Origin: Piscirickettsiaceae bacterium
GTDB lineage: Bacteria > Pseudomonadota > Gammaproteobacteria > Nitrosococcales > Methylophagaceae
NCBI GenBank assembly: GCA_024685975.1
Contig: JAIBDZ010000003.1
Coordinates: 1-64,000 of the forward strand
DNA: 64,000 bases
Direction: 5' to 3'
In this document: in pieces, positions 1 through 64,000 of the stretch
Numbering within the stretch: the first letter of the stretch is position 1
How the letters are laid out: the number at the start of each line of letters is the position of its first letter
Translations under genes and position numbers: made by a program
The notes under the pieces: model-generated
What the model was told of the DNA's origin: nothing
What the model saw: only the letters and a program-made list of their open reading frames with translations
Database searches by the model: none

Positions 1-161
1 GAAATCAATATGGTGAATTTCTCCTTCTTCGTGGGTAGAGGGATAGGTCCGTGTACCTGTGCACCGGTCCTTTTCGCTGTGTTCACAATTTCCTGTGTAG
101 AGATATCAATAAGGCGATGATCGAACGCCTTTAGCCGAATCCGTATTCTCTGGTTTTGCAT
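1..161 (-). CDS. rpsJ: 30S ribosomal protein S10 (partial, C-terminus outside window)
   Basis: The first 53 codons read [19 protein letters not shown] and continue through [22 protein letters not shown], the highly conserved N-terminus of S10. S10 belongs to the 30S head and doubles as NusE in antitermination complexes. The ATG at 161 is preceded by a GGGAG ribosome-binding site about 8 bases upstream. The reading frame is open to the window edge, so the gene and the rest of the S10 operon continue beyond base 1. It lies about 330 bp downstream of tuf, separated by a structured leader. Identification is certain; the sequence beyond the edge cannot be judged. Confidence 0.97.
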
Positions 162-239
162 TCAACCCATCTCCCGATAAGGGTGTGAAATGTGGCGCTC
201 TTCAAAAAGCACTTTCACAAATCTACTAATTTTCAAGAC

Positions 240-270
240 AAAAAAACCCCTTCCCTTATAGAAGAGAAGG
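240..270 (-). terminator. Rho-independent terminator or attenuator in the rpsJ leader
   Basis: Read on the minus strand, a hairpin (outer arms CCTTC/GAAGG, inner CTT/AAG, one mismatch, 4-base loop) is followed by GGTTTTTTT. It ends about 79 bases before the rpsJ start and lies downstream of a candidate rpsJ promoter. It could therefore end tuf read-through and also act as an attenuator in the S10 leader. Three further hairpins precede it at about 295-360, including GGCTTC/GAAGCC and GCTTGA/TCAAGC arms. Confidence 0.75.
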
Positions 271-434
271 CGCATGCTTTTGATGCCCCTGCTTGAAGTT
301 CAAGCTACCCGTGGCTTCTAATTGAAGCCTTTTATTTCCACGGTCCGAATATGCGGGCCGTATTCATCATATTTCAAATTCCAAGCGTGTCATCAGCCAG
401 GTACTTTTAAATACATTTTGGCCTTCAGCAAACT

Positions 435-450
435 TGGGGGGCGCATCATA
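435..450 (-). promoter_or_regulatory. Candidate rpsJ (S10 operon) promoter with GC-rich discriminator
   Basis: On the minus strand a TATGAT -10-like hexamer (445-450) is followed at once by GCGCCCCCC. That GC-rich discriminator is typical of stringently controlled rRNA and ribosomal-protein promoters. No good -35 hexamer is found at 16-18 bp. Initiation here would give a leader of about 275 nt before rpsJ. The assignment is inference from motif and position. Confidence 0.5.
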
Positions 451-482
451 CCTGCCCTAATTGCCAATTACTACTATTTTTG

Positions 483-507
483 ACCAAGATCCTTATGGGA
501 TCTTGGT
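483..507 (-). repeat. Perfect 10-bp inverted repeat around the tuf stop codon
   Basis: The arms ACCAAGATCC and GGATCTTGGT are perfectly complementary with a 5-base loop containing the tuf TAA stop. On the minus strand the 3' side runs into CAAAAATAG rather than a U tract. It is therefore not a standard terminator, and may be an mRNA 3'-end stabilising or pausing hairpin. Confidence 0.7.
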
Positions 508-1680
508 TACAACGCCTGCGCCGACTGTTCTGCCACCTTCTCGTATCGCAAAACGCTGACCTTCTTCCATCGCAATCGGTGCAATCAAGGTTACGTCCAT
601 CTTAACGTTGTCTCCAGGCATGACCATTTCAACACCTTCCGGTAATTCACATGCGCCTGTTACGTCTGTTGTTCTGAAGTAGAATTGTGGACGGTAACCA
701 TTAAAGAATGGTGTGTGTCGGCCACCTTCATCTTTCGATAAAATGTACACTTCAGCTTCAAATTGGGTATGTGGCTTAATTGAACCAACATGCGCCAATA
801 CTTGACCACGTTCTACTTCTTCTCGTTTTGTACCACGTAGCAATACACCTACGTTGTCGCCCGCCCGACCTTCGTCAAGTAACTTACGGAACATTTCAAC
901 ACCAGTACATGTTGTTAACTGGGTGTCTTTGATACCAACAATTTCAATTTCTTCACCAACTTTGATGATGCCGCGCTCTACACGTCCTGTTACTACCGTA
1001 CCACGACCTGAGATTGAGAATACATCTTCAATCGGCATTAAGAAGGCACCATCAATAGCGCGTTCTGGTTCTGGGAAGTAGCTATCCATTGCATCAACTA
1101 ATTTCATGATAGCTGGTACACCAATTTCGCTTGTGTCGCCTTCTAACGCTTTTAACGCTGAACCAACTACGATTGGTGTGTCATCACCAGGGAAATCGTA
1201 TGAATCTAATAATTCACGTACTTCCATTTCAACAAGTTCGATTAATTCTTCGTCATCAACCATGTCTGCTTTGTTTAAGAACACAACAATATATGGAACA
1301 CCTACTTGGCGTGACAATAAGATATGTTCACGTGTTTGTGGCATTGGACCGTCTGCTGCGTTGACAACTAAGATCGCGCCGTCCATTTGCGCAGCACCTG
1401 TGATCATGTTTTTAACGTAGTCAGCATGGCCTGGGCAGTCTACGTGTGCATAGTGACGTGAGTCTGATTCGTATTCTACGTGTGCTGTTGAGATCGTAAT
1501 ACCACGTTCTCTTTCTTCTGGCGCGTTATCAATATCCGCGTAATCTTTAAATTCACCACCACGGGCTTCAGCCATTACTTTGGTAATCGCTGCTGTCAAT
1601 GTAGTCTTACCGTGATCTACGTGACCAATCGTTCCTACGTTAACGTGCGGCTTCGTTCTTTCAAATTTTTCTTTAGACAT
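493..1680 (-). CDS. tuf: Elongation factor Tu
   Basis: This 395-residue GTPase delivers aminoacyl-tRNA to the ribosomal A site. The P-loop GHVDHGKT is at residues 19-26, followed by the switch region [13 protein letters not shown] and NKAD. Domains II and III are complete and end in the conserved [10 protein letters not shown] tail. Length is normal. It is the last gene of a tRNA-Tyr/tRNA-Gly/tRNA-Thr/tuf unit, the gene order of the E. coli tufB operon. Immediately downstream comes rpsJ, which usually follows tufA. Many gammaproteobacteria carry two near-identical tuf genes, but only this copy is in the window. Confidence 0.98.
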
Positions 1681-1773
1681 GACCAGAGTCTCCCCGTCAA
1701 TATTATCAAGTTATAACAAAAACAAACAGACAGAAATAACCCTGTCTAATCAACACTATTTAACAGTTTAGCG

Positions 1774-1849
1774 TGGAGCCCACAATCAGAATCGAACTGA
1801 TGACCTCATCCTTACCATGGATGCGCTCTACCGACTGAGCTATGCGGGC
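1774..1849 (-). tRNA. tRNA-Thr (anticodon GGT)
   Basis: The full cloverleaf reads on the minus strand: acceptor GCCCGCA pairing with TGTGGGC (one G-U), anticodon stem CATCC/GGATG around loop ATGGTAA (anticodon GGT), T arm ATCAG/CTGAT with TTCGATT loop, and encoded TCCA 3' end. It lies 93 bp upstream of tuf, the position of thrT in the tufB operon. Confidence 0.97.
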
Positions 1850-1865
1850 CATACTCCCAAAAAAT

Positions 1866-1939
1866 TGGAGCGGGTGATGGGAATCGAACCCACGTGATCA
1901 GCTTGGAAGGCTGGAGTTCTACCATTGAACTACACCCGC
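1866..1939 (-). tRNA. tRNA-Gly (anticodon TCC)
   Basis: The acceptor arms GCGGGTG/CACCCGC are perfect, the anticodon loop is CTTCCAA (anticodon TCC), the T loop TTCGATT lies in a GTGGG/CCCAT context, and CCA is encoded. The outermost anticodon-stem pair appears to be a C-A mismatch; everything else is regular, so it looks functional. It sits between tRNA-Tyr and tRNA-Thr as in the tufB operon. Confidence 0.96.
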
Positions 1940-1978
1940 ATAAACTCTTTTATTCGCTACCCTATCTTTAAATCTTAA

Positions 1979-2063
1979 TGGTGGAGGGGGGAGGATTCGA
2001 ACCTCCGAAGGCGAAGCCGTCAGATTTACAGTCTGATCCCTTTGGCCACTCGGGAACCCCTCC
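1979..2063 (-). tRNA. tRNA-Tyr (anticodon GTA)
   Basis: This 85-nt class II tRNA has acceptor arms GGAGGGG/CCCCTCC, anticodon loop CTGTAAA (GTA), a long variable arm with a GGCTTCGCC hairpin, a GGTTCGAATCC T arm and an encoded ACCA end. It is the first gene of the tRNA-tuf transcription unit. Confidence 0.97.
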
Positions 2064-2076
2064 ACGGAAACACGAC

Positions 2077-2105
2077 ATTATTCGGAAAACAGACCGACAT
2101 GTCAA
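2077..2105 (-). promoter_or_regulatory. Sigma-70 promoter of the tRNA-tuf operon
   Basis: On the minus strand a perfect -35 TTGACA (2100-2105) is followed after 17 bp by AATAAT (2077-2082). The predicted start is about 2070, only a few bases before the tRNA-Tyr 5' end at 2063. Confidence 0.75.
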
Positions 2106-2253
2106 CAACAAAAGTGTCTCATTGTGAAATTGTTTAAATGTAAGCAGATTGAAACTGGGTGATTTGATGTTATTCTGCGTAAGCGAAGCGCACATAGTAT
2201 ACTATTCTATTCTCTTTTCCTATCTAATTTAAAACCGACTCTGGAGTAACATT

Positions 2254-2799
2254 ATGGAGCAGTACCGCGGTACAACTATCCTTTCTTATCGTAGAAATGG
2301 ACAGGTTGTTATTGGTGGAGATGGGCAGGTCAGTCTCGGTAATACCGTGATGAAAGGCAATGCTCGTAAAGTACGTCGTTTGTATCATGATCAAGTGATC
2401 GCAGGATTTGCCGGCGGCACAGCCGATGCTTTTACCTTGTTCGAACGTTTCGAAGCCAAACTTGAAAAACACCAAGGTAATTTAACAAGAAGTGCGCTTG
2501 AACTCGCAAAAGATTGGCGTACAGATAGAATGATGCGTCGTTTAGAAGCATTATTGGCTGTCGCAGATAAAGACCAATCTTTAATCATTACCGGTAATGG
2601 CGATGTCATTGAACCTGAACAAGGTCTGATGGCTATTGGTTCAGGCGGCCCTTTTGCGCAATCTGCTGCCACAGCTTTAATGGAGAATACTGATTTAAGT
2701 GCACGTGATATTGTCGAGAAAGGCTTAAATATCGCTGCTGACATTTGTATCTATACCAACCACAACCTTACGATTGAAACCTTAGAAAGCGAGTCTTGA
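2254..2799 (+). CDS. hslV: ATP-dependent protease subunit HslV (ClpQ)
   Basis: This is the proteolytic subunit of the HslUV (ClpYQ) protease, a threonine peptidase forming a double hexamer capped by HslU. The conserved core [19 protein letters not shown] is present; the catalytic threonine should be residue 7, exposed after removal of a short MEQYRG propeptide. GNARKVRRL and [16 protein letters not shown] are also family-typical. Length (181 aa) is normal. The start is supported by CTGGAGTAA about 7 bases upstream. hslU begins 7 bp downstream, so the two are co-transcribed and translated in stoichiometry. A TATACT -10-like hexamer lies at 2198-2203 without a convincing -35 box. Confidence 0.97.
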
Positions 2800-2806
2800 G
2801 TCAATT

Positions 2807-4132
2807 ATGGACGCATTAACACCAAAACAAATTGTTGCAGAATTAGATAAACACATTATTGGTCAGCAAGCGGCTAAAAAAGCAGTCGCTATTGCCCTTC
2901 GTAACCGCTGGCGCAGAAAACAATTATCCGCTGACTTACAGCATGAAATCACGCCTAAAAACATTTTAATGATTGGCCCCACGGGTGTAGGTAAAACAGA
3001 AATCGCCCGTCGTTTGGCTTCTTTAGCGAAAGCCCCTTTTATTAAAGTAGAGGCCACTAAATTTACTGAAGTCGGTTATGTCGGCCGCGATGTTGAGTCT
3101 ATTATTCGTGATCTCGCAGAAATGGCGATGAAAATGCTTCGTGAACAAGCGGTCAAGTCATTCAAAGAAAAAGCGCAAGATGCGGCTGAAGAACGTATTC
3201 TTGATGCCTTGCTGACACCCGCTCGTGATGACACCCTAGATGAAGAATCTAATACCCGTCAACGATTCCGTAAAATGCTACGTGAAGGCAAATTGAACGA
3301 TCGTGAAATTGAATTGGAATTATCTGCTGCCAGTAATGTGGGGGTCGAAATCATGACGCCACCAGGCATGGAAGAAATGACCAATCAATTACAAGAAATG
3401 TTTCAGAACATGGGCAGTTCACGTACGGCAACCCGAAAATTAACCGTTGATAACGCCATGCGTTTATTAGTCGAAGAAGAAGCGGCTAAGTTGATCAATG
3501 AAGAAGATTTAAAAGCCCAGGTTATTGAGACTGTCGAACAAAGCGGTATCGTATTCTTAGATGAAATCGATAAAATCACCCAACGTAGTGAAGGTGGTGC
3601 TAGCGGTGCTGATGTATCACGTGCCGGTGTCCAACGTGACTTATTGCCCTTAGTTGAAGGTAGTACGGTGTCAACTAAATACGGCATGATCAAAACAGAT
3701 CATATTCTCTTTATCGCCTCTGGTGCTTTTCACCTGAGCAAACCTTCAGACTTAATTCCTGAGCTACAAGGCCGTTTGCCGATCCGTGTTGAACTCGATG
3801 CATTAGGCGCTGATGATTTTGTACGCATTTTAACTGAACCTGATGCGTCATTAACGGAGCAATATATCGCTTTACTGGGTACAGAAGGTATCACCATTTC
3901 TTTTTCTGATGATGGTCTAAAACAAATTGCGAAACTTGCCTGTGATGTCAATGAGCGCACTGAAAACATTGGTGCACGCCGACTTCACACCTTGTTAGAA
4001 AAATTATTAGAAGAAATCTCCTACGCAACGTTAGATGATGGCAACGAAACCATTGTGATCGATGCAGATTATGTGACACAACAACTGGGTGACTTAGTGC
4101 AAGACGAAGACTTGTCACGCTATATTCTATAG
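2807..4132 (+). CDS. hslU: HslU (ClpY) AAA+ unfoldase
   Basis: This is the ATPase partner that unfolds substrates and feeds them into HslV. The Walker A motif GPTGVGKT is at residues 57-64, followed by the pore-loop region [12 protein letters not shown]. An I-domain insertion lies at about 110-240, Walker B VFLDEID at about 249-255, and sensor residues with the conserved C-terminus [20 protein letters not shown] and a terminal RYIL that docks into HslV. The 441-aa length matches the family. It is immediately downstream of hslV and 7 bp upstream of the DUF971 gene. Confidence 0.98.
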
Positions 4133-4139
4133 AGCACTT

Positions 4140-4505
4140 ATGACGACTAAACAATCTTCCCCACCCGATACATTGGTTTTACATCGCCAATCCAAAACAT
4201 TGGAATTGACTTATGGCACCGATGTTTATTTGCTTCCAGCCGAATATTTACGTGTGTATTCGCCTTCTGCAGAAGTACAAGGTCATAGCCCAGATCAAGC
4301 TGTCTTGCAATTGAATAAAGAACAAGTCGGCATCGATCAGCTAGAGCCTGTCGGGCATTATGCCGTTAAGATTTATTTTGACGATGGTCATGATACTGGT
4401 TTGTATACTTGGAGTTACTTGTATACTCTGGCATCTGAATACCAACAGCGCTGGCAAATTTATTTAAATGACTTAGCGGCATCAGGCCACCAACGACAGG
4501 AATAA
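4140..4505 (+). CDS. DUF971 family protein (gamma-butyrobetaine hydroxylase-like N-terminal domain)
   Basis: This 121-residue protein carries the DUF971 fold: residues 10-40 give the first strands (LVLHRQSKTLELTYG, YLLPAEYLRVYSPSAEVQGH) and the end gives YAVKIYFDDGHDTGLYTWSYL. The family is a small all-beta metal-binding-type domain, also found as the N-terminal part of gamma-butyrobetaine dioxygenase. Stand-alone copies have been linked by context to iron-sulphur or quinone metabolism, but no firm function is known. Here it lies between hslU and ubiE, a common gammaproteobacterial arrangement, with short gaps on both sides consistent with one operon. Confidence 0.85.
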   Translation: MTTKQSSPPDTLVLHRQSKTLELTYGTDVYLLPAEYLRVYSPSAEVQGHSPDQAVLQLNKEQVGIDQLEPVGHYAVKIYFDDGHDTGLYTWSYLYTLASEYQQRWQIYLNDLAASGHQRQE

Positions 4506-4517
4506 AAGAGGTCGATT

Positions 4518-5264
4518 TTGGATAAAGACAATACGACACATTTTGGCTTCCAAGAAGTCCCGGTAAAAGATAAAGTGAAACGCGTTGCTGGCGTCTTTCA
4601 TTCTGTCGCCAATAAATATGATGTCATGAATGACTTGATGTCGATGGGCGTTCATCGTTTTTGGAAAAGATTCACCTTAAATGCCAGCCATGTCAGAAAA
4701 GGCGATCGTGTGTTAGACATCGCCGGTGGCACGGGCGATCTCACTATGCAGTTTTCAAAAATGGTGGGACGGACAGGCCACGTCATTCTCGCTGATATCA
4801 ATGAAAGCATGCTACAAGTGGGCCGTAATCGCCTCACTGACCATGGTATCGCCGGTAATGTAGATTATGTGCAAGCCAATGCAGAATCTTTGCCCTTCCC
4901 AGACAATTATTTCGACTGCATCACCATTGCTTTTGGCCTTCGTAATGTCACCGATAAAGATGCTGCTTTACGCTCGATGTACCGTGTTTTAAAGCCAGGT
5001 GGAAAATTGTTGGTATTAGAGTTCTCAAAACCAGCAGAATGGCTCGCACCCGTTTATGATCTTTACTCATTCAAACTCCTGCCTAAGATTGGCAAAGTCG
5101 TTTTAGATGATGAAGACAGTTATCGCTATCTTGCAGAGTCGATTCGCATGCATCCAGATCAAATGACGATGAAAACGATGATGGCAGACGCTGGGTTCGA
5201 ACGCTGTGATTATCATAATATGACGGCGGGTATTGTTGCTCTCCATAGTGGCTATAAATTTTAA
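4518..5264 (+). CDS. ubiE: Ubiquinone/menaquinone C-methyltransferase UbiE
   Basis: This SAM-dependent methyltransferase acts in ubiquinone (and menaquinone) synthesis. The start is TTG at 4518, preceded by AGAGG about 6 bases upstream; from there the protein aligns end to end with known UbiE, opening [18 protein letters not shown]. The SAM-binding motif [11 protein letters not shown] is at about residues 66-76. [18 protein letters not shown] and [24 protein letters not shown] are UbiE signatures. The 248-aa length is normal. It is followed by ubiJ and ubiB, the conserved ubiquinone-synthesis trio. Confidence 0.97.
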
Positions 5265-5281
5265 CGATTCGACACTCACTC

Positions 5282-5881
5282 ATGACAACGGCGTTAACCC
5301 CTTTTCTTAAACCGATTGAATTTGCTATTAACAAAGCGTTGGCAGCGGATCCTGATACCCAACAAAAACTCATTGGCTTTGATGGGCAACGTATTACAGT
5401 CCATATAAGTGATGTGAACGTGATGATTCATGCGACCTTTACTCATCAAATGTTACGTTTGTCGAGTGGGGAAGAAGAGGATGCCGATCTCACGATTGCA
5501 GGTAAAGCCAGTGCTTTAGCAGGTTTAGGCAAAAATCCTGGTCATCTATTCTCAGATGACATTACGATTTATGGCAATGTGCAATTTGCCAAACAATTAC
5601 AAGATGTATTAGCTAGCTTTGAATTTGATTGGGAACATCATTTAGCCAAAATCACGGGAGATACCTTAGCCTTTCCTATTGCGCATGGACTGAGGCAGTT
5701 TGGACAATGGTTAAACCAAAGTCACCAATCGATGCAGCTTAATGTCAGCGAATATTTAAAAGAAGAAGCCAAGTTGTTACCTGATCGCAGCCAGGTTGCC
5801 CATCAATTATCACAAGTCGATTCATTACGTGCTGATCTTGACCGTCTAGAAGCCCGCATTAATCGTTTTTTGAAGCCATGA
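5282..5881 (+). CDS. ubiJ: Ubiquinone biosynthesis accessory factor UbiJ (SCP2 domain)
   Basis: This 199-residue protein has an SCP2-type lipid-binding domain in its first half and a coiled-coil-like C-terminus (VDSLRADLDRLEARINRFLK). UbiJ binds ubiquinone intermediates and, with UbiK, organises the soluble Ubi metabolon. The call rests on the SCP2-like N-terminal half and above all on the invariant ubiE-ubiJ-ubiB order. It ends one base before the ubiB start, so translation is probably coupled. Confidence 0.9.
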   Translation: MTTALTPFLKPIEFAINKALAADPDTQQKLIGFDGQRITVHISDVNVMIHATFTHQMLRLSSGEEEDADLTIAGKASALAGLGKNPGHLFSDDITIYGNVQFAKQLQDVLASFEFDWEHHLAKITGDTLAFPIAHGLRQFGQWLNQSHQSMQLNVSEYLKEEAKLLPDRSQVAHQLSQVDSLRADLDRLEARINRFLKP

Positions 5882-5882
5882 T

Positions 5883-7541
5883 ATGAATGTAAAACAATTC
5901 TTCCGGCTACTCAAAATCAACCATGTCCTAGCCAAACACCGCCTAGACGATATCATTCAAGCGACCCATCTGATTCGGCCTTTGCGTTATTTAAGTTATC
6001 TCTCACCTTATCGAATCACACATCGAAAAACGGTCCCACTAGGCGAACGCATCCGACTGGCCTTACAAGAATTAGGCCCTATTTTTGTGAAATTTGGCCA
6101 ACTGTTATCCACACGGCGAGACTTATTACCCGATGATATTGCTGATGCCTTAGCAAAACTGCAAGATCAAGTCGCCCCATTTGATAGTGACACTGCATTA
6201 CAGCTTATTCGAGAAACTTATGGTGAAAAAGAATTAGATCATTATTTTTCACATATTGATGATAAACCCTTAGCATCCGCATCTATTGCTCAAGTCTATG
6301 CTGCTACGTTGACTGATGGCCAAGACGTTATTCTAAAACTCGTCAGACCGGGCATTGAAAAAACGATTAAACACGATGTCGCCCTACTTTATACTATCGC
6401 TAATCTTGCTGAGCGTTACTGGTCAGAAGGCAAACGGCTTCATCCTGTCGAGGTTGTTTCTGAACTTGAAAAAAACCTGTTTGATGAATTAGACATGTTG
6501 CGTGAGGCCTCGTCGGCATCACAATTAAAACGCAACTTCGAAGATACCGACTTATTATATGTACCTGATATTAATTGGTCTTTGACCAAATCTAAACTGC
6601 TTGTTCAAGAGCGCGTTTATGGTATTCCTATTGGTGATATTGATGCTTTACGAGCCAAAAATGTCAATCTAGAACGACTAGCCGAAATTGGCGTTGAAAT
6701 CTTCTTTACGCAAATTTTCAAACACAGCTTTTTCCATGCTGATATGCATCCTGGCAATATTATGGTCGATGCCAGTGATCCTGAAAACCCTAAATATGTC
6801 GCGATAGACTTTGGCATCATGGGAACATTGGCACAGGATGACCAACGTTATTTAGCCGATAATTTTCTGGCCTTTTTTAATCATGATTACCGCCGTGTTG
6901 CTGAACTCCATATCGAGTCAGGCTGGGTGCCAGCGGATACTCGATTAGATGAATTTGAAGCCGCGATCCGAAGTGTGTGCGAACCAATCTTTGCTAAACC
7001 TTTAAAAGAAATCTCTTTTGGCCACTTGCTCTTACGATTATTCCAAACCGCTCGCCGTTTTAATATGGAAGTCCAACCACAACTGGTCTTATTGCAAAAA
7101 ACCTTATTAAATATCGAAGGCCTTGGCCGTCAGCTTTATCCTGATCTAGATTTATGGCAAACCGCTAAACCCATCTTAGAACAATGGATGAAAGAAAGAG
7201 TCAGTATTAGCAGTGCTTTCAAAACGCTTCAACAAGAAGCGCCGCAATGGCTCCATACCTTGCCTGAGTTACCTCGCCTTTTGCATGATGTCAGTCAACA
7301 AGCTCAAGCTGGCAAGTTGATGGTCAACCTCTCTAATAAAGATCTCAAACAAATAGAACGTAGCTTGCACCGCTCTCAACGTCATACCTTAAAAGCCATC
7401 AGCGGAGCGACATTCTTTATTAGTGCGACTATCATCGCTTATTTTGACACACGTCATGGCATTGCTGGTCTACCTGTCATGAGCTGGCTATTGGGTATTG
7501 CCGGTTCCATCTTATTATTTTCTAGTTTTAAACAACCTTAA
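5883..7541 (+). CDS. ubiB: Ubiquinone biosynthesis kinase-like ATPase UbiB
   Basis: This 552-aa member of the ABC1/ADCK/UbiB atypical kinase family has LGPIFVKFGQLLSTRRDLLP (the KxGQ motif), the Ala-rich loop ASASIAQVYAATL that replaces the P-loop, catalytic HADMHPGN and the metal-binding YVAIDFGIMG. Two hydrophobic helices at the C-terminus (about 500-520 and 525-545) anchor it in the membrane, as in E. coli UbiB. It stimulates ubiquinone synthesis in an ATPase-dependent way. It is the last gene of the ubi trio; djlA starts 13 bp later. Confidence 0.96.
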   Translation: MNVKQFFRLLKINHVLAKHRLDDIIQATHLIRPLRYLSYLSPYRITHRKTVPLGERIRLALQELGPIFVKFGQLLSTRRDLLPDDIADALAKLQDQVAPFDSDTALQLIRETYGEKELDHYFSHIDDKPLASASIAQVYAATLTDGQDVILKLVRPGIEKTIKHDVALLYTIANLAERYWSEGKRLHPVEVVSELEKNLFDELDMLREASSASQLKRNFEDTDLLYVPDINWSLTKSKLLVQERVYGIPIGDIDALRAKNVNLERLAEIGVEIFFTQIFKHSFFHADMHPGNIMVDASDPENPKYVAIDFGIMGTLAQDDQRYLADNFLAFFNHDYRRVAELHIESGWVPADTRLDEFEAAIRSVCEPIFAKPLKEISFGHLLLRLFQTARRFNMEVQPQLVLLQKTLLNIEGLGRQLYPDLDLWQTAKPILEQWMKERVSISSAFKTLQQEAPQWLHTLPELPRLLHDVSQQAQAGKLMVNLSNKDLKQIERSLHRSQRHTLKAISGATFFISATIIAYFDTRHGIAGLPVMSWLLGIAGSILLFSSFKQP

Positions 7542-7554
7542 CCACTGAACTGAT

Positions 7555-8334
7555 ATGTTTAAATATATTCTCGCGGCCTTGGGCTTTTATCTCTGGGGCA
7601 TTTTTGGCGCCATTTTAGGTTACTTTATTGGCGGCAGTTTTGATCGTGCCCGTGCTTTAGGCTTAGGTGCCGTGAACCCGCTCGGCAACGCTCAACGACA
7701 AGCCATCTTCTTAGAAACAACCTTTGTATTGATGGGTAAACTTGCAAAAGCAGATGGCCGGATCTCTCAAGAAGAAATCGACCATGTCGAAGATTTCATT
7801 CAAAAAATGGGCATGACGCCCCTACATCGTCAACAAGCAATTGAACAATTTAAACGCGGTGCAGCAGCAGATTTTGATATTGAGCCTGTACTCAAGCAGT
7901 TTATGTCTTCATGTGGCCAGACCTTGCATCTCAAACAAGTAATGATGATGTACTTAATTGTCATGGCGGCGGCAGATGGCCTTGTCGATGACACAGAACA
8001 GGATTTCCTTAGAACAATTGCCAGCCGATTAGGCTACCAAGATTACGAATTTCAACAAATGCTCGAAATGGTCTTGAACCAAAGTCACTTTCGACAAGGC
8101 GGCTCACAAGCTACCTCATCAAGTGCATTGGCTGATGCCTATAAAGCGCTTGGCGTCAGCGATACAGATAGTGATGCCGTCATAAAACGTGCTTATCGCA
8201 AACTGATGAGCCAATACCATCCTGACAAATTAATGGGCCAAGGTGTACCAGAAGACATGCTAGCAGTGGCAACAGAGCAAGCAAAAGAAATTCAAATTGC
8301 TTATGACCTAATCAAAAAACATCGAGAAAGCTAA
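7555..8334 (+). CDS. djlA: DnaJ-like membrane co-chaperone DjlA
   Basis: The order of parts is diagnostic: an N-terminal membrane helix with glycine motifs (AALGFYLWGIFGAILGYFIGG, about 4-24), a central TerB-like helical domain (about 50-180), and a C-terminal J domain (about 190-259) carrying the HPD tripeptide in QYHPDKLMGQG. DjlA is a type III J protein that stimulates DnaK at the inner membrane. Length (259 aa) is close to E. coli DjlA. It ends two bases before the convergent nrtS-like gene. Confidence 0.93.
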   Translation: MFKYILAALGFYLWGIFGAILGYFIGGSFDRARALGLGAVNPLGNAQRQAIFLETTFVLMGKLAKADGRISQEEIDHVEDFIQKMGMTPLHRQQAIEQFKRGAAADFDIEPVLKQFMSSCGQTLHLKQVMMMYLIVMAAADGLVDDTEQDFLRTIASRLGYQDYEFQQMLEMVLNQSHFRQGGSQATSSSALADAYKALGVSDTDSDAVIKRAYRKLMSQYHPDKLMGQGVPEDMLAVATEQAKEIQIAYDLIKKHRES

Positions 8335-8336
8335 CC

Positions 8337-8570
8337 TCAATCACGATACTTTTCATACCAAGCAGAGACGCTAGCAACACAATATGGTACGAAATAGGTC
8401 ATACCGCCTTTTACCCAATCAATGGAATGTCTCCCTATCAAGGCATCCCATTGATTGATCATATTGAGAATCGTTCCAACCACAATGGCGACATACACCC
8501 ATCGCCATTGTAGAAAATGTCTCAAATGTTGATAATTATTAAATGGGATTAGTCGGCGCAAAGACTTCAT
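8337..8570 (-). CDS. Small two-helix membrane protein, NrtS-like nitrate/nitrite transporter
   Basis: This 77-residue protein has a basic N-terminus, a hydrophobic helix (about 24-40) and a second amphipathic/hydrophobic stretch (about 52-70). The middle segment GTILNMINQWDALIG and the end DWVKGGMTYFVPYCVASVSA recall the NrtS family of small nitrate/nitrite transporters described first in cyanobacteria. I chose the internal Met at 8570; its first 10 codons overlap the 3' end of hmp by about 32 bp, so translation is probably coupled. Context with hmp and NsrR supports a nitrogen-oxide role. The family name is from memory of the motif and needs a profile search. Confidence 0.65.
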   Translation of the reverse strand: MKSLRRLIPFNNYQHLRHFLQWRWVYVAIVVGTILNMINQWDALIGRHSIDWVKGGMTYFVPYCVASVSAWYEKYRD

Positions 8571-9717
8571 AATGCATATTAGCTTCAGGAATAGCAAGTT
8601 GCTGACAGGCTCGTTTCATGCCAGACATAAATTCTTTAGGTCCACAAAAATACACTGCTGTTTGTTCTTCCAAAGGAATCGCCGCCTCTTTCGTCCATGC
8701 CGCTAGTTTATCGGCATCGATATAGTTATCTACTTTTCCTGCTGTAATTTGACAATGATAATGAAAGCCATATTGCTCTTTTAGCGCGGCAAGATCTCGT
8801 TTAAATAATTCACTTTCAGCATCATGTTGCGATTGAATAAATAACACCTTCTTAGGATCGATGCCATTGATCAACGCCTGTTGTAACATAGTCATTAACG
8901 GCGTGATACCAACGCCTGCAGCAATAAATACATGGTATGGCTTTTCATTATCTAATCTAAAGACACCTGTTGGTGCTTGCACCGTCACTTTCATCCCTTG
9001 CTGACATTGGTGTAAATATGACGACACAACACCTTTCGGTTCTGCTTTTACCGTGATTCTAAACTGGCCTGGTGTCAACATTGAAGATAATGAATATTGC
9101 CTAATTTGTTGATATTTTGATTCAGGTAACGAGAGTTTGATGCCAATATATTGACCCGCATCAAAGTCAGGTACAGATTTGCCATCAGCAGCATCAAGAT
9201 AAAAAGATTTCACATTATAAGATTCATCTTTAATCCTACTAATAACAAACTCACGATCCCCTCGCCAACCACCGACACTTTGCTCATTATGTTGATATAT
9301 CGACTCTTCAGCATTGATAAACACATCGGCTAAGACACCATATGCTTCTCCCCAAGATTGTAATACCGGATGTCCAGCTGGTAATTCGGCCACATCCTGA
9401 ATCGCTGATAACAAGGCATTACCAATGAGCGGATATTGTTCGGGAATCACCCCTAGACTGACATGTTTATGGGCGATTCGCTCTACTTCCGGCAACAATG
9501 ATTCAAGCTGAGTAATATTTTTTGCATACAATAAAACAGCACCGGCTAAGGCTTTGGCTTGCTCGCCTTTTTTTTGGTTAGATTCATTAAAGATATGTCT
9601 TAAAGACTCATTTTCACTTAATAAATTCTGATAAAAATGTTGAATGATTTTTTCCCCCTGCTGCTCTAACAAAGGAATTGTTGACTGAACTGTATCAATG
9701 GTTTGTTGGCTTAACAT
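8539..9717 (-). CDS. hmp: Flavohaemoglobin, nitric oxide dioxygenase
   Basis: This 392-aa enzyme oxidises NO to nitrate using O2 and NAD(P)H. The N-terminal globin domain has the B10 tyrosine in HFYQNLL and the proximal histidine in IAHKHVSLGV. The FAD domain has RQYSLSS, and the NAD domain has GVGITPLMTML and CGPKEFM. I chose ATG 9717 rather than the longer frame opening at 9741, because TAGGAGCC lies just before it and MLSQQTIDTVQSTIPLL matches the known N-terminus. It is divergent from nsrR, and its promoter overlaps an NsrR-type operator. Confidence 0.97.
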   Translation of the reverse strand: MLSQQTIDTVQSTIPLLEQQGEKIIQHFYQNLLSENESLRHIFNESNQKKGEQAKALAGAVLLYAKNITQLESLLPEVERIAHKHVSLGVIPEQYPLIGNALLSAIQDVAELPAGHPVLQSWGEAYGVLADVFINAEESIYQHNEQSVGGWRGDREFVISRIKDESYNVKSFYLDAADGKSVPDFDAGQYIGIKLSLPESKYQQIRQYSLSSMLTPGQFRITVKAEPKGVVSSYLHQCQQGMKVTVQAPTGVFRLDNEKPYHVFIAAGVGITPLMTMLQQALINGIDPKKVLFIQSQHDAESELFKRDLAALKEQYGFHYHCQITAGKVDNYIDADKLAAWTKEAAIPLEEQTAVYFCGPKEFMSGMKRACQQLAIPEANMHYEVFAPTNPI

Positions 9718-9759
9718 ATTTAGGCTCCTATTAACATTCATCTATTATGAATCTTTATA

Positions 9760-9782
9760 AAGATGCATAATACATATATCTT
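9760..9782. promoter_or_regulatory. NsrR-type operator between hmp and nsrR
   Basis: An 11-1-11 imperfect inverted repeat has left half AAGATGCATAA and right half ACATATATCTT, which reads AAGATATATGT on the other strand. This closely follows the known NsrR half-site AAGATGYATTT. It overlaps the hmp -10 region and the expected -35 position of nsrR, so it could repress both genes. Confidence 0.75.
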
Positions 9783-9794
9783 TTAAGAATGCAA
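9767..9794 (-). promoter_or_regulatory. hmp promoter
   Basis: On the minus strand TTGCAT (9789-9794) and TATTAT (9767-9772) are separated by 16 bp. The -10 box lies inside the NsrR-type repeat, so repressor binding would exclude RNA polymerase. Confidence 0.6.
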
Positions 9795-9799
9795 GAGAT

Positions 9800-9805
9800 T
9801 ATAAT
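9800..9805 (+). promoter_or_regulatory. nsrR promoter -10 box
   Basis: A consensus TATAAT lies 27 bp before the nsrR start. The matching -35 position (about 9777-9782) is poor and falls inside the NsrR-type operator, which suggests autoregulation. Confidence 0.5.
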
Positions 9806-9832
9806 GCTGCTATCTAACTATTTGGTTGTTTT

Positions 9833-10255
9833 ATGCAATTAACTAAACACACCGATTTTGCTTTTAGGGCGTTAATTTACCTTGCTTCTATCGAAGGAGA
9901 GTTAACAACGATTCAAACCATTACCGACAGGTTCGTCATTTCAAAAAGTCATGCCATGAAAATCATCAATAAAATGGCAAATAAGGGATGGGTGAAGTCT
10001 ATCAGAGGTAAAAATGGGGGCATCGCTTTAGGTTGCGCCGCCGATAAAATCGTATTATCAGACGTGATTAAAGTCATGGAAAATAATGTCGCACCTGTCA
10101 ATTGCGAGGCACCACGTTGCCTTATTGCTGATGCCTGTATCTTAAGGGGGGTCTTAGCTGGCGCGCAGCGAGCTTACTTTGACTACCTGTCTAATTATAC
10201 GCTGGCCGATCTACTGCATGAAGAAACCCGCCGTATTTTGTTGCAAGCATCTTAA
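9833..10255 (+). CDS. nsrR: Rrf2-family NO-sensing repressor NsrR
   Basis: This 140-residue Rrf2-family regulator has an N-terminal winged helix (MQLTKHTDFAFRALIYLAS, then a recognition region around ISKSHAMKIINKMANKGWVKSIRGKNGG). Three cysteines, in NCEAPRCLIADAC, have the C-x4-C-x5-C spacing that ligates the Fe-S cluster of NsrR. NsrR loses DNA binding when NO attacks its cluster. Divergent placement from hmp with a shared operator supports NsrR over IscR or RirA. It converges on the small membrane gene downstream of fhs. Confidence 0.93.
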   Translation: MQLTKHTDFAFRALIYLASIEGELTTIQTITDRFVISKSHAMKIINKMANKGWVKSIRGKNGGIALGCAADKIVLSDVIKVMENNVAPVNCEAPRCLIADACILRGVLAGAQRAYFDYLSNYTLADLLHEETRRILLQAS

Positions 10256-10268
10256 TCTATAACGGTGC

Positions 10269-10547
10269 TTATCGGCTGCCCCAAATCTTAGTTACAGCCC
10301 TATCAGAACCCAAACCCCCAACAATAAGTGCAACTAAGCCGATAGTGGCAAAAACAATAACGGGGAGGAAATAAGCCGGATCGACACCTTCAGGCATGAT
10401 GTAAAAACTCAGGCCGCTTAAACCTGAAAATAAAACACCCATGAAAATTAATATTTTCCGGTTTAAAGGTTTGTAGTCATATGGACCTTGGCCTTTCTCA
10501 AACGGCGCCAAGATAGGAGAACATAGTTTTCTTAATAATACTTTCAT
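10269..10547 (-). CDS. Small membrane protein of unknown function downstream of fhs
   Basis: This 92-residue protein is not one I recognise as a named family. It has a hydrophilic N-terminus (MKVLLRKLCSPILAPFEKGQGPYDYKPLNRK) and two predicted membrane helices (about 31-50 and 59-78), ending in a short basic tail. It starts 3 bp after the fhs stop codon, so it is almost certainly co-transcribed and probably translationally coupled with formate-tetrahydrofolate ligase. A role linked to C1 metabolism is only a guess from position. Confidence 0.75.
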   Translation of the reverse strand: MKVLLRKLCSPILAPFEKGQGPYDYKPLNRKILIFMGVLFSGLSGLSFYIMPEGVDPAYFLPVIVFATIGLVALIVGGLGSDRAVTKIWGSR

Positions 10548-10550
10548 CTG

Positions 10551-12221
10551 TTAAAACAACCCCGTAATGACACCATCATCTGCCACATCAATCCGTTCAC
10601 TCGCTGGCAGCTTCGGCAAGCCAGGCATCGTCATGATATCACCACATAATACGACGAGAAATTCTGCGCCGCGTGACAGTTTAACATCACGTACTGTCAA
10701 GGTATGTCCTGTAGCAGCACCTCGCATTGTTGCATCACTGCTGAATGAATACGGTGTTTTCGCCATACAGACAGGAATATGACTGTGAGTTTTACTAAAT
10801 TCAGCGAGTTTTTTGTGAACGCTTTTGTCCGCGACGACTTCTTTGGCACTATAAAGCTTGAGGGCAACGGCATTGATTTTATCCCATAAAGGTTCGTCAT
10901 CTTGATAGAGGAACTGGAATTGATTATTTTGTTCTTCAATGCTGTTTAAGACTTCATGTGCCAGCGCTTCAGCCCCTTGCCCACCATGCGCCCAATGGGT
11001 GGCAATGACGGCTTTCGCACCATAGCTTTCGACGGTCGATTTGACTAATGCAATCTCGGCTTCGCTATCTTGAATAAAGTGATTAATGGCAACCACGCAA
11101 GGCACACCAAAATGATCTTGTAGGTTTGATAGGTGACGTTTAAGGTTTGCCATGCCTTTTTCTAAGGCGGTTAAGTCTTCGGTTGCTAAGTCTTTTGCTT
11201 CGACGCCGCCATGATATTTTAAGGCTTTGACTGTGGCGACGATGACGGCTGTATCAGGTTTTAATCCTGCTTTGCGACATTTAATATCAATAAACTTCTC
11301 AGCCCCCAAATCGGCACCGAATCCTGCTTCTGTCACGACATAATCGCTTAGTTTAAGTGCCATTTTGGTGGCGATAACACTGTTACAACCATGAGCAATA
11401 TTGGCAAAAGGGCCGCCATGTACAAAGGCTGGGTTATTTTCTAATGTCTGAACCAGGTTCGGCTTGATGGCTTCTTTTAATAGCGTCGCCATGGCTCCTT
11501 GGGCATTCAAATCTTTGGCATAACGCGCTGTGCCATCTCTTGAATAGCCAATTAAGATATTACTGAGTTTTTCTTTTAACTCTTTTAATGAGTTCGCCAA
11601 GCAAAATATCGCCATCACTTCAGAGGCGACAACAATGTCAAAACCATCTTGGCGAGGAAAGCCATTGGCTGCGCCACCGAGGCCGACCGTGATGTCTCTT
11701 AAAGCACGGTCATTCATATCTATGACTCTGCCCCAAGTGATTTTTCTTATGTCGAGGTCAAGTTCATTGCCGTGATGAATGTGATTATCAATCATGGCAG
11801 ATAATAGGTTATGGGCAGCACTGATGGCGTGAAGATCACCAGTGAAGTGAAGATTAATATCTTCCATCGGCACAACTTGAGCATAACCGCCGCCAGCCGC
11901 CCCGCCTTTCATGCCAAAACACGGCCCCATAGCAGGTTCACGTATGCACACCATCGACTTTTTACCGATTCGGTTTAACGCGTCGCTTAAGCCAATTGTC
12001 GTGGTAGTTTTGCCTTCTCCAGCGGGTGTTGGGCTAATCGCAGTGACTAGGATCAGTTTGCCGTCTGCTTTATCGGCTTGTTCAGCTAAAACATCGAGCG
12101 ATACCTTGGCTTTATAATGGCCGTAAGGTTCTAACTGGTCAGCTTGCAAACCTAAAGTTTGCTCAGCCAATGAAGTAACCGGCTGCATCTTTGCTTGCTG
12201 TGCGATTTCAATATCTGACAT
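10551..12221 (-). CDS. fhs: Formate-tetrahydrofolate ligase
   Basis: The enzyme joins formate to tetrahydrofolate with ATP hydrolysis, giving 10-formyl-THF for purine synthesis or C1 assimilation. The ATP-binding loop [14 protein letters not shown] is near residues 64-77. [29 protein letters not shown] and [16 protein letters not shown] are strongly conserved, and the C-terminus has [14 protein letters not shown]. Its 556-aa length is normal. In a methylotroph the enzyme links formate to the serine/THF branch; that context is inferred. A TATAAT box (12253-12258 on the minus strand) lies just upstream. Confidence 0.98.
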
Positions 12222-12252
12222 AAACGTCCGCCATAAAAAGTCTCTGGGTAGA

Positions 12253-12258
12253 ATTATA
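12253..12258 (-). promoter_or_regulatory. fhs promoter -10 box
   Basis: A perfect TATAAT lies about 32 bp before the fhs ATG, in the 66-bp gap after ubiX. No clear -35 hexamer is found at 16-18 bp spacing, so an activator or weak constitutive expression is possible. Confidence 0.4.
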
Positions 12259-12287
12259 CGTTACAGTATGAATTTCACCAGTTAAGC

Positions 12288-12902
12288 TTATTCTTCACCC
12301 CAACGTGGTTGAAGCGTGTGTTCAATGCCAGCTTGATCTAAGATCTTCGCGACAACAAAGTCAACAATATGCGCTAATTCCGTAGGCCTAAAATAAAAGC
12401 CCGGATTAGGCGGTAAAATACACACCCCGAGACGCGCGAGTTTCAGCATGTTTTCTAAATGAATAGCTGAAAAAGGCGCTTCTCTCGGTACAACGATCAG
12501 TTGACGATTTTCTTTTATCATCACATCAGCGGCACGGTTAATCAGATTATCACTGCTACCACAGGCAATGGATGACAATGTTCCCATCGTGCAAGGACAC
12601 ACGATCATCGTTTTCACTTGATGAGAGCCACTAGCTAATGGCGAATGCCATTGTTGTTCACCATAGACTTCGATTAAATCCGGATCGCATTGGTATTCAT
12701 TCACCAAAAACTTATGCACATCACTCGCACGGCCAGGTAATGTCCAGCCCAGTTCATCAGAACATAAGATCCGAGCCGCTGCCGAAACCATGACATGAAC
12801 AGTAATATTTTGGCTTAATAATACTTGTAATAAGCGCTGACTATAGACAGCCCCTGACGCACCCGTTAATGCTAATGCAATTTGTTGATTATTTGTTTTC
12901 AT
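12288..12902 (-). CDS. ubiX: Flavin prenyltransferase UbiX
   Basis: UbiX attaches a dimethylallyl group to FMN to make the prenylated flavin cofactor of the UbiD decarboxylase in ubiquinone synthesis. The protein begins ALALTGASGAVYSQRLLQVL (FMN-binding loop). It carries CPCTMGTLSSIACGSSDNLINRAADV, the invariant REAPFSAIHLENM segment, and PPNPGFYFRPTELAHIVDFVV. Length (204 aa) is normal. It overlaps the mpl 3' end by 4 bp (ATGA), so the two are translationally coupled. ubiD is not in the window. Confidence 0.96.
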   Translation of the reverse strand: MKTNNQQIALALTGASGAVYSQRLLQVLLSQNITVHVMVSAAARILCSDELGWTLPGRASDVHKFLVNEYQCDPDLIEVYGEQQWHSPLASGSHQVKTMIVCPCTMGTLSSIACGSSDNLINRAADVMIKENRQLIVVPREAPFSAIHLENMLKLARLGVCILPPNPGFYFRPTELAHIVDFVVAKILDQAGIEHTLQPRWGEE

Positions 12903-14257
12903 CGTGCCGCCAATGCTGTTGCCAATTTAGTATGAATACCACCAAAACCACCATTACTCATAATGACAATTTCATCACCAGATTGTGCTGTTGTTGCCAC
13001 TTGATTAATGATGTCATCTATCGAGTCATATACCTTTGCTTTTTCGCCTATTTGCTCAGCCACATCAAGTAAAGACCACGCCATCTCAGGTTGCTGATAA
13101 AAAATGACCGTATCAGCATCATCAAGTGCAGCGGCAATATTATCCTTATGAACGCCCATCTTCATGGTATTAGAACGAGGTTCAAGAATGGCTGTAATCG
13201 GTCTTGTTCCCACGTTGGCACGTAACCCCGCTAACGTGGTTTTAATGGCTGTTGGATGATGAGCAAAATCATCATAAATACGGATCCCTTGCAGCTCAGC
13301 AATGCATTCCATTCGGCGCTTAATCCCTTTAAAAGTCGCTAAACTTTGGCAAGCTTGCTCAACTGTCACGCCAATATGTCTTGCCGCTGCAATGGCTGCT
13401 AATGCATTGTAAACATTATGCATGCCTAATAATGCCCACTGTACTTTTCCGACGATTTCTCCATGTAATGTCACATCAAATTGACTGCCATCATCCGCCA
13501 CATTTCTCGCTTGCAAATCAGCATCATCACACCCTATCGTCAATCGTTCAGTCCAACATCCCATCGCCAATGTTTCTTCTATAGCGGTAATATTAGACGG
13601 CGTAACAATCAACCCTTCTGATGGCACGGTGCGAACAAGGTGATGAAATTGCTTTTGAATTGCCGATAAATCCTCAAAAATATCAGCATGGTCAAACTCA
13701 AGATTGTTCATGATAAGCGTTCGTGGATGATAATGAACAAACTTTGCGCGTTTATCAAAAAACGCCGTGTCGTATTCATCCGCTTCAATAACAAAAAAGG
13801 GCGTTTGACCTAAACGGGCAGTTTCCCCAAAATTATCTGGTACACCGCCAATGAGAAATCCCGGAGCAAGTCCAGCATCCTCTAATAACCATGCTAATAG
13901 ACTACTCGTTGTGGTTTTACCATGGGTACCTGATACAGCTAATACCCAACGGTCTTTTAAGCCATATTCTGCCAACCATTGGGGGCCAGAGATATACGGT
14001 AAACCTTTGTTCAGAACATATTCAACAGCAGGGTTACCACGAGATAAAGCATTTCCCATGACCACTAAATCAGGCGCAGGGTCTAAATGTTCAGCCAAAT
14101 ACCCTTCTTGTAAGGTAATGCCTGCTGAAATAAGTTGATCACTCATTGGCGGATACACATTGGCATCCGAGCCCGAGACAGTCATACCCAATTCTTTTGC
14201 TAATAAAGCGACACCGCCCATAAATGTGCCGCAAATACCTAAGATATGGATATGCAT
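12899..14257 (-). CDS. mpl: UDP-N-acetylmuramate:L-Ala-gamma-D-Glu-meso-DAP ligase Mpl
   Basis: Mpl re-attaches the recycled murein tripeptide to UDP-MurNAc. The N-terminal Rossmann-like motif is HILGICGTFMGGVALLAKELG. The ATP-binding motif is VSGTHGKTTTSSLLAWLL (about 107-124), followed by EADEYDTAFFDKRAKF and FAHHPTAIKTTL, all typical of Mpl rather than MurC. Length is 452 aa. ATG 14257 is preceded by GAGGACAGG. The 193 bp up to the next gene contain no consensus promoter that I can defend. Confidence 0.96.
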   Translation of the reverse strand: MHIHILGICGTFMGGVALLAKELGMTVSGSDANVYPPMSDQLISAGITLQEGYLAEHLDPAPDLVVMGNALSRGNPAVEYVLNKGLPYISGPQWLAEYGLKDRWVLAVSGTHGKTTTSSLLAWLLEDAGLAPGFLIGGVPDNFGETARLGQTPFFVIEADEYDTAFFDKRAKFVHYHPRTLIMNNLEFDHADIFEDLSAIQKQFHHLVRTVPSEGLIVTPSNITAIEETLAMGCWTERLTIGCDDADLQARNVADDGSQFDVTLHGEIVGKVQWALLGMHNVYNALAAIAAARHIGVTVEQACQSLATFKGIKRRMECIAELQGIRIYDDFAHHPTAIKTTLAGLRANVGTRPITAILEPRSNTMKMGVHKDNIAAALDDADTVIFYQQPEMAWSLLDVAEQIGEKAKVYDSIDDIINQVATTAQSGDEIVIMSNGGFGGIHTKLATALAAR

Positions 14258-14450
14258 TACCTGTCCTCGTTACTGTGTTGTGAATTTATCAGTCCGATAA
14301 TAAAGTAAAGTCCCCTTTCGTACTAGCGTAATCTACAGTTTGGTCGCCAATACTTGAATGCCAGCTAACGTGACATAACGCACATTTATCCATGACTTTA
14401 CTCAAGAATTTATTTGCCTTACCGATATATGGATTAACAAGAGGCGAGCT

Positions 14451-14660
14451 ATGACAACACCAACAAAAAAATCACAAGAACTCGACGTACGTAACATCAT
14501 GCAAGGCTTAGAAGAATTTGCCAATTTCATGAGTTTCACCGGCAATCACAGCAATATGCGTATTTTAAGTGTAGAAACGCATGATGAAACAGAATTACCA
14601 ACAAGGCCTCGTTCTCACTTAAAATCAGTGACAAAGTCCTATCGCTCCTCTGCATTCTAA
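14451..14660 (+). CDS. Small hydrophilic protein of unknown function
   Basis: This 69-residue product is one I do not recognise. It begins MTTPTKKSQELDVRNIMQGLEEFANFMSF and ends in a basic, serine-rich stretch, with no membrane segment, signal peptide or cysteines. A good ribosome-binding site (AAGAGGCGAG) precedes the ATG, and the codon usage resembles its neighbours, which supports a real gene. It stands alone between divergent mpl and the TonB-dependent receptor. No function can be inferred from sequence or context. Confidence 0.6.
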   Translation: MTTPTKKSQELDVRNIMQGLEEFANFMSFTGNHSNMRILSVETHDETELPTRPRSHLKSVTKSYRSSAF

Positions 14661-14932
14661 TCATCGCCTCAAACATCTCCATCTCCATGCTTAAGCTCTC
14701 ATACTGACAGGGTATCGAGCTTACTCGCTACTGCCTCGCGTTCCTCTTTTCCACCTTTACACTTCTCACTTAAGTTGTTTTTCTGCCACATCTATACCAT
14801 TTTTATCATCCAGCCATAGCAAAACATTGATAATAATGTAAATACATACTATTCTCACTTGCAACTAAATTGCACTTTCTAGTTAGCCCATTTTAAAGAC
14901 ATACTTATACAACCTGAAAAGGAGAATTTTCT
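14661..14932 (+). other. Upstream region of the TonB-dependent receptor gene
   Basis: The first 150 bases are strikingly pyrimidine-rich on the plus strand and hold no open frame that I trust. The last 110 bases are A+T-rich and hold the candidate receptor promoter and its AAAAGGAG ribosome-binding site. No terminator with a U tract is seen after the small gene. Confidence 0.5.
14827..14855 (+). promoter_or_regulatory. Candidate promoter of the TonB-dependent receptor
   Basis: TTGATA (14827-14832) and TATTCT (14850-14855) are spaced 17 bp apart. The overlapping GATAATAATGTAAAT shares one hexamer with the Fur consensus but not the whole 19-bp box, so iron control is plausible from gene function and only weakly supported by sequence. 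Confidence 0.35.
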
Positions 14933-16978
14933 ATGCGTTTGCAACACTTTGTGATGCGTCCGTTGCTTTCTACTATGCTCGTCGCCATATCCTCACAAGC
15001 ATATGCCGATACAGTTGAACTGCCTCGTATCAATATCATTACCGGTTCTGATAATGCTATTCATAAACTACCCGGTTCTGTTGCTGTTATTGATGCAGAA
15101 CAGCTTGAAACCATACAACCTTTATCAACTGAAGATGCTTTAAAACGTATCGCTGGTGTCAATATTAAAGGTGAAGAAGAAACCGGTGTCGTCGCTAATA
15201 TCGGCTTACGCGGTCTCAGCTCTGCTGAACAAAAAACATTGATTTTAGAAGATGGGGTTCCCGTCGCACCCGGTTTATTTATCGGTAATGGTCGTTATTA
15301 CAACCCTCGTATTCAACATATTGAAAGCATCGAAGTGTTAAAAGGGGCATCGTCTTTACGATATGGTCCTTCAACCATTGGTGGTGTCATTAACTATAAA
15401 TCTAAAACACCTGAAGAAGGCGTCCAAGTCAGCGGACGTGTCGGTAGTTTTGGCCTAAAAGAAGGCACAGTCGAAGCCGGTTTCGTTTCAGAAAGTGGTG
15501 ATGCTCAAGCTGGTTTTATCTATACCCACGCTGATGCAGACGGTTTTCAAGATAAAGATTATGATATGGAAGATCTCATGATCAAAGGCGGCATCGAGTT
15601 AGCCAATGGTCAGTGGATTGGTGTTAAATTTAGTCATTATGAAAACGATGCCAATATTTCTTATCGCGGATTATTTTTAGGTGATTATCAATCTGAATCT
15701 GGTTATAACCCGGCTCCTGATGATTATTTCCTAACCGATCGTCAATCAATTGATATCAATCACGAATGGGATATTAATGACGACGCGCTACTTAAAACCG
15801 TTGTTTATTGGAGTGAAGTAACACGTGATTACTGGCGTTATGATGTTGACACACCTGCCTCAGAAGCCGCTGGACGCTGGGTTTACGCAGATACCTTAAC
15901 GGGTAATAACCGTAGTTTTGAACGTATTGGTATTGATACGCGTTTAACCTTGCAAAATACCCTTTTTGACATCGACGGTGAAGCCGAAATTGGCGTTCGA
16001 TATTTTGTCGAAGAATCAGATGATAAACGCATTCGGGCAACAAGAGAACAAGACCGTACTGGTGTCAATGATCGTCACCGTGAAGACAGCGCTAAAAGTC
16101 TTGCTGTATTTGCACAAAACCGGTTTGACATCACAGATCGCTTCAGCATCACACCAGGTTTACGCCTAGAGACTTATGAGCAAAAACGAAAAGTACTGAC
16201 AGATAATAATGCCAGCGAAACCAGTGATAACACTGAACTGCTTCCAGGTTTAGGCGCAACATACTTTATTAATGACGATACGCAATTATTTGCCAGTGCC
16301 TATAAGGCTTTCTCACCAGCAGAAAATGCGGCGGCATTAGATGGTTTAGTTGATCAAAAACTAGAAGCCGAGCGTTCTGTTAATCTCGAAGTGGGTGTGA
16401 GGGGTAAAGTTGATCGTTGGAACTATGAACTAGCCGCTTTCCAAATGGATTTCGAAAACCAAATCGTTGATGGCAACTCAGATCCAAACCTGTCTCAACA
16501 AAATGGTGGCGAAACAATGCATCGTGGGATCGAAATGGTCTTAGGATATGACTTTGGGTCAGGTTTTTCTGTTGACTCTAACTTAACTTATATTCCTACC
16601 TCAGAATTCACACAAGGTGAATTTGACGGCAATCGCATCAGTTACTCTCCTGAAGTCTTAGCTAACTTACAGCTCAACTATCACAACGGCCCATTAAAAA
16701 CGGCTGTGGCAATGCATTACACAGGTAGTCAATTTGGCAGTAGCGATAACAAACGCGACATCAGTGGTACTGGTGGTGGCGTAGGCGGTATTTGGGGCGG
16801 TAAATTACACTCATATACTGTTGTAGACTTATTTGCCAGTTACGATGTGAGCCAACAGTTTACCGTTTTCGGTTCTGTTAAGAACTTAATGGATAAACAC
16901 TATATTGCAGGTCTACGCCAAGGTATCTATGCAGGTCCTGAACGTAGTGTCGAAGTCGGCGCAAAATATAAGTTTTAA
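14933..16978 (+). CDS. TonB-dependent outer-membrane receptor, FecA-like
   Basis: This 681-residue outer-membrane transporter has a signal peptide (residues 1-25, cleavage after SSQAYA). A plug domain follows (about 40-160; LPGSVAVIDAEQLETIQPLSTEDALKRIAGV, then IESIEVLKGASSLRYGPSTIGGVINYKS), then a 22-strand-type barrel ending in the terminal phenylalanine of EVGAKYKF. The plug and early barrel resemble FecA-type ferric citrate/siderophore receptors, but there is no N-terminal signalling extension and no fecIR genes nearby. The substrate is therefore unknown, with ferric chelates most likely. The start is fixed by AAAAGGAG, and it is followed by a strong terminator. Confidence 0.93.
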   Translation: MRLQHFVMRPLLSTMLVAISSQAYADTVELPRINIITGSDNAIHKLPGSVAVIDAEQLETIQPLSTEDALKRIAGVNIKGEEETGVVANIGLRGLSSAEQKTLILEDGVPVAPGLFIGNGRYYNPRIQHIESIEVLKGASSLRYGPSTIGGVINYKSKTPEEGVQVSGRVGSFGLKEGTVEAGFVSESGDAQAGFIYTHADADGFQDKDYDMEDLMIKGGIELANGQWIGVKFSHYENDANISYRGLFLGDYQSESGYNPAPDDYFLTDRQSIDINHEWDINDDALLKTVVYWSEVTRDYWRYDVDTPASEAAGRWVYADTLTGNNRSFERIGIDTRLTLQNTLFDIDGEAEIGVRYFVEESDDKRIRATREQDRTGVNDRHREDSAKSLAVFAQNRFDITDRFSITPGLRLETYEQKRKVLTDNNASETSDNTELLPGLGATYFINDDTQLFASAYKAFSPAENAAALDGLVDQKLEAERSVNLEVGVRGKVDRWNYELAAFQMDFENQIVDGNSDPNLSQQNGGETMHRGIEMVLGYDFGSGFSVDSNLTYIPTSEFTQGEFDGNRISYSPEVLANLQLNYHNGPLKTAVAMHYTGSQFGSSDNKRDISGTGGGVGGIWGGKLHSYTVVDLFASYDVSQQFTVFGSVKNLMDKHYIAGLRQGIYAGPERSVEVGAKYKF

Positions 16979-16988
16979 TCATGATCAT

Positions 16989-17030
16989 ATCCTCGGAGCT
17001 AATACACTTTAGCTTCGGGGATATTTTTTT
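16989..17030 (+). terminator. Rho-independent terminator of the TonB-dependent receptor gene
   Basis: A 14-bp stem (ATCCTCGGAGCTAA with TTAGCTTCGGGGAT, two G-U pairs) with a 6-base loop is followed by ATATTTTTTT, 11 bp after the stop codon. Confidence 0.92.
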
Positions 17031-17250
17031 ATCTGCTCACATTCCTTCCTGTTCACTCTCTCTTTGAACATCATTCTGTAATCTCTTCTCTTCCCTTCCT
17101 TTCCCTCTATACCAACTCATCTTTTATCTCCTCACCACGCTCTATAATCGGCTATAGAACACTATTCCTATCAGCTTACTTCCACACACCTTTATGCATC
17201 TTGGTCTTAGTGTCCTAATATGACATTCCTTGACGCCTTTATTTTTCCCA
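17031..17250. other. Pyrimidine-rich gene-free stretch
   Basis: No credible coding sequence is seen on either strand. The plus strand is strongly C+T-rich (for example CTTCTCTTCCCTTCC near 17090). It lies between the receptor terminator and the secF terminator, so it is probably transcribed weakly or not at all. Confidence 0.5.
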
Positions 17251-17280
17251 AAAAAAAGCCCGCATCAAGGCGGGCTTTTT
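17251..17280. terminator. Bidirectional terminator after secF
   Basis: GCCCGC/GCGGGC arms with a 6-base loop are flanked by seven A on one side and five T on the other. It therefore has a U tract in both directions. It lies 25 bp after the secF stop on the minus strand. Confidence 0.92.
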
Positions 17281-17305
17281 AAATCATTTAAGTGCTGAGA
17301 GCACT

Positions 17306-18253
17306 TTAGACTTGGCTTCCGTCCTCATTCACATCTTCATCATTCTTTTCTGGCGGCATTAAGTCAGCTTTGCTAATACCTAATGACAAGATGGTATTAC
17401 TGGCAATGTAAACCGATGAATAAGTACCGATCACAATACCCAGCAACAATGCAATTGAAAAGGCATGAATCACTTCACCACCAAAAACAAATAATGCCAA
17501 AACCACTAATAATGTCGTAATAGATGTCATTAATGTCCGGCTTAATGTGTCGTTTAAGGCCCGATTTACAATTTCTTCTGATGATCCTTTTCTCATCTTC
17601 AAGAAGGTTTCGCGTATTCGGTCAAAGACCACGATAGTGTCGTTAAGCGAATAACCAATGATCGCCAATATCGCTGCCAATACCGTCAGATCAAACTCTA
17701 TTTGAGAGAGTGAGAAAAAACCTAGCGTCAACACAACATCGTGTACTAAAGCCACAACAGACCCTATCGCAAAACGGTATTCAAATCGAAATGATACGTA
17801 AATCAAAATGCCGATTAAGGCATATAGCATCGCCAAACCACCTTGCTCGGTTAACTCTTCCCCGACTTGTGGGCCAACGAATTCAACACGACGAACATCG
17901 ATTGTTGTCTCATGTCCCGTTTGCAATGTGGTCACAATACGATTGCTTAATTCCGCCATATTGGCTTCTTTCAACACAGGTAATCGAATCAATACATCAT
18001 GAATAGAACCAAAGTTTTGCACAATGGCATCACCATAGCCATTTTGTTCTAACTTAGCTCTGATATCGCTTAAATTCGCTTGTTCTTGATAAGACAGCTC
18101 AATCATCGTGCCGCCAGTAAAGTCGATACCGAAATTCAAGCCTTGTGTTGCCAACGATGCAATTGAAGCAATAATCAATAACGCTGAGAAAACGGTCGCG
18201 ATAACCCGTTTTGACATAAAGTTAATGTTAGTTGTTTTATTTAGAAACTGCAT
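17306..18253 (-). CDS. secF: Protein translocase subunit SecF
   Basis: This 315-aa inner-membrane protein works with SecD to drive late steps of Sec export using the proton gradient. It has an N-terminal membrane helix, a small periplasmic domain with the FGIDFTGGTMIELSY motif, and five C-terminal membrane helices. These include GYSLNDTIVVFDRIRE and SRTLMTSITTLLVVLALFVFGG. Length is normal. It lies 9 bp downstream of secD and ends the tgt-yajC-secD-secF unit before a bidirectional terminator. Confidence 0.98.
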   Translation of the reverse strand: MQFLNKTTNINFMSKRVIATVFSALLIIASIASLATQGLNFGIDFTGGTMIELSYQEQANLSDIRAKLEQNGYGDAIVQNFGSIHDVLIRLPVLKEANMAELSNRIVTTLQTGHETTIDVRRVEFVGPQVGEELTEQGGLAMLYALIGILIYVSFRFEYRFAIGSVVALVHDVVLTLGFFSLSQIEFDLTVLAAILAIIGYSLNDTIVVFDRIRETFLKMRKGSSEEIVNRALNDTLSRTLMTSITTLLVVLALFVFGGEVIHAFSIALLLGIVIGTYSSVYIASNTILSLGISKADLMPPEKNDEDVNEDGSQV

Positions 18254-18262
18254 GATGACACC

Positions 18263-20116
18263 TTAGATAGATAGCTTAGGACGGTGTTTGCCACCATAAA
18301 TCACATTCACTGCGGCACGTGTTCCCATAATCGCCGTAAACATCGACGTTAGAATCCCTAACGATAATGTCACTGCAAAACCTTTAATTGAACCAGTACC
18401 AAAGCCAAATAAGACAATTGCGGCAATCAATGTTGTGATATTGGCATCGGCAATGGTTGAAAAGGCTTTACCATACCCAGCATCAATACTCGCTTGTGGG
18501 CTATTCCCTACTCGCAACTCTTCGCGAATACGTTCAAAAATCAATACATTAGCATCAACGGCCATACCAACGGTCAGCACAATACCTGCGATACCTGGCA
18601 AGGTTAATGTCGCTTGTAATAATGATAATAACGCGACAATGAGAATTAAATTGGCCGCTAAGGCGACATTAGCAATCGCACCAAATACGCGATACCACAA
18701 AATCATAAAGACCAGTACAAAAGAAAAACCAATCATGACTGATTGAAAACCTTGATCAATATTATCCTGACCTAGACTCGGACCTACGGTTCGCTCTTCC
18801 ACGATTTCAATCGGTGCGGCTAATGCACCAGCACGAAGTAACAATGATAATTCGCTGGCTTCCGCCCCCGAATCTAATCCTGTAATTTGAAATTTCTTCG
18901 ACAACTGATCACGAATGGTAGCGACACTGATCACCTGCGGCATTTGACGGCGAATTTTCACTGTTTCACCATCAACGATACGGGTTTCAGTTTTTGACTC
19001 GATAAATACCACAGCCATCGGATTACCGACATTATCGCCCGTCACTTTACTAAACAAACGTGAGCCTTTGCCATCAAGCGTCACCGATACTGCTGGTGTC
19101 CCTGAGTCAGGATCTAATGTTGAAGTTGAGTTGATGATATGTTCACCGGTTAACATCACCCGATTTTGTAATAAATACGGTTTGCCATTGCGGTGGTAAT
19201 ACAGTTTTGAGCCTGCTGGCACACGACCATTAATCGCATCTTGAGGATCATGTTCATAATCAACTAAGCGAAATTCTAATGTGGCTGTTGCACCCAGAAT
19301 CTTCTTGGCTTGTGCGGTGTCTTGCACACCCGGTAATTGCACAACAATTCGGCTATCGCCTTGTTGTTGAACCGTTGGCTCTGCCACCCCTAATTCATTG
19401 ATCCGATTACGCAATGTGATGATATTTTGCTGCAAGGCGTTTGTCTTGGTTTCACGAATCAATTGTTCTGTGAATGCAACCGTTAACGATGGTGAAGCGG
19501 CATCATCAATAGCTTCGATAACTATATCGCTATATTCTGACTCGATTTTAGTGATGGCATTATCACGATGGGTAGTATCCCTAAAGTCGATGGTCACATG
19601 TTGTTGTTCAACTTGGATTTTTTTATAACGAATCTTTTCATCACGTAATAAGCCACGAAATTCGCTACTCAAACTATCTAATGCTTTCTCTAACGCAGCA
19701 TCCATATCCACTTCCATTAAGAAGTGAACACCGCCACGCAAATCCAAACCTAAGTTCATGGCTTCCGCCCCCATTGACGTTAGCCAATTTGGAGTCGTGG
19801 AAGCAAGGTTCAATGCGATGGTATAGTCACCTTTAATCGCATCATGTAACACTTCTTTCGCTTGTAATTGCGTTTCAGCGTCATCTAAGCGCACTAACAG
19901 CCGGTTATCTTGTAATTCTGCGCTCGTATATTGAATCGATTGTGCTTTTAATGCCGTTTCTACTTCAGACATCAATGCTAAATCGATTTGGCCATAACGA
20001 CCTGCTGACACTTGTACCGCCGGATCCTTATCAAATAAGTTCGGCATTGCATACAAGGCACCTATCATAATAACGATAAGCACCAAGGTATTTTTCCACA
20101 TGGGATACTGGTTCAT
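18263..20116 (-). CDS. secD: Protein translocase subunit SecD
   Basis: This 617-aa RND-fold membrane protein is the partner of SecF. It has a first membrane helix near residues 9-26, the large periplasmic P1 domain with NLGLDLRGGVHFLMEV, a second region with GVQDTAQAKKILGATATLEFRLVD, and a C-terminal block of helices with VDANVLIFERIREELR. Residue order and length match gammaproteobacterial SecD. The upstream gap of 38 bp to yajC is consistent with one transcript. Confidence 0.98.
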   Translation of the reverse strand: MNQYPMWKNTLVLIVIMIGALYAMPNLFDKDPAVQVSAGRYGQIDLALMSEVETALKAQSIQYTSAELQDNRLLVRLDDAETQLQAKEVLHDAIKGDYTIALNLASTTPNWLTSMGAEAMNLGLDLRGGVHFLMEVDMDAALEKALDSLSSEFRGLLRDEKIRYKKIQVEQQHVTIDFRDTTHRDNAITKIESEYSDIVIEAIDDAASPSLTVAFTEQLIRETKTNALQQNIITLRNRINELGVAEPTVQQQGDSRIVVQLPGVQDTAQAKKILGATATLEFRLVDYEHDPQDAINGRVPAGSKLYYHRNGKPYLLQNRVMLTGEHIINSTSTLDPDSGTPAVSVTLDGKGSRLFSKVTGDNVGNPMAVVFIESKTETRIVDGETVKIRRQMPQVISVATIRDQLSKKFQITGLDSGAEASELSLLLRAGALAAPIEIVEERTVGPSLGQDNIDQGFQSVMIGFSFVLVFMILWYRVFGAIANVALAANLILIVALLSLLQATLTLPGIAGIVLTVGMAVDANVLIFERIREELRVGNSPQASIDAGYGKAFSTIADANITTLIAAIVLFGFGTGSIKGFAVTLSLGILTSMFTAIMGTRAAVNVIYGGKHRPKLSI

Positions 20117-20154
20117 GTTTGTTTCCTAAACGTCGTGACACGTTTTTGTGTGAT

Positions 20155-20490
20155 TTACAGCTTTTTCAATGTTCCCTTCGGTAACACTGCGCTGATTGAC
20201 TCACGACGAACTTTCACTTCTAAGTTATCAGTAAACTGTACTAATATCGCGTGTTCGCCTAGATCGATAATTTTCCCCATTAGCCCGCCATCAGTGACGA
20301 CTTCGTCGCCCTTTGCTAAGGCTGATTGCATGGCGCGGTGCTCTTTTGCCCGTTTTGATTGTGGGCGTACTAACATGAAATAGAATAAAGCTAAGATCGC
20401 GACAGGGATTAAAAGATCGATCATACCAGGTGCTCCCGCCGTTGCCGCTGCTGACTCAGCGTGTGCTGGCGAAATGAAAAAATCCATCAT
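20155..20490 (-). CDS. yajC: Sec translocon accessory protein YajC
   Basis: This 111-aa single-span membrane protein associates with SecDF. The hydrophobic helix is at about residues 24-42 (MIDLLIPVAILALFYFMLVRPQSKRAKEH). It is followed by the conserved basic cytoplasmic domain with GDEVVTDGGLMGKI. It lies between tgt and secD, the standard order in gammaproteobacteria. Confidence 0.96.
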   Translation of the reverse strand: MMDFFISPAHAESAAATAGAPGMIDLLIPVAILALFYFMLVRPQSKRAKEHRAMQSALAKGDEVVTDGGLMGKIIDLGEHAILVQFTDNLEVKVRRESISAVLPKGTLKKL

Positions 20491-20559
20491 ACTTCCTCAA
20501 CTTGGTGCGTTATATAAAAAAGACTGTGATTATGACACAGCAGAGTATTGCTTGATAGC

Positions 20560-21714
<1,155 letters not shown>

Positions 21715-21798
21715 CTACGGAAGCCTTGATTGAATTATTCCACTCTATGATGCCAAGTTAAGGTAGGATCTGCATGACTTGATTGACTGGAAATACTG

Positions 21799-22497
21799 AT
21801 GTCTGACACTAAGATTATTGTCGCGCTTGATTACCCAACACAAGATGCGGCCATTGCGATGGCAAAACAACTCGATCCTCAGCGCTGCAAACTCAAAGTC
21901 GGCAAAGAATTATTTACCCGTTCAGGCCCGCAAATAGTTGAACAATTACAGTCTAATGGTTTTGATATTTTCTTAGATTTAAAATATCACGATATTCCCA
22001 CTACCGTTGCTAAAGCTTGCCGCGCGGCAGCGGAACTCGGTGTTTGGATGATGAATGTCCATACTCTGGGTGGTGAAGCGATGATGTCGCAAGCAAAAGA
22101 AGCCATCCTACAAGCGCAATCAAAAAGCTTATTAATTGGTGTCACACTTTTGACGAGTATGGATCAAGCCACGTTTCAACAAATCGGTTTAACCGGCAGC
22201 ATCAGTGACACGGTGTTACGGTTAGCCAAACTAGCAGAACAAAGTGGCTTAGATGGCGTCGTGTGTTCTGCACAAGAAGCAACGTTATTACGTGCTCAAC
22301 ATGCTGATGATTTTCAGCTCGTCACACCCGGTATTCGCCCTGCTAATAGCGATACTGGCGATCAACATCGCACAATGACACCTGCTCAAGCATTGGCTGC
22401 AGGTAGCAGTTATCTCGTTATCGGTCGTCCTATCACTGCAGCGACCGATCCTATGCAAGCCTTAACGGATATTGAGGCAAGCCTTATTAAACTTTAA
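21799..22497 (+). CDS. pyrF: Orotidine 5'-phosphate decarboxylase
   Basis: This enzyme catalyses the last step of UMP synthesis. The catalytic motif [14 protein letters not shown] contains the Asp-Lys-Asp array. The N-terminal IVALDYPT and C-terminal [18 protein letters not shown] and [14 protein letters not shown] phosphate-binding segments are all present. Length (232 aa) is normal. It is transcribed alone on the plus strand, divergent from tgt, and its 3' end overlaps the convergent chemoreceptor gene by 11 bp. Confidence 0.98.
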
Positions 22498-23680
22498 ATT
22501 TGGCAACGGCTTGTTGTAATTGTTCAGACAATAAAGACATTGTTTCAACCGCTTTAGAAGATTGTTGAGCCCCTTCTGCAGTATGCTCTGCAACTTGGCT
22601 GATATTTACAATACCGCGGTTAATATCTTCCGCGACGGTTGATTGTTCGCTGGCTGCCCCTGAAATAGCGGCACTCATTTCATCCATTTTAGAAATCATA
22701 CTGGTAATCGTATCAAGTGCTTGATTGGCCTGTGCCGCTTTTTCAACACTGGTTTTCGCACTTTCACGACCTTCATTCATCACTTTCACTGCAGCGACAG
22801 CTCCGGTTTGTAATCGGCCGACCATTTCTTCAATTTCATGCGTCGATGCTTGTGTTCTCGCCGCCAGCGTTCTGACTTCATCAGCTACAACAGCAAAACC
22901 ACGACCATGTTCACCGGCTCGAGCGGCTTCAATCGCCGCATTCAACGCTAATAAGTTAGTTTGTTCTGTAATCGCACGAATTACGTCGACAATAGCGCCG
23001 ATATTGGCGATATCAGTTTCCAAACTGTTTAAGGTTTCTGCTGCTTTTTCTACTTCAATCGCTAAACGGTCAATCGATGTCATTGTTTCTGTAACGACTT
23101 CTTTACCCGCTTTGGCTTCTGTATCAGCATTATGGGCGGCTTCTGCTGTATTTTGTGCCGTTCTGGCCACTTCTTGTACCGATGCCGCCATTTCATTCAT
23201 TGCTGTTGCGACTTGATTGGTTTCATCTTGTTGCGTTAATACACCATCAACAGTTTCACGGCTAATGATAGCCATTTCTTTTGATGCTTGTTCCAATTGA
23301 GAGACACCACCAATTAAGGTATGCACTAAAGTGGCAACATTTTTTCTGGCGTCATTTAATTCAAAAGCCATCCAGCTAAAATCACTTTTACCAGCGATGG
23401 AGATCTTTTTACTTAAATCGCCCTTTCTGATGTTTTGAATACCATCAACCAATAAATTAGCTCGCTTTGCACCGAAATTACCAATGAAAGTCGCACTCAT
23501 AAATAAGATTAATCCTATTCCTGCGGTTACGCCAATCCCAATAAGACCGCGTTCACTGTTACTCATTTCTAGCGTACCCAGCACCCAAAATAATGCTGTC
23601 AACAATAACAGTCCGACTATGCCCAACACGGCCATTAACTGCATTCGTTTTTTTAGCGAGTAGTTTTCTAACTTAAACAT
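22487..23680 (-). CDS. Methyl-accepting chemotaxis protein without a periplasmic sensor domain
   Basis: Two membrane helices (about 15-36 and 45-67 from the chosen ATG) are separated by only about eight residues (EMSNSERG), so there is no room for a ligand-binding domain. A HAMP-like segment follows. Then comes the cytoplasmic signalling hairpin, with the conserved tip [36 protein letters not shown] 23680 is preferred over a GTG four codons upstream because GGGGACAGAG lies directly before it. It lies 30 bp after fliK and is probably co-transcribed with it. It may sense membrane state, energy or an intracellular partner; this is inference. Confidence 0.92.
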
Positions 23681-23710
23681 CTCTGTCCCCACATGCCTAA
23701 CAATATCCCT

Positions 23711-25357
23711 CTAGGCATATACATTAACACCTAGCTCTATATCTTGCTCAACACCAACCGTTGTCGGCTTGGTACTTTGTTGTTCTGACTGTGTTGTCAA
23801 ACCGGCTTCTTGAAACCCATTTGAGTTATCGTCACTTCCTTGCTGATCATTAGCCTGTTGTGACGTTTGTTCTGACACATTTGCATCGCCTAATTCTAAA
23901 CCATTTTCTGCAAAACTTTCACGTAGACGGGGCAAAGCTTGCTCTAATGCGTCTCTCGTCGTTGCATGATGAGCGACAAATGTAATATTTGTTTGCTCAT
24001 TATGCATCGTCATTCGTACTTCAACTGGTCCTAGTTGAGCAGGGTTGAGTTTTAATGACGCTTGTTGAATACCCTCACTTGCCAACCAAACAACCCGGCT
24101 GGTCAAAACCCTATTCCACGCCGCATTTTGTAATGTCGGTTGTATATCTAATGTCGGTACAGCCTTTGGAGTCGATGTAGTCGCTGTCTGGTTCGTTAAT
24201 GCTGCAACAGAAGATGACAATAACGTCGCTGCCGGCTTGTCTGCTTGGGCGACATTTTTAACTGTCTCTTCTTTTAAAGCCGGCTTTAATAATGAAACCA
24301 ACTGAGCGATACGTTCCAGCTTGGTATCTAAATTAATGGGAGTGGTTTTATTTTCAACGGTATTTGATGCCTCCTGTTTAAATGAGCTCAACTCTGTCGG
24401 CATCTGCTTACTCGTTAGTGATTGCACTAACTCGGCTACCCGTTGGCCACGATCAGAGGTAGTGGTTGGGACGAGTTCTGATGGCGCTAGTTTCAATTCC
24501 TGCACCGACGACACCGTCGTTTGCTCAGCTTTTGTTTGAGGTACAACCTGCCTGACTAATTCGGCAATACGCGTCACTTTATCTGAGGTTTTACTTTGCG
24601 TTGGCTCGCTATCAGCCTCTAGTATGCTTGTTGCAGGCAAAGATGATGATGCGGCTACACGGGCAGAGGTCACAGATGGATCGTTGTTTTGATGACGATT
24701 TGGCGTTGTTTTTGATTCCGTAAAGGGCATCACAGTCGCTTGTTCTGCCATCAAAGTCTTAGCTGTAGACTGTTGTACGGGTGTCAATTGTGCCGCAATA
24801 ACCGTTAAAAATTGAGTTAACTTTTCAACCACAGGTGCGGATAATTCTAATTCGGCCACCAACGTATTAATTGTCTCATTTGTGACGTTAGCGTCGATGT
24901 CGGTGACTGGCTGCCCATTAGCCGACGTAAACTGGCTTATCCATTGTTCAATTTGACTCACGGCATCCTGATCAGATATTTGACCTTCTGTTACTTGTGT
25001 TAATAACGGAGCCACGAACTCTGTTAATTGTTGTGCAAGTTCATCTAACATCGCTTCATCGGCATCAGGTAATAACTGCTGAAGCCAGTGTTCCGTCACT
25101 TTGGTATCGATAGGCAATTCATTGCCGCTTTCTACGGCGGTATTTTCCGTTTCAGCGACTGAAGTCGATGCCTGTTGGGATAATAATGCGTTTCCCTCGA
25201 CAGTATTCTCTGACGTAGATTGAGTGGAAAGTTGCTCATTTAATGCCGATGAAAAAAGCGTATTATCTTCAGCTTCGCCATTGATGGCCGTCGTTTGTTT
25301 TGTTGATGCCGCAGATGTCGACGGCATATCAATATTCAATAACAGCTCTTTACTCAT
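23711..25357 (-). CDS. fliK: Flagellar hook-length control protein FliK
   Basis: This 548-residue protein is rich in Ser, Thr, Gln and Ala over its first 400 residues, as expected of the disordered molecular-ruler part. The conserved C-terminal domain (about 420-500; ASLKLNPAQLGPVEVRMTMHNEQTNITFVAHHATTRDALEQALPRLRESFAENGLEL) switches the export apparatus from hook to filament substrates. A near-consensus sigma-54 site lies 54 bp upstream. Separation from fliJ by a chemosensory-like cassette is unusual: in many relatives fliK follows fliJ closely. Confidence 0.93.
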   Translation of the reverse strand: MSKELLLNIDMPSTSAASTKQTTAINGEAEDNTLFSSALNEQLSTQSTSENTVEGNALLSQQASTSVAETENTAVESGNELPIDTKVTEHWLQQLLPDADEAMLDELAQQLTEFVAPLLTQVTEGQISDQDAVSQIEQWISQFTSANGQPVTDIDANVTNETINTLVAELELSAPVVEKLTQFLTVIAAQLTPVQQSTAKTLMAEQATVMPFTESKTTPNRHQNNDPSVTSARVAASSSLPATSILEADSEPTQSKTSDKVTRIAELVRQVVPQTKAEQTTVSSVQELKLAPSELVPTTTSDRGQRVAELVQSLTSKQMPTELSSFKQEASNTVENKTTPINLDTKLERIAQLVSLLKPALKEETVKNVAQADKPAATLLSSSVAALTNQTATTSTPKAVPTLDIQPTLQNAAWNRVLTSRVVWLASEGIQQASLKLNPAQLGPVEVRMTMHNEQTNITFVAHHATTRDALEQALPRLRESFAENGLELGDANVSEQTSQQANDQQGSDDNSNGFQEAGLTTQSEQQSTKPTTVGVEQDIELGVNVYA

Positions 25358-25410
25358 AGTGTTACCTTTGCAATTAGGTCATGTACTGACGATCATATTA
25401 TGAATAATTC

Positions 25411-25426
25411 AGCAATTTGCATGCCA
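25411..25426 (-). promoter_or_regulatory. Sigma-54 promoter of fliK
   Basis: The minus strand reads TGGCATGCAAATTGCT, matching TGGCACG-N4-TTGCW at every defined position but one. It would give a transcript starting about 40 bp before the fliK ATG. Confidence 0.85.
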
Positions 25427-25450
25427 CGATAAGACTTTACATTGGTTAAG

Positions 25451-28075
25451 TTATGATTCCTCTTGTTCAATCTGAAAAGAATCGATTAATTGTGCCAAAC
25501 TCTGCCCTTTTTCATTCAATAATTGACTCGTTGAGGCCGCCTTTTCCACCAATTCAGCATTGTGTTGCGTCATTTCATTCACTTTTATCATGGCATCATT
25601 CACTTGAGTCAGGCCTTGCGCTTGCTCGCTACCGGCAGAAGCCATTTTCGACACAATATCTCCAACTCTCTGGGCACCCAAGACAATCTCCTCTATCACT
25701 TGGCCGGAGGCATTCACGGAATGCATGCCTTCTTTGGCTTGGCTGACGCTATCACCCATCAATAATTTCATGTCTTTTATGGTTGAAGAAGCACGTTGTG
25801 CAAGCTGCCTTACTTCAGCTGCAATGATCGCAAACCCACGGCCTTTTTCGCCGGCTTTTGCCGCTTCTACCGAGGCATTAAGTGCCAATAGGTTAGTTTG
25901 AAAAGCAATATCGTCAACTACATTAATGATCTGTGCGATCTGTTGATTAACCTGACTCACCGCCAGCATCGCTCCATTCGCTTGTTCCATGGCTGCAGCG
26001 CCTTTTTCTGCTTGCTCTCGTGCCTGATTGGCGAGCAAGCTTGCTTGCTGAGCATTATCGCCATTTTGTCTGACCGCCGTCGTCATCATATCTATGCTTC
26101 GTGCGACTTCAGATAAAGCGTGCGATTGCTGTTCTGTGCGCGACCCTAAATCTGTTGTTTCTTTAGCTATATCTGTTGCTGAAGTACTAATACATTTTGA
26201 AGCCTGCCCAATTTCTTTGGCAATTTCGGCTATTTTTCCAACCGTGTCATTGACGGCATTTTGTAATAAGGCAAAGTGTCCTTCATATTCACCAGCAATC
26301 GTTTTTGTTAAATCGCCTTCAGACATCGCCATCATCACTGATGATGTTTCATCTAGAAGATTTTCTACCTCTTGTTGTAAGACTTTTTGATCGGTAATGT
26401 CCGTTGCATACCTGACGACTTTGACCGGCTTACCATTCAAGTCGAATATCGGGTTATAAGATGCTTGTAACCATGCTTCTTGGCCTTCCCCTCGAAGCCG
26501 TTTAAATTGCCCTTGTTCGTGATGGCCTTGACGCAAATTATTCCAGAAAGTTTGGTATTCGTGGCTTGCAGCATACTCAGGCTCAACAAACATACTATGA
26601 TGTCGCCCGATGACATCTTCTTTTTGATATCCCACCACGTCTAAAAAGTTTTGATTGGCCGATAAGATATTACCGTCCATATCGTAACTTATTACGCTCA
26701 TGACTTTATCAATGGCGTTAAGCTGTTCTTCAATATCGGCGTTGCGTATTTTACTCTCTGTGATATCGGTGACATATATCATGATATTAACCGGTTCACC
26801 CTCATTATCGAGCACCGGGGTATAAGCACCTTGCCACCAGATCTCTTCACCATTTTGTTTAATACGTTTGAACTCTCCTGACTCAGCATGACCTTGATGA
26901 AGGTCGCGCCAAAATGCCGTTTCTAATTCTGATTGTTGTAATGTTTTAGGTAATAATTGTTGGTGGGATTGGCCTAGTAACGTTTCTCGCTCATACCCCA
27001 TCATTTGTAGAAAGTTATCATTTGCTTCAACAATGATGCCATTTAGGTCTAATGTGGCCACATTCATGACATTATTTAAAGCCGCACATTGCGCGTCATA
27101 CATATCATCACGGTATTTTGTTGCCGTAATATTGGTCCACTCTAAAACATTGCCAATATAATGACCTGCACCATCTAATAATGCGGTGACATTTAATTGC
27201 AGACTCAAACCATCAATATCAATATCAAAACGGTGTGGCAAATTAGTCAAAGAGGACAAAAACTGCCTTAACGTCTCAGGATTTGGGTGGAAAGCACAAA
27301 TATTACTGCCCACAAGGTGGGAGATAGATAATGTTGGGTAACGGTCCATCAAGGCACTTTCGTGTGTCGTTAGTAACTCTTCCGTCGCTACATTGACATA
27401 ATTAATGATTAACTCTCGATCAATAATCATGATCGGTGTTCTCACATTATTCATCGCCGCTTTAAATTGGGCTAATTCAGCTTCAGCATCGACATGATGT
27501 GCTTGTGCTTCAGAACCTTTTTGTTGTGGCAATTCCTCTATTTCAGAACACGATGCCGCTTTCATAATTGTTATTACACGATTAAGCGTATTCGACCACG
27601 CTTCATTCACTTCCTGTGTCCACGCGTCTCCTGATAGCTCAGCCATGACGGCTAATAAGTTATTCACTATCGCGGTGTAATATTCAGCTTTGACACCGTA
27701 ATGCTGATGACGTGCACCAAGACCACGCAAATAGTCTTCTAGCACTTCTGGCTGGCGAAGACTTTGTACAATCAAGACCAATGAGGCAAAAAACTTCTTT
27801 TGTTGCCCCCCCATTGGTACACCGTTAAAGACGGGAATTAGCTCTTTGTGTTGGCTCAATAATCGTTCATAAAAATGAGCAACCAATTGTTCTCCGTGCT
27901 CTGTTAGAGCAGCAAAACTCTCTTCTACCAGTTCGACTTCTGTTTTGGCATTCATTTTTGAAGGTGGTGTATTGTAACGCGCTCTCGTTCGCCGCCGAGA
28001 TGAGGCTGTGTCCTGTGAGGCCTGAGTATTGGAGGAGGCGTTATGCTTATCGTCTGGCATGATTTTTTCGGCCAT
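25451..28075 (-). CDS. Soluble globin-PAS-PAS-PAS methyl-accepting chemotaxis protein
   Basis: This 874-residue protein has no membrane helix. After a basic, disordered N-terminus, residues about 45-175 form a globin resembling the Vgb/Hmp type, with a B10 Tyr69 (HFYERLL) and proximal His123 (GARHQHYGV). Three PAS-like units follow at about 200-320, 330-445 and 450-570, the last two with PAC-type ends (YVTDITESK, YATDITDQK). The rest is a standard MCP signalling hairpin with tip NLLALNASVEAAKAGEKGRGFAIIAAEV. No C-terminal CheR-tethering pentapeptide is present. It overlaps the parA stop by one base (TAATG). A haem-based O2 or NO sensor feeding the local CheW/CheA-like proteins is the natural inference. 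Confidence 0.9.
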   Translation of the reverse strand: MAEKIMPDDKHNASSNTQASQDTASSRRRTRARYNTPPSKMNAKTEVELVEESFAALTEHGEQLVAHFYERLLSQHKELIPVFNGVPMGGQQKKFFASLVLIVQSLRQPEVLEDYLRGLGARHQHYGVKAEYYTAIVNNLLAVMAELSGDAWTQEVNEAWSNTLNRVITIMKAASCSEIEELPQQKGSEAQAHHVDAEAELAQFKAAMNNVRTPIMIIDRELIINYVNVATEELLTTHESALMDRYPTLSISHLVGSNICAFHPNPETLRQFLSSLTNLPHRFDIDIDGLSLQLNVTALLDGAGHYIGNVLEWTNITATKYRDDMYDAQCAALNNVMNVATLDLNGIIVEANDNFLQMMGYERETLLGQSHQQLLPKTLQQSELETAFWRDLHQGHAESGEFKRIKQNGEEIWWQGAYTPVLDNEGEPVNIMIYVTDITESKIRNADIEEQLNAIDKVMSVISYDMDGNILSANQNFLDVVGYQKEDVIGRHHSMFVEPEYAASHEYQTFWNNLRQGHHEQGQFKRLRGEGQEAWLQASYNPIFDLNGKPVKVVRYATDITDQKVLQQEVENLLDETSSVMMAMSEGDLTKTIAGEYEGHFALLQNAVNDTVGKIAEIAKEIGQASKCISTSATDIAKETTDLGSRTEQQSHALSEVARSIDMMTTAVRQNGDNAQQASLLANQAREQAEKGAAAMEQANGAMLAVSQVNQQIAQIINVVDDIAFQTNLLALNASVEAAKAGEKGRGFAIIAAEVRQLAQRASSTIKDMKLLMGDSVSQAKEGMHSVNASGQVIEEIVLGAQRVGDIVSKMASAGSEQAQGLTQVNDAMIKVNEMTQHNAELVEKAASTSQLLNEKGQSLAQLIDSFQIEQEES

Positions 28076-28815
28076 TAATGCACCCTCCCCTCTAGCAAGT
28101 CTTCTGCTAATGAATAAAAGTCTTTTGCTCCTTGCCCTGTTTGTTGGTAATCAAAAACCGCTTTTTGCTGTTCTTGACTTCGCATAATCGCGCTATTGTA
28201 ATGCACTGTCGTGGCCAATACCCGTTTTGGAAATGCCGCTTTTATAGCTGTCATAATAGCTTTTGATAATACTGACGTCGAATCATATTGTGTCATCGTC
28301 AACCATAACTTAGCACCACCTGATAATCGCTTTAATTGTTTAAATAATTGAATCGACTTCACCATTCCCTCTGCAGACAAATAACTTGTCGTTGTAGGAA
28401 TAATCACTTCGTCAGCAGCCAATAACGCGCTCAACATAGGCAAGCCTGGTTCGGTTGGACAGTCAATTAAAATAAAATCCTGCTCTGCCATGGTATCAAT
28501 CATATGTTTTAATTTATACCCTTGTTTTAATGCCATTTTTTCTGTTTTTTCACCTAATCGTGAGTCAGCAGGAATCAAATTAAAACCTGCAGCCAGTGAA
28601 TGAGTTACCTGTGATAAGGCTTTAGCATCTTGTAAGACCTGAGTAATACCTTGTTCCGGCGCAACATTACAGGATCGTGTCAGCTGAGCCGAAGGGTCCA
28701 TATCAATGAGAGTAACCTGTTGGTGCATTAAGGCTAAAGCATACCCAAGGTTATACGTCATCACTGTTTTACCGACTTGTGCTTGTTGGTTCATAATTGC
28801 AATTACTCTTGCCAC
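28075..28815 (-). CDS. ParA/MinD-like ATPase with altered deviant Walker A motif
   Basis: This 246-residue protein has the ParA fold: N-terminal VIAIMNQQAQVGKTVMTYNL, Walker A' LIDMDPSAQL, Walker B-like FILIDCPTEPG, and C-terminal helices. The usual KGGVGKTT is replaced by QAQVGKTV: the signature lysine is Gln11 and both glycines are changed, although the P-loop Gly15-Lys16-Thr17 remains. The start is GTG with GGGCGATAA upstream. ParA-like proteins (ParC) place chemosensory arrays at the flagellated pole in other gammaproteobacteria. The substitution suggests altered dimerisation or loss of ATP hydrolysis; this is inference. Confidence 0.88.
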   Translation of the reverse strand: MARVIAIMNQQAQVGKTVMTYNLGYALALMHQQVTLIDMDPSAQLTRSCNVAPEQGITQVLQDAKALSQVTHSLAAGFNLIPADSRLGEKTEKMALKQGYKLKHMIDTMAEQDFILIDCPTEPGLPMLSALLAADEVIIPTTTSYLSAEGMVKSIQLFKQLKRLSGGAKLWLTMTQYDSTSVLSKAIMTAIKAAFPKRVLATTVHYNSAIMRSQEQQKAVFDYQQTGQGAKDFYSLAEDLLEGRVH

Positions 28816-28835
28816 TGTTTATCGCCCAAGACCAT

Positions 28836-29312
28836 TCAAGCTAATGCCTGATGATTCAGCAAAAAATGAAGATCAAGGATTCTCACCATGGAATTTTGTT
28901 TTGAGAATAAGCCGGTCACTGCTTTAGCTGCCCTGTTGTCACCTAAATTTGGAGCTGGTTTAATCACCGAGTTCATGACTTCCTCACTCTCTAAAATAGT
29001 ATCAACCACCAACCCAGCATGGCGTTGAGAATGTTGTTCATCAAAGCTTGTCACGATAATAATAATGGTCGAATCAGAATATGAGGTATCCACACAGCCA
29101 AACCAGGTTCTCAAGTCGATCACCGGTACAATATCGCCATGTAAATTCATCACACCACACAAGTAAGATGGCGTATGGGGTACAGGAGTCACGCCAGACC
29201 AACGCTGGAAATCATTGATTTGCAGCATATCCATCGCAAAAACCTCATTCCCAACCTGAAAAGTTAAGTAATGAATTTTATTGGCCGACGCCTTGTGAGA
29301 TAAATCCGTCAA
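28836..29312 (-). CDS. CheW-like adaptor protein
   Basis: This 158-residue single CheW domain couples receptors to CheA. Seen features are the N-terminal strand HYLTFQVGNEVFAMDMLQI, the TPSYLCGVMNLHGDIVPVIDLRTWFG core with the conserved Arg, and HAGLVVDTILESEEV. It begins with a TTG that overlaps the stop of the CheA-like gene (TTGA). No other start fits the domain boundary, and AAAGGATGG lies upstream. Being translationally coupled to the CheA-like gene, it probably forms a complex with it. Confidence 0.9.
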   Translation of the reverse strand: MTDLSHKASANKIHYLTFQVGNEVFAMDMLQINDFQRWSGVTPVPHTPSYLCGVMNLHGDIVPVIDLRTWFGCVDTSYSDSTIIIIVTSFDEQHSQRHAGLVVDTILESEEVMNSVIKPAPNLGDNRAAKAVTGLFSKQNSMVRILDLHFLLNHQALA

Positions 29313-31060
29313 GACACGCCATCCTTTGACTGAGCTTGCCGATATAATGCCGTCACACCAGCAAGGTCTAAGGCTAAGATAACGTGTCCATCGTCTAAAA
29401 CTGTTGCCCCTGCAATGCCCGTCACTGTCTGATAATGCGTCTCAAGCGGTTTCACCATGACTTGTTGTTGTTTAATCACATCTGTCACCAGCATGGCAAT
29501 GCGTTCATGTTGAACCTCAACTACGAGTACGACATCCGCATCAGCTCTGTCGCTATCATGGAGCAATTGATTGAGCCTTATAAGTGGTAAATACTGCCCT
29601 TCATATTGATATACCTCTCCTAATTGCGCGATAGTTTCACACTGCCCTTGATCATAGGTCATCGCTTCCACAATATCCGCTGCAGGCAACACATATTGAT
29701 AACCCGCGATATCAACAAACTGGCCATCAATGAAGGAATCCACATTCGGCAGTGTTATCACAAACGATGACCCTTCAGCTTCTTGGGCCTTGACCTGTAT
29801 TGTTCCACCTAATGACATGAGATCAGCTTGAATAATGTGGAAAACACTATCTTCTTGATCCTCTATGGCTAATCCTGCGCCGTCATTCGTTATCTCGATA
29901 TTAAGATGATTTTGTTGATAACTTACTTTTAGCGTGATGGTCGCATTATCTGGTTTACCCGCGAGCCGACGCTGATCGATAGTCTCAATCTGCTCTGTCA
30001 GCATATACCGCGTAAGTTTAGTGATAACCGGCGTCAACATATTTAATTGTGCTGCATCCAGCTGTACATCGGCCCCTAATAGCAGGCCATCAATAGGGGA
30101 CTTGACCTCTTGTTTTACCCTATCAATTTCATCCATCATGACACGAAATAATTGACGAGTTGAGGCTACGCGCATGCGCCCTAACATCATCTGCATCGCT
30201 TGAATGATGTCACGACATTGTTGTAAACCATCATCTAAGCGAGCGGAAGGACTTAAGTGCTTTTGATCTATGTAAAATGTCGTATGAACGGCCATCAGGT
30301 CTGTCAGTAGACCTTGTATAGCGGCTACATTGTCAGCATCTGTTTCTACCTCATCATCTCGATGATGTATCACCTCAAGTGGCTGAGATGACAATGCGGT
30401 GATTTGATAATGACCATGATCTCTAAGCGGCGATAATATCTCTATCAATTCACCCCGTGAGATAGTGCCCGTCAGATGCAATGTCCAAGATAGATAACAT
30501 GACGCAGGATCATAATCGAAAAACGGTGGTAATGATGTCAGATCTACGTCAACACGCAGTTCACCCAAGGATGATAATTGCTGAAAAAGCTCAATTAATG
30601 GCTCACCTTGTTGCAATAACGTGGCTTCTGGTGCGATTTCTATCTGCCATATTTTATCTACAGTAGGATTCTCAAACCATAGACATGGCCGCAAAGCAAC
30701 ATCGTGATCAGCCGTCACCATATCATCCATGATGACTTCATCTTCTACAGCTGCGCTGAGAGTCATCATGGTATCTATTGCCGTCAATATGGCTGTTTTC
30801 ACATCATGCTGCACATAATGTGCTTCTGAGATCTCCAACAATAACGCACTCATTGAGCTAGCGAGTTGCTCTAATTCGACTGATGCCACTTCCATCGCGA
30901 TCTGTTTAATCTCCGCCATGACAAGTAATGATGATGACACCATGGCTTCGTCTGGTTTAGATTCATCAATTTGCTGCCATTGTAATGACATCTCAGACAA
31001 CTGATGACGACATGTCGCTAATAACGCGTTGTGGCGTGATGATAAAGTATTAGTCATCAT
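29309..31060 (-). CDS. CheA-like protein, apparent pseudokinase
   Basis: This 583-residue protein is recognisable as CheA by its helical N-terminal P1-like part (about 35-100), the dimerisation/ATPase-like region (about 275-440; GRMRVASTRQLFRVMMDEI, RRLAGKPDNATITLKV, LGGTIQVKAQEAEGSSFVITLP) and a C-terminal CheW-like P5 domain (about 440-570). By eye, the P1 phospho-acceptor His is replaced near Glu50. The N-box HLxRNxxDHG becomes KLTRYMLTEQ (Asn to Tyr352, His to Lys348), and the GRGxG loop of the ATP lid is gone, while NDGAG (392-396) is kept. It is therefore probably a structural or regulatory scaffold. It lies between a STAS gene and cheW. Confidence 0.85.
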   Translation of the reverse strand: MMTNTLSSRHNALLATCRHQLSEMSLQWQQIDESKPDEAMVSSSLLVMAEIKQIAMEVASVELEQLASSMSALLLEISEAHYVQHDVKTAILTAIDTMMTLSAAVEDEVIMDDMVTADHDVALRPCLWFENPTVDKIWQIEIAPEATLLQQGEPLIELFQQLSSLGELRVDVDLTSLPPFFDYDPASCYLSWTLHLTGTISRGELIEILSPLRDHGHYQITALSSQPLEVIHHRDDEVETDADNVAAIQGLLTDLMAVHTTFYIDQKHLSPSARLDDGLQQCRDIIQAMQMMLGRMRVASTRQLFRVMMDEIDRVKQEVKSPIDGLLLGADVQLDAAQLNMLTPVITKLTRYMLTEQIETIDQRRLAGKPDNATITLKVSYQQNHLNIEITNDGAGLAIEDQEDSVFHIIQADLMSLGGTIQVKAQEAEGSSFVITLPNVDSFIDGQFVDIAGYQYVLPAADIVEAMTYDQGQCETIAQLGEVYQYEGQYLPLIRLNQLLHDSDRADADVVLVVEVQHERIAMLVTDVIKQQQVMVKPLETHYQTVTGIAGATVLDDGHVILALDLAGVTALYRQAQSKDGVS

Positions 31061-31071
31061 AGCAGTGACAC

Positions 31072-31386
31072 TTAAGCTTCACTTGGACCATGATGCGAGG
31101 TATTCAACCCCATCGCATCAGCTAAGCCTAGTAACCTAGCTGTATTAACTAACGCTGCGCTGGGTTTACGCCATTGAATTTGTTGCTGGTAAACCGATTG
31201 TGTTGACATAAAAGCACAGCACAACTGCATGGCGGCGGCGTCAACTTGCTCTATTTTTTCACCGTCAAATATCACCGATTTACCTTCTAATAATGCGATC
31301 AATAATTTAGGGTATAAAGCACGTGCTTCCGCAAGAGTAAATGTTTTTCCACACACCATTGTTTCAATCGCTATTTGCTCTGTCAT
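31072..31386 (-). CDS. STAS-domain protein at the head of the chemosensory-like operon
   Basis: This 104-residue protein is a single STAS domain. The segment EGKSVIFDGEKIEQVDAAAMQLCCAFM aligns with the switch loop and helix of anti-sigma-factor antagonists. The phosphorylatable Ser after the Asp is replaced by Ala (Asp49-Ala50-Ala51), as also seen in STAS proteins encoded next to some cheA genes. In pseudomonads a STAS gene also lies between fliJ and fliK, alongside a PP2C response regulator and an HPt gene. It is 11 bp upstream of the CheA-like gene. Confidence 0.85.
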   Translation of the reverse strand: MTEQIAIETMVCGKTFTLAEARALYPKLLIALLEGKSVIFDGEKIEQVDAAAMQLCCAFMSTQSVYQQQIQWRKPSAALVNTARLLGLADAMGLNTSHHGPSEA

Positions 31387-31539
31387 ATTGCCACTCTATA
31401 CACTTAATTTAGGCTTGTTTTTGCCGCCTTTTATGCCCGTAATAAAAATAGATAAGAAGATAAAACAACGTAGTGCTTTGATACCAAACTACTTTTATCT
31501 ATTGTCAGCTATTTTCCGGCCAGAAGTCATTAAGGGTAA

Positions 31540-31555
31540 TGCAGAGACCATGCCA
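31540..31555 (-). promoter_or_regulatory. Sigma-54 promoter of the STAS/CheA-like/CheW/ParA/MCP operon
   Basis: The minus strand reads TGGCATGGTCTCTGCA, agreeing with TGGCACG-N4-TTGCW except at two positions, with GG and GC correctly spaced. It lies in the 200-bp gap between fliJ and the STAS gene, about 150 bp before its ATG. It ties the cassette to FleQ or FleR control. Confidence 0.75.
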
Positions 31556-31586
31556 GCAAAGAAAGCATCAGGTGTGGATGGCTTGA

Positions 31587-32036
31587 TTATTTCGATTTTC
31601 TAAACCATAGCGAGGTGTTGCGTTCGTCAGATTCTCGCTGTTCTTGTTTTAAAGCAAGCTGCGTTTCTTCTTGGTGATAACGGGTAATCAAAGATTGCAA
31701 CGCTTGCTCTCGACTATGGACCACTTTCCAAGCTTGTTGCGCTTGTTCAAGTACTGACAGACTTTGTGATACTTGTTGTTCTTGCGAACTAATCGCCCGA
31801 TCTAATTGCACTAAGAAAGCACGTAGCTCCATCACTTTTTGAACCGGCATAGCTTGGATACCTTTGCCTCTAAAGCGCATCAGATAATCTTCTCGGTATT
31901 GTTGAAGATCATTTAACTGCGCTTTATCTCTCATCCAAATTGCGTTCATTTGGCCGACTTTTGACAAGGCTTCATCACTGGCCTTTTTAGCTAATTCAGC
32001 GACGGGGGTTAAACGTTGTGATCGTTTATTGGCCAT
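31587..32036 (-). CDS. fliJ: Flagellar export chaperone FliJ
   Basis: This 149-residue, almost entirely helical, Gln/Arg-rich protein is predicted to be a coiled coil (LNDLQQYREDYLMRFRGKGI, ISSQEQQVSQSLSVLEQAQQAW). That is the form of FliJ, the central stalk of the FliI ATPase in the flagellar export apparatus. Sequence conservation in FliJ is low. The call rests on its size, coiled-coil nature and position 11 bp after fliI. It is the last gene of fliEFGHIJ before the 200-bp promoter-containing gap. Confidence 0.92.
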   Translation of the reverse strand: MANKRSQRLTPVAELAKKASDEALSKVGQMNAIWMRDKAQLNDLQQYREDYLMRFRGKGIQAMPVQKVMELRAFLVQLDRAISSQEQQVSQSLSVLEQAQQAWKVVHSREQALQSLITRYHQEETQLALKQEQRESDERNTSLWFRKSK

Positions 32037-32047
32037 ACGTTAGCTGC

Positions 32048-33442
32048 TCAATTAAACCTTGCTGGAGCCTGAACTGATTGTGTGACATTTAATTGCAGGC
32101 TGTGCTCAAGGTGAGTCAGGCTTTGATCCCAATCCGCTGCTTGATTCATCGGTTGTTGAATCAACGATTGCAAGCTTGGGAATAATTGGATCGCCTGATC
32201 AATATTAGGATCGGCACCTTGTGTATAAGCCCCAATATTAATCAAGTCTTGGTTTTGACGATAAGTAGCGTAAATTTGTTTAAATACTTGCGCTTGCTGT
32301 AAATGTTCCGGAGAGACTATTTGTGGCATTACTCGGCTTATCGACGCTTCCACATCAATCGCAGGATAGACGCCAGATTCCGCCAGCTGCCTCGACAACA
32401 CAATATGTCCATCTAAAATAGCACGCGCAGCATCGGCAACGGGATCTTGCTGATCATCACCCTCTGTCAATACTGTATAAATGGCCGTGATAGCACCACC
32501 TTTATCACCATTACCAGCCCGCTCAACCAATTGTGGTAACAATGAAAACACTGACGGTGGATACCCTTTAGTCGCGGGCGGTTCACCAATAGCCAAAGCA
32601 ATTTCACGTTGTGCTTGGGCAAAACGGGTCAATGAATCCATTAACAATAAGACTTGTTGACCTTGATCGCGAAAATACTCTGCAATGCTTGTCGCTAACA
32701 TCGCACCGTGTAATCGCATTAAAGGGGAATGATCCGCAGGGGAGGCGACAACCACTGAACGAGATAAACCTTCGTGACCTAAAATGTCTTCGATAAACTC
32801 TTTTACTTCACGGCCCCGTTCACCGATCAAACCAACGACGATCACATCGGCCTCAGTAAAACGGGTCATCATGCCTAGCAACACACTTTTACCGACACCA
32901 CTGCCTGCAAACAAACCCATACGCTGGCCGCGCCCGACACTTAATAAAGCATTAATCGCTTCAACACCAACATCAAGATGTTCTCTGACCGGTGCACGAG
33001 CAAGAGGGTTAATTGGTTCGCCATGTAATGAAACACGCGCTTTACATTTGAGCGGCCCTTTACCATCTAAAGGCTTGCCAGCACCATCAATCACTCGTCC
33101 CAACAAGCTTTCGCCGACGGGGACTTGTGAATCATTGTGAATCGGTCTGACTCGCGCGTTGGGTACCATGCCTCGAATATCACTTGTCGGCATCAAATAA
33201 AGCGTTTCACCGGCAAACCCCACGACTTCTGCTTCAATCGGTTTATTGGCTGTTTCTATTTCACATCGACTGCCAATTGGTGCCTGAAACCCAACGGCTT
33301 CTAGCGTCAATCCGACCATGCGTGTTAATCGACCTTCTATGTGTAATAGTTCAGCATTACTGTTATCGAGACGGTGTTGAAACTCGCTGAGCTGTTGACG
33401 CCACTTTGCACTACGAGGAACAAAAGACGCGCCATCAGTCAT
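32048..33442 (-). CDS. fliI: Flagellum-specific ATPase FliI
   Basis: FliI is the hexameric export ATPase, related to F1-beta. Walker A is [17 protein letters not shown]. Walker B is [42 protein letters not shown], the FliI/YscN signature. The ATG at 33442 is preferred over an upstream GTG: it overlaps the fliH stop (ATGACTGA) and has GGAGAG before it. That gives 464 aa, within the normal range. Confidence 0.97.
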
Positions 33443-34109
33443 CAATACGCTCTCCACCCAACAACGTATTAATGACTTTTTCTAATTGTGTTTCGACACT
33501 TGCATCGATCAGTGTATTGGCTGTTTCAATTCGACAACCACCACGCGTTAAGGTCGGGTCATCGATCCAGCGCCAACTGGTTTCATCATCCATAGACAAG
33601 CCTTTTTTGACGATATCACTGTCTTGAGGGTGCAGATAAATACTGATTTTACGATCATTCATCGGCAAAATGGCTAGCGCTGCTCGCACAGCACCAATAA
33701 CATGTTCCGGCTCTTGCTTTAGCTCTCGTCGAATCACTTGCCTTGCAATCGTGGTTACCAATGAGACAATATCGCGTTCCATTTCGACATCTAAGTTTTC
33801 TAATGGCGAATTTAATGTCGTTAAAATATGTTGCAAGTGGGTTAATTTAGCCGTGACATCTTTTTTGCCGGTTTCAAAACCTGCTTGATAGCCGGCAGAT
33901 TGTCCTTGCTTATACCCAGCTTGATATCCTTCTTGTTGCGCTTGTTTTTGTAGTCCTTCAATCGCTTCTATCGATAGATATTCATGTGGTTTGCCTTTCA
34001 CATCTTCCACAGAAACAACATGGGGAGCTTGCCACCGTTGATATTGTGTCAGCTCATCTTCTGATATGACATCTTTTTGGCGAGTCACTAACTCATCAGA
34101 GAAACTCAT
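33435..34109 (-). CDS. fliH: Flagellar assembly protein FliH
   Basis: This negative regulator and stator of FliI links the ATPase to the C ring. It has the glycine repeat [24 protein letters not shown] (GxxxG type, about 77-100) typical of FliH, and a C-terminal V-ATPase E-subunit-like part ([30 protein letters not shown]). I chose the ATG at 34109 with GGAGGAGG upstream rather than the GTG five codons before. It overlaps fliG by 14 bp and fliI by 8 bp, consistent with coupled translation. Confidence 0.95.
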
Positions 34110-35106
34110 CGGCGCCTCCTCCACCTAACATGATTTCACCTTTATCAGACAACTCTCTTGCCGCGGTTAAGATGGCTTTTTGCGCTGTTTCGACATCGCT
34201 GACACGGACAGGGCCACTCGCTTCCAGATCATCTCTTAACATTTCTGCTGCTCGTGATGACATATTATTGAAGAATTTCTCTTTCAGCTCATCATCACAG
34301 CCTTTCATTGCAACCATCAATTGATCTGTCTGGATTTCACGCATCAAGCTTTGAATACCACGGTCATCGACATCAATTAAGTTTTCAAAGACAAACATCA
34401 AGTCTTCAATATTTTGGCCTAAATCAGGCTCTGCTTCTTTGATAGTTTCCATAATAGAAGCTTCGGCACTCGTTTCGACAAAATTCAAAATATCGGCAGC
34501 GGTTTTGAGGCCACCCACTTGTGTAGTTTGCCCACCAGAAGTACCGCTAAACTGCTTTTCAAGAATGGCATTCAATTCCGTCAACGCTGTCGGTTGAACC
34601 CCATCTAATGTCGCAATTCTTAATAAAATATTGGATTGATCTCGTTCAGGAAACATACTCAAGACCTCTGCAGCCTGATCGGGTTCTAAAAATGAACAGA
34701 CGATAGCAATGATTTGCGGATGTTCCATTTTGATGACTTCATAGATGCCACGTGCATCCATCCACTTTAACTGTTCAAGCCCAGAGGTATTGCCGCCAGA
34801 CAAAATACGGTCTAATACGCTGGTCGCTTTATCTTCCCCTAATGCGTTCACTAACATGCCTCTCACATAATCGTGAGAACCAATACCAAGCCCTGTTTGC
34901 TCTTCAACCGTCGTCACAAAGGTGTCTAATACTTGCTGAACCTCATCTCGCGAGACATTATTCAGTGATGCCATCATTTGGCCTACTTTTTGAACTTCTT
35001 TTGGCGCCATATGCCTGAGCACAGCCGCCGCTTCTTGTTCACCGATTGAGCGAAGAAAGACTGCCGCTTTTTCAGTTCCTGACAAAGTACGATTTTGTTC
35101 AGCCAT
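34096..35106 (-). CDS. fliG: Flagellar motor switch protein FliG
   Basis: This 336-residue rotor protein bridges the MS ring and FliM and interacts with the stator. It has an N-terminal FliF-binding part (LSGTEKAAVFLRSIGEQEAAAVLRHM) and a middle domain with the EHPQ motif (MEHPQIIAIVCSFL). The C-terminal torque helix is FVFENLIDVDDRGIQSLMREIQTDQLMVAMKGCDDELKEKFFNNMSSRAAEML, with the charged residues in place. It starts at the fliF stop (1-base overlap). Confidence 0.98.
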   Translation of the reverse strand: MAEQNRTLSGTEKAAVFLRSIGEQEAAAVLRHMAPKEVQKVGQMMASLNNVSRDEVQQVLDTFVTTVEEQTGLGIGSHDYVRGMLVNALGEDKATSVLDRILSGGNTSGLEQLKWMDARGIYEVIKMEHPQIIAIVCSFLEPDQAAEVLSMFPERDQSNILLRIATLDGVQPTALTELNAILEKQFSGTSGGQTTQVGGLKTAADILNFVETSAEASIMETIKEAEPDLGQNIEDLMFVFENLIDVDDRGIQSLMREIQTDQLMVAMKGCDDELKEKFFNNMSSRAAEMLRDDLEASGPVRVSDVETAQKAILTAARELSDKGEIMLGGGGADEFL

Positions 35107-36761
35107 TATGATTCACTCGCTGTCCAGTTTTTAACCACTTGAGCCACCAAAGCCGGATCTTGTTGAACCAGGCTTCGAACATTACTCAATAACCCTTCCA
35201 TATCTTCTGCACCTGTGACAATTTTATCTTCCCGGTTAGTGCTTTGTGTCGCCGACAGTAAGTTTTTCACCGCCGCTTCTGACTCAGGATCAATCGCCAC
35301 TTTATTCAAATCTTTAAAAGCTGGGCGAATCACGAATAACACGATAAATAAGATCACTAACCCGCCGAGGACTTGCTTTGCAATATCCCATACCCAAGCT
35401 TGCTCCCAAATAGGCATTTCTGGCAAGGCTTCTTCGACAACAGGGGGGATAAAGGGCGCATTCACCACATTTAAGCTATCGCCTCGCGCGGCATCGAAAC
35501 CTATAGCATCCATCACTAAAGCATTAATTCTAGTCATTTCCGCTTCACTCAATGGTGTTGATGTCTCCTCACCAATTTGCCGTTTTTCATCCACTAACAC
35601 CGCAACGCTTAATTTACGTATCGTGCCTGGCGCGGTACGAGTGTGACTAATCGTGCGATCTAATTCAAAGTTACGGGTGCTTTGCTTGCTACTACTAGTG
35701 GGGGTTACGGGTGCGATGTTTTCTCCATCATTGGCTTCTAATGTATCCGCGGTTCGTCCATCTAGAGGAGGTTGGTTGGTCAATGCTCCTGGAATACCTA
35801 ACGCTTGTGATGCTGAGCCAGTTCGGCTTTCTTCCTGCGTTTGTTCGCTTCGCATCGCGGCACTATCTGGATTATAACTTTCCAATGTTCGCTCTGTCAT
35901 GGTGAAGTCAACATCAGCGACGACTTGTGCTTTAACACCACCGACACCCACAATTGGCGTGAGAATATCTTCTATTCGTTGAATATATTTTTGTTCAAGT
36001 TTCTGAGCGTATTGCAATTGTGTATCGCTCATCATCAAACCTTCATCACGATCCGGTTGGGTCAGTAAGTTACCGCGCTGATCGACAATCGTGACATCTT
36101 CATTAGACATATTGGCCACGCTTGATGCCACCATATGGGTAATCGCATCCACTTGACCAGACTCAAGCTTACGACCTGCATATAAATTCACCACAACAGA
36201 GGCACTAGGTGGTTTACGTTCGCGGACAAAAACAGATTGTTTCGGAATCGCTAAATGCACTCGTGCACTTCTGACCGTGTAAATTTCTGAGATTGAGCGA
36301 GATAGCTCTTCTTCCATCGCATGTTGATAACGGGCCCGTTCAATGAATTGGCTTGTACCAAACCCTTGGTCTTGGTTTAGCATTTCCATACCGAGCGAAG
36401 CACTTCTAGGCAACCCTTCTGCCGCCAGCGTCATTTTGAGGGATTGTACTTTTGATGCCGGTACCATAATCGCACCACTCGACGGATCCAATTTGTAGTC
36501 AACATTCGATTGCTGCAATACAGCAACAATTTCTGAGGACTCTTTAGCTTGTAGCTCACTAAATAACACTTGATAGTTCGGTGTCTGTGACCACATCAAC
36601 ACATAACCACCGATAGCAATACTGGCTGCTATCGCCAATAAAAAGGCAATCTGCTTCATCACTGACTGCCGTGATACATTCGATTGCATGATCCCTAAAG
36701 GCGTCGTTGGTACTGGTATGACTGGGGCGGCCGTATTAGCAGTAGCAGGTGCGTTTTCCAT
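35106..36761 (-). CDS. fliF: Flagellar MS-ring protein FliF
   Basis: This 551-residue inner-membrane ring has a first helix at about 38-58 and a second at about 455-475. The N-terminal YscJ-like ring-building motif comprises NYQVLFSELQAKESSEIVAVLQQSNVDYKLD and GLPRSASLGMEML. ERARYQHAMEEELSRSISEI and VRSARVHLAIPKQSVFVRERKPPSASVVV are family hallmarks, and the extreme C-terminus binds FliG. Length is normal. It follows fliE after 34 bp. Confidence 0.98.
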   Translation of the reverse strand: MENAPATANTAAPVIPVPTTPLGIMQSNVSRQSVMKQIAFLLAIAASIAIGGYVLMWSQTPNYQVLFSELQAKESSEIVAVLQQSNVDYKLDPSSGAIMVPASKVQSLKMTLAAEGLPRSASLGMEMLNQDQGFGTSQFIERARYQHAMEEELSRSISEIYTVRSARVHLAIPKQSVFVRERKPPSASVVVNLYAGRKLESGQVDAITHMVASSVANMSNEDVTIVDQRGNLLTQPDRDEGLMMSDTQLQYAQKLEQKYIQRIEDILTPIVGVGGVKAQVVADVDFTMTERTLESYNPDSAAMRSEQTQEESRTGSASQALGIPGALTNQPPLDGRTADTLEANDGENIAPVTPTSSSKQSTRNFELDRTISHTRTAPGTIRKLSVAVLVDEKRQIGEETSTPLSEAEMTRINALVMDAIGFDAARGDSLNVVNAPFIPPVVEEALPEMPIWEQAWVWDIAKQVLGGLVILFIVLFVIRPAFKDLNKVAIDPESEAAVKNLLSATQSTNREDKIVTGAEDMEGLLSNVRSLVQQDPALVAQVVKNWTASES

Positions 36762-36795
36762 AATACTTACTCTTTATTATCTGACAAACTAGAAT

Positions 36796-37125
36796 TTAAA
36801 TGCTCATTCTCATGATTTCTTCATAAGCACTGACCAGCTTATTTCGAACTTGCACAGTTGCTTCAAACGCCACTGATGCCTTTTGAGACGCTATCATGGC
36901 ATCAGCTAATGTCACGTTCGGATCACCCATTTCAAAAGCTGTTTTTAATTTGCCAGATGTTTGTTGAACTTCATTCACTTGGTCAACGGCTGATTTCATC
37001 ATTTTGGTGAAATCAACGGTTTGACTGTCAGATGTCGCATTGTTTGTTGGCATGACATTTTGACTCGCTTGCGCTTGTGCTGCTCGCATATGAGTCAATA
37101 ACTGGTTAGGATCAATACTATTCAT
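36796..37125 (-). CDS. fliE: Flagellar hook-basal body complex protein FliE
   Basis: This 109-residue rod-base protein joins the MS ring to the rod. The C-terminal half (VNEVQQTSGKLKTAFEMGDPNVTLADAMIASQKASVAFEATVQVRNKLVSAYEEIMRMSI) is the conserved FliE domain, including the ending EIMRM. It comes 11 bp after fleR, so the structural operon fliEFGHIJ appears to be read from the fleSR promoter or from an internal site that I could not see. Confidence 0.96.
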   Translation of the reverse strand: MNSIDPNQLLTHMRAAQAQASQNVMPTNNATSDSQTVDFTKMMKSAVDQVNEVQQTSGKLKTAFEMGDPNVTLADAMIASQKASVAFEATVQVRNKLVSAYEEIMRMSI

Positions 37126-37136
37126 GTTCTCTCTCC

Positions 37137-38492
37137 TTAAGCCGATTTCTTACTATTTTTTTCAGGAATGGCGATGCCTTGCTCCCTAAAACTTGAAATT
37201 TTGTAACGCAATGTTCTTTCGCTAATACCCAATTCTTTTGCGGTTAAGCGTCGACTGCAATTATTTTTTTCTAATGCTTCCAAAATATGGCGTTGCTCGT
37301 GACTGCGTAAGTCATCTCCTAAACTGCTTGAGCTTGAAACGATGTGCTCCTCTGTTTCTACCGGAGAAGCCATGCTCTCAAAAGCCAAATCTTTTGCCGT
37401 CACGACACTGCCTGATTGCAGTATCAGTGCTCTTTGCAAGACATTATCTAACTCACGCACATTACCGTGCCAAGGGTGGCTTAATAAGCTTTTCTCGGCA
37501 CAAGCACTAAACATCGGCATTGCTCGACCAATATTATCACTGTGTTTTTGCATGATTTGATAAGACAACGGCATGATATCTTCAGGTCGTTGGCGCAATG
37601 GCAATAACTGTAGAGGGAAAACATTCAAACGATAAAAGAGATCTTCTCTAAACCGACCCGCATTGACTTCTTCTCTTAATAAACGGTTGGTTGTCGCCAG
37701 TACACGAACATCTAATGAAATCGTTTTACGTCCACCAATACGTTCGACTTCGCGCTCTTGTATCACTCGCAGAAGCTTAGCTTGCAGGTTTAAGTCCATT
37801 TCAGAAATTTCATCTAATAGGATCGTGCCTTGATTCGCCTGTTCAAATTTACCGGCATAGGCTTGGCTTGCGCCAGTAAAAGCACCTTTTTCATAACCAA
37901 ATAACGTTGCTTCCAACATATTTTCAGGAATGGCTGCACAATTTATCGCAATAAAAGGGTTATCAACACGCGGTGAATGATTATGTAAAAAGCGCGCTAG
38001 CACCTCTTTACCTGTACCGCTTTCGCCACTGATCAATACCGTCGCATCAGTTTCTGCAACGCGACTCGCCAAGCTGACAATATCTTTAGAGGACTTATCG
38101 ACGGCGACCATTTGTTCATCATTCGTAACGGCGCGAACATAACGTTGCACTCTTTCTAATAAATCATCGGCTTCGAATGGCTTAATCAGATAGTCACTCG
38201 CGCCTTCATGTAAGGCATCAACAGCCCCTTCGACTGTGCCGTATGCCGTCATGATTAATACCGGCAATTCAGGCATTAACGCTTTGGCCTTTTTCAATAG
38301 GGTATGACCATCCATTGGACGCATTTGCAAATCACTCAATAATAAACCGATGGGTTCATTGGCAAGCTTATCTAATGCACTTTGACCTTGATCTGTTGCC
38401 GTTACGTTATAACCGGCAAGCTCCAAGGTGTCACACAAAGCGCCACGTAAATGACTATCGTCTTCTACTACTAAGATTGTTGGCTGACTCAT
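37137..38492 (-). CDS. fleR: Sigma-54-dependent flagellar response regulator FleR (FlrC)
   Basis: This 451-residue NtrC-type activator has a receiver domain with phospho-acceptor Asp54 (LLLSDLQMRP) and Lys104. The AAA+ domain has Walker A GESGTGKE near 156-163 and the sigma-54-contacting GAFTGA loop, and a Fis-type HTH sits at the C-terminus (NNCSRRLTAKELGISERTLRYKI). FleR is the second-tier activator of basal-body and hook genes in polar flagellates. It overlaps fleS by 4 bp. Confidence 0.95.
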   Translation of the reverse strand: MSQPTILVVEDDSHLRGALCDTLELAGYNVTATDQGQSALDKLANEPIGLLLSDLQMRPMDGHTLLKKAKALMPELPVLIMTAYGTVEGAVDALHEGASDYLIKPFEADDLLERVQRYVRAVTNDEQMVAVDKSSKDIVSLASRVAETDATVLISGESGTGKEVLARFLHNHSPRVDNPFIAINCAAIPENMLEATLFGYEKGAFTGASQAYAGKFEQANQGTILLDEISEMDLNLQAKLLRVIQEREVERIGGRKTISLDVRVLATTNRLLREEVNAGRFREDLFYRLNVFPLQLLPLRQRPEDIMPLSYQIMQKHSDNIGRAMPMFSACAEKSLLSHPWHGNVRELDNVLQRALILQSGSVVTAKDLAFESMASPVETEEHIVSSSSSLGDDLRSHEQRHILEALEKNNCSRRLTAKELGISERTLRYKISSFREQGIAIPEKNSKKSA

Positions 38493-39685
38493 TGGTTTGT
38501 TTCCTTCTCTTTCTGATTGTGCGCTCGGCTTATATTGCCTTGGTAATAAGGAAGTCTGATGCTAAACGTACTTCCTTCTCCATCATCACTGGCAAACCAT
38601 AGTGTGCCGCGATGTGCTTTTACAATTGAATTAACAACGGGTAACCCCAAACCTGTTCCTGATGAACGGGTGGTATAAAACGGGGTTAATATTTTTTCTT
38701 GATGTTCAGGTGAAATGCCAACGCCATTATCTTCGACACTGATTTCGACCCACTTCAGGCCTTTTTCATCTTCAATATGTTCAGCGTATATAGTGATTTC
38801 GCCGTCTGGCTCACAGGCTGATTTTGCATTATTTAATAGATTATTAATGGCGCTAGCTAAGGCATCGTGGCTGCCATAAACATAGGCATTGTTTAATGAG
38901 TTATTCACTTGTAGATCAAATCGTTCAGCATCAGCTTGTGTCCGAAACTGTTGTTCGACTGTTTTACAAAGCTTCTCAACTGACACAGGCGCGGTATTGG
39001 CCATGTCACCACGAGAAAATGCCAACATATCTTTAATGAGGCCTTCCATATGGGTGATGCTATCGTGAAGTTTTTGGGCGAATTTTTGTCGTAACGGTAA
39101 CGCGGTTTCTTCTTTCATCAAAGGAGAGAGATATAACATCGCGGATGACAATGGCGTTCTAATTTGATGCGCCAACCTTGCAGCGACCTCACCCATCGCT
39201 GAGAGACGTTGCAGGTGAGAGACTTTCAATTGGAGTTGGCGAGTTTCCGTTACGTCATTTAATAAAACGATTTGGCCCGGTTCATCTTTTAAGGGATTGG
39301 TTGAGATATGCAGTAGTCGCCCATCTAATAGTGCGACATCAGCGCTATTATCAGCTTTAGGCGCAAAAGCGCGTTCGATAACGGTTGTCCACTCTTGCTC
39401 TAATAGCGGTTCGCCTAACATTTCGACAGCTGCAGGATTGCATTGTTGGATACGACCTTGACCGTTTAAAACAATGACACCACCCGGCAAGACATCTAAT
39501 AACTGCTCAAACCGATTGGCGAGGCGGTTGGCTTGTTTGACTGTATGCCCTGCCGTTGTTAATCGCTTAGGTGTTTGTGTCAGACGTGTTTCTGCATTAT
39601 TGCCTTTCGCTAAAACCGTATTAAAGATCGGTTGATGAAGATACGAATGTTGTTCGGCATAATCAGTTGTTGTTTTTAATCCCAT
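38489..39685 (-). CDS. fleS: Flagellar sensor histidine kinase FleS (FlrB)
   Basis: This 398-residue soluble kinase partners FleR. A PAS-like domain lies at about 58-145 (LLDVLPGGVIVLNGQGRIQQCNPAA). HisKA has His173 in ARLAHQIRTPLSSAML, and HATPase has the N-box INNLLNNAKSA, G1 VEDNGVGI and G2 GTGLGLPVV. I chose ATG 39685 with GGAGTG upstream. The longer frame starts at a GTG (39721) that lies on or upstream of the expected transcription start from the sigma-54 site at 39727-39742. No membrane helices are present, as in FlrB. Confidence 0.94.
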   Translation of the reverse strand: MGLKTTTDYAEQHSYLHQPIFNTVLAKGNNAETRLTQTPKRLTTAGHTVKQANRLANRFEQLLDVLPGGVIVLNGQGRIQQCNPAAVEMLGEPLLEQEWTTVIERAFAPKADNSADVALLDGRLLHISTNPLKDEPGQIVLLNDVTETRQLQLKVSHLQRLSAMGEVAARLAHQIRTPLSSAMLYLSPLMKEETALPLRQKFAQKLHDSITHMEGLIKDMLAFSRGDMANTAPVSVEKLCKTVEQQFRTQADAERFDLQVNNSLNNAYVYGSHDALASAINNLLNNAKSACEPDGEITIYAEHIEDEKGLKWVEISVEDNGVGISPEHQEKILTPFYTTRSSGTGLGLPVVNSIVKAHRGTLWFASDDGEGSTFSIRLPYYQGNISRAHNQKEKETNQ

Positions 39686-39726
39686 GTTCACTCCGGACGC
39701 AATACTTTTGTCGTGTATCACATAAG

Positions 39727-39742
39727 AGCAAAAACCATGCCT
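39727..39742 (-). promoter_or_regulatory. Sigma-54 promoter of fleSR-fliEFGHIJ
   Basis: The minus strand reads AGGCATGGTTTTTGCT, agreeing with TGGCACG-N4-TTGCW except at two positions. It is expected to be activated by FleQ. Its position supports the downstream ATG (39685) as the fleS start. Confidence 0.8.
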
Positions 39743-39799
39743 TTAATTATAAATCAATATATTTCAACAACTTAAAATAACAATGCCAACAAAATGACG

Positions 39800-41266
39800 C
39801 TACCCTTCGAGTTCAGCTTCTCGTTGAATTCCATATTTTTTCATTTTTTCTACAAGGGTTGTACGTTGCATTTTAAGTTTTTTCGCTGCATGAGCGACAA
39901 CGCCATCAGCATCTTCAATCGCTTGCTTAATCAATAAGTATTCCAGATTCGCTAAATGTTGTTTTAGATCCATCCCTTCTTCCGGAATAGTTTCCGCAGC
40001 GGTCGAGGGCTCAACAGGTGCTGGCGACACATTTTCAGTTTGTTTAGGTGTAGCTGAAACAGGCTCCGACACGGGCGCGTGCTCAATGACTTGCATCACC
40101 GCTTCCGGTAAATCGCCATCTAATAATTGATATTTTTCCGGCAGATCATCGAAATCAACCGTCGTATAGGGGTACATAATCACCAGCCGCTCAATGACAT
40201 TGCCTAACTCTCTGACATTACCAGGCCAAGCATAACGACATAATGAAGCGATAGCTTTGGCGGTCAGCCTCACACTTCCTCTGTTTTCATGTTCAATACG
40301 CGTGATCAATTCATTAATTAATAAAGGAATATCTTCAGGGCGTTCTCGTAATGCTGGCATTTCAATCGGAAAAACATTCAAACGATAATATAAGTCTTCC
40401 CGGAACTGACCTTCAGCAATTTGCGTTTCTAAATTTCGATGCGTCGCGGCAATAATACGCACATTGGCCGTTATTAATTTATTACTGCCCACTCGTTCAT
40501 AGACTTTTTCTTGCAGGACACGTAACAATTTTACTTGCATGGATAATGGCATGTCGCCGATTTCATCTAAAAAGAGCGTACCGCCTTCTGCCATCTCAAA
40601 ACGGCCTTTACGTGTCGTTATCGCTCCGGTAAAAGCACCTTTTTCGTGACCAAACAACTCGCTTTCAAGCAACTCTCCTGGAATCGCACCACAGTTTATC
40701 GGCACAATTGGTTTTTTACGACGGGAAGATAAGTGATGTAAATTACGTGCGACCACTTCTTTCCCAGTCCCAGACTCACCTAAAATAAGCACATTGGCTT
40801 CAGAATCTGACACTTGTTCAATCATTTGCATGACTTGCTTCATTTGACGGCTATTCCCCGTCAATAATGGCACCTCATCTTCATGAGAGCCACGACGGTC
40901 TTGCTGACCGCGATACACTGTCGCTTGTTGTAGAGCATTGCTCAATTGTGGGTATTTAACCGGAAAACGTAATACGCCTAATACGCCTGGAAACTCTAAC
41001 CAATTTGCTTCTGGCAATTCAAGACAAAAAACGGCTAGTGGTAATTCGTGATTCACGATTTCTCGTAACACCTGCTTCGTTTGATAACTGTCTTCACCTG
41101 CTCCAACAATCACCATTACGATATCACGTAAATTATCAATTCCTTCTGACCAGAACTCGGGATTCTCGGCGATGACGGGGGTGCAATTGATAAACTCAAC
41201 TAACGTCGCCAGCATGGCTCGTCTATCAGCATCAACATCAACTATTAAGACATTATTTGAGCTCAT
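39800..41266 (-). CDS. fleQ: Flagellar master regulator FleQ (FlrA), sigma-54 activator
   Basis: This 488-residue protein has a degenerate receiver-like N-domain (about 1-115; no phospho-acceptor context). The AAA+ domain has Walker A GESGTGKE (163-170), KEVVARN just after it and the GAFTGA loop. A Fis-type HTH lies at the end (DGVVAHAAKKLKMQRTTLVEKMKKYGI). A Pro/Ala/Glu-rich linker lies at about 390-440. In Pseudomonas FleQ an LFRS motif before the AAA+ core helps bind cyclic di-GMP; the same place here reads EVPL (131-134). It is transcribed on its own between fliT and fleS. Confidence 0.95.
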   Translation of the reverse strand: MSSNNVLIVDVDADRRAMLATLVEFINCTPVIAENPEFWSEGIDNLRDIVMVIVGAGEDSYQTKQVLREIVNHELPLAVFCLELPEANWLEFPGVLGVLRFPVKYPQLSNALQQATVYRGQQDRRGSHEDEVPLLTGNSRQMKQVMQMIEQVSDSEANVLILGESGTGKEVVARNLHHLSSRRKKPIVPINCGAIPGELLESELFGHEKGAFTGAITTRKGRFEMAEGGTLFLDEIGDMPLSMQVKLLRVLQEKVYERVGSNKLITANVRIIAATHRNLETQIAEGQFREDLYYRLNVFPIEMPALRERPEDIPLLINELITRIEHENRGSVRLTAKAIASLCRYAWPGNVRELGNVIERLVIMYPYTTVDFDDLPEKYQLLDGDLPEAVMQVIEHAPVSEPVSATPKQTENVSPAPVEPSTAAETIPEEGMDLKQHLANLEYLLIKQAIEDADGVVAHAAKKLKMQRTTLVEKMKKYGIQREAELEG

Positions 41267-41335
41267 CCTCTCTCCCTAAGTGAGTCAATTAAGATTTGAC
41301 CTGCACTATGCAATATAAGCTATTAAGAGATATCA

Positions 41336-41364
41336 AGTTAACCACTAATATTGTTGATTGTCAA
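41336..41364 (-). promoter_or_regulatory. Sigma-70 promoter candidate of fleQ
   Basis: A perfect TTGACA (41359-41364) is followed after 17 bp by TTAACT (41336-41341) on the minus strand, about 70 bp before the fleQ ATG. A sigma-70 promoter is what is expected for the class I flagellar gene. Confidence 0.55.
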
Positions 41365-41403
41365 AAAAATGACGCCACATTAATGGGAAGAGAAATAGGA
41401 TGT

Positions 41404-41706
41404 TCAGGAATACGCTTTTTTGACTTTATGACTTTGGTTCATTTTACCCAATGCCACCATCGCCTCTGAGCGTTTTTCAGCACAATATGTCGTGAGTTGT
41501 TCATTTAATGCGATAAGTCGATTCATCTCTTTTTGCACTCTCGGCGCTAACTTGGCTGGGGTATCGGATAAATTGATTTGTTGAATCACTTGCTGTCGTG
41601 ATTGGTTCAATGGGGTTAATTCTTCCCATTTTTCTGCTTGTGCCAACACCAATAACTCTTCAGTTGCAACAATCGCTTGAGCTAATAAGGTTAATTGTGT
41701 TGCCAT
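41404..41706 (-). CDS. fliT: FliT-like flagellar chaperone
   Basis: This 100-residue, all-helical, Gln/Leu-rich protein resembles FliT, the cytoplasmic chaperone for the filament cap FliD. The segment WEELTPLNQSRQQVIQQI and the later LIALNEQLTTYCAEKRSEAMVAL are typical of the family. Conservation is weak, so the call rests on size, helical character and its place 12 bp after fliS. The fliS-fliT pair is likely read from the sigma-28 site ahead of fliS. Confidence 0.8.
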   Translation of the reverse strand: MATQLTLLAQAIVATEELLVLAQAEKWEELTPLNQSRQQVIQQINLSDTPAKLAPRVQKEMNRLIALNEQLTTYCAEKRSEAMVALGKMNQSHKVKKAYS

Positions 41707-41718
41707 ATTGATTCGAGA

Positions 41719-42117
41719 TTACGCCGGTGTGTGGTATTCAGCAGGAATCGCATCCCAACCCGATTTTATTTCAATGATTAGCTGGCCGACTTCATCTAAT
41801 AACACAGGATCATTCTTAATGTTCGCTTCTAATAAGCGTCTTTCCATATAGTTATAGAGTTCAAGTAAGTTTTGAGCAAAATCCCCGCCTACTTCGACAT
41901 TTAAACAAGAACGCAAACTATCAATAATCGAGATAGCCCAACTAATGTGTTCTCCCTTTTTTGTAATGTCTTTTTTGGCCATAAAGCCTTTTGCCGCTAA
42001 GATTTTCTCTAGGGCGCCTTCCATGAGCATTTGCACAAGTCTGTGCGGTGAAGCCGTCTCAATACCACCTTGAATATGGTTATGACGATATTGCTGCATC
42101 GCGGTATTGGCATTCAT
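41719..42117 (-). CDS. fliS: Flagellin export chaperone FliS
   Basis: FliS binds the flagellin C-terminus and prevents premature polymerisation. Signatures are MQQYRHNHIQGGIETASPHRLVQMLMEGALEKILAAKGFM, ISWAISIIDSLRSCLNVEVGGDFAQNLLELYNYMERRLLEANIKND and a C-terminal GWDAI. I chose the ATG at 42117 (MNANTAMQQYR) because AAGGAA lies 8-13 bases upstream and it matches FliS N-termini. The open frame extends 12 codons further, to 42153. Confidence 0.95.
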   Translation of the reverse strand: MNANTAMQQYRHNHIQGGIETASPHRLVQMLMEGALEKILAAKGFMAKKDITKKGEHISWAISIIDSLRSCLNVEVGGDFAQNLLELYNYMERRLLEANIKNDPVLLDEVGQLIIEIKSGWDAIPAEYHTPA

Positions 42118-42177
42118 ATTTTTTTCCTTATTTTTAGACATTATATGCTGCAAGCATCGTACTTGCTTCTAGTCTTT

Positions 42178-42204
42178 TTATCGTCAAATCGATAAGATTC
42201 TTTA
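42178..42204 (-). promoter_or_regulatory. Sigma-28 (FliA) promoter of fliS-fliT
   Basis: On the minus strand TAAAGAAT, an 11-bp spacer and GACGATAA fit the consensus TAAAGTTT-N11-GCCGATAA, with 7 of 8 matches in the -10 element. It lies in the 117-bp gap between fliD and the chosen fliS start. Confidence 0.8.
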
Positions 42205-42234
42205 ACAAAATATGTGCTTCATTCGTCATATTAT

Positions 42235-43611
42235 TTATGAGCTACTATTAATCGTCGGTAAATTTGCTAACTGCGTTGTTAAAAACGAACCGATGCTATT
42301 GAGCTCACTGATTAAGCTATCTAAAGCACTAAATTGAGAACGGTAACGCGCTTCAATCACTTCTAAACGAAGCTCTAACGCTTCATTCTCATCGCCGATA
42401 TCCTCAATTTGTTCTTCGATGCTTTCTGTTCTTGCTGTGAAAACACCATCAGAAGCAACATAACGCTCGATTAGACTATCGATTCGGTTTGATAATCCTT
42501 GTTCTTCATTTGTAAATAGGTCTGCAATATCAGCACTATTCCCGCTTATTGCCGAGCTGAGTTTGTCTTCATCAATATCTAAGCCACCCGAATCATTTGT
42601 GGTGATACCGAGTTCAGCAAGTGTAGCTAAATCCAACCCATCAACAGGATCTGATATTGCTTGACGAATTTGGCTTTGTAATCCTCTAACACCAGCATCA
42701 CCTTGTAATTGGCCAGCCGTGCCTGTATCCGCATCAAAAGCTGTTAACCGAGCAATACTTTCAGCAACCTTGTTATAAGCACTAACAAAATCGCTTACTT
42801 TATCTTGAATGGCGTCGTCATCTAAATTGACCGTTAAAGTTTCTGTGACACCCACTTCTGCTTTTTCTAATGAAAAGGTGATGCCCGTAATCACATCTGA
42901 GAAGCTATTACTATCTCTGGTAACTTGTTGCTGATCGACTAGAATAATGGCATCTTGCGCTTGTTGGATCGCTGTTAAATTAGCCGTTGCCAACCGCGTT
43001 AAGTCAAAGCCATCACCAGCATTATCATCAGTTGCGACAATATCGATAGTATTGGCCGCGCCAACTTTATCTGATGTCAAAATCAGCCGTGTTCCTGAAT
43101 CAACATGAATTAACGATGCTGTAACGCCAGGATTATCATCTGCATTATTGATAGCATCTCGTATACCTTCTAGGCTTTGATTGCTACTATCAATCGACAC
43201 AGAAAAACTATCACTACCCAGCGTAATATCAAGCGTACCGGTTCCAACTGTTTCAGACTCTGACGTTGTGAAATCAGCACTTCTTAGACGTTCGGCTTGC
43301 GCTAGCTGTGTAATCTCTATCTCATAACTTCCATCAACAGCCGTCTCATCTGCTGTTGCCGTAAAGTACTCATCGTCTGATGATGAAGCCGTTCTTGCTA
43401 AAAAATCAGAACGATCTTGCAATGCTTGTACAGCAGTCTGGAAGCTTGCAAGATCGCTTGATAGTGTACCAATGGCCGACAAATCAGCTTGTAAGTCTGC
43501 TTCTTGTGTTGCCAACCTCAGCGCCGCAGTTTGTCCTTCAGCTGCAACTAACTGCGTCACTAGACTTTCAATATCTAAGCCTGAACCTATTCCACTTGCC
43601 GTAATTGCCAT
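42235..43611 (-). CDS. fliD: Flagellar filament cap protein FliD (hook-associated protein 2)
   Basis: This 458-residue protein has the FliD N-terminal domain (GIGSGLDIESLVTQLVAAE). Its variable central region contains two flagellin-hook-IN-like parts (SVSIDSSNQSLEGIRDAINNADDNPGVTASLI). The C-terminal coiled-coil domain is LNSIGSFLTTQLA preceded by LRLEVIEARYRSQFSALDSLISEL. FliD caps the growing filament and aids flagellin insertion. Length is normal. It comes 19 bp after flaG and shares its transcript. Confidence 0.96.
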   Translation of the reverse strand: MAITASGIGSGLDIESLVTQLVAAEGQTAALRLATQEADLQADLSAIGTLSSDLASFQTAVQALQDRSDFLARTASSSDDEYFTATADETAVDGSYEIEITQLAQAERLRSADFTTSESETVGTGTLDITLGSDSFSVSIDSSNQSLEGIRDAINNADDNPGVTASLIHVDSGTRLILTSDKVGAANTIDIVATDDNAGDGFDLTRLATANLTAIQQAQDAIILVDQQQVTRDSNSFSDVITGITFSLEKAEVGVTETLTVNLDDDAIQDKVSDFVSAYNKVAESIARLTAFDADTGTAGQLQGDAGVRGLQSQIRQAISDPVDGLDLATLAELGITTNDSGGLDIDEDKLSSAISGNSADIADLFTNEEQGLSNRIDSLIERYVASDGVFTARTESIEEQIEDIGDENEALELRLEVIEARYRSQFSALDSLISELNSIGSFLTTQLANLPTINSSS

Positions 43612-43630
43612 TGCCTTATCCTTCTTTTAT

Positions 43631-44014
43631 TTAGGCTTGTGAATTAAACAAATTAATGGCTTTATCTTTTTCTTCACTTAACCTTCTTGCAATTTCCAAG
43701 ACCTCTTCAGACGGATATTGACGAATGACTTCTTCCGTTTCCTTATCTAGGACAGTCACAATATCTTTACCGCTGACTTCATCAACGGTGAATTGCAAAC
43801 TTCTTTGCAAGCTTTGTACATAGTCATTAATGTTACTGACTGCTGTTTCCAAAGTATCAGCCGACTCAAACTGGCTTTGCTCTTTATTACCAACAGGTTG
43901 GGATTGCGTTACCGCAACTGATCCAGTTTGTTGACTTTTATTCGTGGCAGCAGGGGTTACTTTGGCTCCATTTGCATCCAAAGTCAGCGTTTTTGTTTGG
44001 TTATTAATTTCCAT
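43631..44014 (-). CDS. flaG: FlaG family flagellar protein
   Basis: This 127-residue protein has a low-complexity N-terminal half and the conserved FlaG C-terminal domain (about 66-120; VSNINDYVQSLQRSLQFTVDEVSGKDIVTVLDKETEEVIRQYPSEEVLEIARRLSE). FlaG influences filament length in polar flagellates; its biochemical role is unclear. Its GGAGG ribosome-binding site lies just after the fliC terminator, so expression requires read-through or a weak local promoter. Confidence 0.94.
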   Translation of the reverse strand: MEINNQTKTLTLDANGAKVTPAATNKSQQTGSVAVTQSQPVGNKEQSQFESADTLETAVSNINDYVQSLQRSLQFTVDEVSGKDIVTVLDKETEEVIRQYPSEEVLEIARRLSEEKDKAINLFNSQA

Positions 44015-44031
44015 AACGCCCTCCTTTTAAT

Positions 44032-44073
44032 AAAAAAGGATTAATGGGCCCACCTAAGTAGACCCATTATCCT
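44032..44073 (-). terminator. Rho-independent terminator after fliC
   Basis: On the minus strand AGGATAATGGG pairs with CCCATTAATCCT (one bulged base) around a 13-14 base loop, followed by TTTTTT. It sits 8 bp after the fliC stop and just before flaG, which would reduce flaG-fliD expression relative to flagellin. Confidence 0.85.
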
Positions 44074-44081
44074 GCCTGTTA

Positions 44082-45872
44082 TTAGCCTAATAAACTCAAT
44101 ACATTTTGTGGTAATGCATTGGCTTGAGCTAAGATGGCTGTACCTGCTTGTTGCAAGATTTGGCCACGAGTTAAGTTAGCTGTTTCAGCAGCAAAGTCAG
44201 CGTCTAAAATACGACTACGCGCCGCAGATAAGTTTTCTGATGTTGTTGCTAAGTTAGTGATAACTGATTCAAAACGGTTTTGAATCGCACCGAAAGTACT
44301 TCGTAAATCACTAATTGATGTTAAAGCAGCGTCAACACGGCGAATCAATGTATTAGCATTATCTACTGTTGTCACATCACCTGACGCCAAACTACCTGAA
44401 ACGGCAGCATCAGGAGAGCCGACTGTTGTTGTACCCACAGTACCACTAATCGCAACAGCTTCAGCAGAATATATATTCAAGAAACCATTATCGTCTAATT
44501 CAGCTGATGCATCACTACCTAGAGCAGTATTAACGGCATCAACAAAACTTTGTGCTGTAGTGTAAGACCCCGCTGCCACAAAGACTTCATCGTTAGTACC
44601 GATTGTGATACCAAAATCAGTTGCACCGACGACTAATGTTGCACCATCAGCACCGGCTGTTGTAGTCGGTGTACCAAATGTAGCAGCGTCAGTACCTGCG
44701 ATAACGGGAGCATCATTACCCGCACCTGTCGCAACGGTCTCAATCGTTAATACACCAGAACCATCACCACTCACACTATATGTGCCTGCTGATTGCAAAT
44801 CTAATGCAGCTTGTAACTGTGTGACATTCGTCGCTTCATCCGCACCGCTTAAGGTGATAGCTGAACCACCATCAACAGTGATAGATTTATTTGCTGATGC
44901 ATCAGCCGTTGTAGTCCCAACGAATGCAGCTGTTGCAAATGTACCATCCGATGTTGTTCCGTTTGCAGCACCTGTTGAACCAACCGCATCAGAAAAAGAC
45001 GTTGCTATAACAATATCGGTGTTATCTGTTTTGGTAATTTGTAAATCACCACCAGCCACTGTTCCTGTTTGCGTATAATCACCATTTGATGCAGCGATGA
45101 ATGCGGCAACATCAGTATCAAGTTGAGCAGCATCCGCATCACCAACTAAATTATCTGATACTAGCGTACCATCAATTGTAAGTTGGAAGGCGTCGGCAGC
45201 ATTATCCGATGCAGCTTGTGTATAGGCACCTGAAACAGCTGTTTGCGAAACGGTTGCAAAATCAAAATCAGCGACGGTACCCGTTACTGTTGACCCAGCA
45301 GAACTATCTTCGTTCGCAACAGTGCTGAGGTCGACCGTACCTGTACTAATAGCAAACGCACCTAAATCTGATTCACGTACGCTTGTTGATAAATCTAATG
45401 AAATGATTTCGCCAACGTTAGCACCAATTTGGAATGACGCATTACCGAAGCTACCATCTAAGATTTTTTGACCATTAAACGATGTTTGGTTGGCAACACG
45501 ATCAATTTCAGCGATACGTTGTTGAATTTCTAAATCAAGTGCCGCTCTATCAGATGCAGAGTTTGTTGCATTTGCAGCTTGCACTGAAAGCTCGCGGATA
45601 CGTTGTAAGTTTTGTGATACTTCACCCAACGCGCCTTCAGCCGTTTGAGATAAAGAAATTGCATCATTCGCATTTCGTGCCGCTTGGTCTAGACCACGGA
45701 TTTGAGTTGTAAACCGGTCTGAGATTGCAAGACCTGCCGCATCATCTTTTGCACTGTTAATACGTAGACCTGAAGAAAGTCTTTCCAATGATGTTGCTAA
45801 AGAATTTTGCGATGCATTTAAGTTACGTTGTGCATTTAAAGATGCAATATTAGTATTAATGACTTGAGCCAT
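44082..45872 (-). CDS. fliC: Flagellin
   Basis: This 596-residue filament subunit has the conserved D0/D1 ends: [50 protein letters not shown], and [45 protein letters not shown]. The central part (about 180-480) is very rich in Ala, Thr, Ser, Gly and Asp, with repeated beta-type segments resembling flagellin hook-IN motifs. This surface-exposed region is larger than in a typical 280-400-residue polar flagellin. A sigma-28 site lies about 90 bp upstream and a terminator directly follows. Only one flagellin gene is in the window. Confidence 0.97.
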
Positions 45873-45962
45873 GGCGATTCTCCTCTATTCGGGTCGGACG
45901 CCAATCCGTTTTATAATTAACAGATATACATTCAAATGACGTATTCACTGTCTCCGCTTATG

Positions 45963-45989
45963 TTAACGACGTTACTAATAAGAACTTTA
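45963..45989 (-). promoter_or_regulatory. Sigma-28 (FliA) promoter of fliC
   Basis: On the minus strand TAAAGTTC, an 11-bp spacer and GTCGTTAA match TAAAGTTT-N11-GCCGATAA at 13 of 16 positions. The predicted leader is about 85 nt, ending in AGAGGAG before the fliC ATG. Confidence 0.85.
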
Positions 45990-45998
45990 GAGTTATTT

Positions 45999-46014
45999 TG
46001 TGATCTACATCACG
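45999..46014. promoter_or_regulatory. CRP/Vfr-type operator upstream of fliC
   Basis: TGTGA-N6-TCACG is a near-perfect CRP-family palindrome. Its centre lies about 50 bp upstream of the predicted sigma-28 start. No CRP gene is in the window, and the match alone does not prove binding. Confidence 0.55.
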
Positions 46015-46049
46015 TTTTTTGTGCTTACAGAAACTCATGTCATTTACGC

Positions 46050-47234
46050 TTATAAAAAGTTAAATAACGTCAAGCTTTGTACTTTGGCAAAAGTCTGTTG
46101 GGCTGCTTGTAATGCTGTTGATTGGATACTAAGCTTTGAAATGGCTTCAGCATAATCAAGGTCCTGTAGACCCGATAACGTTTCGGTCACACTGGCAGCT
46201 AAACCTTCGCTGATCTGTTGTTGCTGATCCACCACATTCATTCGTGCGCCGATTTTAGCTTTGGTATCAACAACATTATCAATTGCTGTCGACATATTAG
46301 TCAGAAAATCACCATTGTTAGGGGCATCGTTCGCACTGACTTCATCACTTAATAGCGCATTAGCAAAACTATTAATCGTGTTAAAAATCGTTGTCTGCGG
46401 CGTTATTTCTGTTCCAATTGTATAAGAGTCACCATCCGCCAAAGTCCCTTCTAATCGTAAATCGATATCGGGGAAAGCAGCATTTAGATCACTGAGTGAC
46501 ACGGCTTGATCAGCTTCATACGGCGATACATTGACTGTGTTGGTACCATCTGTCACCGTTAATACATCTGGGTTAGCAAAGCTAATCGTAACTGGGTTGG
46601 CAATCGGATCTTGGGTTCCATTTGCAACGATCACTAATTCGGCTGAACTGGGTCCAACATTATCTGTCACCACCGTAGACGTCAGCTCTGTTTCAAAAAT
46701 ACTACTGCCAGCATCATTGGTTTCAACTAAAACGCCAGGGCCGACCTGAATATTACGCTGCCCTTCGTCACCGGCATAACTTGCTCCGATTGAACCGTAG
46801 GGTTGTGTATCTGAACTATAGCCTGAAAAAAGGTAATTACCACTGGCATCTTTGGTATTGGCTAATGACAACAACTGCTCATTGAGGACTTGTATTTCTT
46901 GTGCGATATCAGCTCTATCACTCGCCGTATTGGTATCATTTAAGCCTTGAACAGCCAGTTCACGAACACGTTGTAAGGCATTTGTCACACCACTCAACAC
47001 ATCTTCTTCAATTGCCAAGTTGGTGGTCACCACATCTGCATTAGCAATGTATTGATTCAGTAAATTGGATTCTCGTTCAAAATTCAATATCTTAACGGCA
47101 GCAACAGGATCATCAGACGGACTGGCGAGCTTTTCACCAGTCGCAATTTGTTGTTGCGTTTTAGCCAATTCCGCTTGTTGATTCAGCATGGCGGTTAAGC
47201 CTTGCTGGAAAATTTGATTGGTCGAAATTCGCAT
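46050..47234 (-). CDS. flgL: Hook-filament junction protein FlgL (HAP3)
   Basis: This 394-residue protein is related to flagellin at both ends: MRISTNQIFQQGLTAMLNQQAELAKTQQQIATGEKLASPSDDPVAAVKIL and ALQAAQQTFAKVQSLTLFNFL. The N-terminal SPSDDPVAA segment is the FlgL hallmark. With FlgK it joins the hook to the filament. It is 11 bp after flgK and closes the flgB-flgL unit; no terminator with a U tract is evident before the fliC regulatory region. Confidence 0.96.
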   Translation of the reverse strand: MRISTNQIFQQGLTAMLNQQAELAKTQQQIATGEKLASPSDDPVAAVKILNFERESNLLNQYIANADVVTTNLAIEEDVLSGVTNALQRVRELAVQGLNDTNTASDRADIAQEIQVLNEQLLSLANTKDASGNYLFSGYSSDTQPYGSIGASYAGDEGQRNIQVGPGVLVETNDAGSSIFETELTSTVVTDNVGPSSAELVIVANGTQDPIANPVTISFANPDVLTVTDGTNTVNVSPYEADQAVSLSDLNAAFPDIDLRLEGTLADGDSYTIGTEITPQTTIFNTINSFANALLSDEVSANDAPNNGDFLTNMSTAIDNVVDTKAKIGARMNVVDQQQQISEGLAASVTETLSGLQDLDYAEAISKLSIQSTALQAAQQTFAKVQSLTLFNFL

Positions 47235-47245
47235 TTACTTCATCC

Positions 47246-48925
47246 TTATAATGACGACAGCAATGAGTTAAATATGGTATTTGATACCGTAATAATCTGA
47301 GAAGCTGCTTGATACGCTTGTTGATAACGAATTAAGTTAGCCGCTTCCTCATCTAAATTGACACCAGATACACTATCAAATCGCTCTGAGACTTGATTAA
47401 GCAATCCTTGCTGGGTTTCACTATTAATCTGAGCTCGGCTAGTGCGTGTTGCTACATCTGCGACCAAAATATCGTAGGCATCTGCTAACGATTGAGTTCC
47501 GCCCGCTAAGACATTTTGTGATTGTAAGTTCGCTAGCGCTAAAGCATTACGATTATCACCGACGGCACTGTTGTTCGTTATCGTATATTGATCTGTATCG
47601 TCAGGTACGCCTGATAACTTAAGTGTTAATCCCACAAATGGCGTCGATAGTGTGACTGTTTTACCACTATCTACCTCGGGATCGTAAGCGAATGTGGTGC
47701 TATTCGTGCCATCCGTCACAGTATATTGATTGGTATTAGAATCAAATGTCAGTTGAATATCAGCCCCAACACCAATAATAGGCAGTGTTAAAGGTGGTAC
47801 CTCATCAATGCTGCTTATTTCAACTTGGCCTGTTCCGGTTGCATTCGCACCCGTTGCTACTCGAACGGGGAAAGCCGCAGCAATATCTCTCGGATCAGTG
47901 ATGGCAACAAAAATGGTTCCCGCACCGGCAGTCGTCGTCGATGGCGGCACAGGACCAAAGAAGTTACCGCCAATATTGCCGTCAAGCGTGACCCCTTGTT
48001 GATTAATCGTGTTAGCACTATCAATTAAAGCTTGTGCCAAAGTATCCAATTCACTTTTAGCATTATCAATGACTTCGCCACGAACTTGTAATACACCACC
48101 TAATGTTCCGCCTGTGAGCTGCGCTGTAATATCAATATTGGCATCGCCATAACCGATCCCTACACGAGGTGGGTTAGTCGACGTATCTTGAACAGCATTG
48201 AGGTCAATTTGTGTCGTGCCGACAACCAAGGCTTGACCACTACCCACAAACACACTCACCGCACCACTGTCTTCTTCTATTGTTGATACTGAGAGATATT
48301 CTGACAATTGATTAATTAGCTGATCACGCTGATCAAGCAAATCATTTGGTTGGCCACCCGGTGATGATGATAAGGCTGTGATAGCGACGTTTAATTCAGC
48401 AATACCTTTAGAAATGACATTGATATCTGCAATACTGGTCTCAAGACTGCCGTCTATCTGACCATCGATTTGCTCTAGCTGGTTATTTAACGTGTTATAA
48501 CGGTTCGATAGTGATTCGCCTTCTGAAATCAAGACTTGTCTTGCTGCAATAGACGTCGGATCGTTTGCTACTTCATTGGCGGCAGTGAAGAAAGCTTGCA
48601 ACCCACCCGCTAGACTTGAGGTTTGAGCACCTAAAACGTCACTAATTTGGTTTGAAATCGTTGCAAAAGCATCGTTTTGTGCTTGTTGGGATGTATAGTT
48701 TCGCACCTGTATCGCAAGAAAATCATCATAGAGTCGCTCTACACCACCGACGGTGACACCAGCACCAATATAATGTGTGCCTTCAGAGTTAGCAGGCAAT
48801 GTTGCTTGATTAACCCGTTGACGGCTATATCCTTCTGTATTGACATTACTGATATTGTGGCCCGTTGTCGCTAACGAACTTTGACTGGTGTTAAGTGCTG
48901 ACACCCCAGTGCTTAATAGACTCAT
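47246..48925 (-). CDS. flgK: Hook-filament junction protein FlgK (HAP1)
   Basis: This 559-residue protein starts MSLLSTGVSALNTSQSSLATTGHNISNVNTEGYSRQRVNQATLPA, the rod/hook-family N-motif with the FlgK-specific NTEGYSRQ. It ends LDEEAANLIRYQQAYQAASQIITVSNTIFNSLLSSL. It forms the first hook-filament junction zone. The central part is variable and acid-rich. Length is normal. It lies between flgJ (27 bp) and flgL (11 bp). Confidence 0.97.
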   Translation of the reverse strand: MSLLSTGVSALNTSQSSLATTGHNISNVNTEGYSRQRVNQATLPANSEGTHYIGAGVTVGGVERLYDDFLAIQVRNYTSQQAQNDAFATISNQISDVLGAQTSSLAGGLQAFFTAANEVANDPTSIAARQVLISEGESLSNRYNTLNNQLEQIDGQIDGSLETSIADINVISKGIAELNVAITALSSSPGGQPNDLLDQRDQLINQLSEYLSVSTIEEDSGAVSVFVGSGQALVVGTTQIDLNAVQDTSTNPPRVGIGYGDANIDITAQLTGGTLGGVLQVRGEVIDNAKSELDTLAQALIDSANTINQQGVTLDGNIGGNFFGPVPPSTTTAGAGTIFVAITDPRDIAAAFPVRVATGANATGTGQVEISSIDEVPPLTLPIIGVGADIQLTFDSNTNQYTVTDGTNSTTFAYDPEVDSGKTVTLSTPFVGLTLKLSGVPDDTDQYTITNNSAVGDNRNALALANLQSQNVLAGGTQSLADAYDILVADVATRTSRAQINSETQQGLLNQVSERFDSVSGVNLDEEAANLIRYQQAYQAASQIITVSNTIFNSLLSSL

Positions 48926-48952
48926 AACCTTACTCCATACCGTATTGTCATC

Positions 48953-49927
48953 TTATCCAGCGCCTGTTGATAATGTGTTAACCGACGCTAATGTATCGCT
49001 ATTCATAATCCGTTTTATTTTGTCAGCATAAGCAGGATCCGTGGCATAGCCAGCATCATGCAATTGTTCGATAAAGGCTTCTGGATTATCGGTGACCTGC
49101 AATGCTTCACGATAACGAGGTTGTGTTTGTAGAAACTGAATATAATCATCAAAGCTGGCTTGATAAGAATCGTAAACACGAAATTGCGCTTGCTCTTTGA
49201 CAGCTACCCCGTCTCGGTATTCCAGTGTACCAATACTTGTCGCTTCGCCTTGCCAGCGTTGATCCGCTTTAATATTAAATAAATTATGACTAGAACTATT
49301 GTCGGCTTTTTTAATGACATGTTTCCCCCAGCCGGTTTCTAAAGCAGCTTGGGATAATATTGCAGCAGGAGATACTCCTATCTTTTCAGCCGCATTTTCA
49401 GCCATAGACCATAATTGGCGAACAAAGCTATCTGGTGATTCAAAGCCTTTTTCTGTAATGGGTTCAACTTGTTCTAACTCAGCCCCTTGCTCTAATGAAA
49501 CAGATGCATTGTCGGTATTAATAGCCGATGGCTCTATTGCATTCAACAAGGCACTTCGTCTTGTTACCGTGTCAGTGCTCAATGGTGCTGCGACAGTGTT
49601 TTCATCAACTTGTTCAGCATATCGACTACCCAATTGACGCATAATGACTTCTTTTATGCCTAAACCACCTCGTGAAGCAATATCAATCGACAATTGCTGA
49701 TCAGCCATATCTTGATACATCTTGCTTTGATTACTATCAAACAGTCCGTCACCTAAGCTTGCTTGCCGCATGCTTTTTAACATCATATTGATGAACAATG
49801 ACTCAAATTGACTCGCGACTTGACTGATTGTTTCTTGTTCTGTTTTATCTTGACGTGCGGCGCTTTTTAGCTCTGCTAACCCTTTATTATCTAAGGCTGT
49901 TTGTGCGAGACCGCTTTGAATACTCAT
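48953..49927 (-). CDS. flgJ: Bifunctional rod-cap / peptidoglycan hydrolase FlgJ
   Basis: This 324-residue protein has the N-terminal rod-scaffold domain (about 35-110; FESLFINMMLKSMRQASLGDGLFDSNQSKMYQDMADQQLSIDIASRGGLGI). The C-terminal glucosaminidase domain is at about 165-310 (SPAAILSQAALETGWGKHVI with the catalytic Glu, and YATDPAYADKIKRIM). It opens the murein layer for the rod and caps rod growth. It abuts flgI with a one-base overlap. Confidence 0.96.
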   Translation of the reverse strand: MSIQSGLAQTALDNKGLAELKSAARQDKTEQETISQVASQFESLFINMMLKSMRQASLGDGLFDSNQSKMYQDMADQQLSIDIASRGGLGIKEVIMRQLGSRYAEQVDENTVAAPLSTDTVTRRSALLNAIEPSAINTDNASVSLEQGAELEQVEPITEKGFESPDSFVRQLWSMAENAAEKIGVSPAAILSQAALETGWGKHVIKKADNSSSHNLFNIKADQRWQGEATSIGTLEYRDGVAVKEQAQFRVYDSYQASFDDYIQFLQTQPRYREALQVTDNPEAFIEQLHDAGYATDPAYADKIKRIMNSDTLASVNTLSTGAG

Positions 49928-51021
49928 CAGATAATGACTAAATTAGCGCGCAAAGCGCCAGCTTGTTTTAAAGCTTCTAATATCGCGACCAAATCACCAG
50001 GTGCTGCACCCACTTGATTCACCGCCCGAACAATATCATCTAAAGATATACCTGGATTAAAGACAAACATTCTGCTGTCTTCTTCGGTAATTTCGACATC
50101 AAAGTTCGGCGTGATGACGGTCTCACCATCAGAAAAAGCATTGGGTTGACTCACTTCAGCATTCGCCGAAATAGTGACGGATAAATTACCGTGCGTCACA
50201 GCAGCAGGGCTGACACGAACATGTTGTCCAATAACAACAGTTCCTGTACGTGAATTAACCACAATTCTGGCAGGCGCTTCACCCGGAGTGAGTTGCAAAT
50301 TTTCAACTAAAGACAAAAATGGAACTCGCTGACTGGGATCCCGAGGTGCATTAACTTTAATCGAAGAGGCATCCATCGAACGAGCCGATCCTTTACCTAA
50401 AGTATGGTTAATCGCATCCGTCAAACGACTGGCTGTCGTGAAATCAGGCTCATGTAAATTTAAAACAATATGATCGCCAATATTAAAGGCATTTCGTACT
50501 GTCTTTTCGACTGTCGCACCATTAGGAATTCGGCCAGCACTAGGGATATTCACCGTCACGCGTGAGCCATCACCTGCTTCCGCACCAAAACCGCCGACAA
50601 CAAGATTACCCTGTGCAATCGCATAGATTTGGCCATCCGCCCCTTTTAATGGCGTCATTAATAAGCTACCACCACGTAAACTTTTGGCATCTCCCAAAGA
50701 AGACACACTGACATCAATGGTTTGACCCGGTTTAGCAAAAGGCGGCAGATCAGTATGTAATGACACGGCGGCGACATTTTTACTGCCAGGATCGACACCT
50801 GGTGGTAATGTCACTCCTAATTCTCGTAACATGCTACGTAAGCTTTGGCCTGTAAAAGAGGTTTTATCCCCCGTTCCATTTAAGCCAACGACTAAACCGT
50901 AACCCACTAATTGGTTTGCCCGCACGCCCGCAATGGACGCCAAATCTTTAATTCGTTCAGCCCAACTTGCCGTCGGTAAGACCAGTAGGGCAATCAATGT
51001 CAACATGATGTGTTTCTTCAT
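49927..51021 (-). CDS. flgI: Flagellar P-ring protein FlgI
   Basis: This periplasmic P-ring subunit has a signal peptide of 21 residues ([21 protein letters not shown]) followed by [44 protein letters not shown], strongly conserved in FlgI. I chose ATG 51021, with AGGGGAAAT upstream, over a GTG 10 codons earlier that overlaps the flgH end. The earlier start would spoil the signal peptide. It gives 364 aa, normal for the family. Confidence 0.97.
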
Positions 51022-51031
51022 TTCATTTCCC

Positions 51032-51739
51032 CTAAAACGGCATAATCGCACTAATAAAGAACCGGCTTAACCAGCCCATGACATTGGCATCATTAGTCGC
51101 GCCATCACCGACATAAGAGATCTGAGCATCGGCAACACGTTTTGATGAAATCGAATTATCACTATCTATATCTCGAGGATTAATCATGCCCGCGATGCGA
51201 ATATATTCATTACCTTGATTAATCGTAATCACTTTCTCGCCACGAATAATCAAATTGCCATTAGGTAATACTTCTACGACTGAAACGGTAATATCACCAG
51301 ACAAACGGTTACTTTGGTCACTATCACCTTGGCCCGTAAAATCGGAATCAGAGCTCAAATCAAAGGCCAATGTATTATCACTGGTATTCGCTAATGGTAA
51401 TTGGCCAGGCAAACTAAATTGCGGTGTTGTACCAAAAACAGTGGGATTAGCAATGCTGTTGCTATTACTTTTATTAATCGTGGTTTCTGTTTCTTTTTCG
51501 GCGTCGGTCTGTTCATCTAATTGAACCGTCAAAATATCGCCAGGGCGGCGTGCTCGATAATCTTCAAACAAAGAAATATTATTATGTGCATTAAAAATAA
51601 CGCCATCATGATTTTCTTGCACAGCCACAGCTACCGGTCTCACCGCAGCATAGGCTGGATCACGTTTGGCAGCTTGATTCACACAGGCAGTTAATGGCAA
51701 CAGCATTAATATTGTGATGGCTTTTATTGTTCTATTCAT
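51032..51739 (-). CDS. flgH: Flagellar L-ring lipoprotein FlgH
   Basis: This outer-membrane lipoprotein forms the L ring. From ATG 51739 (GGGGAG upstream) the signal peptide ends in the lipobox LTAC with Cys19. The conserved core is [38 protein letters not shown]. Later comes [47 protein letters not shown]. The open frame extends five codons further upstream. Length (235 aa) is normal. Confidence 0.97.
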
Positions 51740-51770
51740 TATCACTCCCCTCATTCGTCACCCAATGTCA

Positions 51771-52556
51771 CTAGAGGTTTTGGTTTGAGTACTGCAACAT
51801 TTGATCCGCTGTTGAAATAGCTTTCGAATTCATTTCATATGCGCGTTGCGTTTCGATCATGCTGATAAGCTCAGTAACGACATTCACATTCGAGGTTTCC
51901 AACGCACCACTAATCACTGTTCCAACACCTGTTGTTCCGGGGGTCGCCGTTGTTGCTGTACCACTAGCAGATGTTTCTGAAAATAAATTCTCACCTAACG
52001 GTTGCAAGCCAGTTGGGTTAATAAAATCAGCTAATTCAATATTGCCAACAATCGACGGTGATGTTTGTCCTGACTGTAAAACGCTAACGGTGCCATCGGT
52101 ACCAACGGTAATGCTCACCGCTTGATCTGGAATAGTAATCGACGGTTCTAATGGGTAACCATTCGACATGACAACTTGCCCTGTTGAGTCCACTTGAAAT
52201 GTCCCATCTCGGGTATAAGCAATCTCACCTTCAGGCTTAAGAACTTGGAAAAACCCACGACCTTGAATGGCGATATCTAAGGCATTACCTGTTGAAATCA
52301 CATTCCCTTGCGTATGCATTTTTTCAGTTGCAACCGTTCTAACACCCGTACCTAGCATTAAACCGGAAGGTAATTGCGTACTGGTCGACGATTGCGCGCC
52401 TGGTTGGCGGATGGTTTGATATAACAAGTCCTCAAAAACAGCTCGGTCTTGTTTAAAGCCCGTCGTATTGACGTTAGCCAGATTATTCGAAATCACAGTC
52501 ATTCTGGTTTGTTGAGCATCTAAGCCCGTTTTTGCGATCCATAATGCTTGTTGCAT
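51771..52556 (-). CDS. flgG: Distal rod protein FlgG
   Basis: This 261-residue distal rod subunit begins [52 protein letters not shown] and ends [39 protein letters not shown], both diagnostic of FlgG. The central [31 protein letters not shown] is shared with other rod/hook proteins. It is in normal order between flgF and flgH. Confidence 0.97.
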
Positions 52557-52580
52557 GACAAGCCTCCTTCAAAGGTTGGG

Positions 52581-53324
52581 TTAACTACCCAGTGTTAACA
52601 ATTGTGCCGATGACGTACTATTTTCTTGTGCTGCCGCCATCATTTTGACTTGCATTTCATATTGCCTTTGCAAGCTAATCATAGTGACGAGCGCCCCAAC
52701 CGCATTCACATTACTGCTTTCTAAAGTGCCTGATGCGACTTTGACAGTTGCATCAGCAGGCAAAATATTGCCATCTACAGAACGAATCAAACCGTCACTG
52801 CCTTTCTGAAGCTGGTTGATATCGGGGTTGACTAATTTAATACGATCAATTTGAGCTAATGCCGTACTATCTGCACCGATAGGTCTTATTGAAATAGTGC
52901 CATCAGAACCAATTTCGATTTTCTCGGCTTCAGGTATAGCAATCGGGCCACCTTCTCCCATCACCAATAAACCGGTCCCTGTCATGAGCTGACCATTCGC
53001 ACTGATTCTAAGATCACCTGCTCGGGTATAGCCCTCTTGGCCATTCTGACCTTGTACGGCAATAAAACCATCACCTTGTACAGAAATATCAAGTTCACGA
53101 CCGGTTGATTGAACGGTGCCTTGTTGGAAATTAGTTGCTACACGCTCGCTTGCTGAGTACACCCGTGACGGCAGCCCTTCACCTAATACTGGAATGCTAC
53201 GAAATTGTTCAAAATCTGCACGAAACCCAGTGGTATTGAGGTTCGCTAAATTATTGGTATTCGCCGCCTGCGCACGCATTGTCTGCTGCGCTGTACTCAT
53301 TGAAATATATAGCATCTTATCCAT
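52581..53324 (-). CDS. flgF: Proximal rod protein FlgF
   Basis: This 247-residue proximal rod subunit starts MDKMLYISMSTAQQTMRAQAANTNNLANLNTTGFRADFEQFRSIPVLGEGLPSRVYSA. It ends ESSNVNAVGALVTMISLQRQYEMQVKMMAAAQENSTSSAQLLTLGS, as in polar-flagellate FlgF. Its stop codon falls in a small hairpin (TGGGT/ACCCA arms). It is in normal order between flgE and flgG. Confidence 0.96.
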   Translation of the reverse strand: MDKMLYISMSTAQQTMRAQAANTNNLANLNTTGFRADFEQFRSIPVLGEGLPSRVYSASERVATNFQQGTVQSTGRELDISVQGDGFIAVQGQNGQEGYTRAGDLRISANGQLMTGTGLLVMGEGGPIAIPEAEKIEIGSDGTISIRPIGADSTALAQIDRIKLVNPDINQLQKGSDGLIRSVDGNILPADATVKVASGTLESSNVNAVGALVTMISLQRQYEMQVKMMAAAQENSTSSAQLLTLGS

Positions 53325-53350
53325 ATTTCGCTCCTAGCCCCGTCTCAACC

Positions 53351-54628
53351 TTAACGAAGGTTAATAATGGTTTGAGTGATAGCGTTATTGGTTTCAATCG
53401 CTTTTGAGTTCGCTTGGAAATTACGTTGTGCGGTAATTAAACCGACTAACTCGGCAGTTAAATCAACGTTAGACGATTCCAACGCTCCTGATTGAATTAG
53501 ACCTAAGACGCCTGTACCGGCCTCACCCGCTAGAACTTGACCTGAATCGATGGTTTCAACCCAAGAGGTATTCCCAATTTGTTTTAACCCTTGAGAGTTA
53601 GCAAAATTTGCTACCGTAATTTTACCCAACGGTGTTGCTTGACCATTTGTAAAAGTCGCTCTGACTAAACCGTCATCACTGATATCTAAGCCACTGAGCC
53701 GGCCAGTAGGGAAACCATCTTGACTTAAATCAACAACATTAAACGCACCAGAGTTTTGGGTTGAGCCTTGGAAGTTAATGGTTGTCGTTTGTGCCGCAGC
53801 ACCACTGACAAACTCCGTTCCTGTAACGCTAAAACTCAAATCTGTTGTACTAGTAGCAGCCAGCGCGCCACCTAACGTAGGATCGAATGTTAATGTCTGA
53901 GTTGTTCCTAATTGAACAGGGGCCGTATTGGTTGCTGGCACAATATCTTCACCAGATATATAGGCTTCAACATCCCACTCATTTGCTGTAGCTGTTTTTT
54001 GGTAATACAAGGTGACGATGTGTTCATTACCTAAAGAATCGTACATCGTCACTGATGTCGAGTTTGTATAGGTTGACGCATCCGTTGGATCAATGGCGCC
54101 AGTTAATGAAGCAGCCGTTGAAGGTAAATTAGTGGCAATCTCCACATTTTCAGTTGCTTGTGGTGTCCCCGCTGTACTCGGCAATTGCAATGGCACGGTA
54201 CTAGAGATACTTGTTGAAGAAACGGTGCCATCAGAGTTCACTGGAAACGTTCTTAAAAATTGACCGGCGCTGTTCACTACAAATCCATCACTATTGACGT
54301 TGAAAGCACCTGCCCGTGTATAAACAATTTCATTGCTAGTTTGATTAGGCGCTAGAGCGAAGAAACCTTGACCACTAATACTTAAATCCAGAGCATTATC
54401 GGTAAATTCTAAGTTACCTTGCTCAAATTGTTGAGCCACATTATTTAAGACGGTACCGTTACCAATGGCGGTATCACTGCTACCAAAGGCAGACACTGCA
54501 AACACATCAGCAAACTCAGCTCGAGATTCTTTAAAGCCGGTGGTGTTAACGTTGGCAATATTATTTGATTTCACGTTTAAGTCAGCTGACGCCGCGTTTA
54601 AACCACTTAATGCTGTATTAAAAGACAT
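53351..54628 (-). CDS. flgE: Flagellar hook protein FlgE
   Basis: This 425-residue hook subunit starts [43 protein letters not shown] and ends LESSNVDLTAELVGLITAQRNFQANSKAIETNNAITQTIINLR. The central D2 region is Thr/Ser-rich (SVTMYDSLGNEHIVTLYYQKTATANEWDV), typical of FlgE. The stop codon is embedded in a 6-bp-stem hairpin (AACCTT/AAGGTT). It follows flgD after 11 bp. Confidence 0.97.
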   Translation of the reverse strand: MSFNTALSGLNAASADLNVKSNNIANVNTTGFKESRAEFADVFAVSAFGSSDTAIGNGTVLNNVAQQFEQGNLEFTDNALDLSISGQGFFALAPNQTSNEIVYTRAGAFNVNSDGFVVNSAGQFLRTFPVNSDGTVSSTSISSTVPLQLPSTAGTPQATENVEIATNLPSTAASLTGAIDPTDASTYTNSTSVTMYDSLGNEHIVTLYYQKTATANEWDVEAYISGEDIVPATNTAPVQLGTTQTLTFDPTLGGALAATSTTDLSFSVTGTEFVSGAAAQTTTINFQGSTQNSGAFNVVDLSQDGFPTGRLSGLDISDDGLVRATFTNGQATPLGKITVANFANSQGLKQIGNTSWVETIDSGQVLAGEAGTGVLGLIQSGALESSNVDLTAELVGLITAQRNFQANSKAIETNNAITQTIINLR

Positions 54629-54639
54629 AATGCTTCCCC

Positions 54640-55311
54640 TTAAATAATTTCTTTCACTTCGTTAAACGATACTGACCCAAGGCCAGCTAAATTGACTGTC
54701 AAACCATCATTACCACTGCCGACTAACACACTATCAACACGTGCTACTGTCGATGTCTCAAATGCTGTATTTTCACCATTGATTGTGCCTGAAGCACGAT
54801 ATTGATAAACACCGACCGGCATGGCCTCACCAGCATCATTAAATCCATCCCAGGTGAAATTAGTTGCCCCTGCGGCCGTACCAAATTCTAATGTTCTGAC
54901 TGGCACACCAATTTCGTTATAAATTTGCACTTTCAAATCTGTTACGGGTGTACTGACATCAATCTGTGCTTGCATGCCACTTTCAGTCGTTAAATTTCCT
55001 AGCGATGAAGGCACCAAGACATTATGTCCAACTAAAGCTGAAGCCGTTAACGCTTGGCCTGATTGCATTGTTTGCGCGAAACTTGCAAAAGAATCATTCA
55101 GGTCACCAATGCCGCTCACGGTACTAAATGAGGCAATCTGTCCTAAAAAGTCCCCATTTTCCATTGGTTCTAATGGATCTTGGTTTTGTAATTGCGTGGT
55201 CATCAAAGCCAAAAAGTCTTCTGTCGCTAAATCACCATCATTTTGTGTTTCTGTACTTTGGCTTGTATTTAAAAATGCAAAAGTACTGTCATTAACACTA
55301 TCTACTGCCAT
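54640..55311 (-). CDS. flgD: Hook-cap (hook assembly) protein FlgD
   Basis: This 223-residue scaffold caps the growing hook. It has the N-terminal motif EDFLALMTTQLQNQDPLEPMENGDFLGQIASFSTVSGIGDLN. A FLN-like beta domain follows (VRTLEFGTAAGATNFTWDGFNDAGEAMPVGVYQYRASG), and then a tudor-like end. Length is normal. It lies between flgC and flgE. Confidence 0.96.
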   Translation of the reverse strand: MAVDSVNDSTFAFLNTSQSTETQNDGDLATEDFLALMTTQLQNQDPLEPMENGDFLGQIASFSTVSGIGDLNDSFASFAQTMQSGQALTASALVGHNVLVPSSLGNLTTESGMQAQIDVSTPVTDLKVQIYNEIGVPVRTLEFGTAAGATNFTWDGFNDAGEAMPVGVYQYRASGTINGENTAFETSTVARVDSVLVGSGNDGLTVNLAGLGSVSFNEVKEII

Positions 55312-55326
55312 GTCTTTACTCCTCTA

Positions 55327-55740
55327 CTATTTGCCTAATTGCAATGTTTGCAATAGCAATTGCTTAGAAGTATTGGCTACTTCTACATTGTTTTGATAAG
55401 AACGAGATGCTGAAATCATATTGGCCATTTCTGACATCGGATCGACATTTGAATGGTAGACATAGCCCTTGTCATTCGCCATCGGATGATTTGGGTTGTA
55501 TTCTTCGCGTCCATCGGCTTGACTTTCTACTACCGCTTTCACTTCAACACTACCTAATGCCATGCCTTGTTGGGCTTCTTTCATTACCGCGCCAAAAACA
55601 GGTTGGCGAGCACGATAGATGTCCTCCTTGCTGCCTGACACACTGTCGACATTGGCTAAGTTACTCGCCGTTGTATTCAATCGAACAGATTGCGCACTCA
55701 TACCACTACTGGCAATATCGAAAATATTGAATAATGACAT
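55327..55740 (-). CDS. flgC: Proximal rod protein FlgC
   Basis: This 137-residue rod subunit starts SLFNIFDIASSGMSAQSVRLNTTASNLANVDSVSG. It then has DKGYVYHSNVDPMSEMANMISASRSYQNNVEVANTSKQLLLQTLQLGK, diagnostic for FlgC. It starts 2 bp after flgB. Confidence 0.97.
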   Translation of the reverse strand: MSLFNIFDIASSGMSAQSVRLNTTASNLANVDSVSGSKEDIYRARQPVFGAVMKEAQQGMALGSVEVKAVVESQADGREEYNPNHPMANDKGYVYHSNVDPMSEMANMISASRSYQNNVEVANTSKQLLLQTLQLGK

Positions 55741-55742
55741 CG

Positions 55743-56156
55743 TTATTCTCCCCTTATCGCTTTCAATAAGCCGGTGAATTTACCGCCGAGAAATTCTAAA
55801 CTTGCTTGGTATTGGATGGAATTTTGCATAAATTGAGCTTGTTCGACTTGCTCATCTACAGAGTTTCCATCTAAAGAGTCTTGAATCGTGCTGCGGTATT
55901 GGATATGAGGGTTCGACGCTTGTAATGATTGTGTCGTTGGAATGTGGTTCTGATGTGACGTTGTCATGACCGATGATTGGTCAGCATTCACTGTTTTTAA
56001 GACGGCACTGAAATCAATATCACGCGCCTTGTACCCAGGCGTATCAGCATTACTTAAGTTTGAGGCTAGTAATTCAGCGCGCTGAGATCGGACGCGTAAT
56101 GCATCAGCGTGAATTCCTAAGGCGGAATCGAAGTTTATCGACATGTTGTGCTCCAA
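55743..56156 (-). CDS. flgB: Proximal rod protein FlgB
   Basis: This 137-residue rod subunit is the first gene of the flgBCDEFGHIJKL unit. Features are HADALRVRSQRAELLASNLSNADTPGYKARDIDFSAVL and the end SVDEQVEQAQFMQNSIQYQASLEFLGGKFTGLLKAIRGE. The open frame starts MEHNMSINFDSALGI; either Met is possible, and the second (56144) has TTGGAGCAC upstream. A sigma-54 site lies 27 bp before the longer start. Confidence 0.95.
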   Translation of the reverse strand: MEHNMSINFDSALGIHADALRVRSQRAELLASNLSNADTPGYKARDIDFSAVLKTVNADQSSVMTTSHQNHIPTTQSLQASNPHIQYRSTIQDSLDGNSVDEQVEQAQFMQNSIQYQASLEFLGGKFTGLLKAIRGE

Positions 56157-56182
56157 CTTTAATCTTTTGTTGGAAAAAATTA

Positions 56183-56198
56183 AGCACTAAATATGCCA
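56183..56198 (-). promoter_or_regulatory. Sigma-54 promoter of the flgB operon
   Basis: The minus strand reads TGGCATATTTAGTGCT, with GG and GC at the correct 24/12 spacing and TGGCA and TGCT exact. It lies just before flgB and points to control by FleQ or FleR. Confidence 0.7.
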
Positions 56199-56296
56199 TC
56201 AAATAATATCTTTTATTTTCAGCTAGTTACAACTTCTCAATCATAGCGTCAAAAAAATAGCGGCAACTTTTTCTACCTTAAGCGGCAAACCGGCAA

Positions 56297-56737
56297 TTAA
56301 AAAGACAAGCCGCCATGTTGCATTGGGTAATTTGTACATCTATTGACGACTTCAGTCACTAATCGACGTGGTATCCAGGCTTCGCCATCTGAGACAACTC
56401 GCACGGCTTTGGCAAGCTTTGATTGTTGTTCTGGCATGACATAACCTTTAGCATGAAAACCTGAACGGGCTAACATATCAAAAGTCGGCGCTTGCCCCGT
56501 TAAGACGAGTACTCGGCTCGACACATATTGTTCTGATAAAAAGTGACATAATTTATGTCGGCTGGTCGCCATGATACTATCAGCAATAATAATGATATTA
56601 GGCACTTTACGACCAATCTGAACCACAATGTTGTCGACAGATGTCGGTAATACTTTTCGAATTACCATGTCTTTTTGTTTCGACAAATCGCCAAAATCAC
56701 GAGCAGGATGATTACTAATTATCACAACATCAATCAT
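56297..56737 (-). CDS. Truncated LuxR/CsgD-like receiver protein lacking its HTH domain
   Basis: This 147-residue protein resembles the N-terminal atypical receiver domain of LuxR/CsgD-type regulators. It has MIDVVIISNHPARDF, a VPNIIIIADSIM strand, RVLVLTGQAPTFDMLARSGFHAKGYVMPEQQSKLAKAVRVVSDGEAWIPRRLVTEVVNRC, and then only 12 more residues. The GEAWIPRRL linker normally precedes a DNA-binding helix-turn-helix, which is missing here, and no HTH remnant follows. I chose ATG 56737, which overlaps the slmA stop (ATGA); the open frame runs further upstream inside slmA. It may act as a dimerisation partner or be a decayed gene. Confidence 0.7.
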   Translation of the reverse strand: MIDVVIISNHPARDFGDLSKQKDMVIRKVLPTSVDNIVVQIGRKVPNIIIIADSIMATSRHKLCHFLSEQYVSSRVLVLTGQAPTFDMLARSGFHAKGYVMPEQQSKLAKAVRVVSDGEAWIPRRLVTEVVNRCTNYPMQHGGLSF

Positions 56738-57351
56738 AAGTAAGCCTTGAGTACAGGTGCTAATAACTGCCATTGTTTTTCCCAAACAACTAATGGCGAC
56801 TGTTTAAAACCACTTCTCACAAAGTGTTGAATATGGCCTTCGACAATAGTAAGCAATAAATTAGCGGTTTCATTAATAGGGCGCCCGCCTGCTTGCGTAA
56901 TCGTCAACTCTCTTTCTCTTAAAATTTGTCTTAACTGTGTTTCTAAACGTTCAAAAAACTGGTCTACTCGTTGTCTTAAACGTTCAGTCTCACCCGTTAA
57001 GGCCGTCCCAACCAAAATACTGCTAATGCCGGGATTTTTAGCACTAAACTGCAATAACAACGTCATGATTTTTTCACACCGCGACACCGCATTACTTTCT
57101 TGTTGCAAAATACGATTAATCAAACTAAAAATCGTTTCTTCAGCAAAATCTATCAACCCTTCAAACATTCGCGCTTTACTAGGAAAATGGCGATACAACG
57201 CAGCTTCTGAAACGCCGAGACTTTTTGCCAGTTGCGCCGTGGTAACGCGTTCACCTGGGTTATGCTCTAGTTCAGCAGCCAACGTTTGCAAAATCGCCTG
57301 ACGACGAGACTGCTTTAACTCAGCACGTGATTGTCTTTGCTGTTCACTCAT
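56734..57351 (-). CDS. slmA: Nucleoid occlusion factor SlmA (TetR family)
   Basis: This 205-residue DNA-binding protein blocks FtsZ assembly over the nucleoid. The HTH is at about 37-58 (VTTAQLAKSLGVSEAALYRHFPSKARMFEGLIDFAEETIFSLINRIL). The C-terminus has NLLLTIVEGHIQHFVRSGFKQSPLVVWEKQWQLLAP, typical of SlmA. Its place after argB in the coaBC-dut-algC-argB-slmA order is the same as in Pseudomonas. It starts directly after the argB stop. Confidence 0.95.
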   Translation of the reverse strand: MSEQQRQSRAELKQSRRQAILQTLAAELEHNPGERVTTAQLAKSLGVSEAALYRHFPSKARMFEGLIDFAEETIFSLINRILQQESNAVSRCEKIMTLLLQFSAKNPGISSILVGTALTGETERLRQRVDQFFERLETQLRQILRERELTITQAGGRPINETANLLLTIVEGHIQHFVRSGFKQSPLVVWEKQWQLLAPVLKAYL

Positions 57352-58263
<912 letters not shown>

Positions 58264-58268
58264 CTATT

Positions 58269-60797
58269 TTAGAAAAGCAATGTTATTGTAGGTTTGACTT
58301 GTAACATTTGCTGTTTGAATTGTTGTTGTATATCGAGTAAAGCTTCTTCTGTATCAGCTTCAAAACGGAGTGTCAGACCAGGTACAGTATTAGAGGCTCG
58401 GACTAATCCCCAACCTTCAGAAAAATCGGCTCGTAAGCCATCTATCGTTGAAATTTTTGCGCCAGAAAAGCTCGCTTCAGCCACAAATTGTTGGACAAAC
58501 TTCTGACATTCCAGTTCTTCCATTTCCACTAAAATTTCTGGTGTACTTTCTCGGTTTGGAATCGCAGCAAAAATATCTCGAGAACTTCTCTCAAGAGGAT
58601 CACGCGCCAATAATTCAGCAAGACGACATGACGTATATATTGCATCATCAAAGCCATACCAACGGTCGTTAAAGAAAATATGACCGCTCATTTCGCCCGC
58701 TAAGACAGCACCTGTTTCTTGCAACTTATCACGCAGCTTGGCATAACCTGATTGCCACATTAACGCTTCACCACCAGCACCCGAAATCGCGTCTCCTAAT
58801 AGGCTCGTTGATTTGACATCGTAAATCACCAAACCACCAGGAACACGCGATAAAATATCTTGGGCAAACATAATCATCAGCCTATCTGACCAAATAATGT
58901 TCCCTTCGGTATCGACCGTACCTAATCTATCGCCATCACCATCAAAAGCTAAGCCTAGCTCAGCACCAGAGCGTTTTACTGCTAGAATGAGATCCTGTAA
59001 ATTAGCTGGCTCACTTGGGTTAGGATGATGATTCGGGAAGTTACCGTCAACGTCACAATATAGCTCGACCACCTCACAACCTAAGGCTGATAAGACTTTA
59101 GGAACAACTTTCCCCCCAACACCATTGCCACAATCTACGACCACTTTAAATGGGCGAATCAAATGCACATCACTGACAACCTTGGCGATGTAATCATCGA
59201 CAATATCAACATTTTGATAGTGGCCTTGGCCCGTTTTGATATTGCCTTGCAAAATACGCTGATATAACTGTTGCAATGCTGCGCCAAAGACCGGTTTGCC
59301 AGCGAGCGTAATTTTTAAACCATTATATTGAGCGGGGTTATGACTTGCTGTCACCATAACACCTGAACCTGTTTGTAAATGTTCACAAGCAAACGAGACT
59401 AATGGTGTTGGCACTTCACCAATATCAACCACATCACAACCGCTTGCCATCAAGCCTTCAACCAAGGCTTTGGACAACATTTCACTTGATAAGCGTCCGT
59501 CCCGCCCTACCACAATACGGTGTTGATCGCGATCAATCGCCTCACTACCAATCGCCTGTGCAATCGCTCTGACAACACTAGAATCTAAAGTATCGTCGAC
59601 GACCCCTCGTATATCGTAAGCTTTGAAAATCTTAGGCGTAATATCGGCAGGATTAAGCGCAATCGGTTCTGCTTTTTTGACTTCTGTTTCTGGTAACGTG
59701 AATTCCAATGGTTCTGACGATTTTGGTTCAGCAGGCTTAACTTCTTCTTCGAGTGCAGGTATCTCCTCTACAGTATCATCAGGGAGCTCTTCTACACTCA
59801 CTGTTGGTGTCACGACAGCTTGTTTTTTGCGTGTTGCAGAAGGCATGGGCAGCGTTTGGCCTAAACGCTTAATTTCATCCACAATCGCATCCATTTCAGG
59901 AATAACGGTAGGATATTTCGCCTTCATCTGACTATTACTCAAATCAATCAATTGATTTTTAAGTACATTCAGATCATGTCGTAATACATAACCTTGTGCT
60001 CTTTCACGTAACAACCACATCAATAACACGGTCACCAAGACAATACTCGCGACGACCAAATAGTTGATAGATGATGCTTTTTTCATTGGCCAATAAGACA
60101 CTGTCCAATGACTGTGTTTAACAGCTAAGGAATAAGGTGCAACACCTTGTCGCCATTCCTTATCACCGTATGCGACCAGGCTTCTACTATTGTTTTTCCC
60201 TTGTTGTAACTCAACATAACCATCTTGACCGAATGACGGTAATAATAATGTCTTCATCGTTGAGGGCGATAATGTTAATAAAAGGACATAAGGCGTAGCG
60301 TTATCCGCTGTTTGAATTTTTTGCACTAATAAAAGATAAGCAGCACCTTGTTGAGGTTGAATAACACTGATTGGTGCCTGGCCTTGTGTTTTTGCTGTTC
60401 GAATACTCTCTAGCGTTGCAAAACTAATCGGAATACAAGCATTGGGATCGGGGGCATCGATATTGGCAGATAAGAGACACGCTTTTTGTAAGGTAGGGAA
60501 ACTATGTTTAAGTTGGCGTTGCTGTTCCGCCCATGCGGTTGGATTATAAATAGCAGAAACTAATAATGGCGATGTTGAGAGAGAAGTGAGCTGCTGTTGA
60601 TAGGTCTGAACCTGTTGTTCGACACTATCATGTATTATCTTGGCAATATGTTGATGTTGCTGTGCTTCAGCTTGCTCATGTTGCGTTGTGACATATTGAT
60701 GCTGCCAAAAAAAGCCAGCTAAAATCGCCACACAACTGATCACAATTGCGATCAAAGCGATACTTGGGTTACCCATTAATTTCGCTAATTTATTCAT
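58269..60797 (-). CDS. algC: Phosphomannomutase/phosphoglucomutase AlgC with N-terminal membrane/periplasmic extension
   Basis: This 842-residue protein is almost twice a normal AlgC. Residues about 1-260 form a membrane-anchored module: helices at about 14-30 and 246-264 enclose a periplasmic domain. A Pro/Glu-rich linker (about 320-385) leads to the catalytic domain (about 390-842). The latter has the phosphoserine loop TASHNP (Ser485), metal-binding FDGDGDRLG and GEMSGHIFF. AlgC makes Man-1-P and Glc-1-P for exopolysaccharide and LPS. Similar long forms occur in some pseudomonads. Confidence 0.94.
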   Translation of the reverse strand: MNKLAKLMGNPSIALIAIVISCVAILAGFFWQHQYVTTQHEQAEAQQHQHIAKIIHDSVEQQVQTYQQQLTSLSTSPLLVSAIYNPTAWAEQQRQLKHSFPTLQKACLLSANIDAPDPNACIPISFATLESIRTAKTQGQAPISVIQPQQGAAYLLLVQKIQTADNATPYVLLLTLSPSTMKTLLLPSFGQDGYVELQQGKNNSRSLVAYGDKEWRQGVAPYSLAVKHSHWTVSYWPMKKASSINYLVVASIVLVTVLLMWLLRERAQGYVLRHDLNVLKNQLIDLSNSQMKAKYPTVIPEMDAIVDEIKRLGQTLPMPSATRKKQAVVTPTVSVEELPDDTVEEIPALEEEVKPAEPKSSEPLEFTLPETEVKKAEPIALNPADITPKIFKAYDIRGVVDDTLDSSVVRAIAQAIGSEAIDRDQHRIVVGRDGRLSSEMLSKALVEGLMASGCDVVDIGEVPTPLVSFACEHLQTGSGVMVTASHNPAQYNGLKITLAGKPVFGAALQQLYQRILQGNIKTGQGHYQNVDIVDDYIAKVVSDVHLIRPFKVVVDCGNGVGGKVVPKVLSALGCEVVELYCDVDGNFPNHHPNPSEPANLQDLILAVKRSGAELGLAFDGDGDRLGTVDTEGNIIWSDRLMIMFAQDILSRVPGGLVIYDVKSTSLLGDAISGAGGEALMWQSGYAKLRDKLQETGAVLAGEMSGHIFFNDRWYGFDDAIYTSCRLAELLARDPLERSSRDIFAAIPNRESTPEILVEMEELECQKFVQQFVAEASFSGAKISTIDGLRADFSEGWGLVRASNTVPGLTLRFEADTEEALLDIQQQFKQQMLQVKPTITLLF

Positions 60798-60803
60798 TGC
60801 CGT

Positions 60804-61262
60804 TTATTGTCGCCCTGTATGACCAAAACCGCCAGCACCACGTGCTGATAAATCAAACTCTTCTACTTGTTCAAATTCAGCTTGTACAATCGGCACAAAC
60901 ACCATTTGTGCAATTCTGTCACCCAACTCAACTTGATATGCCGTATCACTACGGTTCCAACAAGAGACAAATAATTGCCCTTGATAATCACTATCAATTA
61001 GTCCAACCAAATTGCCTAAGACAATACCATGCTTATGTCCCAGACCTGAGCGAGGAAGTAAGACAGCTGCCAAACTAGGATCACCAATATATATCGCTAT
61101 GCCCGTCGGTATCAGCACGGTTTGCTGTGGTGCAATGGTTAACGTTTCATCAATACACGCACGCAAATCCATTCCTGCTGAACCCGCCGTAGCATAGTCT
61201 GGTAAGGTAACACTATCATTTAATCGTGGGTCTAAAATTTTAAGTTGAACTTTCTGCATCAT
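60804..61262 (-). CDS. dut: dUTP diphosphatase (dUTPase)
   Basis: This trimeric dUTPase hydrolyses dUTP to dUMP. All five motifs are present: [46 protein letters not shown] and the C-terminal [12 protein letters not shown] chose ATG 61262 ([14 protein letters not shown]), inside the coaBC 3' end with a 23-bp overlap. The open frame begins at a TTG three codons earlier. Length is 152 aa. Confidence 0.97.
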
Positions 61263-62442
61263 AGCGCTCAATAATAAGTTGCATTAAATCTCTTGCCAAG
61301 TGGCTTTTTACAGCTGTTGGCAATCTCTTCTCTCCGCCGGGCCAAAATACGTCGAGGGCGTTGCTATCTGAGGCAAAGCCTAAGCCATTACCAACTTGGT
61401 TCGCCGCGATCATATTCAAGTGTTTTTCTGTCAATTTAGTTTTGGCATAGTCAGCTACATTCTCTGTTTCAGCTGCAAAGCCTACAGTGAATGGCGCGTT
61501 TCTGCGCTGGGTGACGCCCAACACAATATCAGGGTTTTGCTCTAAGGTAATCGAAGTCAACGGCATTGTCTGTTTTTTAAGCTTTTGAGTTTGATATTGT
61601 GCCGGCTTGTAATCGGCCACCGCCGCACAAGCGATGAAAATATCTATTTCCGTTGTCGCTTTCACAACGTCTGCCATTTGCTGCGCCGTTTCGACATCAT
61701 AACGCGTGACACCACTTGGCGTCGTTAGGTGGACTGGACCTGCAATCAAGATAACATTCGCCCCCGCTTCTACTGCAGCTTGCGCTATCGCAAACCCCAT
61801 TTTTCCTGAGCTACGGTTCCCTATATAACGTACAGGGTCAATGGGTTCATGTGTCGGTCCTGCCGTGATAACGACTGTTTTACCCGTCAACTTTTTTGGT
61901 AATGCCCACGCCATTAATCGTTCAACAATATCATCAGGCTCAATCATCCGACCTGCGCCTTGCTCCCCACAGGCTTGATCACCTTCATCGGGGCCTAAAA
62001 TAAAAACACCTCGTTGACGCAATAAAGTTAAATTGGCTTGTGTGGCCTGATGTGTCCACATTTTATTATTCATCGCTGGTGCAGCAAAGACCGTCGCTTC
62101 GCTAGCTAAACATAATGCTGACAACAAATCGTCTGTTTGACCTTGAGCTAATCGAGCTAAGGTGTTCGCGCTGGCAGGGGCAATCACAATAAAATCAGCC
62201 CAACGTGCTAATTTTATATGGCCCATCGCAGACTCTTCGTCAGCATCTAATAAAGCCACCGCAACAGGGCTTCCGCTCAAGGTTTGCAATGTCAGTGGCG
62301 TAATGAATTCTGCCGCAGCATGCGTCATAACGACTTTCACTTCCGCACCTGCTTTTCGGCACAAACGGACTAATTCTGCTGATTTATAAGCTGCGATACT
62401 GCCTGTGACACCTAATACAATTCGTTTTCCTTGTAATGTCAT
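61240..62442 (-). CDS. coaBC: Bifunctional phosphopantothenoylcysteine decarboxylase/synthetase CoaBC
   Basis: This enzyme makes 4'-phosphopantetheine in two steps of CoA synthesis. The N-terminal CoaC flavoprotein domain has [20 protein letters not shown] and PAMNNKMW. It also has the catalytic Cys in [11 protein letters not shown]. The C-terminal CoaB domain has [25 protein letters not shown] and [12 protein letters not shown] chose ATG 62442 ([11 protein letters not shown]), which follows the upstream stop codon and matches E. coli CoaBC. The frame is open six codons further. Confidence 0.97.
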
Positions 62443-62446
62443 CTGT

Positions 62447-63778
62447 TTAGCTTTCGTCATGTTGAGTCACTAATTGACGCAACGTCACAGCTTGTAAATG
62501 CTGCTGTTGTTGCTGTTCATATTCTTGAAGTAAGCTCGTCGCCTCATTCTTAAGCTTTATCGAAACCGCTCCTGCTTGTCGCTCTTCACCTGTACGGAGG
62601 CAATGCATAATGTCAGCGACACTGATTGACGCAATATCCTGCGCTGGTTGATATTGCGCAGGGGTGTCATTCAATTCCACCACTAAACCACCATATTGTA
62701 GGGTTGTCATAATGTCCTGAACAACTTCCAGCGGCAACCGCATTTCAGCCTCTAACTCACTTAATGTATAAGCCGGTTGATGTTGATAAAAACGTGAAGC
62801 TAGCGTTGTCATGATGCTCACCCCCACTTGCTCTCGTTGTCTGGCACTCAATTCAAAAGGTTGATTGGCATAACTGACTAATTTTGGATGCTGTAAATAA
62901 AACGCTACTTGCGACCCCGTCAACAAGATAAACCAAGCAAGATAGAGCCAAATCATAAAGAAAAATAAGATGGCAAAGCTTGAATAAATGGCCGTGTAAT
63001 TAGACGATGACGCCACAAAAGAGGCAAACATCGTTCCCACTGCCACCCACAACATGCCTGCAACAGTCGCTCCCATCACCGCCGGGCCTAGCTTCACCCT
63101 AGTATTCGGAATAAATTTATAGAGAAATGTAAACGCAATTATAATCATCACATAAGGCAGTGATTTTGTTGCCGTTAAAATGACCGTACCAAACGGCTCA
63201 ATGGCTTGTAATGACTGCACAACGGTATGATTTAATACACCTGCTGCCACCCCCATTGCCGCCACAACGAGTACTGGGCCAATCATGACAACACTTAAAT
63301 AATCGGTAAAGCGCCTTGCTAAGGTTCTGGCTTGTTTTACTCGCCAAACAAAGTTGAAGGCATTTTCAATTTTTTGGATCAAAGAAATAATGGTGTAAAA
63401 CAACATCGCTACACCTAACGATCCTAAAACGCCGACTTTAACGTTTTGAACAAACCCGATAATACTGCCTGCAATTTCAGGCCCTTTCGCACCCAAAGGT
63501 TCTAAAACCCCTAGCAGAAAAGGTTCGATTTGATTATGTACACCAAACGCCTTTAATACTGAAAAGGCAACCGCAATCAAAGGCACCAATGATAGGAGCG
63601 TTGTAAACACTAAACTCATAGCCCGCAGGTTCAACTCACCTTTGGCAATTTCTCGTATCACGATATAACTCACGCGCAACGCGTTAATGATCCCACGGAA
63701 AACGGGGTTCATCTTATCCGTCGACATTTGCCACAAGTCCGTTTGGAAAAACCCTTGTATTTTTGCTATCAGATCCAT
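62447..63778 (-). CDS. YihY/BrkB family inner-membrane protein
   Basis: This 443-residue protein has about six membrane helices in residues 30-310. The YihY/UPF0761 hallmarks are LRAMSLVFTTLLSLVPLIAVAFSVLKAFG, YTIISLIQKIENAFNFVWRVKQ and YTAIYSSFAILFFFMIWLYLAWFILLTGSQVAFYLQ. A cytoplasmic C-terminal extension of about 125 residues resembles a winged-helix regulator (LSARQREQVGVSIMTTLASRFYQ, then LSELEAEMRLPLEVVQDIMTTLQYGGLVV) and ends in Gln repeats. Function is unknown; the old RNase BN assignment for the family is not supported. GAGGTGGC precedes the ATG. Confidence 0.9.
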   Translation of the reverse strand: MDLIAKIQGFFQTDLWQMSTDKMNPVFRGIINALRVSYIVIREIAKGELNLRAMSLVFTTLLSLVPLIAVAFSVLKAFGVHNQIEPFLLGVLEPLGAKGPEIAGSIIGFVQNVKVGVLGSLGVAMLFYTIISLIQKIENAFNFVWRVKQARTLARRFTDYLSVVMIGPVLVVAAMGVAAGVLNHTVVQSLQAIEPFGTVILTATKSLPYVMIIIAFTFLYKFIPNTRVKLGPAVMGATVAGMLWVAVGTMFASFVASSSNYTAIYSSFAILFFFMIWLYLAWFILLTGSQVAFYLQHPKLVSYANQPFELSARQREQVGVSIMTTLASRFYQHQPAYTLSELEAEMRLPLEVVQDIMTTLQYGGLVVELNDTPAQYQPAQDIASISVADIMHCLRTGEERQAGAVSIKLKNEATSLLQEYEQQQQQHLQAVTLRQLVTQHDES

Positions 63779-63814
63779 GCCACCTCAATAATGTATTTGG
63801 GTATCAGCCTCAGC

Positions 63815-64000
63815 TTATACGGGATTATCGATATCTATAAATTGATGTTTGATGTCAAACTGCTTTGCCAATGCATCACCTAATGCTGCGACACCATAAC
63901 GCTCTGTTGCGTGATGGCCTGCCGCAAAATAAGAAATGCCTAATTCTCGCGCTAAATGTGCGGTTTGCTCAGACACTTCACCACTAATATACGCATCTAA
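63815..64000 (-). CDS. NIF3/YbgI family protein (partial, N-terminus outside window)
   Basis: The last 61 codons read [61 protein letters not shown] and a TAA stop. The EVSEQT and [11 protein letters not shown] segments carry metal-binding Glu and His residues of the dinuclear-metal NIF3 (YbgI) family, a toroidal hexamer of uncertain substrate. It would be the first visible gene of the minus-strand cluster leading to yihY, coaBC and dut. Confidence 0.92.

Follow-up and report, generated by a model that had tools for sequence, protein, structure and literature searches.

Between fliJ and fliK, in a 64,000-nucleotide stretch of a Methylophagaceae contig (here called the window), lies a cassette of five genes that synteny and phylogeny identify as the remnant of an operon of the cytoplasmic-array type. 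We argue, with somewhat more confidence than doubt, that this remnant is not debris but a derived, functional chemosensory scaffold, cytoplasmic, globin-controlled and kinase-independent, that would be maintained by selection. The comparisons that bear on this concern its descent, the loss of kinase motifs, five unbroken and codon-constrained reading frames, a shift of constraint within CheA, and what looks like a separate emergence of these five genes in another genus.

The cassette is encoded on the minus strand, as are all features described below, in the order STAS, CheA-like, CheW, ParA-like, MCP. Its genes are tightly packed: 11 bp separate the STAS and CheA-like genes, the latter overlaps CheW by 4 bp, a gap of 20 bp follows CheW, and the ParA-like and MCP genes overlap by 1 bp. 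The flanking fliJ matches TIGR02473 above cut-off (69.6 bits), and the best NCBIfam match of the other flank, below cut-off, is FliK. Order, spacing and location hold as an earlier, sequence-only reading had given them, and it was also correct that the cassette contains no gene for CheY, CheB or CheR; elsewhere in the genome, CheY, CheZ, CheA and CheB of the main system sit on contig C8 and one CheR is found at C2:65329. No hydrophobic stretch resembling a membrane helix occurs in the five proteins (maximum KD19 1.0-1.4, against 2.6 in a membrane MCP control). A plasmid search with the CheA-like protein matched 183 records, none of which covers 80% of the protein in one place.

The CheA-like protein (583 aa; 29309..31060) is a pseudo-CheA, lacking the phospho-acceptor His, N-box, F-box and G2 when its motifs are tabulated against intact CheAs of the family. 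It comprises a P1-like bundle of helices that lacks the His (residues 1-127; 30680..31060; pLDDT 77-93 for the helices in residues 11-110), a P2-like alpha/beta domain (residues 134-224; 30389..30661), degenerate P3 (residues 240-300) and P4 (residues 301-440) regions spanning 29741..30343, and a P5 CheW-like docking domain (residues 441-575; 29336..29740; Pfam CheW, 69.2 bits). The H-box AAHSIKGGA of the intact proteins aligns with VMAEIKQIA, their N-box HLVRNSLDHGLE with KLTRYMLTEQIE, and neither F-box/lid nor GRGVG remains; the G1 box (DxGxG) can still be read as NDGAGL, with its core DGAG. The losses of P1 His, N-box and lid claimed from the sequence are thus confirmed against intact relatives, and no substitute phospho-His or N-box was seen, nor a relocated signature Lys in the ParA-like protein. 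Pfam recovers CheW and a sub-threshold HATPase_c, whereas Hpt, H-kinase_dim, HATPase_c and CheW all score above cut-off in two control proteins, the intact CheA from the slot of the relative G030 and the main CheA encoded in the window genome. An AlphaFold model (mean pLDDT 76, pTM 0.38) finds CheA chains as its best fold matches, and its P5 superposes on 4jpb chain A with a TMt of 0.87 and an rmsd of 1.9 over 128 columns.

The origin of this arrangement is apparent from 18 relatives in the family, in which the same slot is occupied by an operon reading STAS-CheY-CheA-CheW-ParA-soluble MCP-CheR-CheD-CheB (family names verified on G030). Slot, gene order and domain types are shared with the cassette, but the full operon possesses a kinase, CheY and adaptation enzymes that the cassette does not. 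Graded intermediates between the two are seen in the slot, which makes the order of loss readable. A composition first presented as undescribed is therefore better understood as a reduced form with a traceable source. Searching for the gene set beside fliJ and fliK in relatives showed that it recurs with unbroken frames. The window belongs to a clade of four species (support 99 for {G011,G010,G012,G000}, 100 for {G010,G012,G000} and 57 for {G012,G000}), in all of which the CheA kinase motifs are lost and CheY, CheR, CheD and CheB are gone from the slot. G012 retains more of P4 than the others, P1 is wholly missing in G012 and in the more distant G035, and in G011 a STAS sequence stands ahead of P2, replacing P1.

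Within this clade CheA has diverged greatly, with identities of 0.25-0.35 in four pairs (FliI 0.78-0.86) against 0.72-0.78 in five pairs with intact operons (FliI 0.80-0.86), and its constraint is inverted: the P2-like domain and P5 are the most conserved parts, and P1, P3 and P4 the least. The ratio of P2+P5 to P3+P4 distance is 0.71 in the clade (bootstrap 0.61-0.82) and 1.82 in intact relatives (1.39-2.53), and mean clade identity is 0.374 for the P2-like domain against 0.206 for P3 and 0.268 for P4. The docking modules are, as had been proposed, what is preserved.

An obvious alternative is late erosion of a sensory operon that the cell can do without, the five genes being simply those not yet gone. 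We consider this unlikely, but it has real attractions. Each of the five window genes evolves faster than its counterpart in intact operons, which partial relaxation would also give and which counts against the scaffold. On the family tree the kinase state of the slot has changed at least six separate times, with states assigned by hand, the partly damaged kinases of G016 and G024 scored as lost and G032, with CheA in two frames, as intact. Nor did other losses or impairments of the kinase there converge on the five-gene set: only ParA is left in G007, G048 has STAS, a CheY remnant, ParA and MCP without CheA and CheW, and G016 and G024 keep CheY. Against erosion, about 1970 codons run without a stop or frameshift despite third-position differences of 0.55-0.73 between clade species in comparisons of the window's genes. 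Neutral change simulated at only 0.1 per site introduced a mean of 6.8 stops per CheA-like gene and left no stop-free copy in 200, and on these grounds we reject the reading of these frames as pseudogenes. In 17 of the 18 gene comparisons within the clade, change was greatest at third and least at second codon positions (the exception is the STAS of G010-G012, whose third positions are not the most changed), a pattern to be read in the knowledge that aligning proteins only 25-35% identical tends in itself to lower second-position change and that pairs sharing branches are not independent. Constraint has, moreover, shifted between the domains of CheA rather than merely fallen, and overlapping junctions are retained.

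Erosion also has to accommodate a second lineage with the same set. In G035, a member of another genus, the slot reads STAS, a CheA of 301 aa consisting of P2 and P5, CheW, ParA and a globin MCP, with no match to CheY, CheR, CheD or CheB and no stop within the matches. The full operon persists in G030, G051 and G052, and G035 appears to have arrived at this set separately from the window clade. One lineage has thus lost the P1 and P4 motifs and another lacks P1, P3 and P4, while receptor, CheW, P2, P5, ParA and STAS persist in both. In a search for mini-CheAs elsewhere in the class, 121 of 369 sampled genomes gave a hit at E<=1e-20, nine of them with a frame below 500 aa at the hit. Of eight that were examined, four lie at contig ends (G247, G097, G322, G352), G082 is cut by one, G089 is in two frames, and in G095 and G368, from other families, the CheA gene looks truly decayed, being broken into three frames. 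Among these eight, at this sampling and cut-off, no second P2+P5 form was seen outside the family.

The remaining genes have been described as partly degenerate too, and here the comparisons modify the picture. The first gene encodes a STAS_2 protein of 104 aa (31072..31386; Pfam 37.8 bits, above cut-off), with orthologues in the same place in relatives. The sequence-only reading rightly noted that it has no phospho-Ser. In 44 aligned family members, however, the residue right after the conserved Asp is always Thr, Ala or Gly (DAA in the window), and only two carry a Ser at either of the two places after that Asp, which we take to be where the phospho-Ser of SpoIIAA sits. Of the 39 sequences from outside the five reduced slots, 37 are without such a Ser; its absence is therefore not a loss, and we discard it as a sign of degeneration. 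CheW (28836..29312; TTG start) matches its family in Pfam (110 bits).

The ParA/PpfA-like ATPase (246 aa; 28075..28815; GTG start) matches Pfam AAA_31/CbiA (AAA_31 at 94 bits), and its nearest solved chain is the segregation protein 1wcv (E 5e-23). Its P-loop (28765..28791) reads NQQAQVGKT where ParA has NQKGGVGKT, so that the signature Lys and both glycines of the deviant Walker A, KGGxGK[ST], are replaced; the catalytic GKT and the DxDP and DCP motifs are retained. That the Lys is lost is correct, but inactivity does not follow, and we do not accept a dead ParA on this ground: beta-type-1 McdA, which positions carboxysomes, also has no signature Lys and is nonetheless in use according to passages of PMC8262871 and PMC9178275. 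The likeness is limited, in that McdA keeps both glycines (SGGQGKT, from the same part of PMC9178275), where the window has QAQVGKT, and in that its cargo differs. No compensating Lys or Arg common to the Lys-less ParAs was found, and the ParA of G036 combines an N-terminal extension with the P-loop NQKGGVGKT.

The receptor (874 aa; 25451..28075) has a Globin-PAS-HAMP_2-MCPsignal architecture in Pfam, with the globin (residues 67-170; 27566..27877) N-terminal to the MCP signalling domain and its tip (25571..26035). With no membrane helix, it is a soluble globin-coupled chemoreceptor. The nearest solved chains to the globin are flavohaemoglobins (E 1.9e-13), from which we assign, by assumption, the roles of its Tyr and His. 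Near its N-terminus is an Arg-rich tail, RRRTRAR (residues 27-33; 27977..27997), which those clade species that have ParA retain. In most full operons the ParA signature Lys is present together with a receptor motif, DPLAWL, that the window receptor is missing. The N-terminal DPLA(W) motif occurs on receptors that partner ParA and is missing in all 11 family species without the ParA signature Lys, by a search pattern that excludes the DPMAW variant of G006; we regard it as a concrete candidate for the means by which ParA recognises chemosensory cargo. A literature search for DPLAW matched only cancer papers.

These observations raise the alternative that ParA partitioning of the array has ended and that the Arg-rich tail binds DNA directly, giving a nucleoid-bound cluster like that of FrzCD in Myxococcus xanthus. 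G000, G010 and G012 do keep the tail, having lost both DPLAWL and the signature Lys of ParA, and FrzCD is a cytoplasmic receptor whose basic N-terminal tail binds DNA, in the relevant part of PMC5716589. As against this, ParA is still conserved in the clade (identity 0.47-0.52), and partners that activate the ATPase of ParA, TlpT included, typically have basic N-termini themselves, as stated in a section of PMC7993993. FrzCD clusters require the FrzE kinase in the account excerpted from PMC5716589. We judge this reading improbable as the main account; it is compatible with the scaffold and does not exclude it. We know of no ParA, STAS or globin in the Frz system.

A further possibility is that globin receptor, CheW and P5 enter the main CheA array or compete with it, so that oxygen comes to modulate the kinase of that array. 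In its favour, the main che cluster of the genome includes a CheA that looks intact, the receptor tip and the fold of P5 are retained, and a CheR is encoded elsewhere in the genome. In relatives, however, the full operon is a self-contained second system; CheW and P5 have diverged side by side (CheW identity 0.29-0.47 in the clade, 0.64-0.77 in intact operons), which fits a private pair, and P2, STAS and ParA would be superfluous to a decoy. We think such a role unlikely. The earlier picture of a haem-type receptor, a motif-less kinase and a kinase-free structural array is retained, and its decoy variant, though possible, is not what the joint change of P5 and CheW suggests. For its proposal that the cassette modulates or positions the flagellar machinery, gene position is the only direct evidence, and we do not adopt it. 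Phosphorylation of some cassette component by another CheA seems very improbable: in Rhodobacter sphaeroides CheA3 and CheA4 divide kinase functions in the cytoplasmic cluster (portions of PMC10924463 and PMC10782961), but the cassette holds no known phospho-acceptor, the P1 His being lost, CheY absent, and G012 and G035 without P1.

Our proposal for how a scaffold could work starts from the descent of the cassette. Its ancestor was a complete che operon between fliJ and fliK, in which ParA adjoined the gene for a soluble receptor. On the line leading to the window clade the kinase died and CheY and CheR/D/B disappeared, leaving the globin receptor, CheW, a CheA functionally reduced to P2-like and P5 docking domains, ParA and STAS. 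Binding of O2 or NO to the globin would alter the receptor tip; tip, CheW and P5 would assemble into a ring-like, kinase-free array; P2 would serve as its output face, binding or releasing STAS as a partner switch without phosphorylation; and ParA, the Arg-rich tail or both would tether the array to the nucleoid. The retention of P2 despite loss of CheY suggests another partner for P2, and our best guess is that output may run through capture of STAS, a contact indicated by the single gene fusion in G011 and by co-retention. This output step and the nucleoid step are the weakest parts of the proposal. The complete version, a nucleoid-associated, phosphorylation-free array in which an O2/NO-sensing receptor, CheW and a P2+P5 adaptor capture or release a STAS effector, with at least two origins in Methylophagaceae, we offer tentatively and would sooner doubt than assert. 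If the scaffold works, chemoreceptor arrays can be of biological use even where no kinase is present, and structural and signalling roles of arrays would be separated in a natural system; were the phosphorylation-free version true, the array core of receptor, CheW and P5 would by itself be a selectable switch.

Among the literature matches listed, judged by titles and abstract openings, no kinase-less or pseudokinase array is described, and those on Methylophaga chemotaxis and globins contain nothing on such a cassette. In the pertinent part of PMC10782961, the 1.7% of CheAs without a recognised Hpt are explained by faulty assemblies or by a separate Hpt gene within the operon. ParA homologues are common in che operons (77 of 206 species, as tallied in a passage of PMC2829493). 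A close analogue, likened here by description only, is CheOp3 of R. sphaeroides (TlpT, PpfA, CheA3/CheA4, CheW4), where a soluble receptor gene also adjoins a ParA homologue (portions of PMC10924463 and PMC3964821) and where the receptor N-terminus is likewise basic and CheA unusual (with portions of PMC7993993). It differs in running through CheA3/CheA4, CheY6 and CheR3/CheB2 adaptation, whereas CheA/CheY signalling with CheR/CheB adaptation is absent from the window's slot; the window in turn has a ParA without the signature Lys, a STAS protein and a globin. Cluster I (F9) of Vibrio cholerae differs in having a CheA and the double-ended receptor DosM; its likeness to the cassette lies in a purely cytoplasmic receptor array, which is seen at low oxygen and still assembles, less often, without CheA (part of PMC7534058). 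The slot itself may be a recurrent site for flagellar regulators, as the sequence-only reading supposed; a related che operon occupies it in two MAGs of another family, Oleiphilaceae (L129 and L142).

The five genes at 25451-31386 on the minus strand occupy unbroken, tightly spaced reading frames with fliJ upstream and fliK downstream. Coordinates and Pfam assignments bear out the order given by the sequence-only reading: STAS (104 aa), a CheA-like protein (583 aa), CheW (158 aa), a ParA-like protein (246 aa) and a soluble globin-PAS-HAMP_2-MCP receptor (874 aa). The base composition of the cassette is close to that of its neighbours. Its place among flagellar genes hints at an effect on flagella, although it is no proof of one. 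The draft genome (68%-complete, 1.62 Mb) has nine places with CheW-family genes; by Pfam the main cluster includes CheY, CheZ, CheA and CheB, while another, with a CheA-like protein of 1905 residues, was taken by its look only for a pilus system. After fliK, at 22487-23692, lies a HAMP-MCP gene whose product has a hydrophobic N-terminus; it shows 72-76% identity in six relatives and is retained even where the operon between fliJ and fliK is reduced.

We located FliI in 45 of 57 family genomes, and in 18 of these the slot between fliJ and fliK, or its on-contig part, carries STAS-CheY-CheA-CheW-ParA-MCP, then CheR-CheD, then CheB (G004, G006, G008, G014, G017, G020, G021, G023, G026, G030, G034, G036, G041, G046, G047, G049, G051 and G052; family names verified by Pfam on G030). 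G008 is counted with no CheB seen, its contig ending there, and ParA is split over two frames in G014 and G047; several further contigs terminate within the slot. Intermediate states are found in G001, which lacks CheR, CheD and CheB in the slot, in G024, whose CheA has a damaged G2 box, and in G016, whose CheA has lost P1 and has a damaged G2. Two Oleiphilaceae MAGs (L129, L142) have such an operon in the same slot without ParA and MCP. In G027 the operon lies on another contig (L063, L064), not after fliJ, and its ParA reads NQNEGVGKT.

In a FliG/H/I/J tree of 43 genomes, the window genome (G000) belongs to a four-species clade with G010, G011 and G012 (support 99; 100 without G011, and only 57 for G012 with G000). 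CheY is absent from the slot in all four species, as had been claimed for the cassette, and alignment against intact CheAs of the family upholds the proposed loss of catalytic motifs, the kinase motifs being gone in all four, although G1 and the F-box persist in G012. The CheA-like protein of G011 begins with a STAS sequence where P1 would be, and ParA is gone from the slot; a search for CheR in this 99%-complete genome found none. By parsimony, the kinase state of the slot changed at least six times on the tree (40 tips), and CheY absence, seen in 6 of 37 scored species, requires at least three changes. Where both could be scored, none of 27 species with an intact kinase lacks CheY, against six of nine without one. 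These states, and those for ParA below, were entered by hand, with species on broken contigs excluded.

The distribution of constraint within CheA is inverted in the window clade relative to its intact relatives, as judged from aligned sequences. Among 14 intact species of the same genus (91 pairs), P1, P3, P4 and P5 show identities of 0.82-0.87 and P2 only 0.61, whereas in the window clade (six pairs) P2 and P5 stand highest at 0.37, followed by P4 (0.27), P3 (0.21) and P1 (0.19), consistent with the earlier claim that the docking domains are preserved. For the window clade the (P2+P5)/(P3+P4) distance ratio comes to 0.71 (0.61-0.82), against 1.82 (1.39-2.53) for intact relatives, where the first 40 of the 91 pairs were used; because species pairs share branches, these intervals come out too narrow to be read as tests, but the two ranges lie far apart. 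For the CheA-like protein, an AlphaFold model based on 36 sequences (mean pLDDT 76) shows a helical P1, a P2-like alpha/beta domain, P3 at low confidence, a lidless P4 and P5, in an arrangement made unreliable by a pTM of 0.38. Its top Foldseek matches are CheA chains (P5 against 4jpb chain A, TMt 0.87). The receptor tip, described earlier as intact, is indeed nearly canonical in sequence, and the globin keeps a Tyr and a His that we take to be B10 and F8 of flavohaemoglobins.

Might these genes simply be decaying? All five evolve faster in the window clade than in comparison pairs, which were hand-picked. CheA identity is 0.25-0.35 in four of the six possible clade pairs (FliI 0.78-0.86), against 0.72-0.78 in five intact pairs (FliI 0.80-0.86) and 0.79 in G005-G016, where G016 lacks P1 (FliI 0.88). 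The corresponding ranges are 0.29-0.47 versus 0.64-0.77 for CheW, 0.47-0.52 versus 0.68-0.84 for ParA, 0.40-0.44 versus 0.51-0.75 for MCP and 0.36-0.43 versus 0.48-0.68 for STAS; a sixth comparison pair had no CheA or CheW values. In 17 of 18 gene comparisons within the clade (all but STAS of G010-G012), change is greatest at third codon positions and smallest at second ones, although alignment of such diverged proteins by itself lowers apparent second-position change. Because of this bias, the stronger argument against decay is that no frame is broken in the clade; under simulated neutral change of 0.1 per site, the CheA-like gene acquired a mean of 6.8 stops and none of 200 copies stayed stop-free.

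Nor is the cassette confined to one lineage. The search beside fliJ and fliK proposed in the sequence-only reading, which had allowed for a decayed cassette missing from all relatives, recovered the same five genes in G035, a member of another genus and sister to G030 and G054 (support 95); the set thus occurs in two lineages, apparently by convergence. Its slot encodes STAS (129 aa), a CheA of 301 residues in which P2 is joined directly to P5, CheW, a ParA with 84-85% identity to that of G030, and a globin receptor of 361 residues with a short signalling hairpin; CheY, CheR, CheD and CheB have no match there, and the full operon is present in G030, G051 and G052. The domains physically retained in this CheA are those conserved in the window clade. 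The matches are free of stops and their codon positions bear signs of constraint, with third changed more than first and first more than second in most comparisons, CheW of G035-G054 being the exception. Among 369 genomes sampled from the class, of which 121 gave a match, we saw no other CheA of the P2+P5 form, a short frame in G230 being left out. Since other subsets were kept elsewhere, the outcome of kinase loss is not fixed: in G007 a ParA with P-loop NQKCGVGKT (L081 3690-4448) is the sole gene found between fliJ and fliK, and the G048 slot (L083 11900-15851) holds STAS, a CheY remnant, a ParA without the signature Lys and a globin MCP, with CheA and CheW absent. G048 has a separate che operon without ParA at L084. 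In two genomes of other families, the related CheA gene lies in three frames (L181 of G095, L184 of G368) and has apparently truly decayed. Six species (G037, G038, G056, G043, G042 and G050; L052, L053, L085-L088) share a diverged CheA of 628-630 residues, whose N-box reads AHG instead of DHG and whose P3 is incomplete, a ParA P-loop reading NQTHDVGKT and a receptor of about 450 residues; in G037, the one tested, its MCP domain falls below the cut-off.

In ParA-bearing operons the product of the gene that directly follows parA, be it the receptor or STAS, often has the motif (G/S/N)xDPLA, mostly as DPLAWL, starting at residue 8-23 (34 such proteins). From 102 loci with a CheA frame above 500 aa, six duplicates having been removed earlier, we dropped 16 whose downstream sequence was no longer than 4 kb. 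This left 86 loci, and the motif is present in 26 of the 40 that have ParA versus 2 of the 46 that do not. In the latter two it lies where a CheD gene begins (L126) and within an open stretch of 59 codons (L176). The L126 protein (16051-16743, Hahella ganghwensis) is CheD-like, with DPLA at residue 6, and its operon has no ParA. Of the 14 ParA-positive loci scored without the motif, one, that of G006, has the variant DPMAW. Counting it, the motif is present in 24 of 26 family species whose ParA keeps the signature Lys versus none of 11 without it, counts that overstate independence, as parsimony gives only at least two motif and at least three Lys changes. G015 and G026 keep the Lys and lack the motif, which suggests that the motif is lost first. 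An Arg-rich tail beside the motif site is kept in G000, G010 and G012 and weakened in the ParA-less G011; both tail and motif are absent from the six-species G037 clade, which keeps ParA, and this disfavours the tail as a strict requirement. We found no account of DPLAW in the published literature; TlpT, the suggested PpfA activator, has a basic N-terminus too (PMC7993993). The ParA-like protein had been called degenerate, and loss of the signature Lys is confirmed, but inactivity does not follow: PMC8262871 and PMC9178275 describe Lys-less ParA proteins, McdA type 1, in use, so the ParA-like protein of the window may retain ATP binding and some role.

We propose that gas binding by the globin would alter the receptor tip, and that tip, CheW and P5 would hold a ring or small array with P2 as its exposed output surface. 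ParA, or the array's own basic tail, would probably anchor it to the nucleoid. The best candidate for a ligand of P2 would be STAS: P2 outlasts the loss of CheY, the reduced sets with P2 retain STAS, and STAS is fused to the P2-bearing protein in G011. Earlier work has described cytoplasmic arrays, split CheAs, basic tails on receptors and ParA genes within che operons; in the parts of the literature we searched there is no description of a natural form that lacks the kinase, keeps its docking modules and occurs in two lineages. The sequence-only reading knew of no described system of this composition, which holds to that extent, but the full form of the operon is present in 18 relatives. Just before fliK, G016 has a second STAS (Pfam STAS, 42 bits) and, next to it, a HATPase_c_2 protein (L044 3610-4597); the two may form a partner-switching pair. 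Several full operons encode a protein of about 98 aa at the place of this second STAS.
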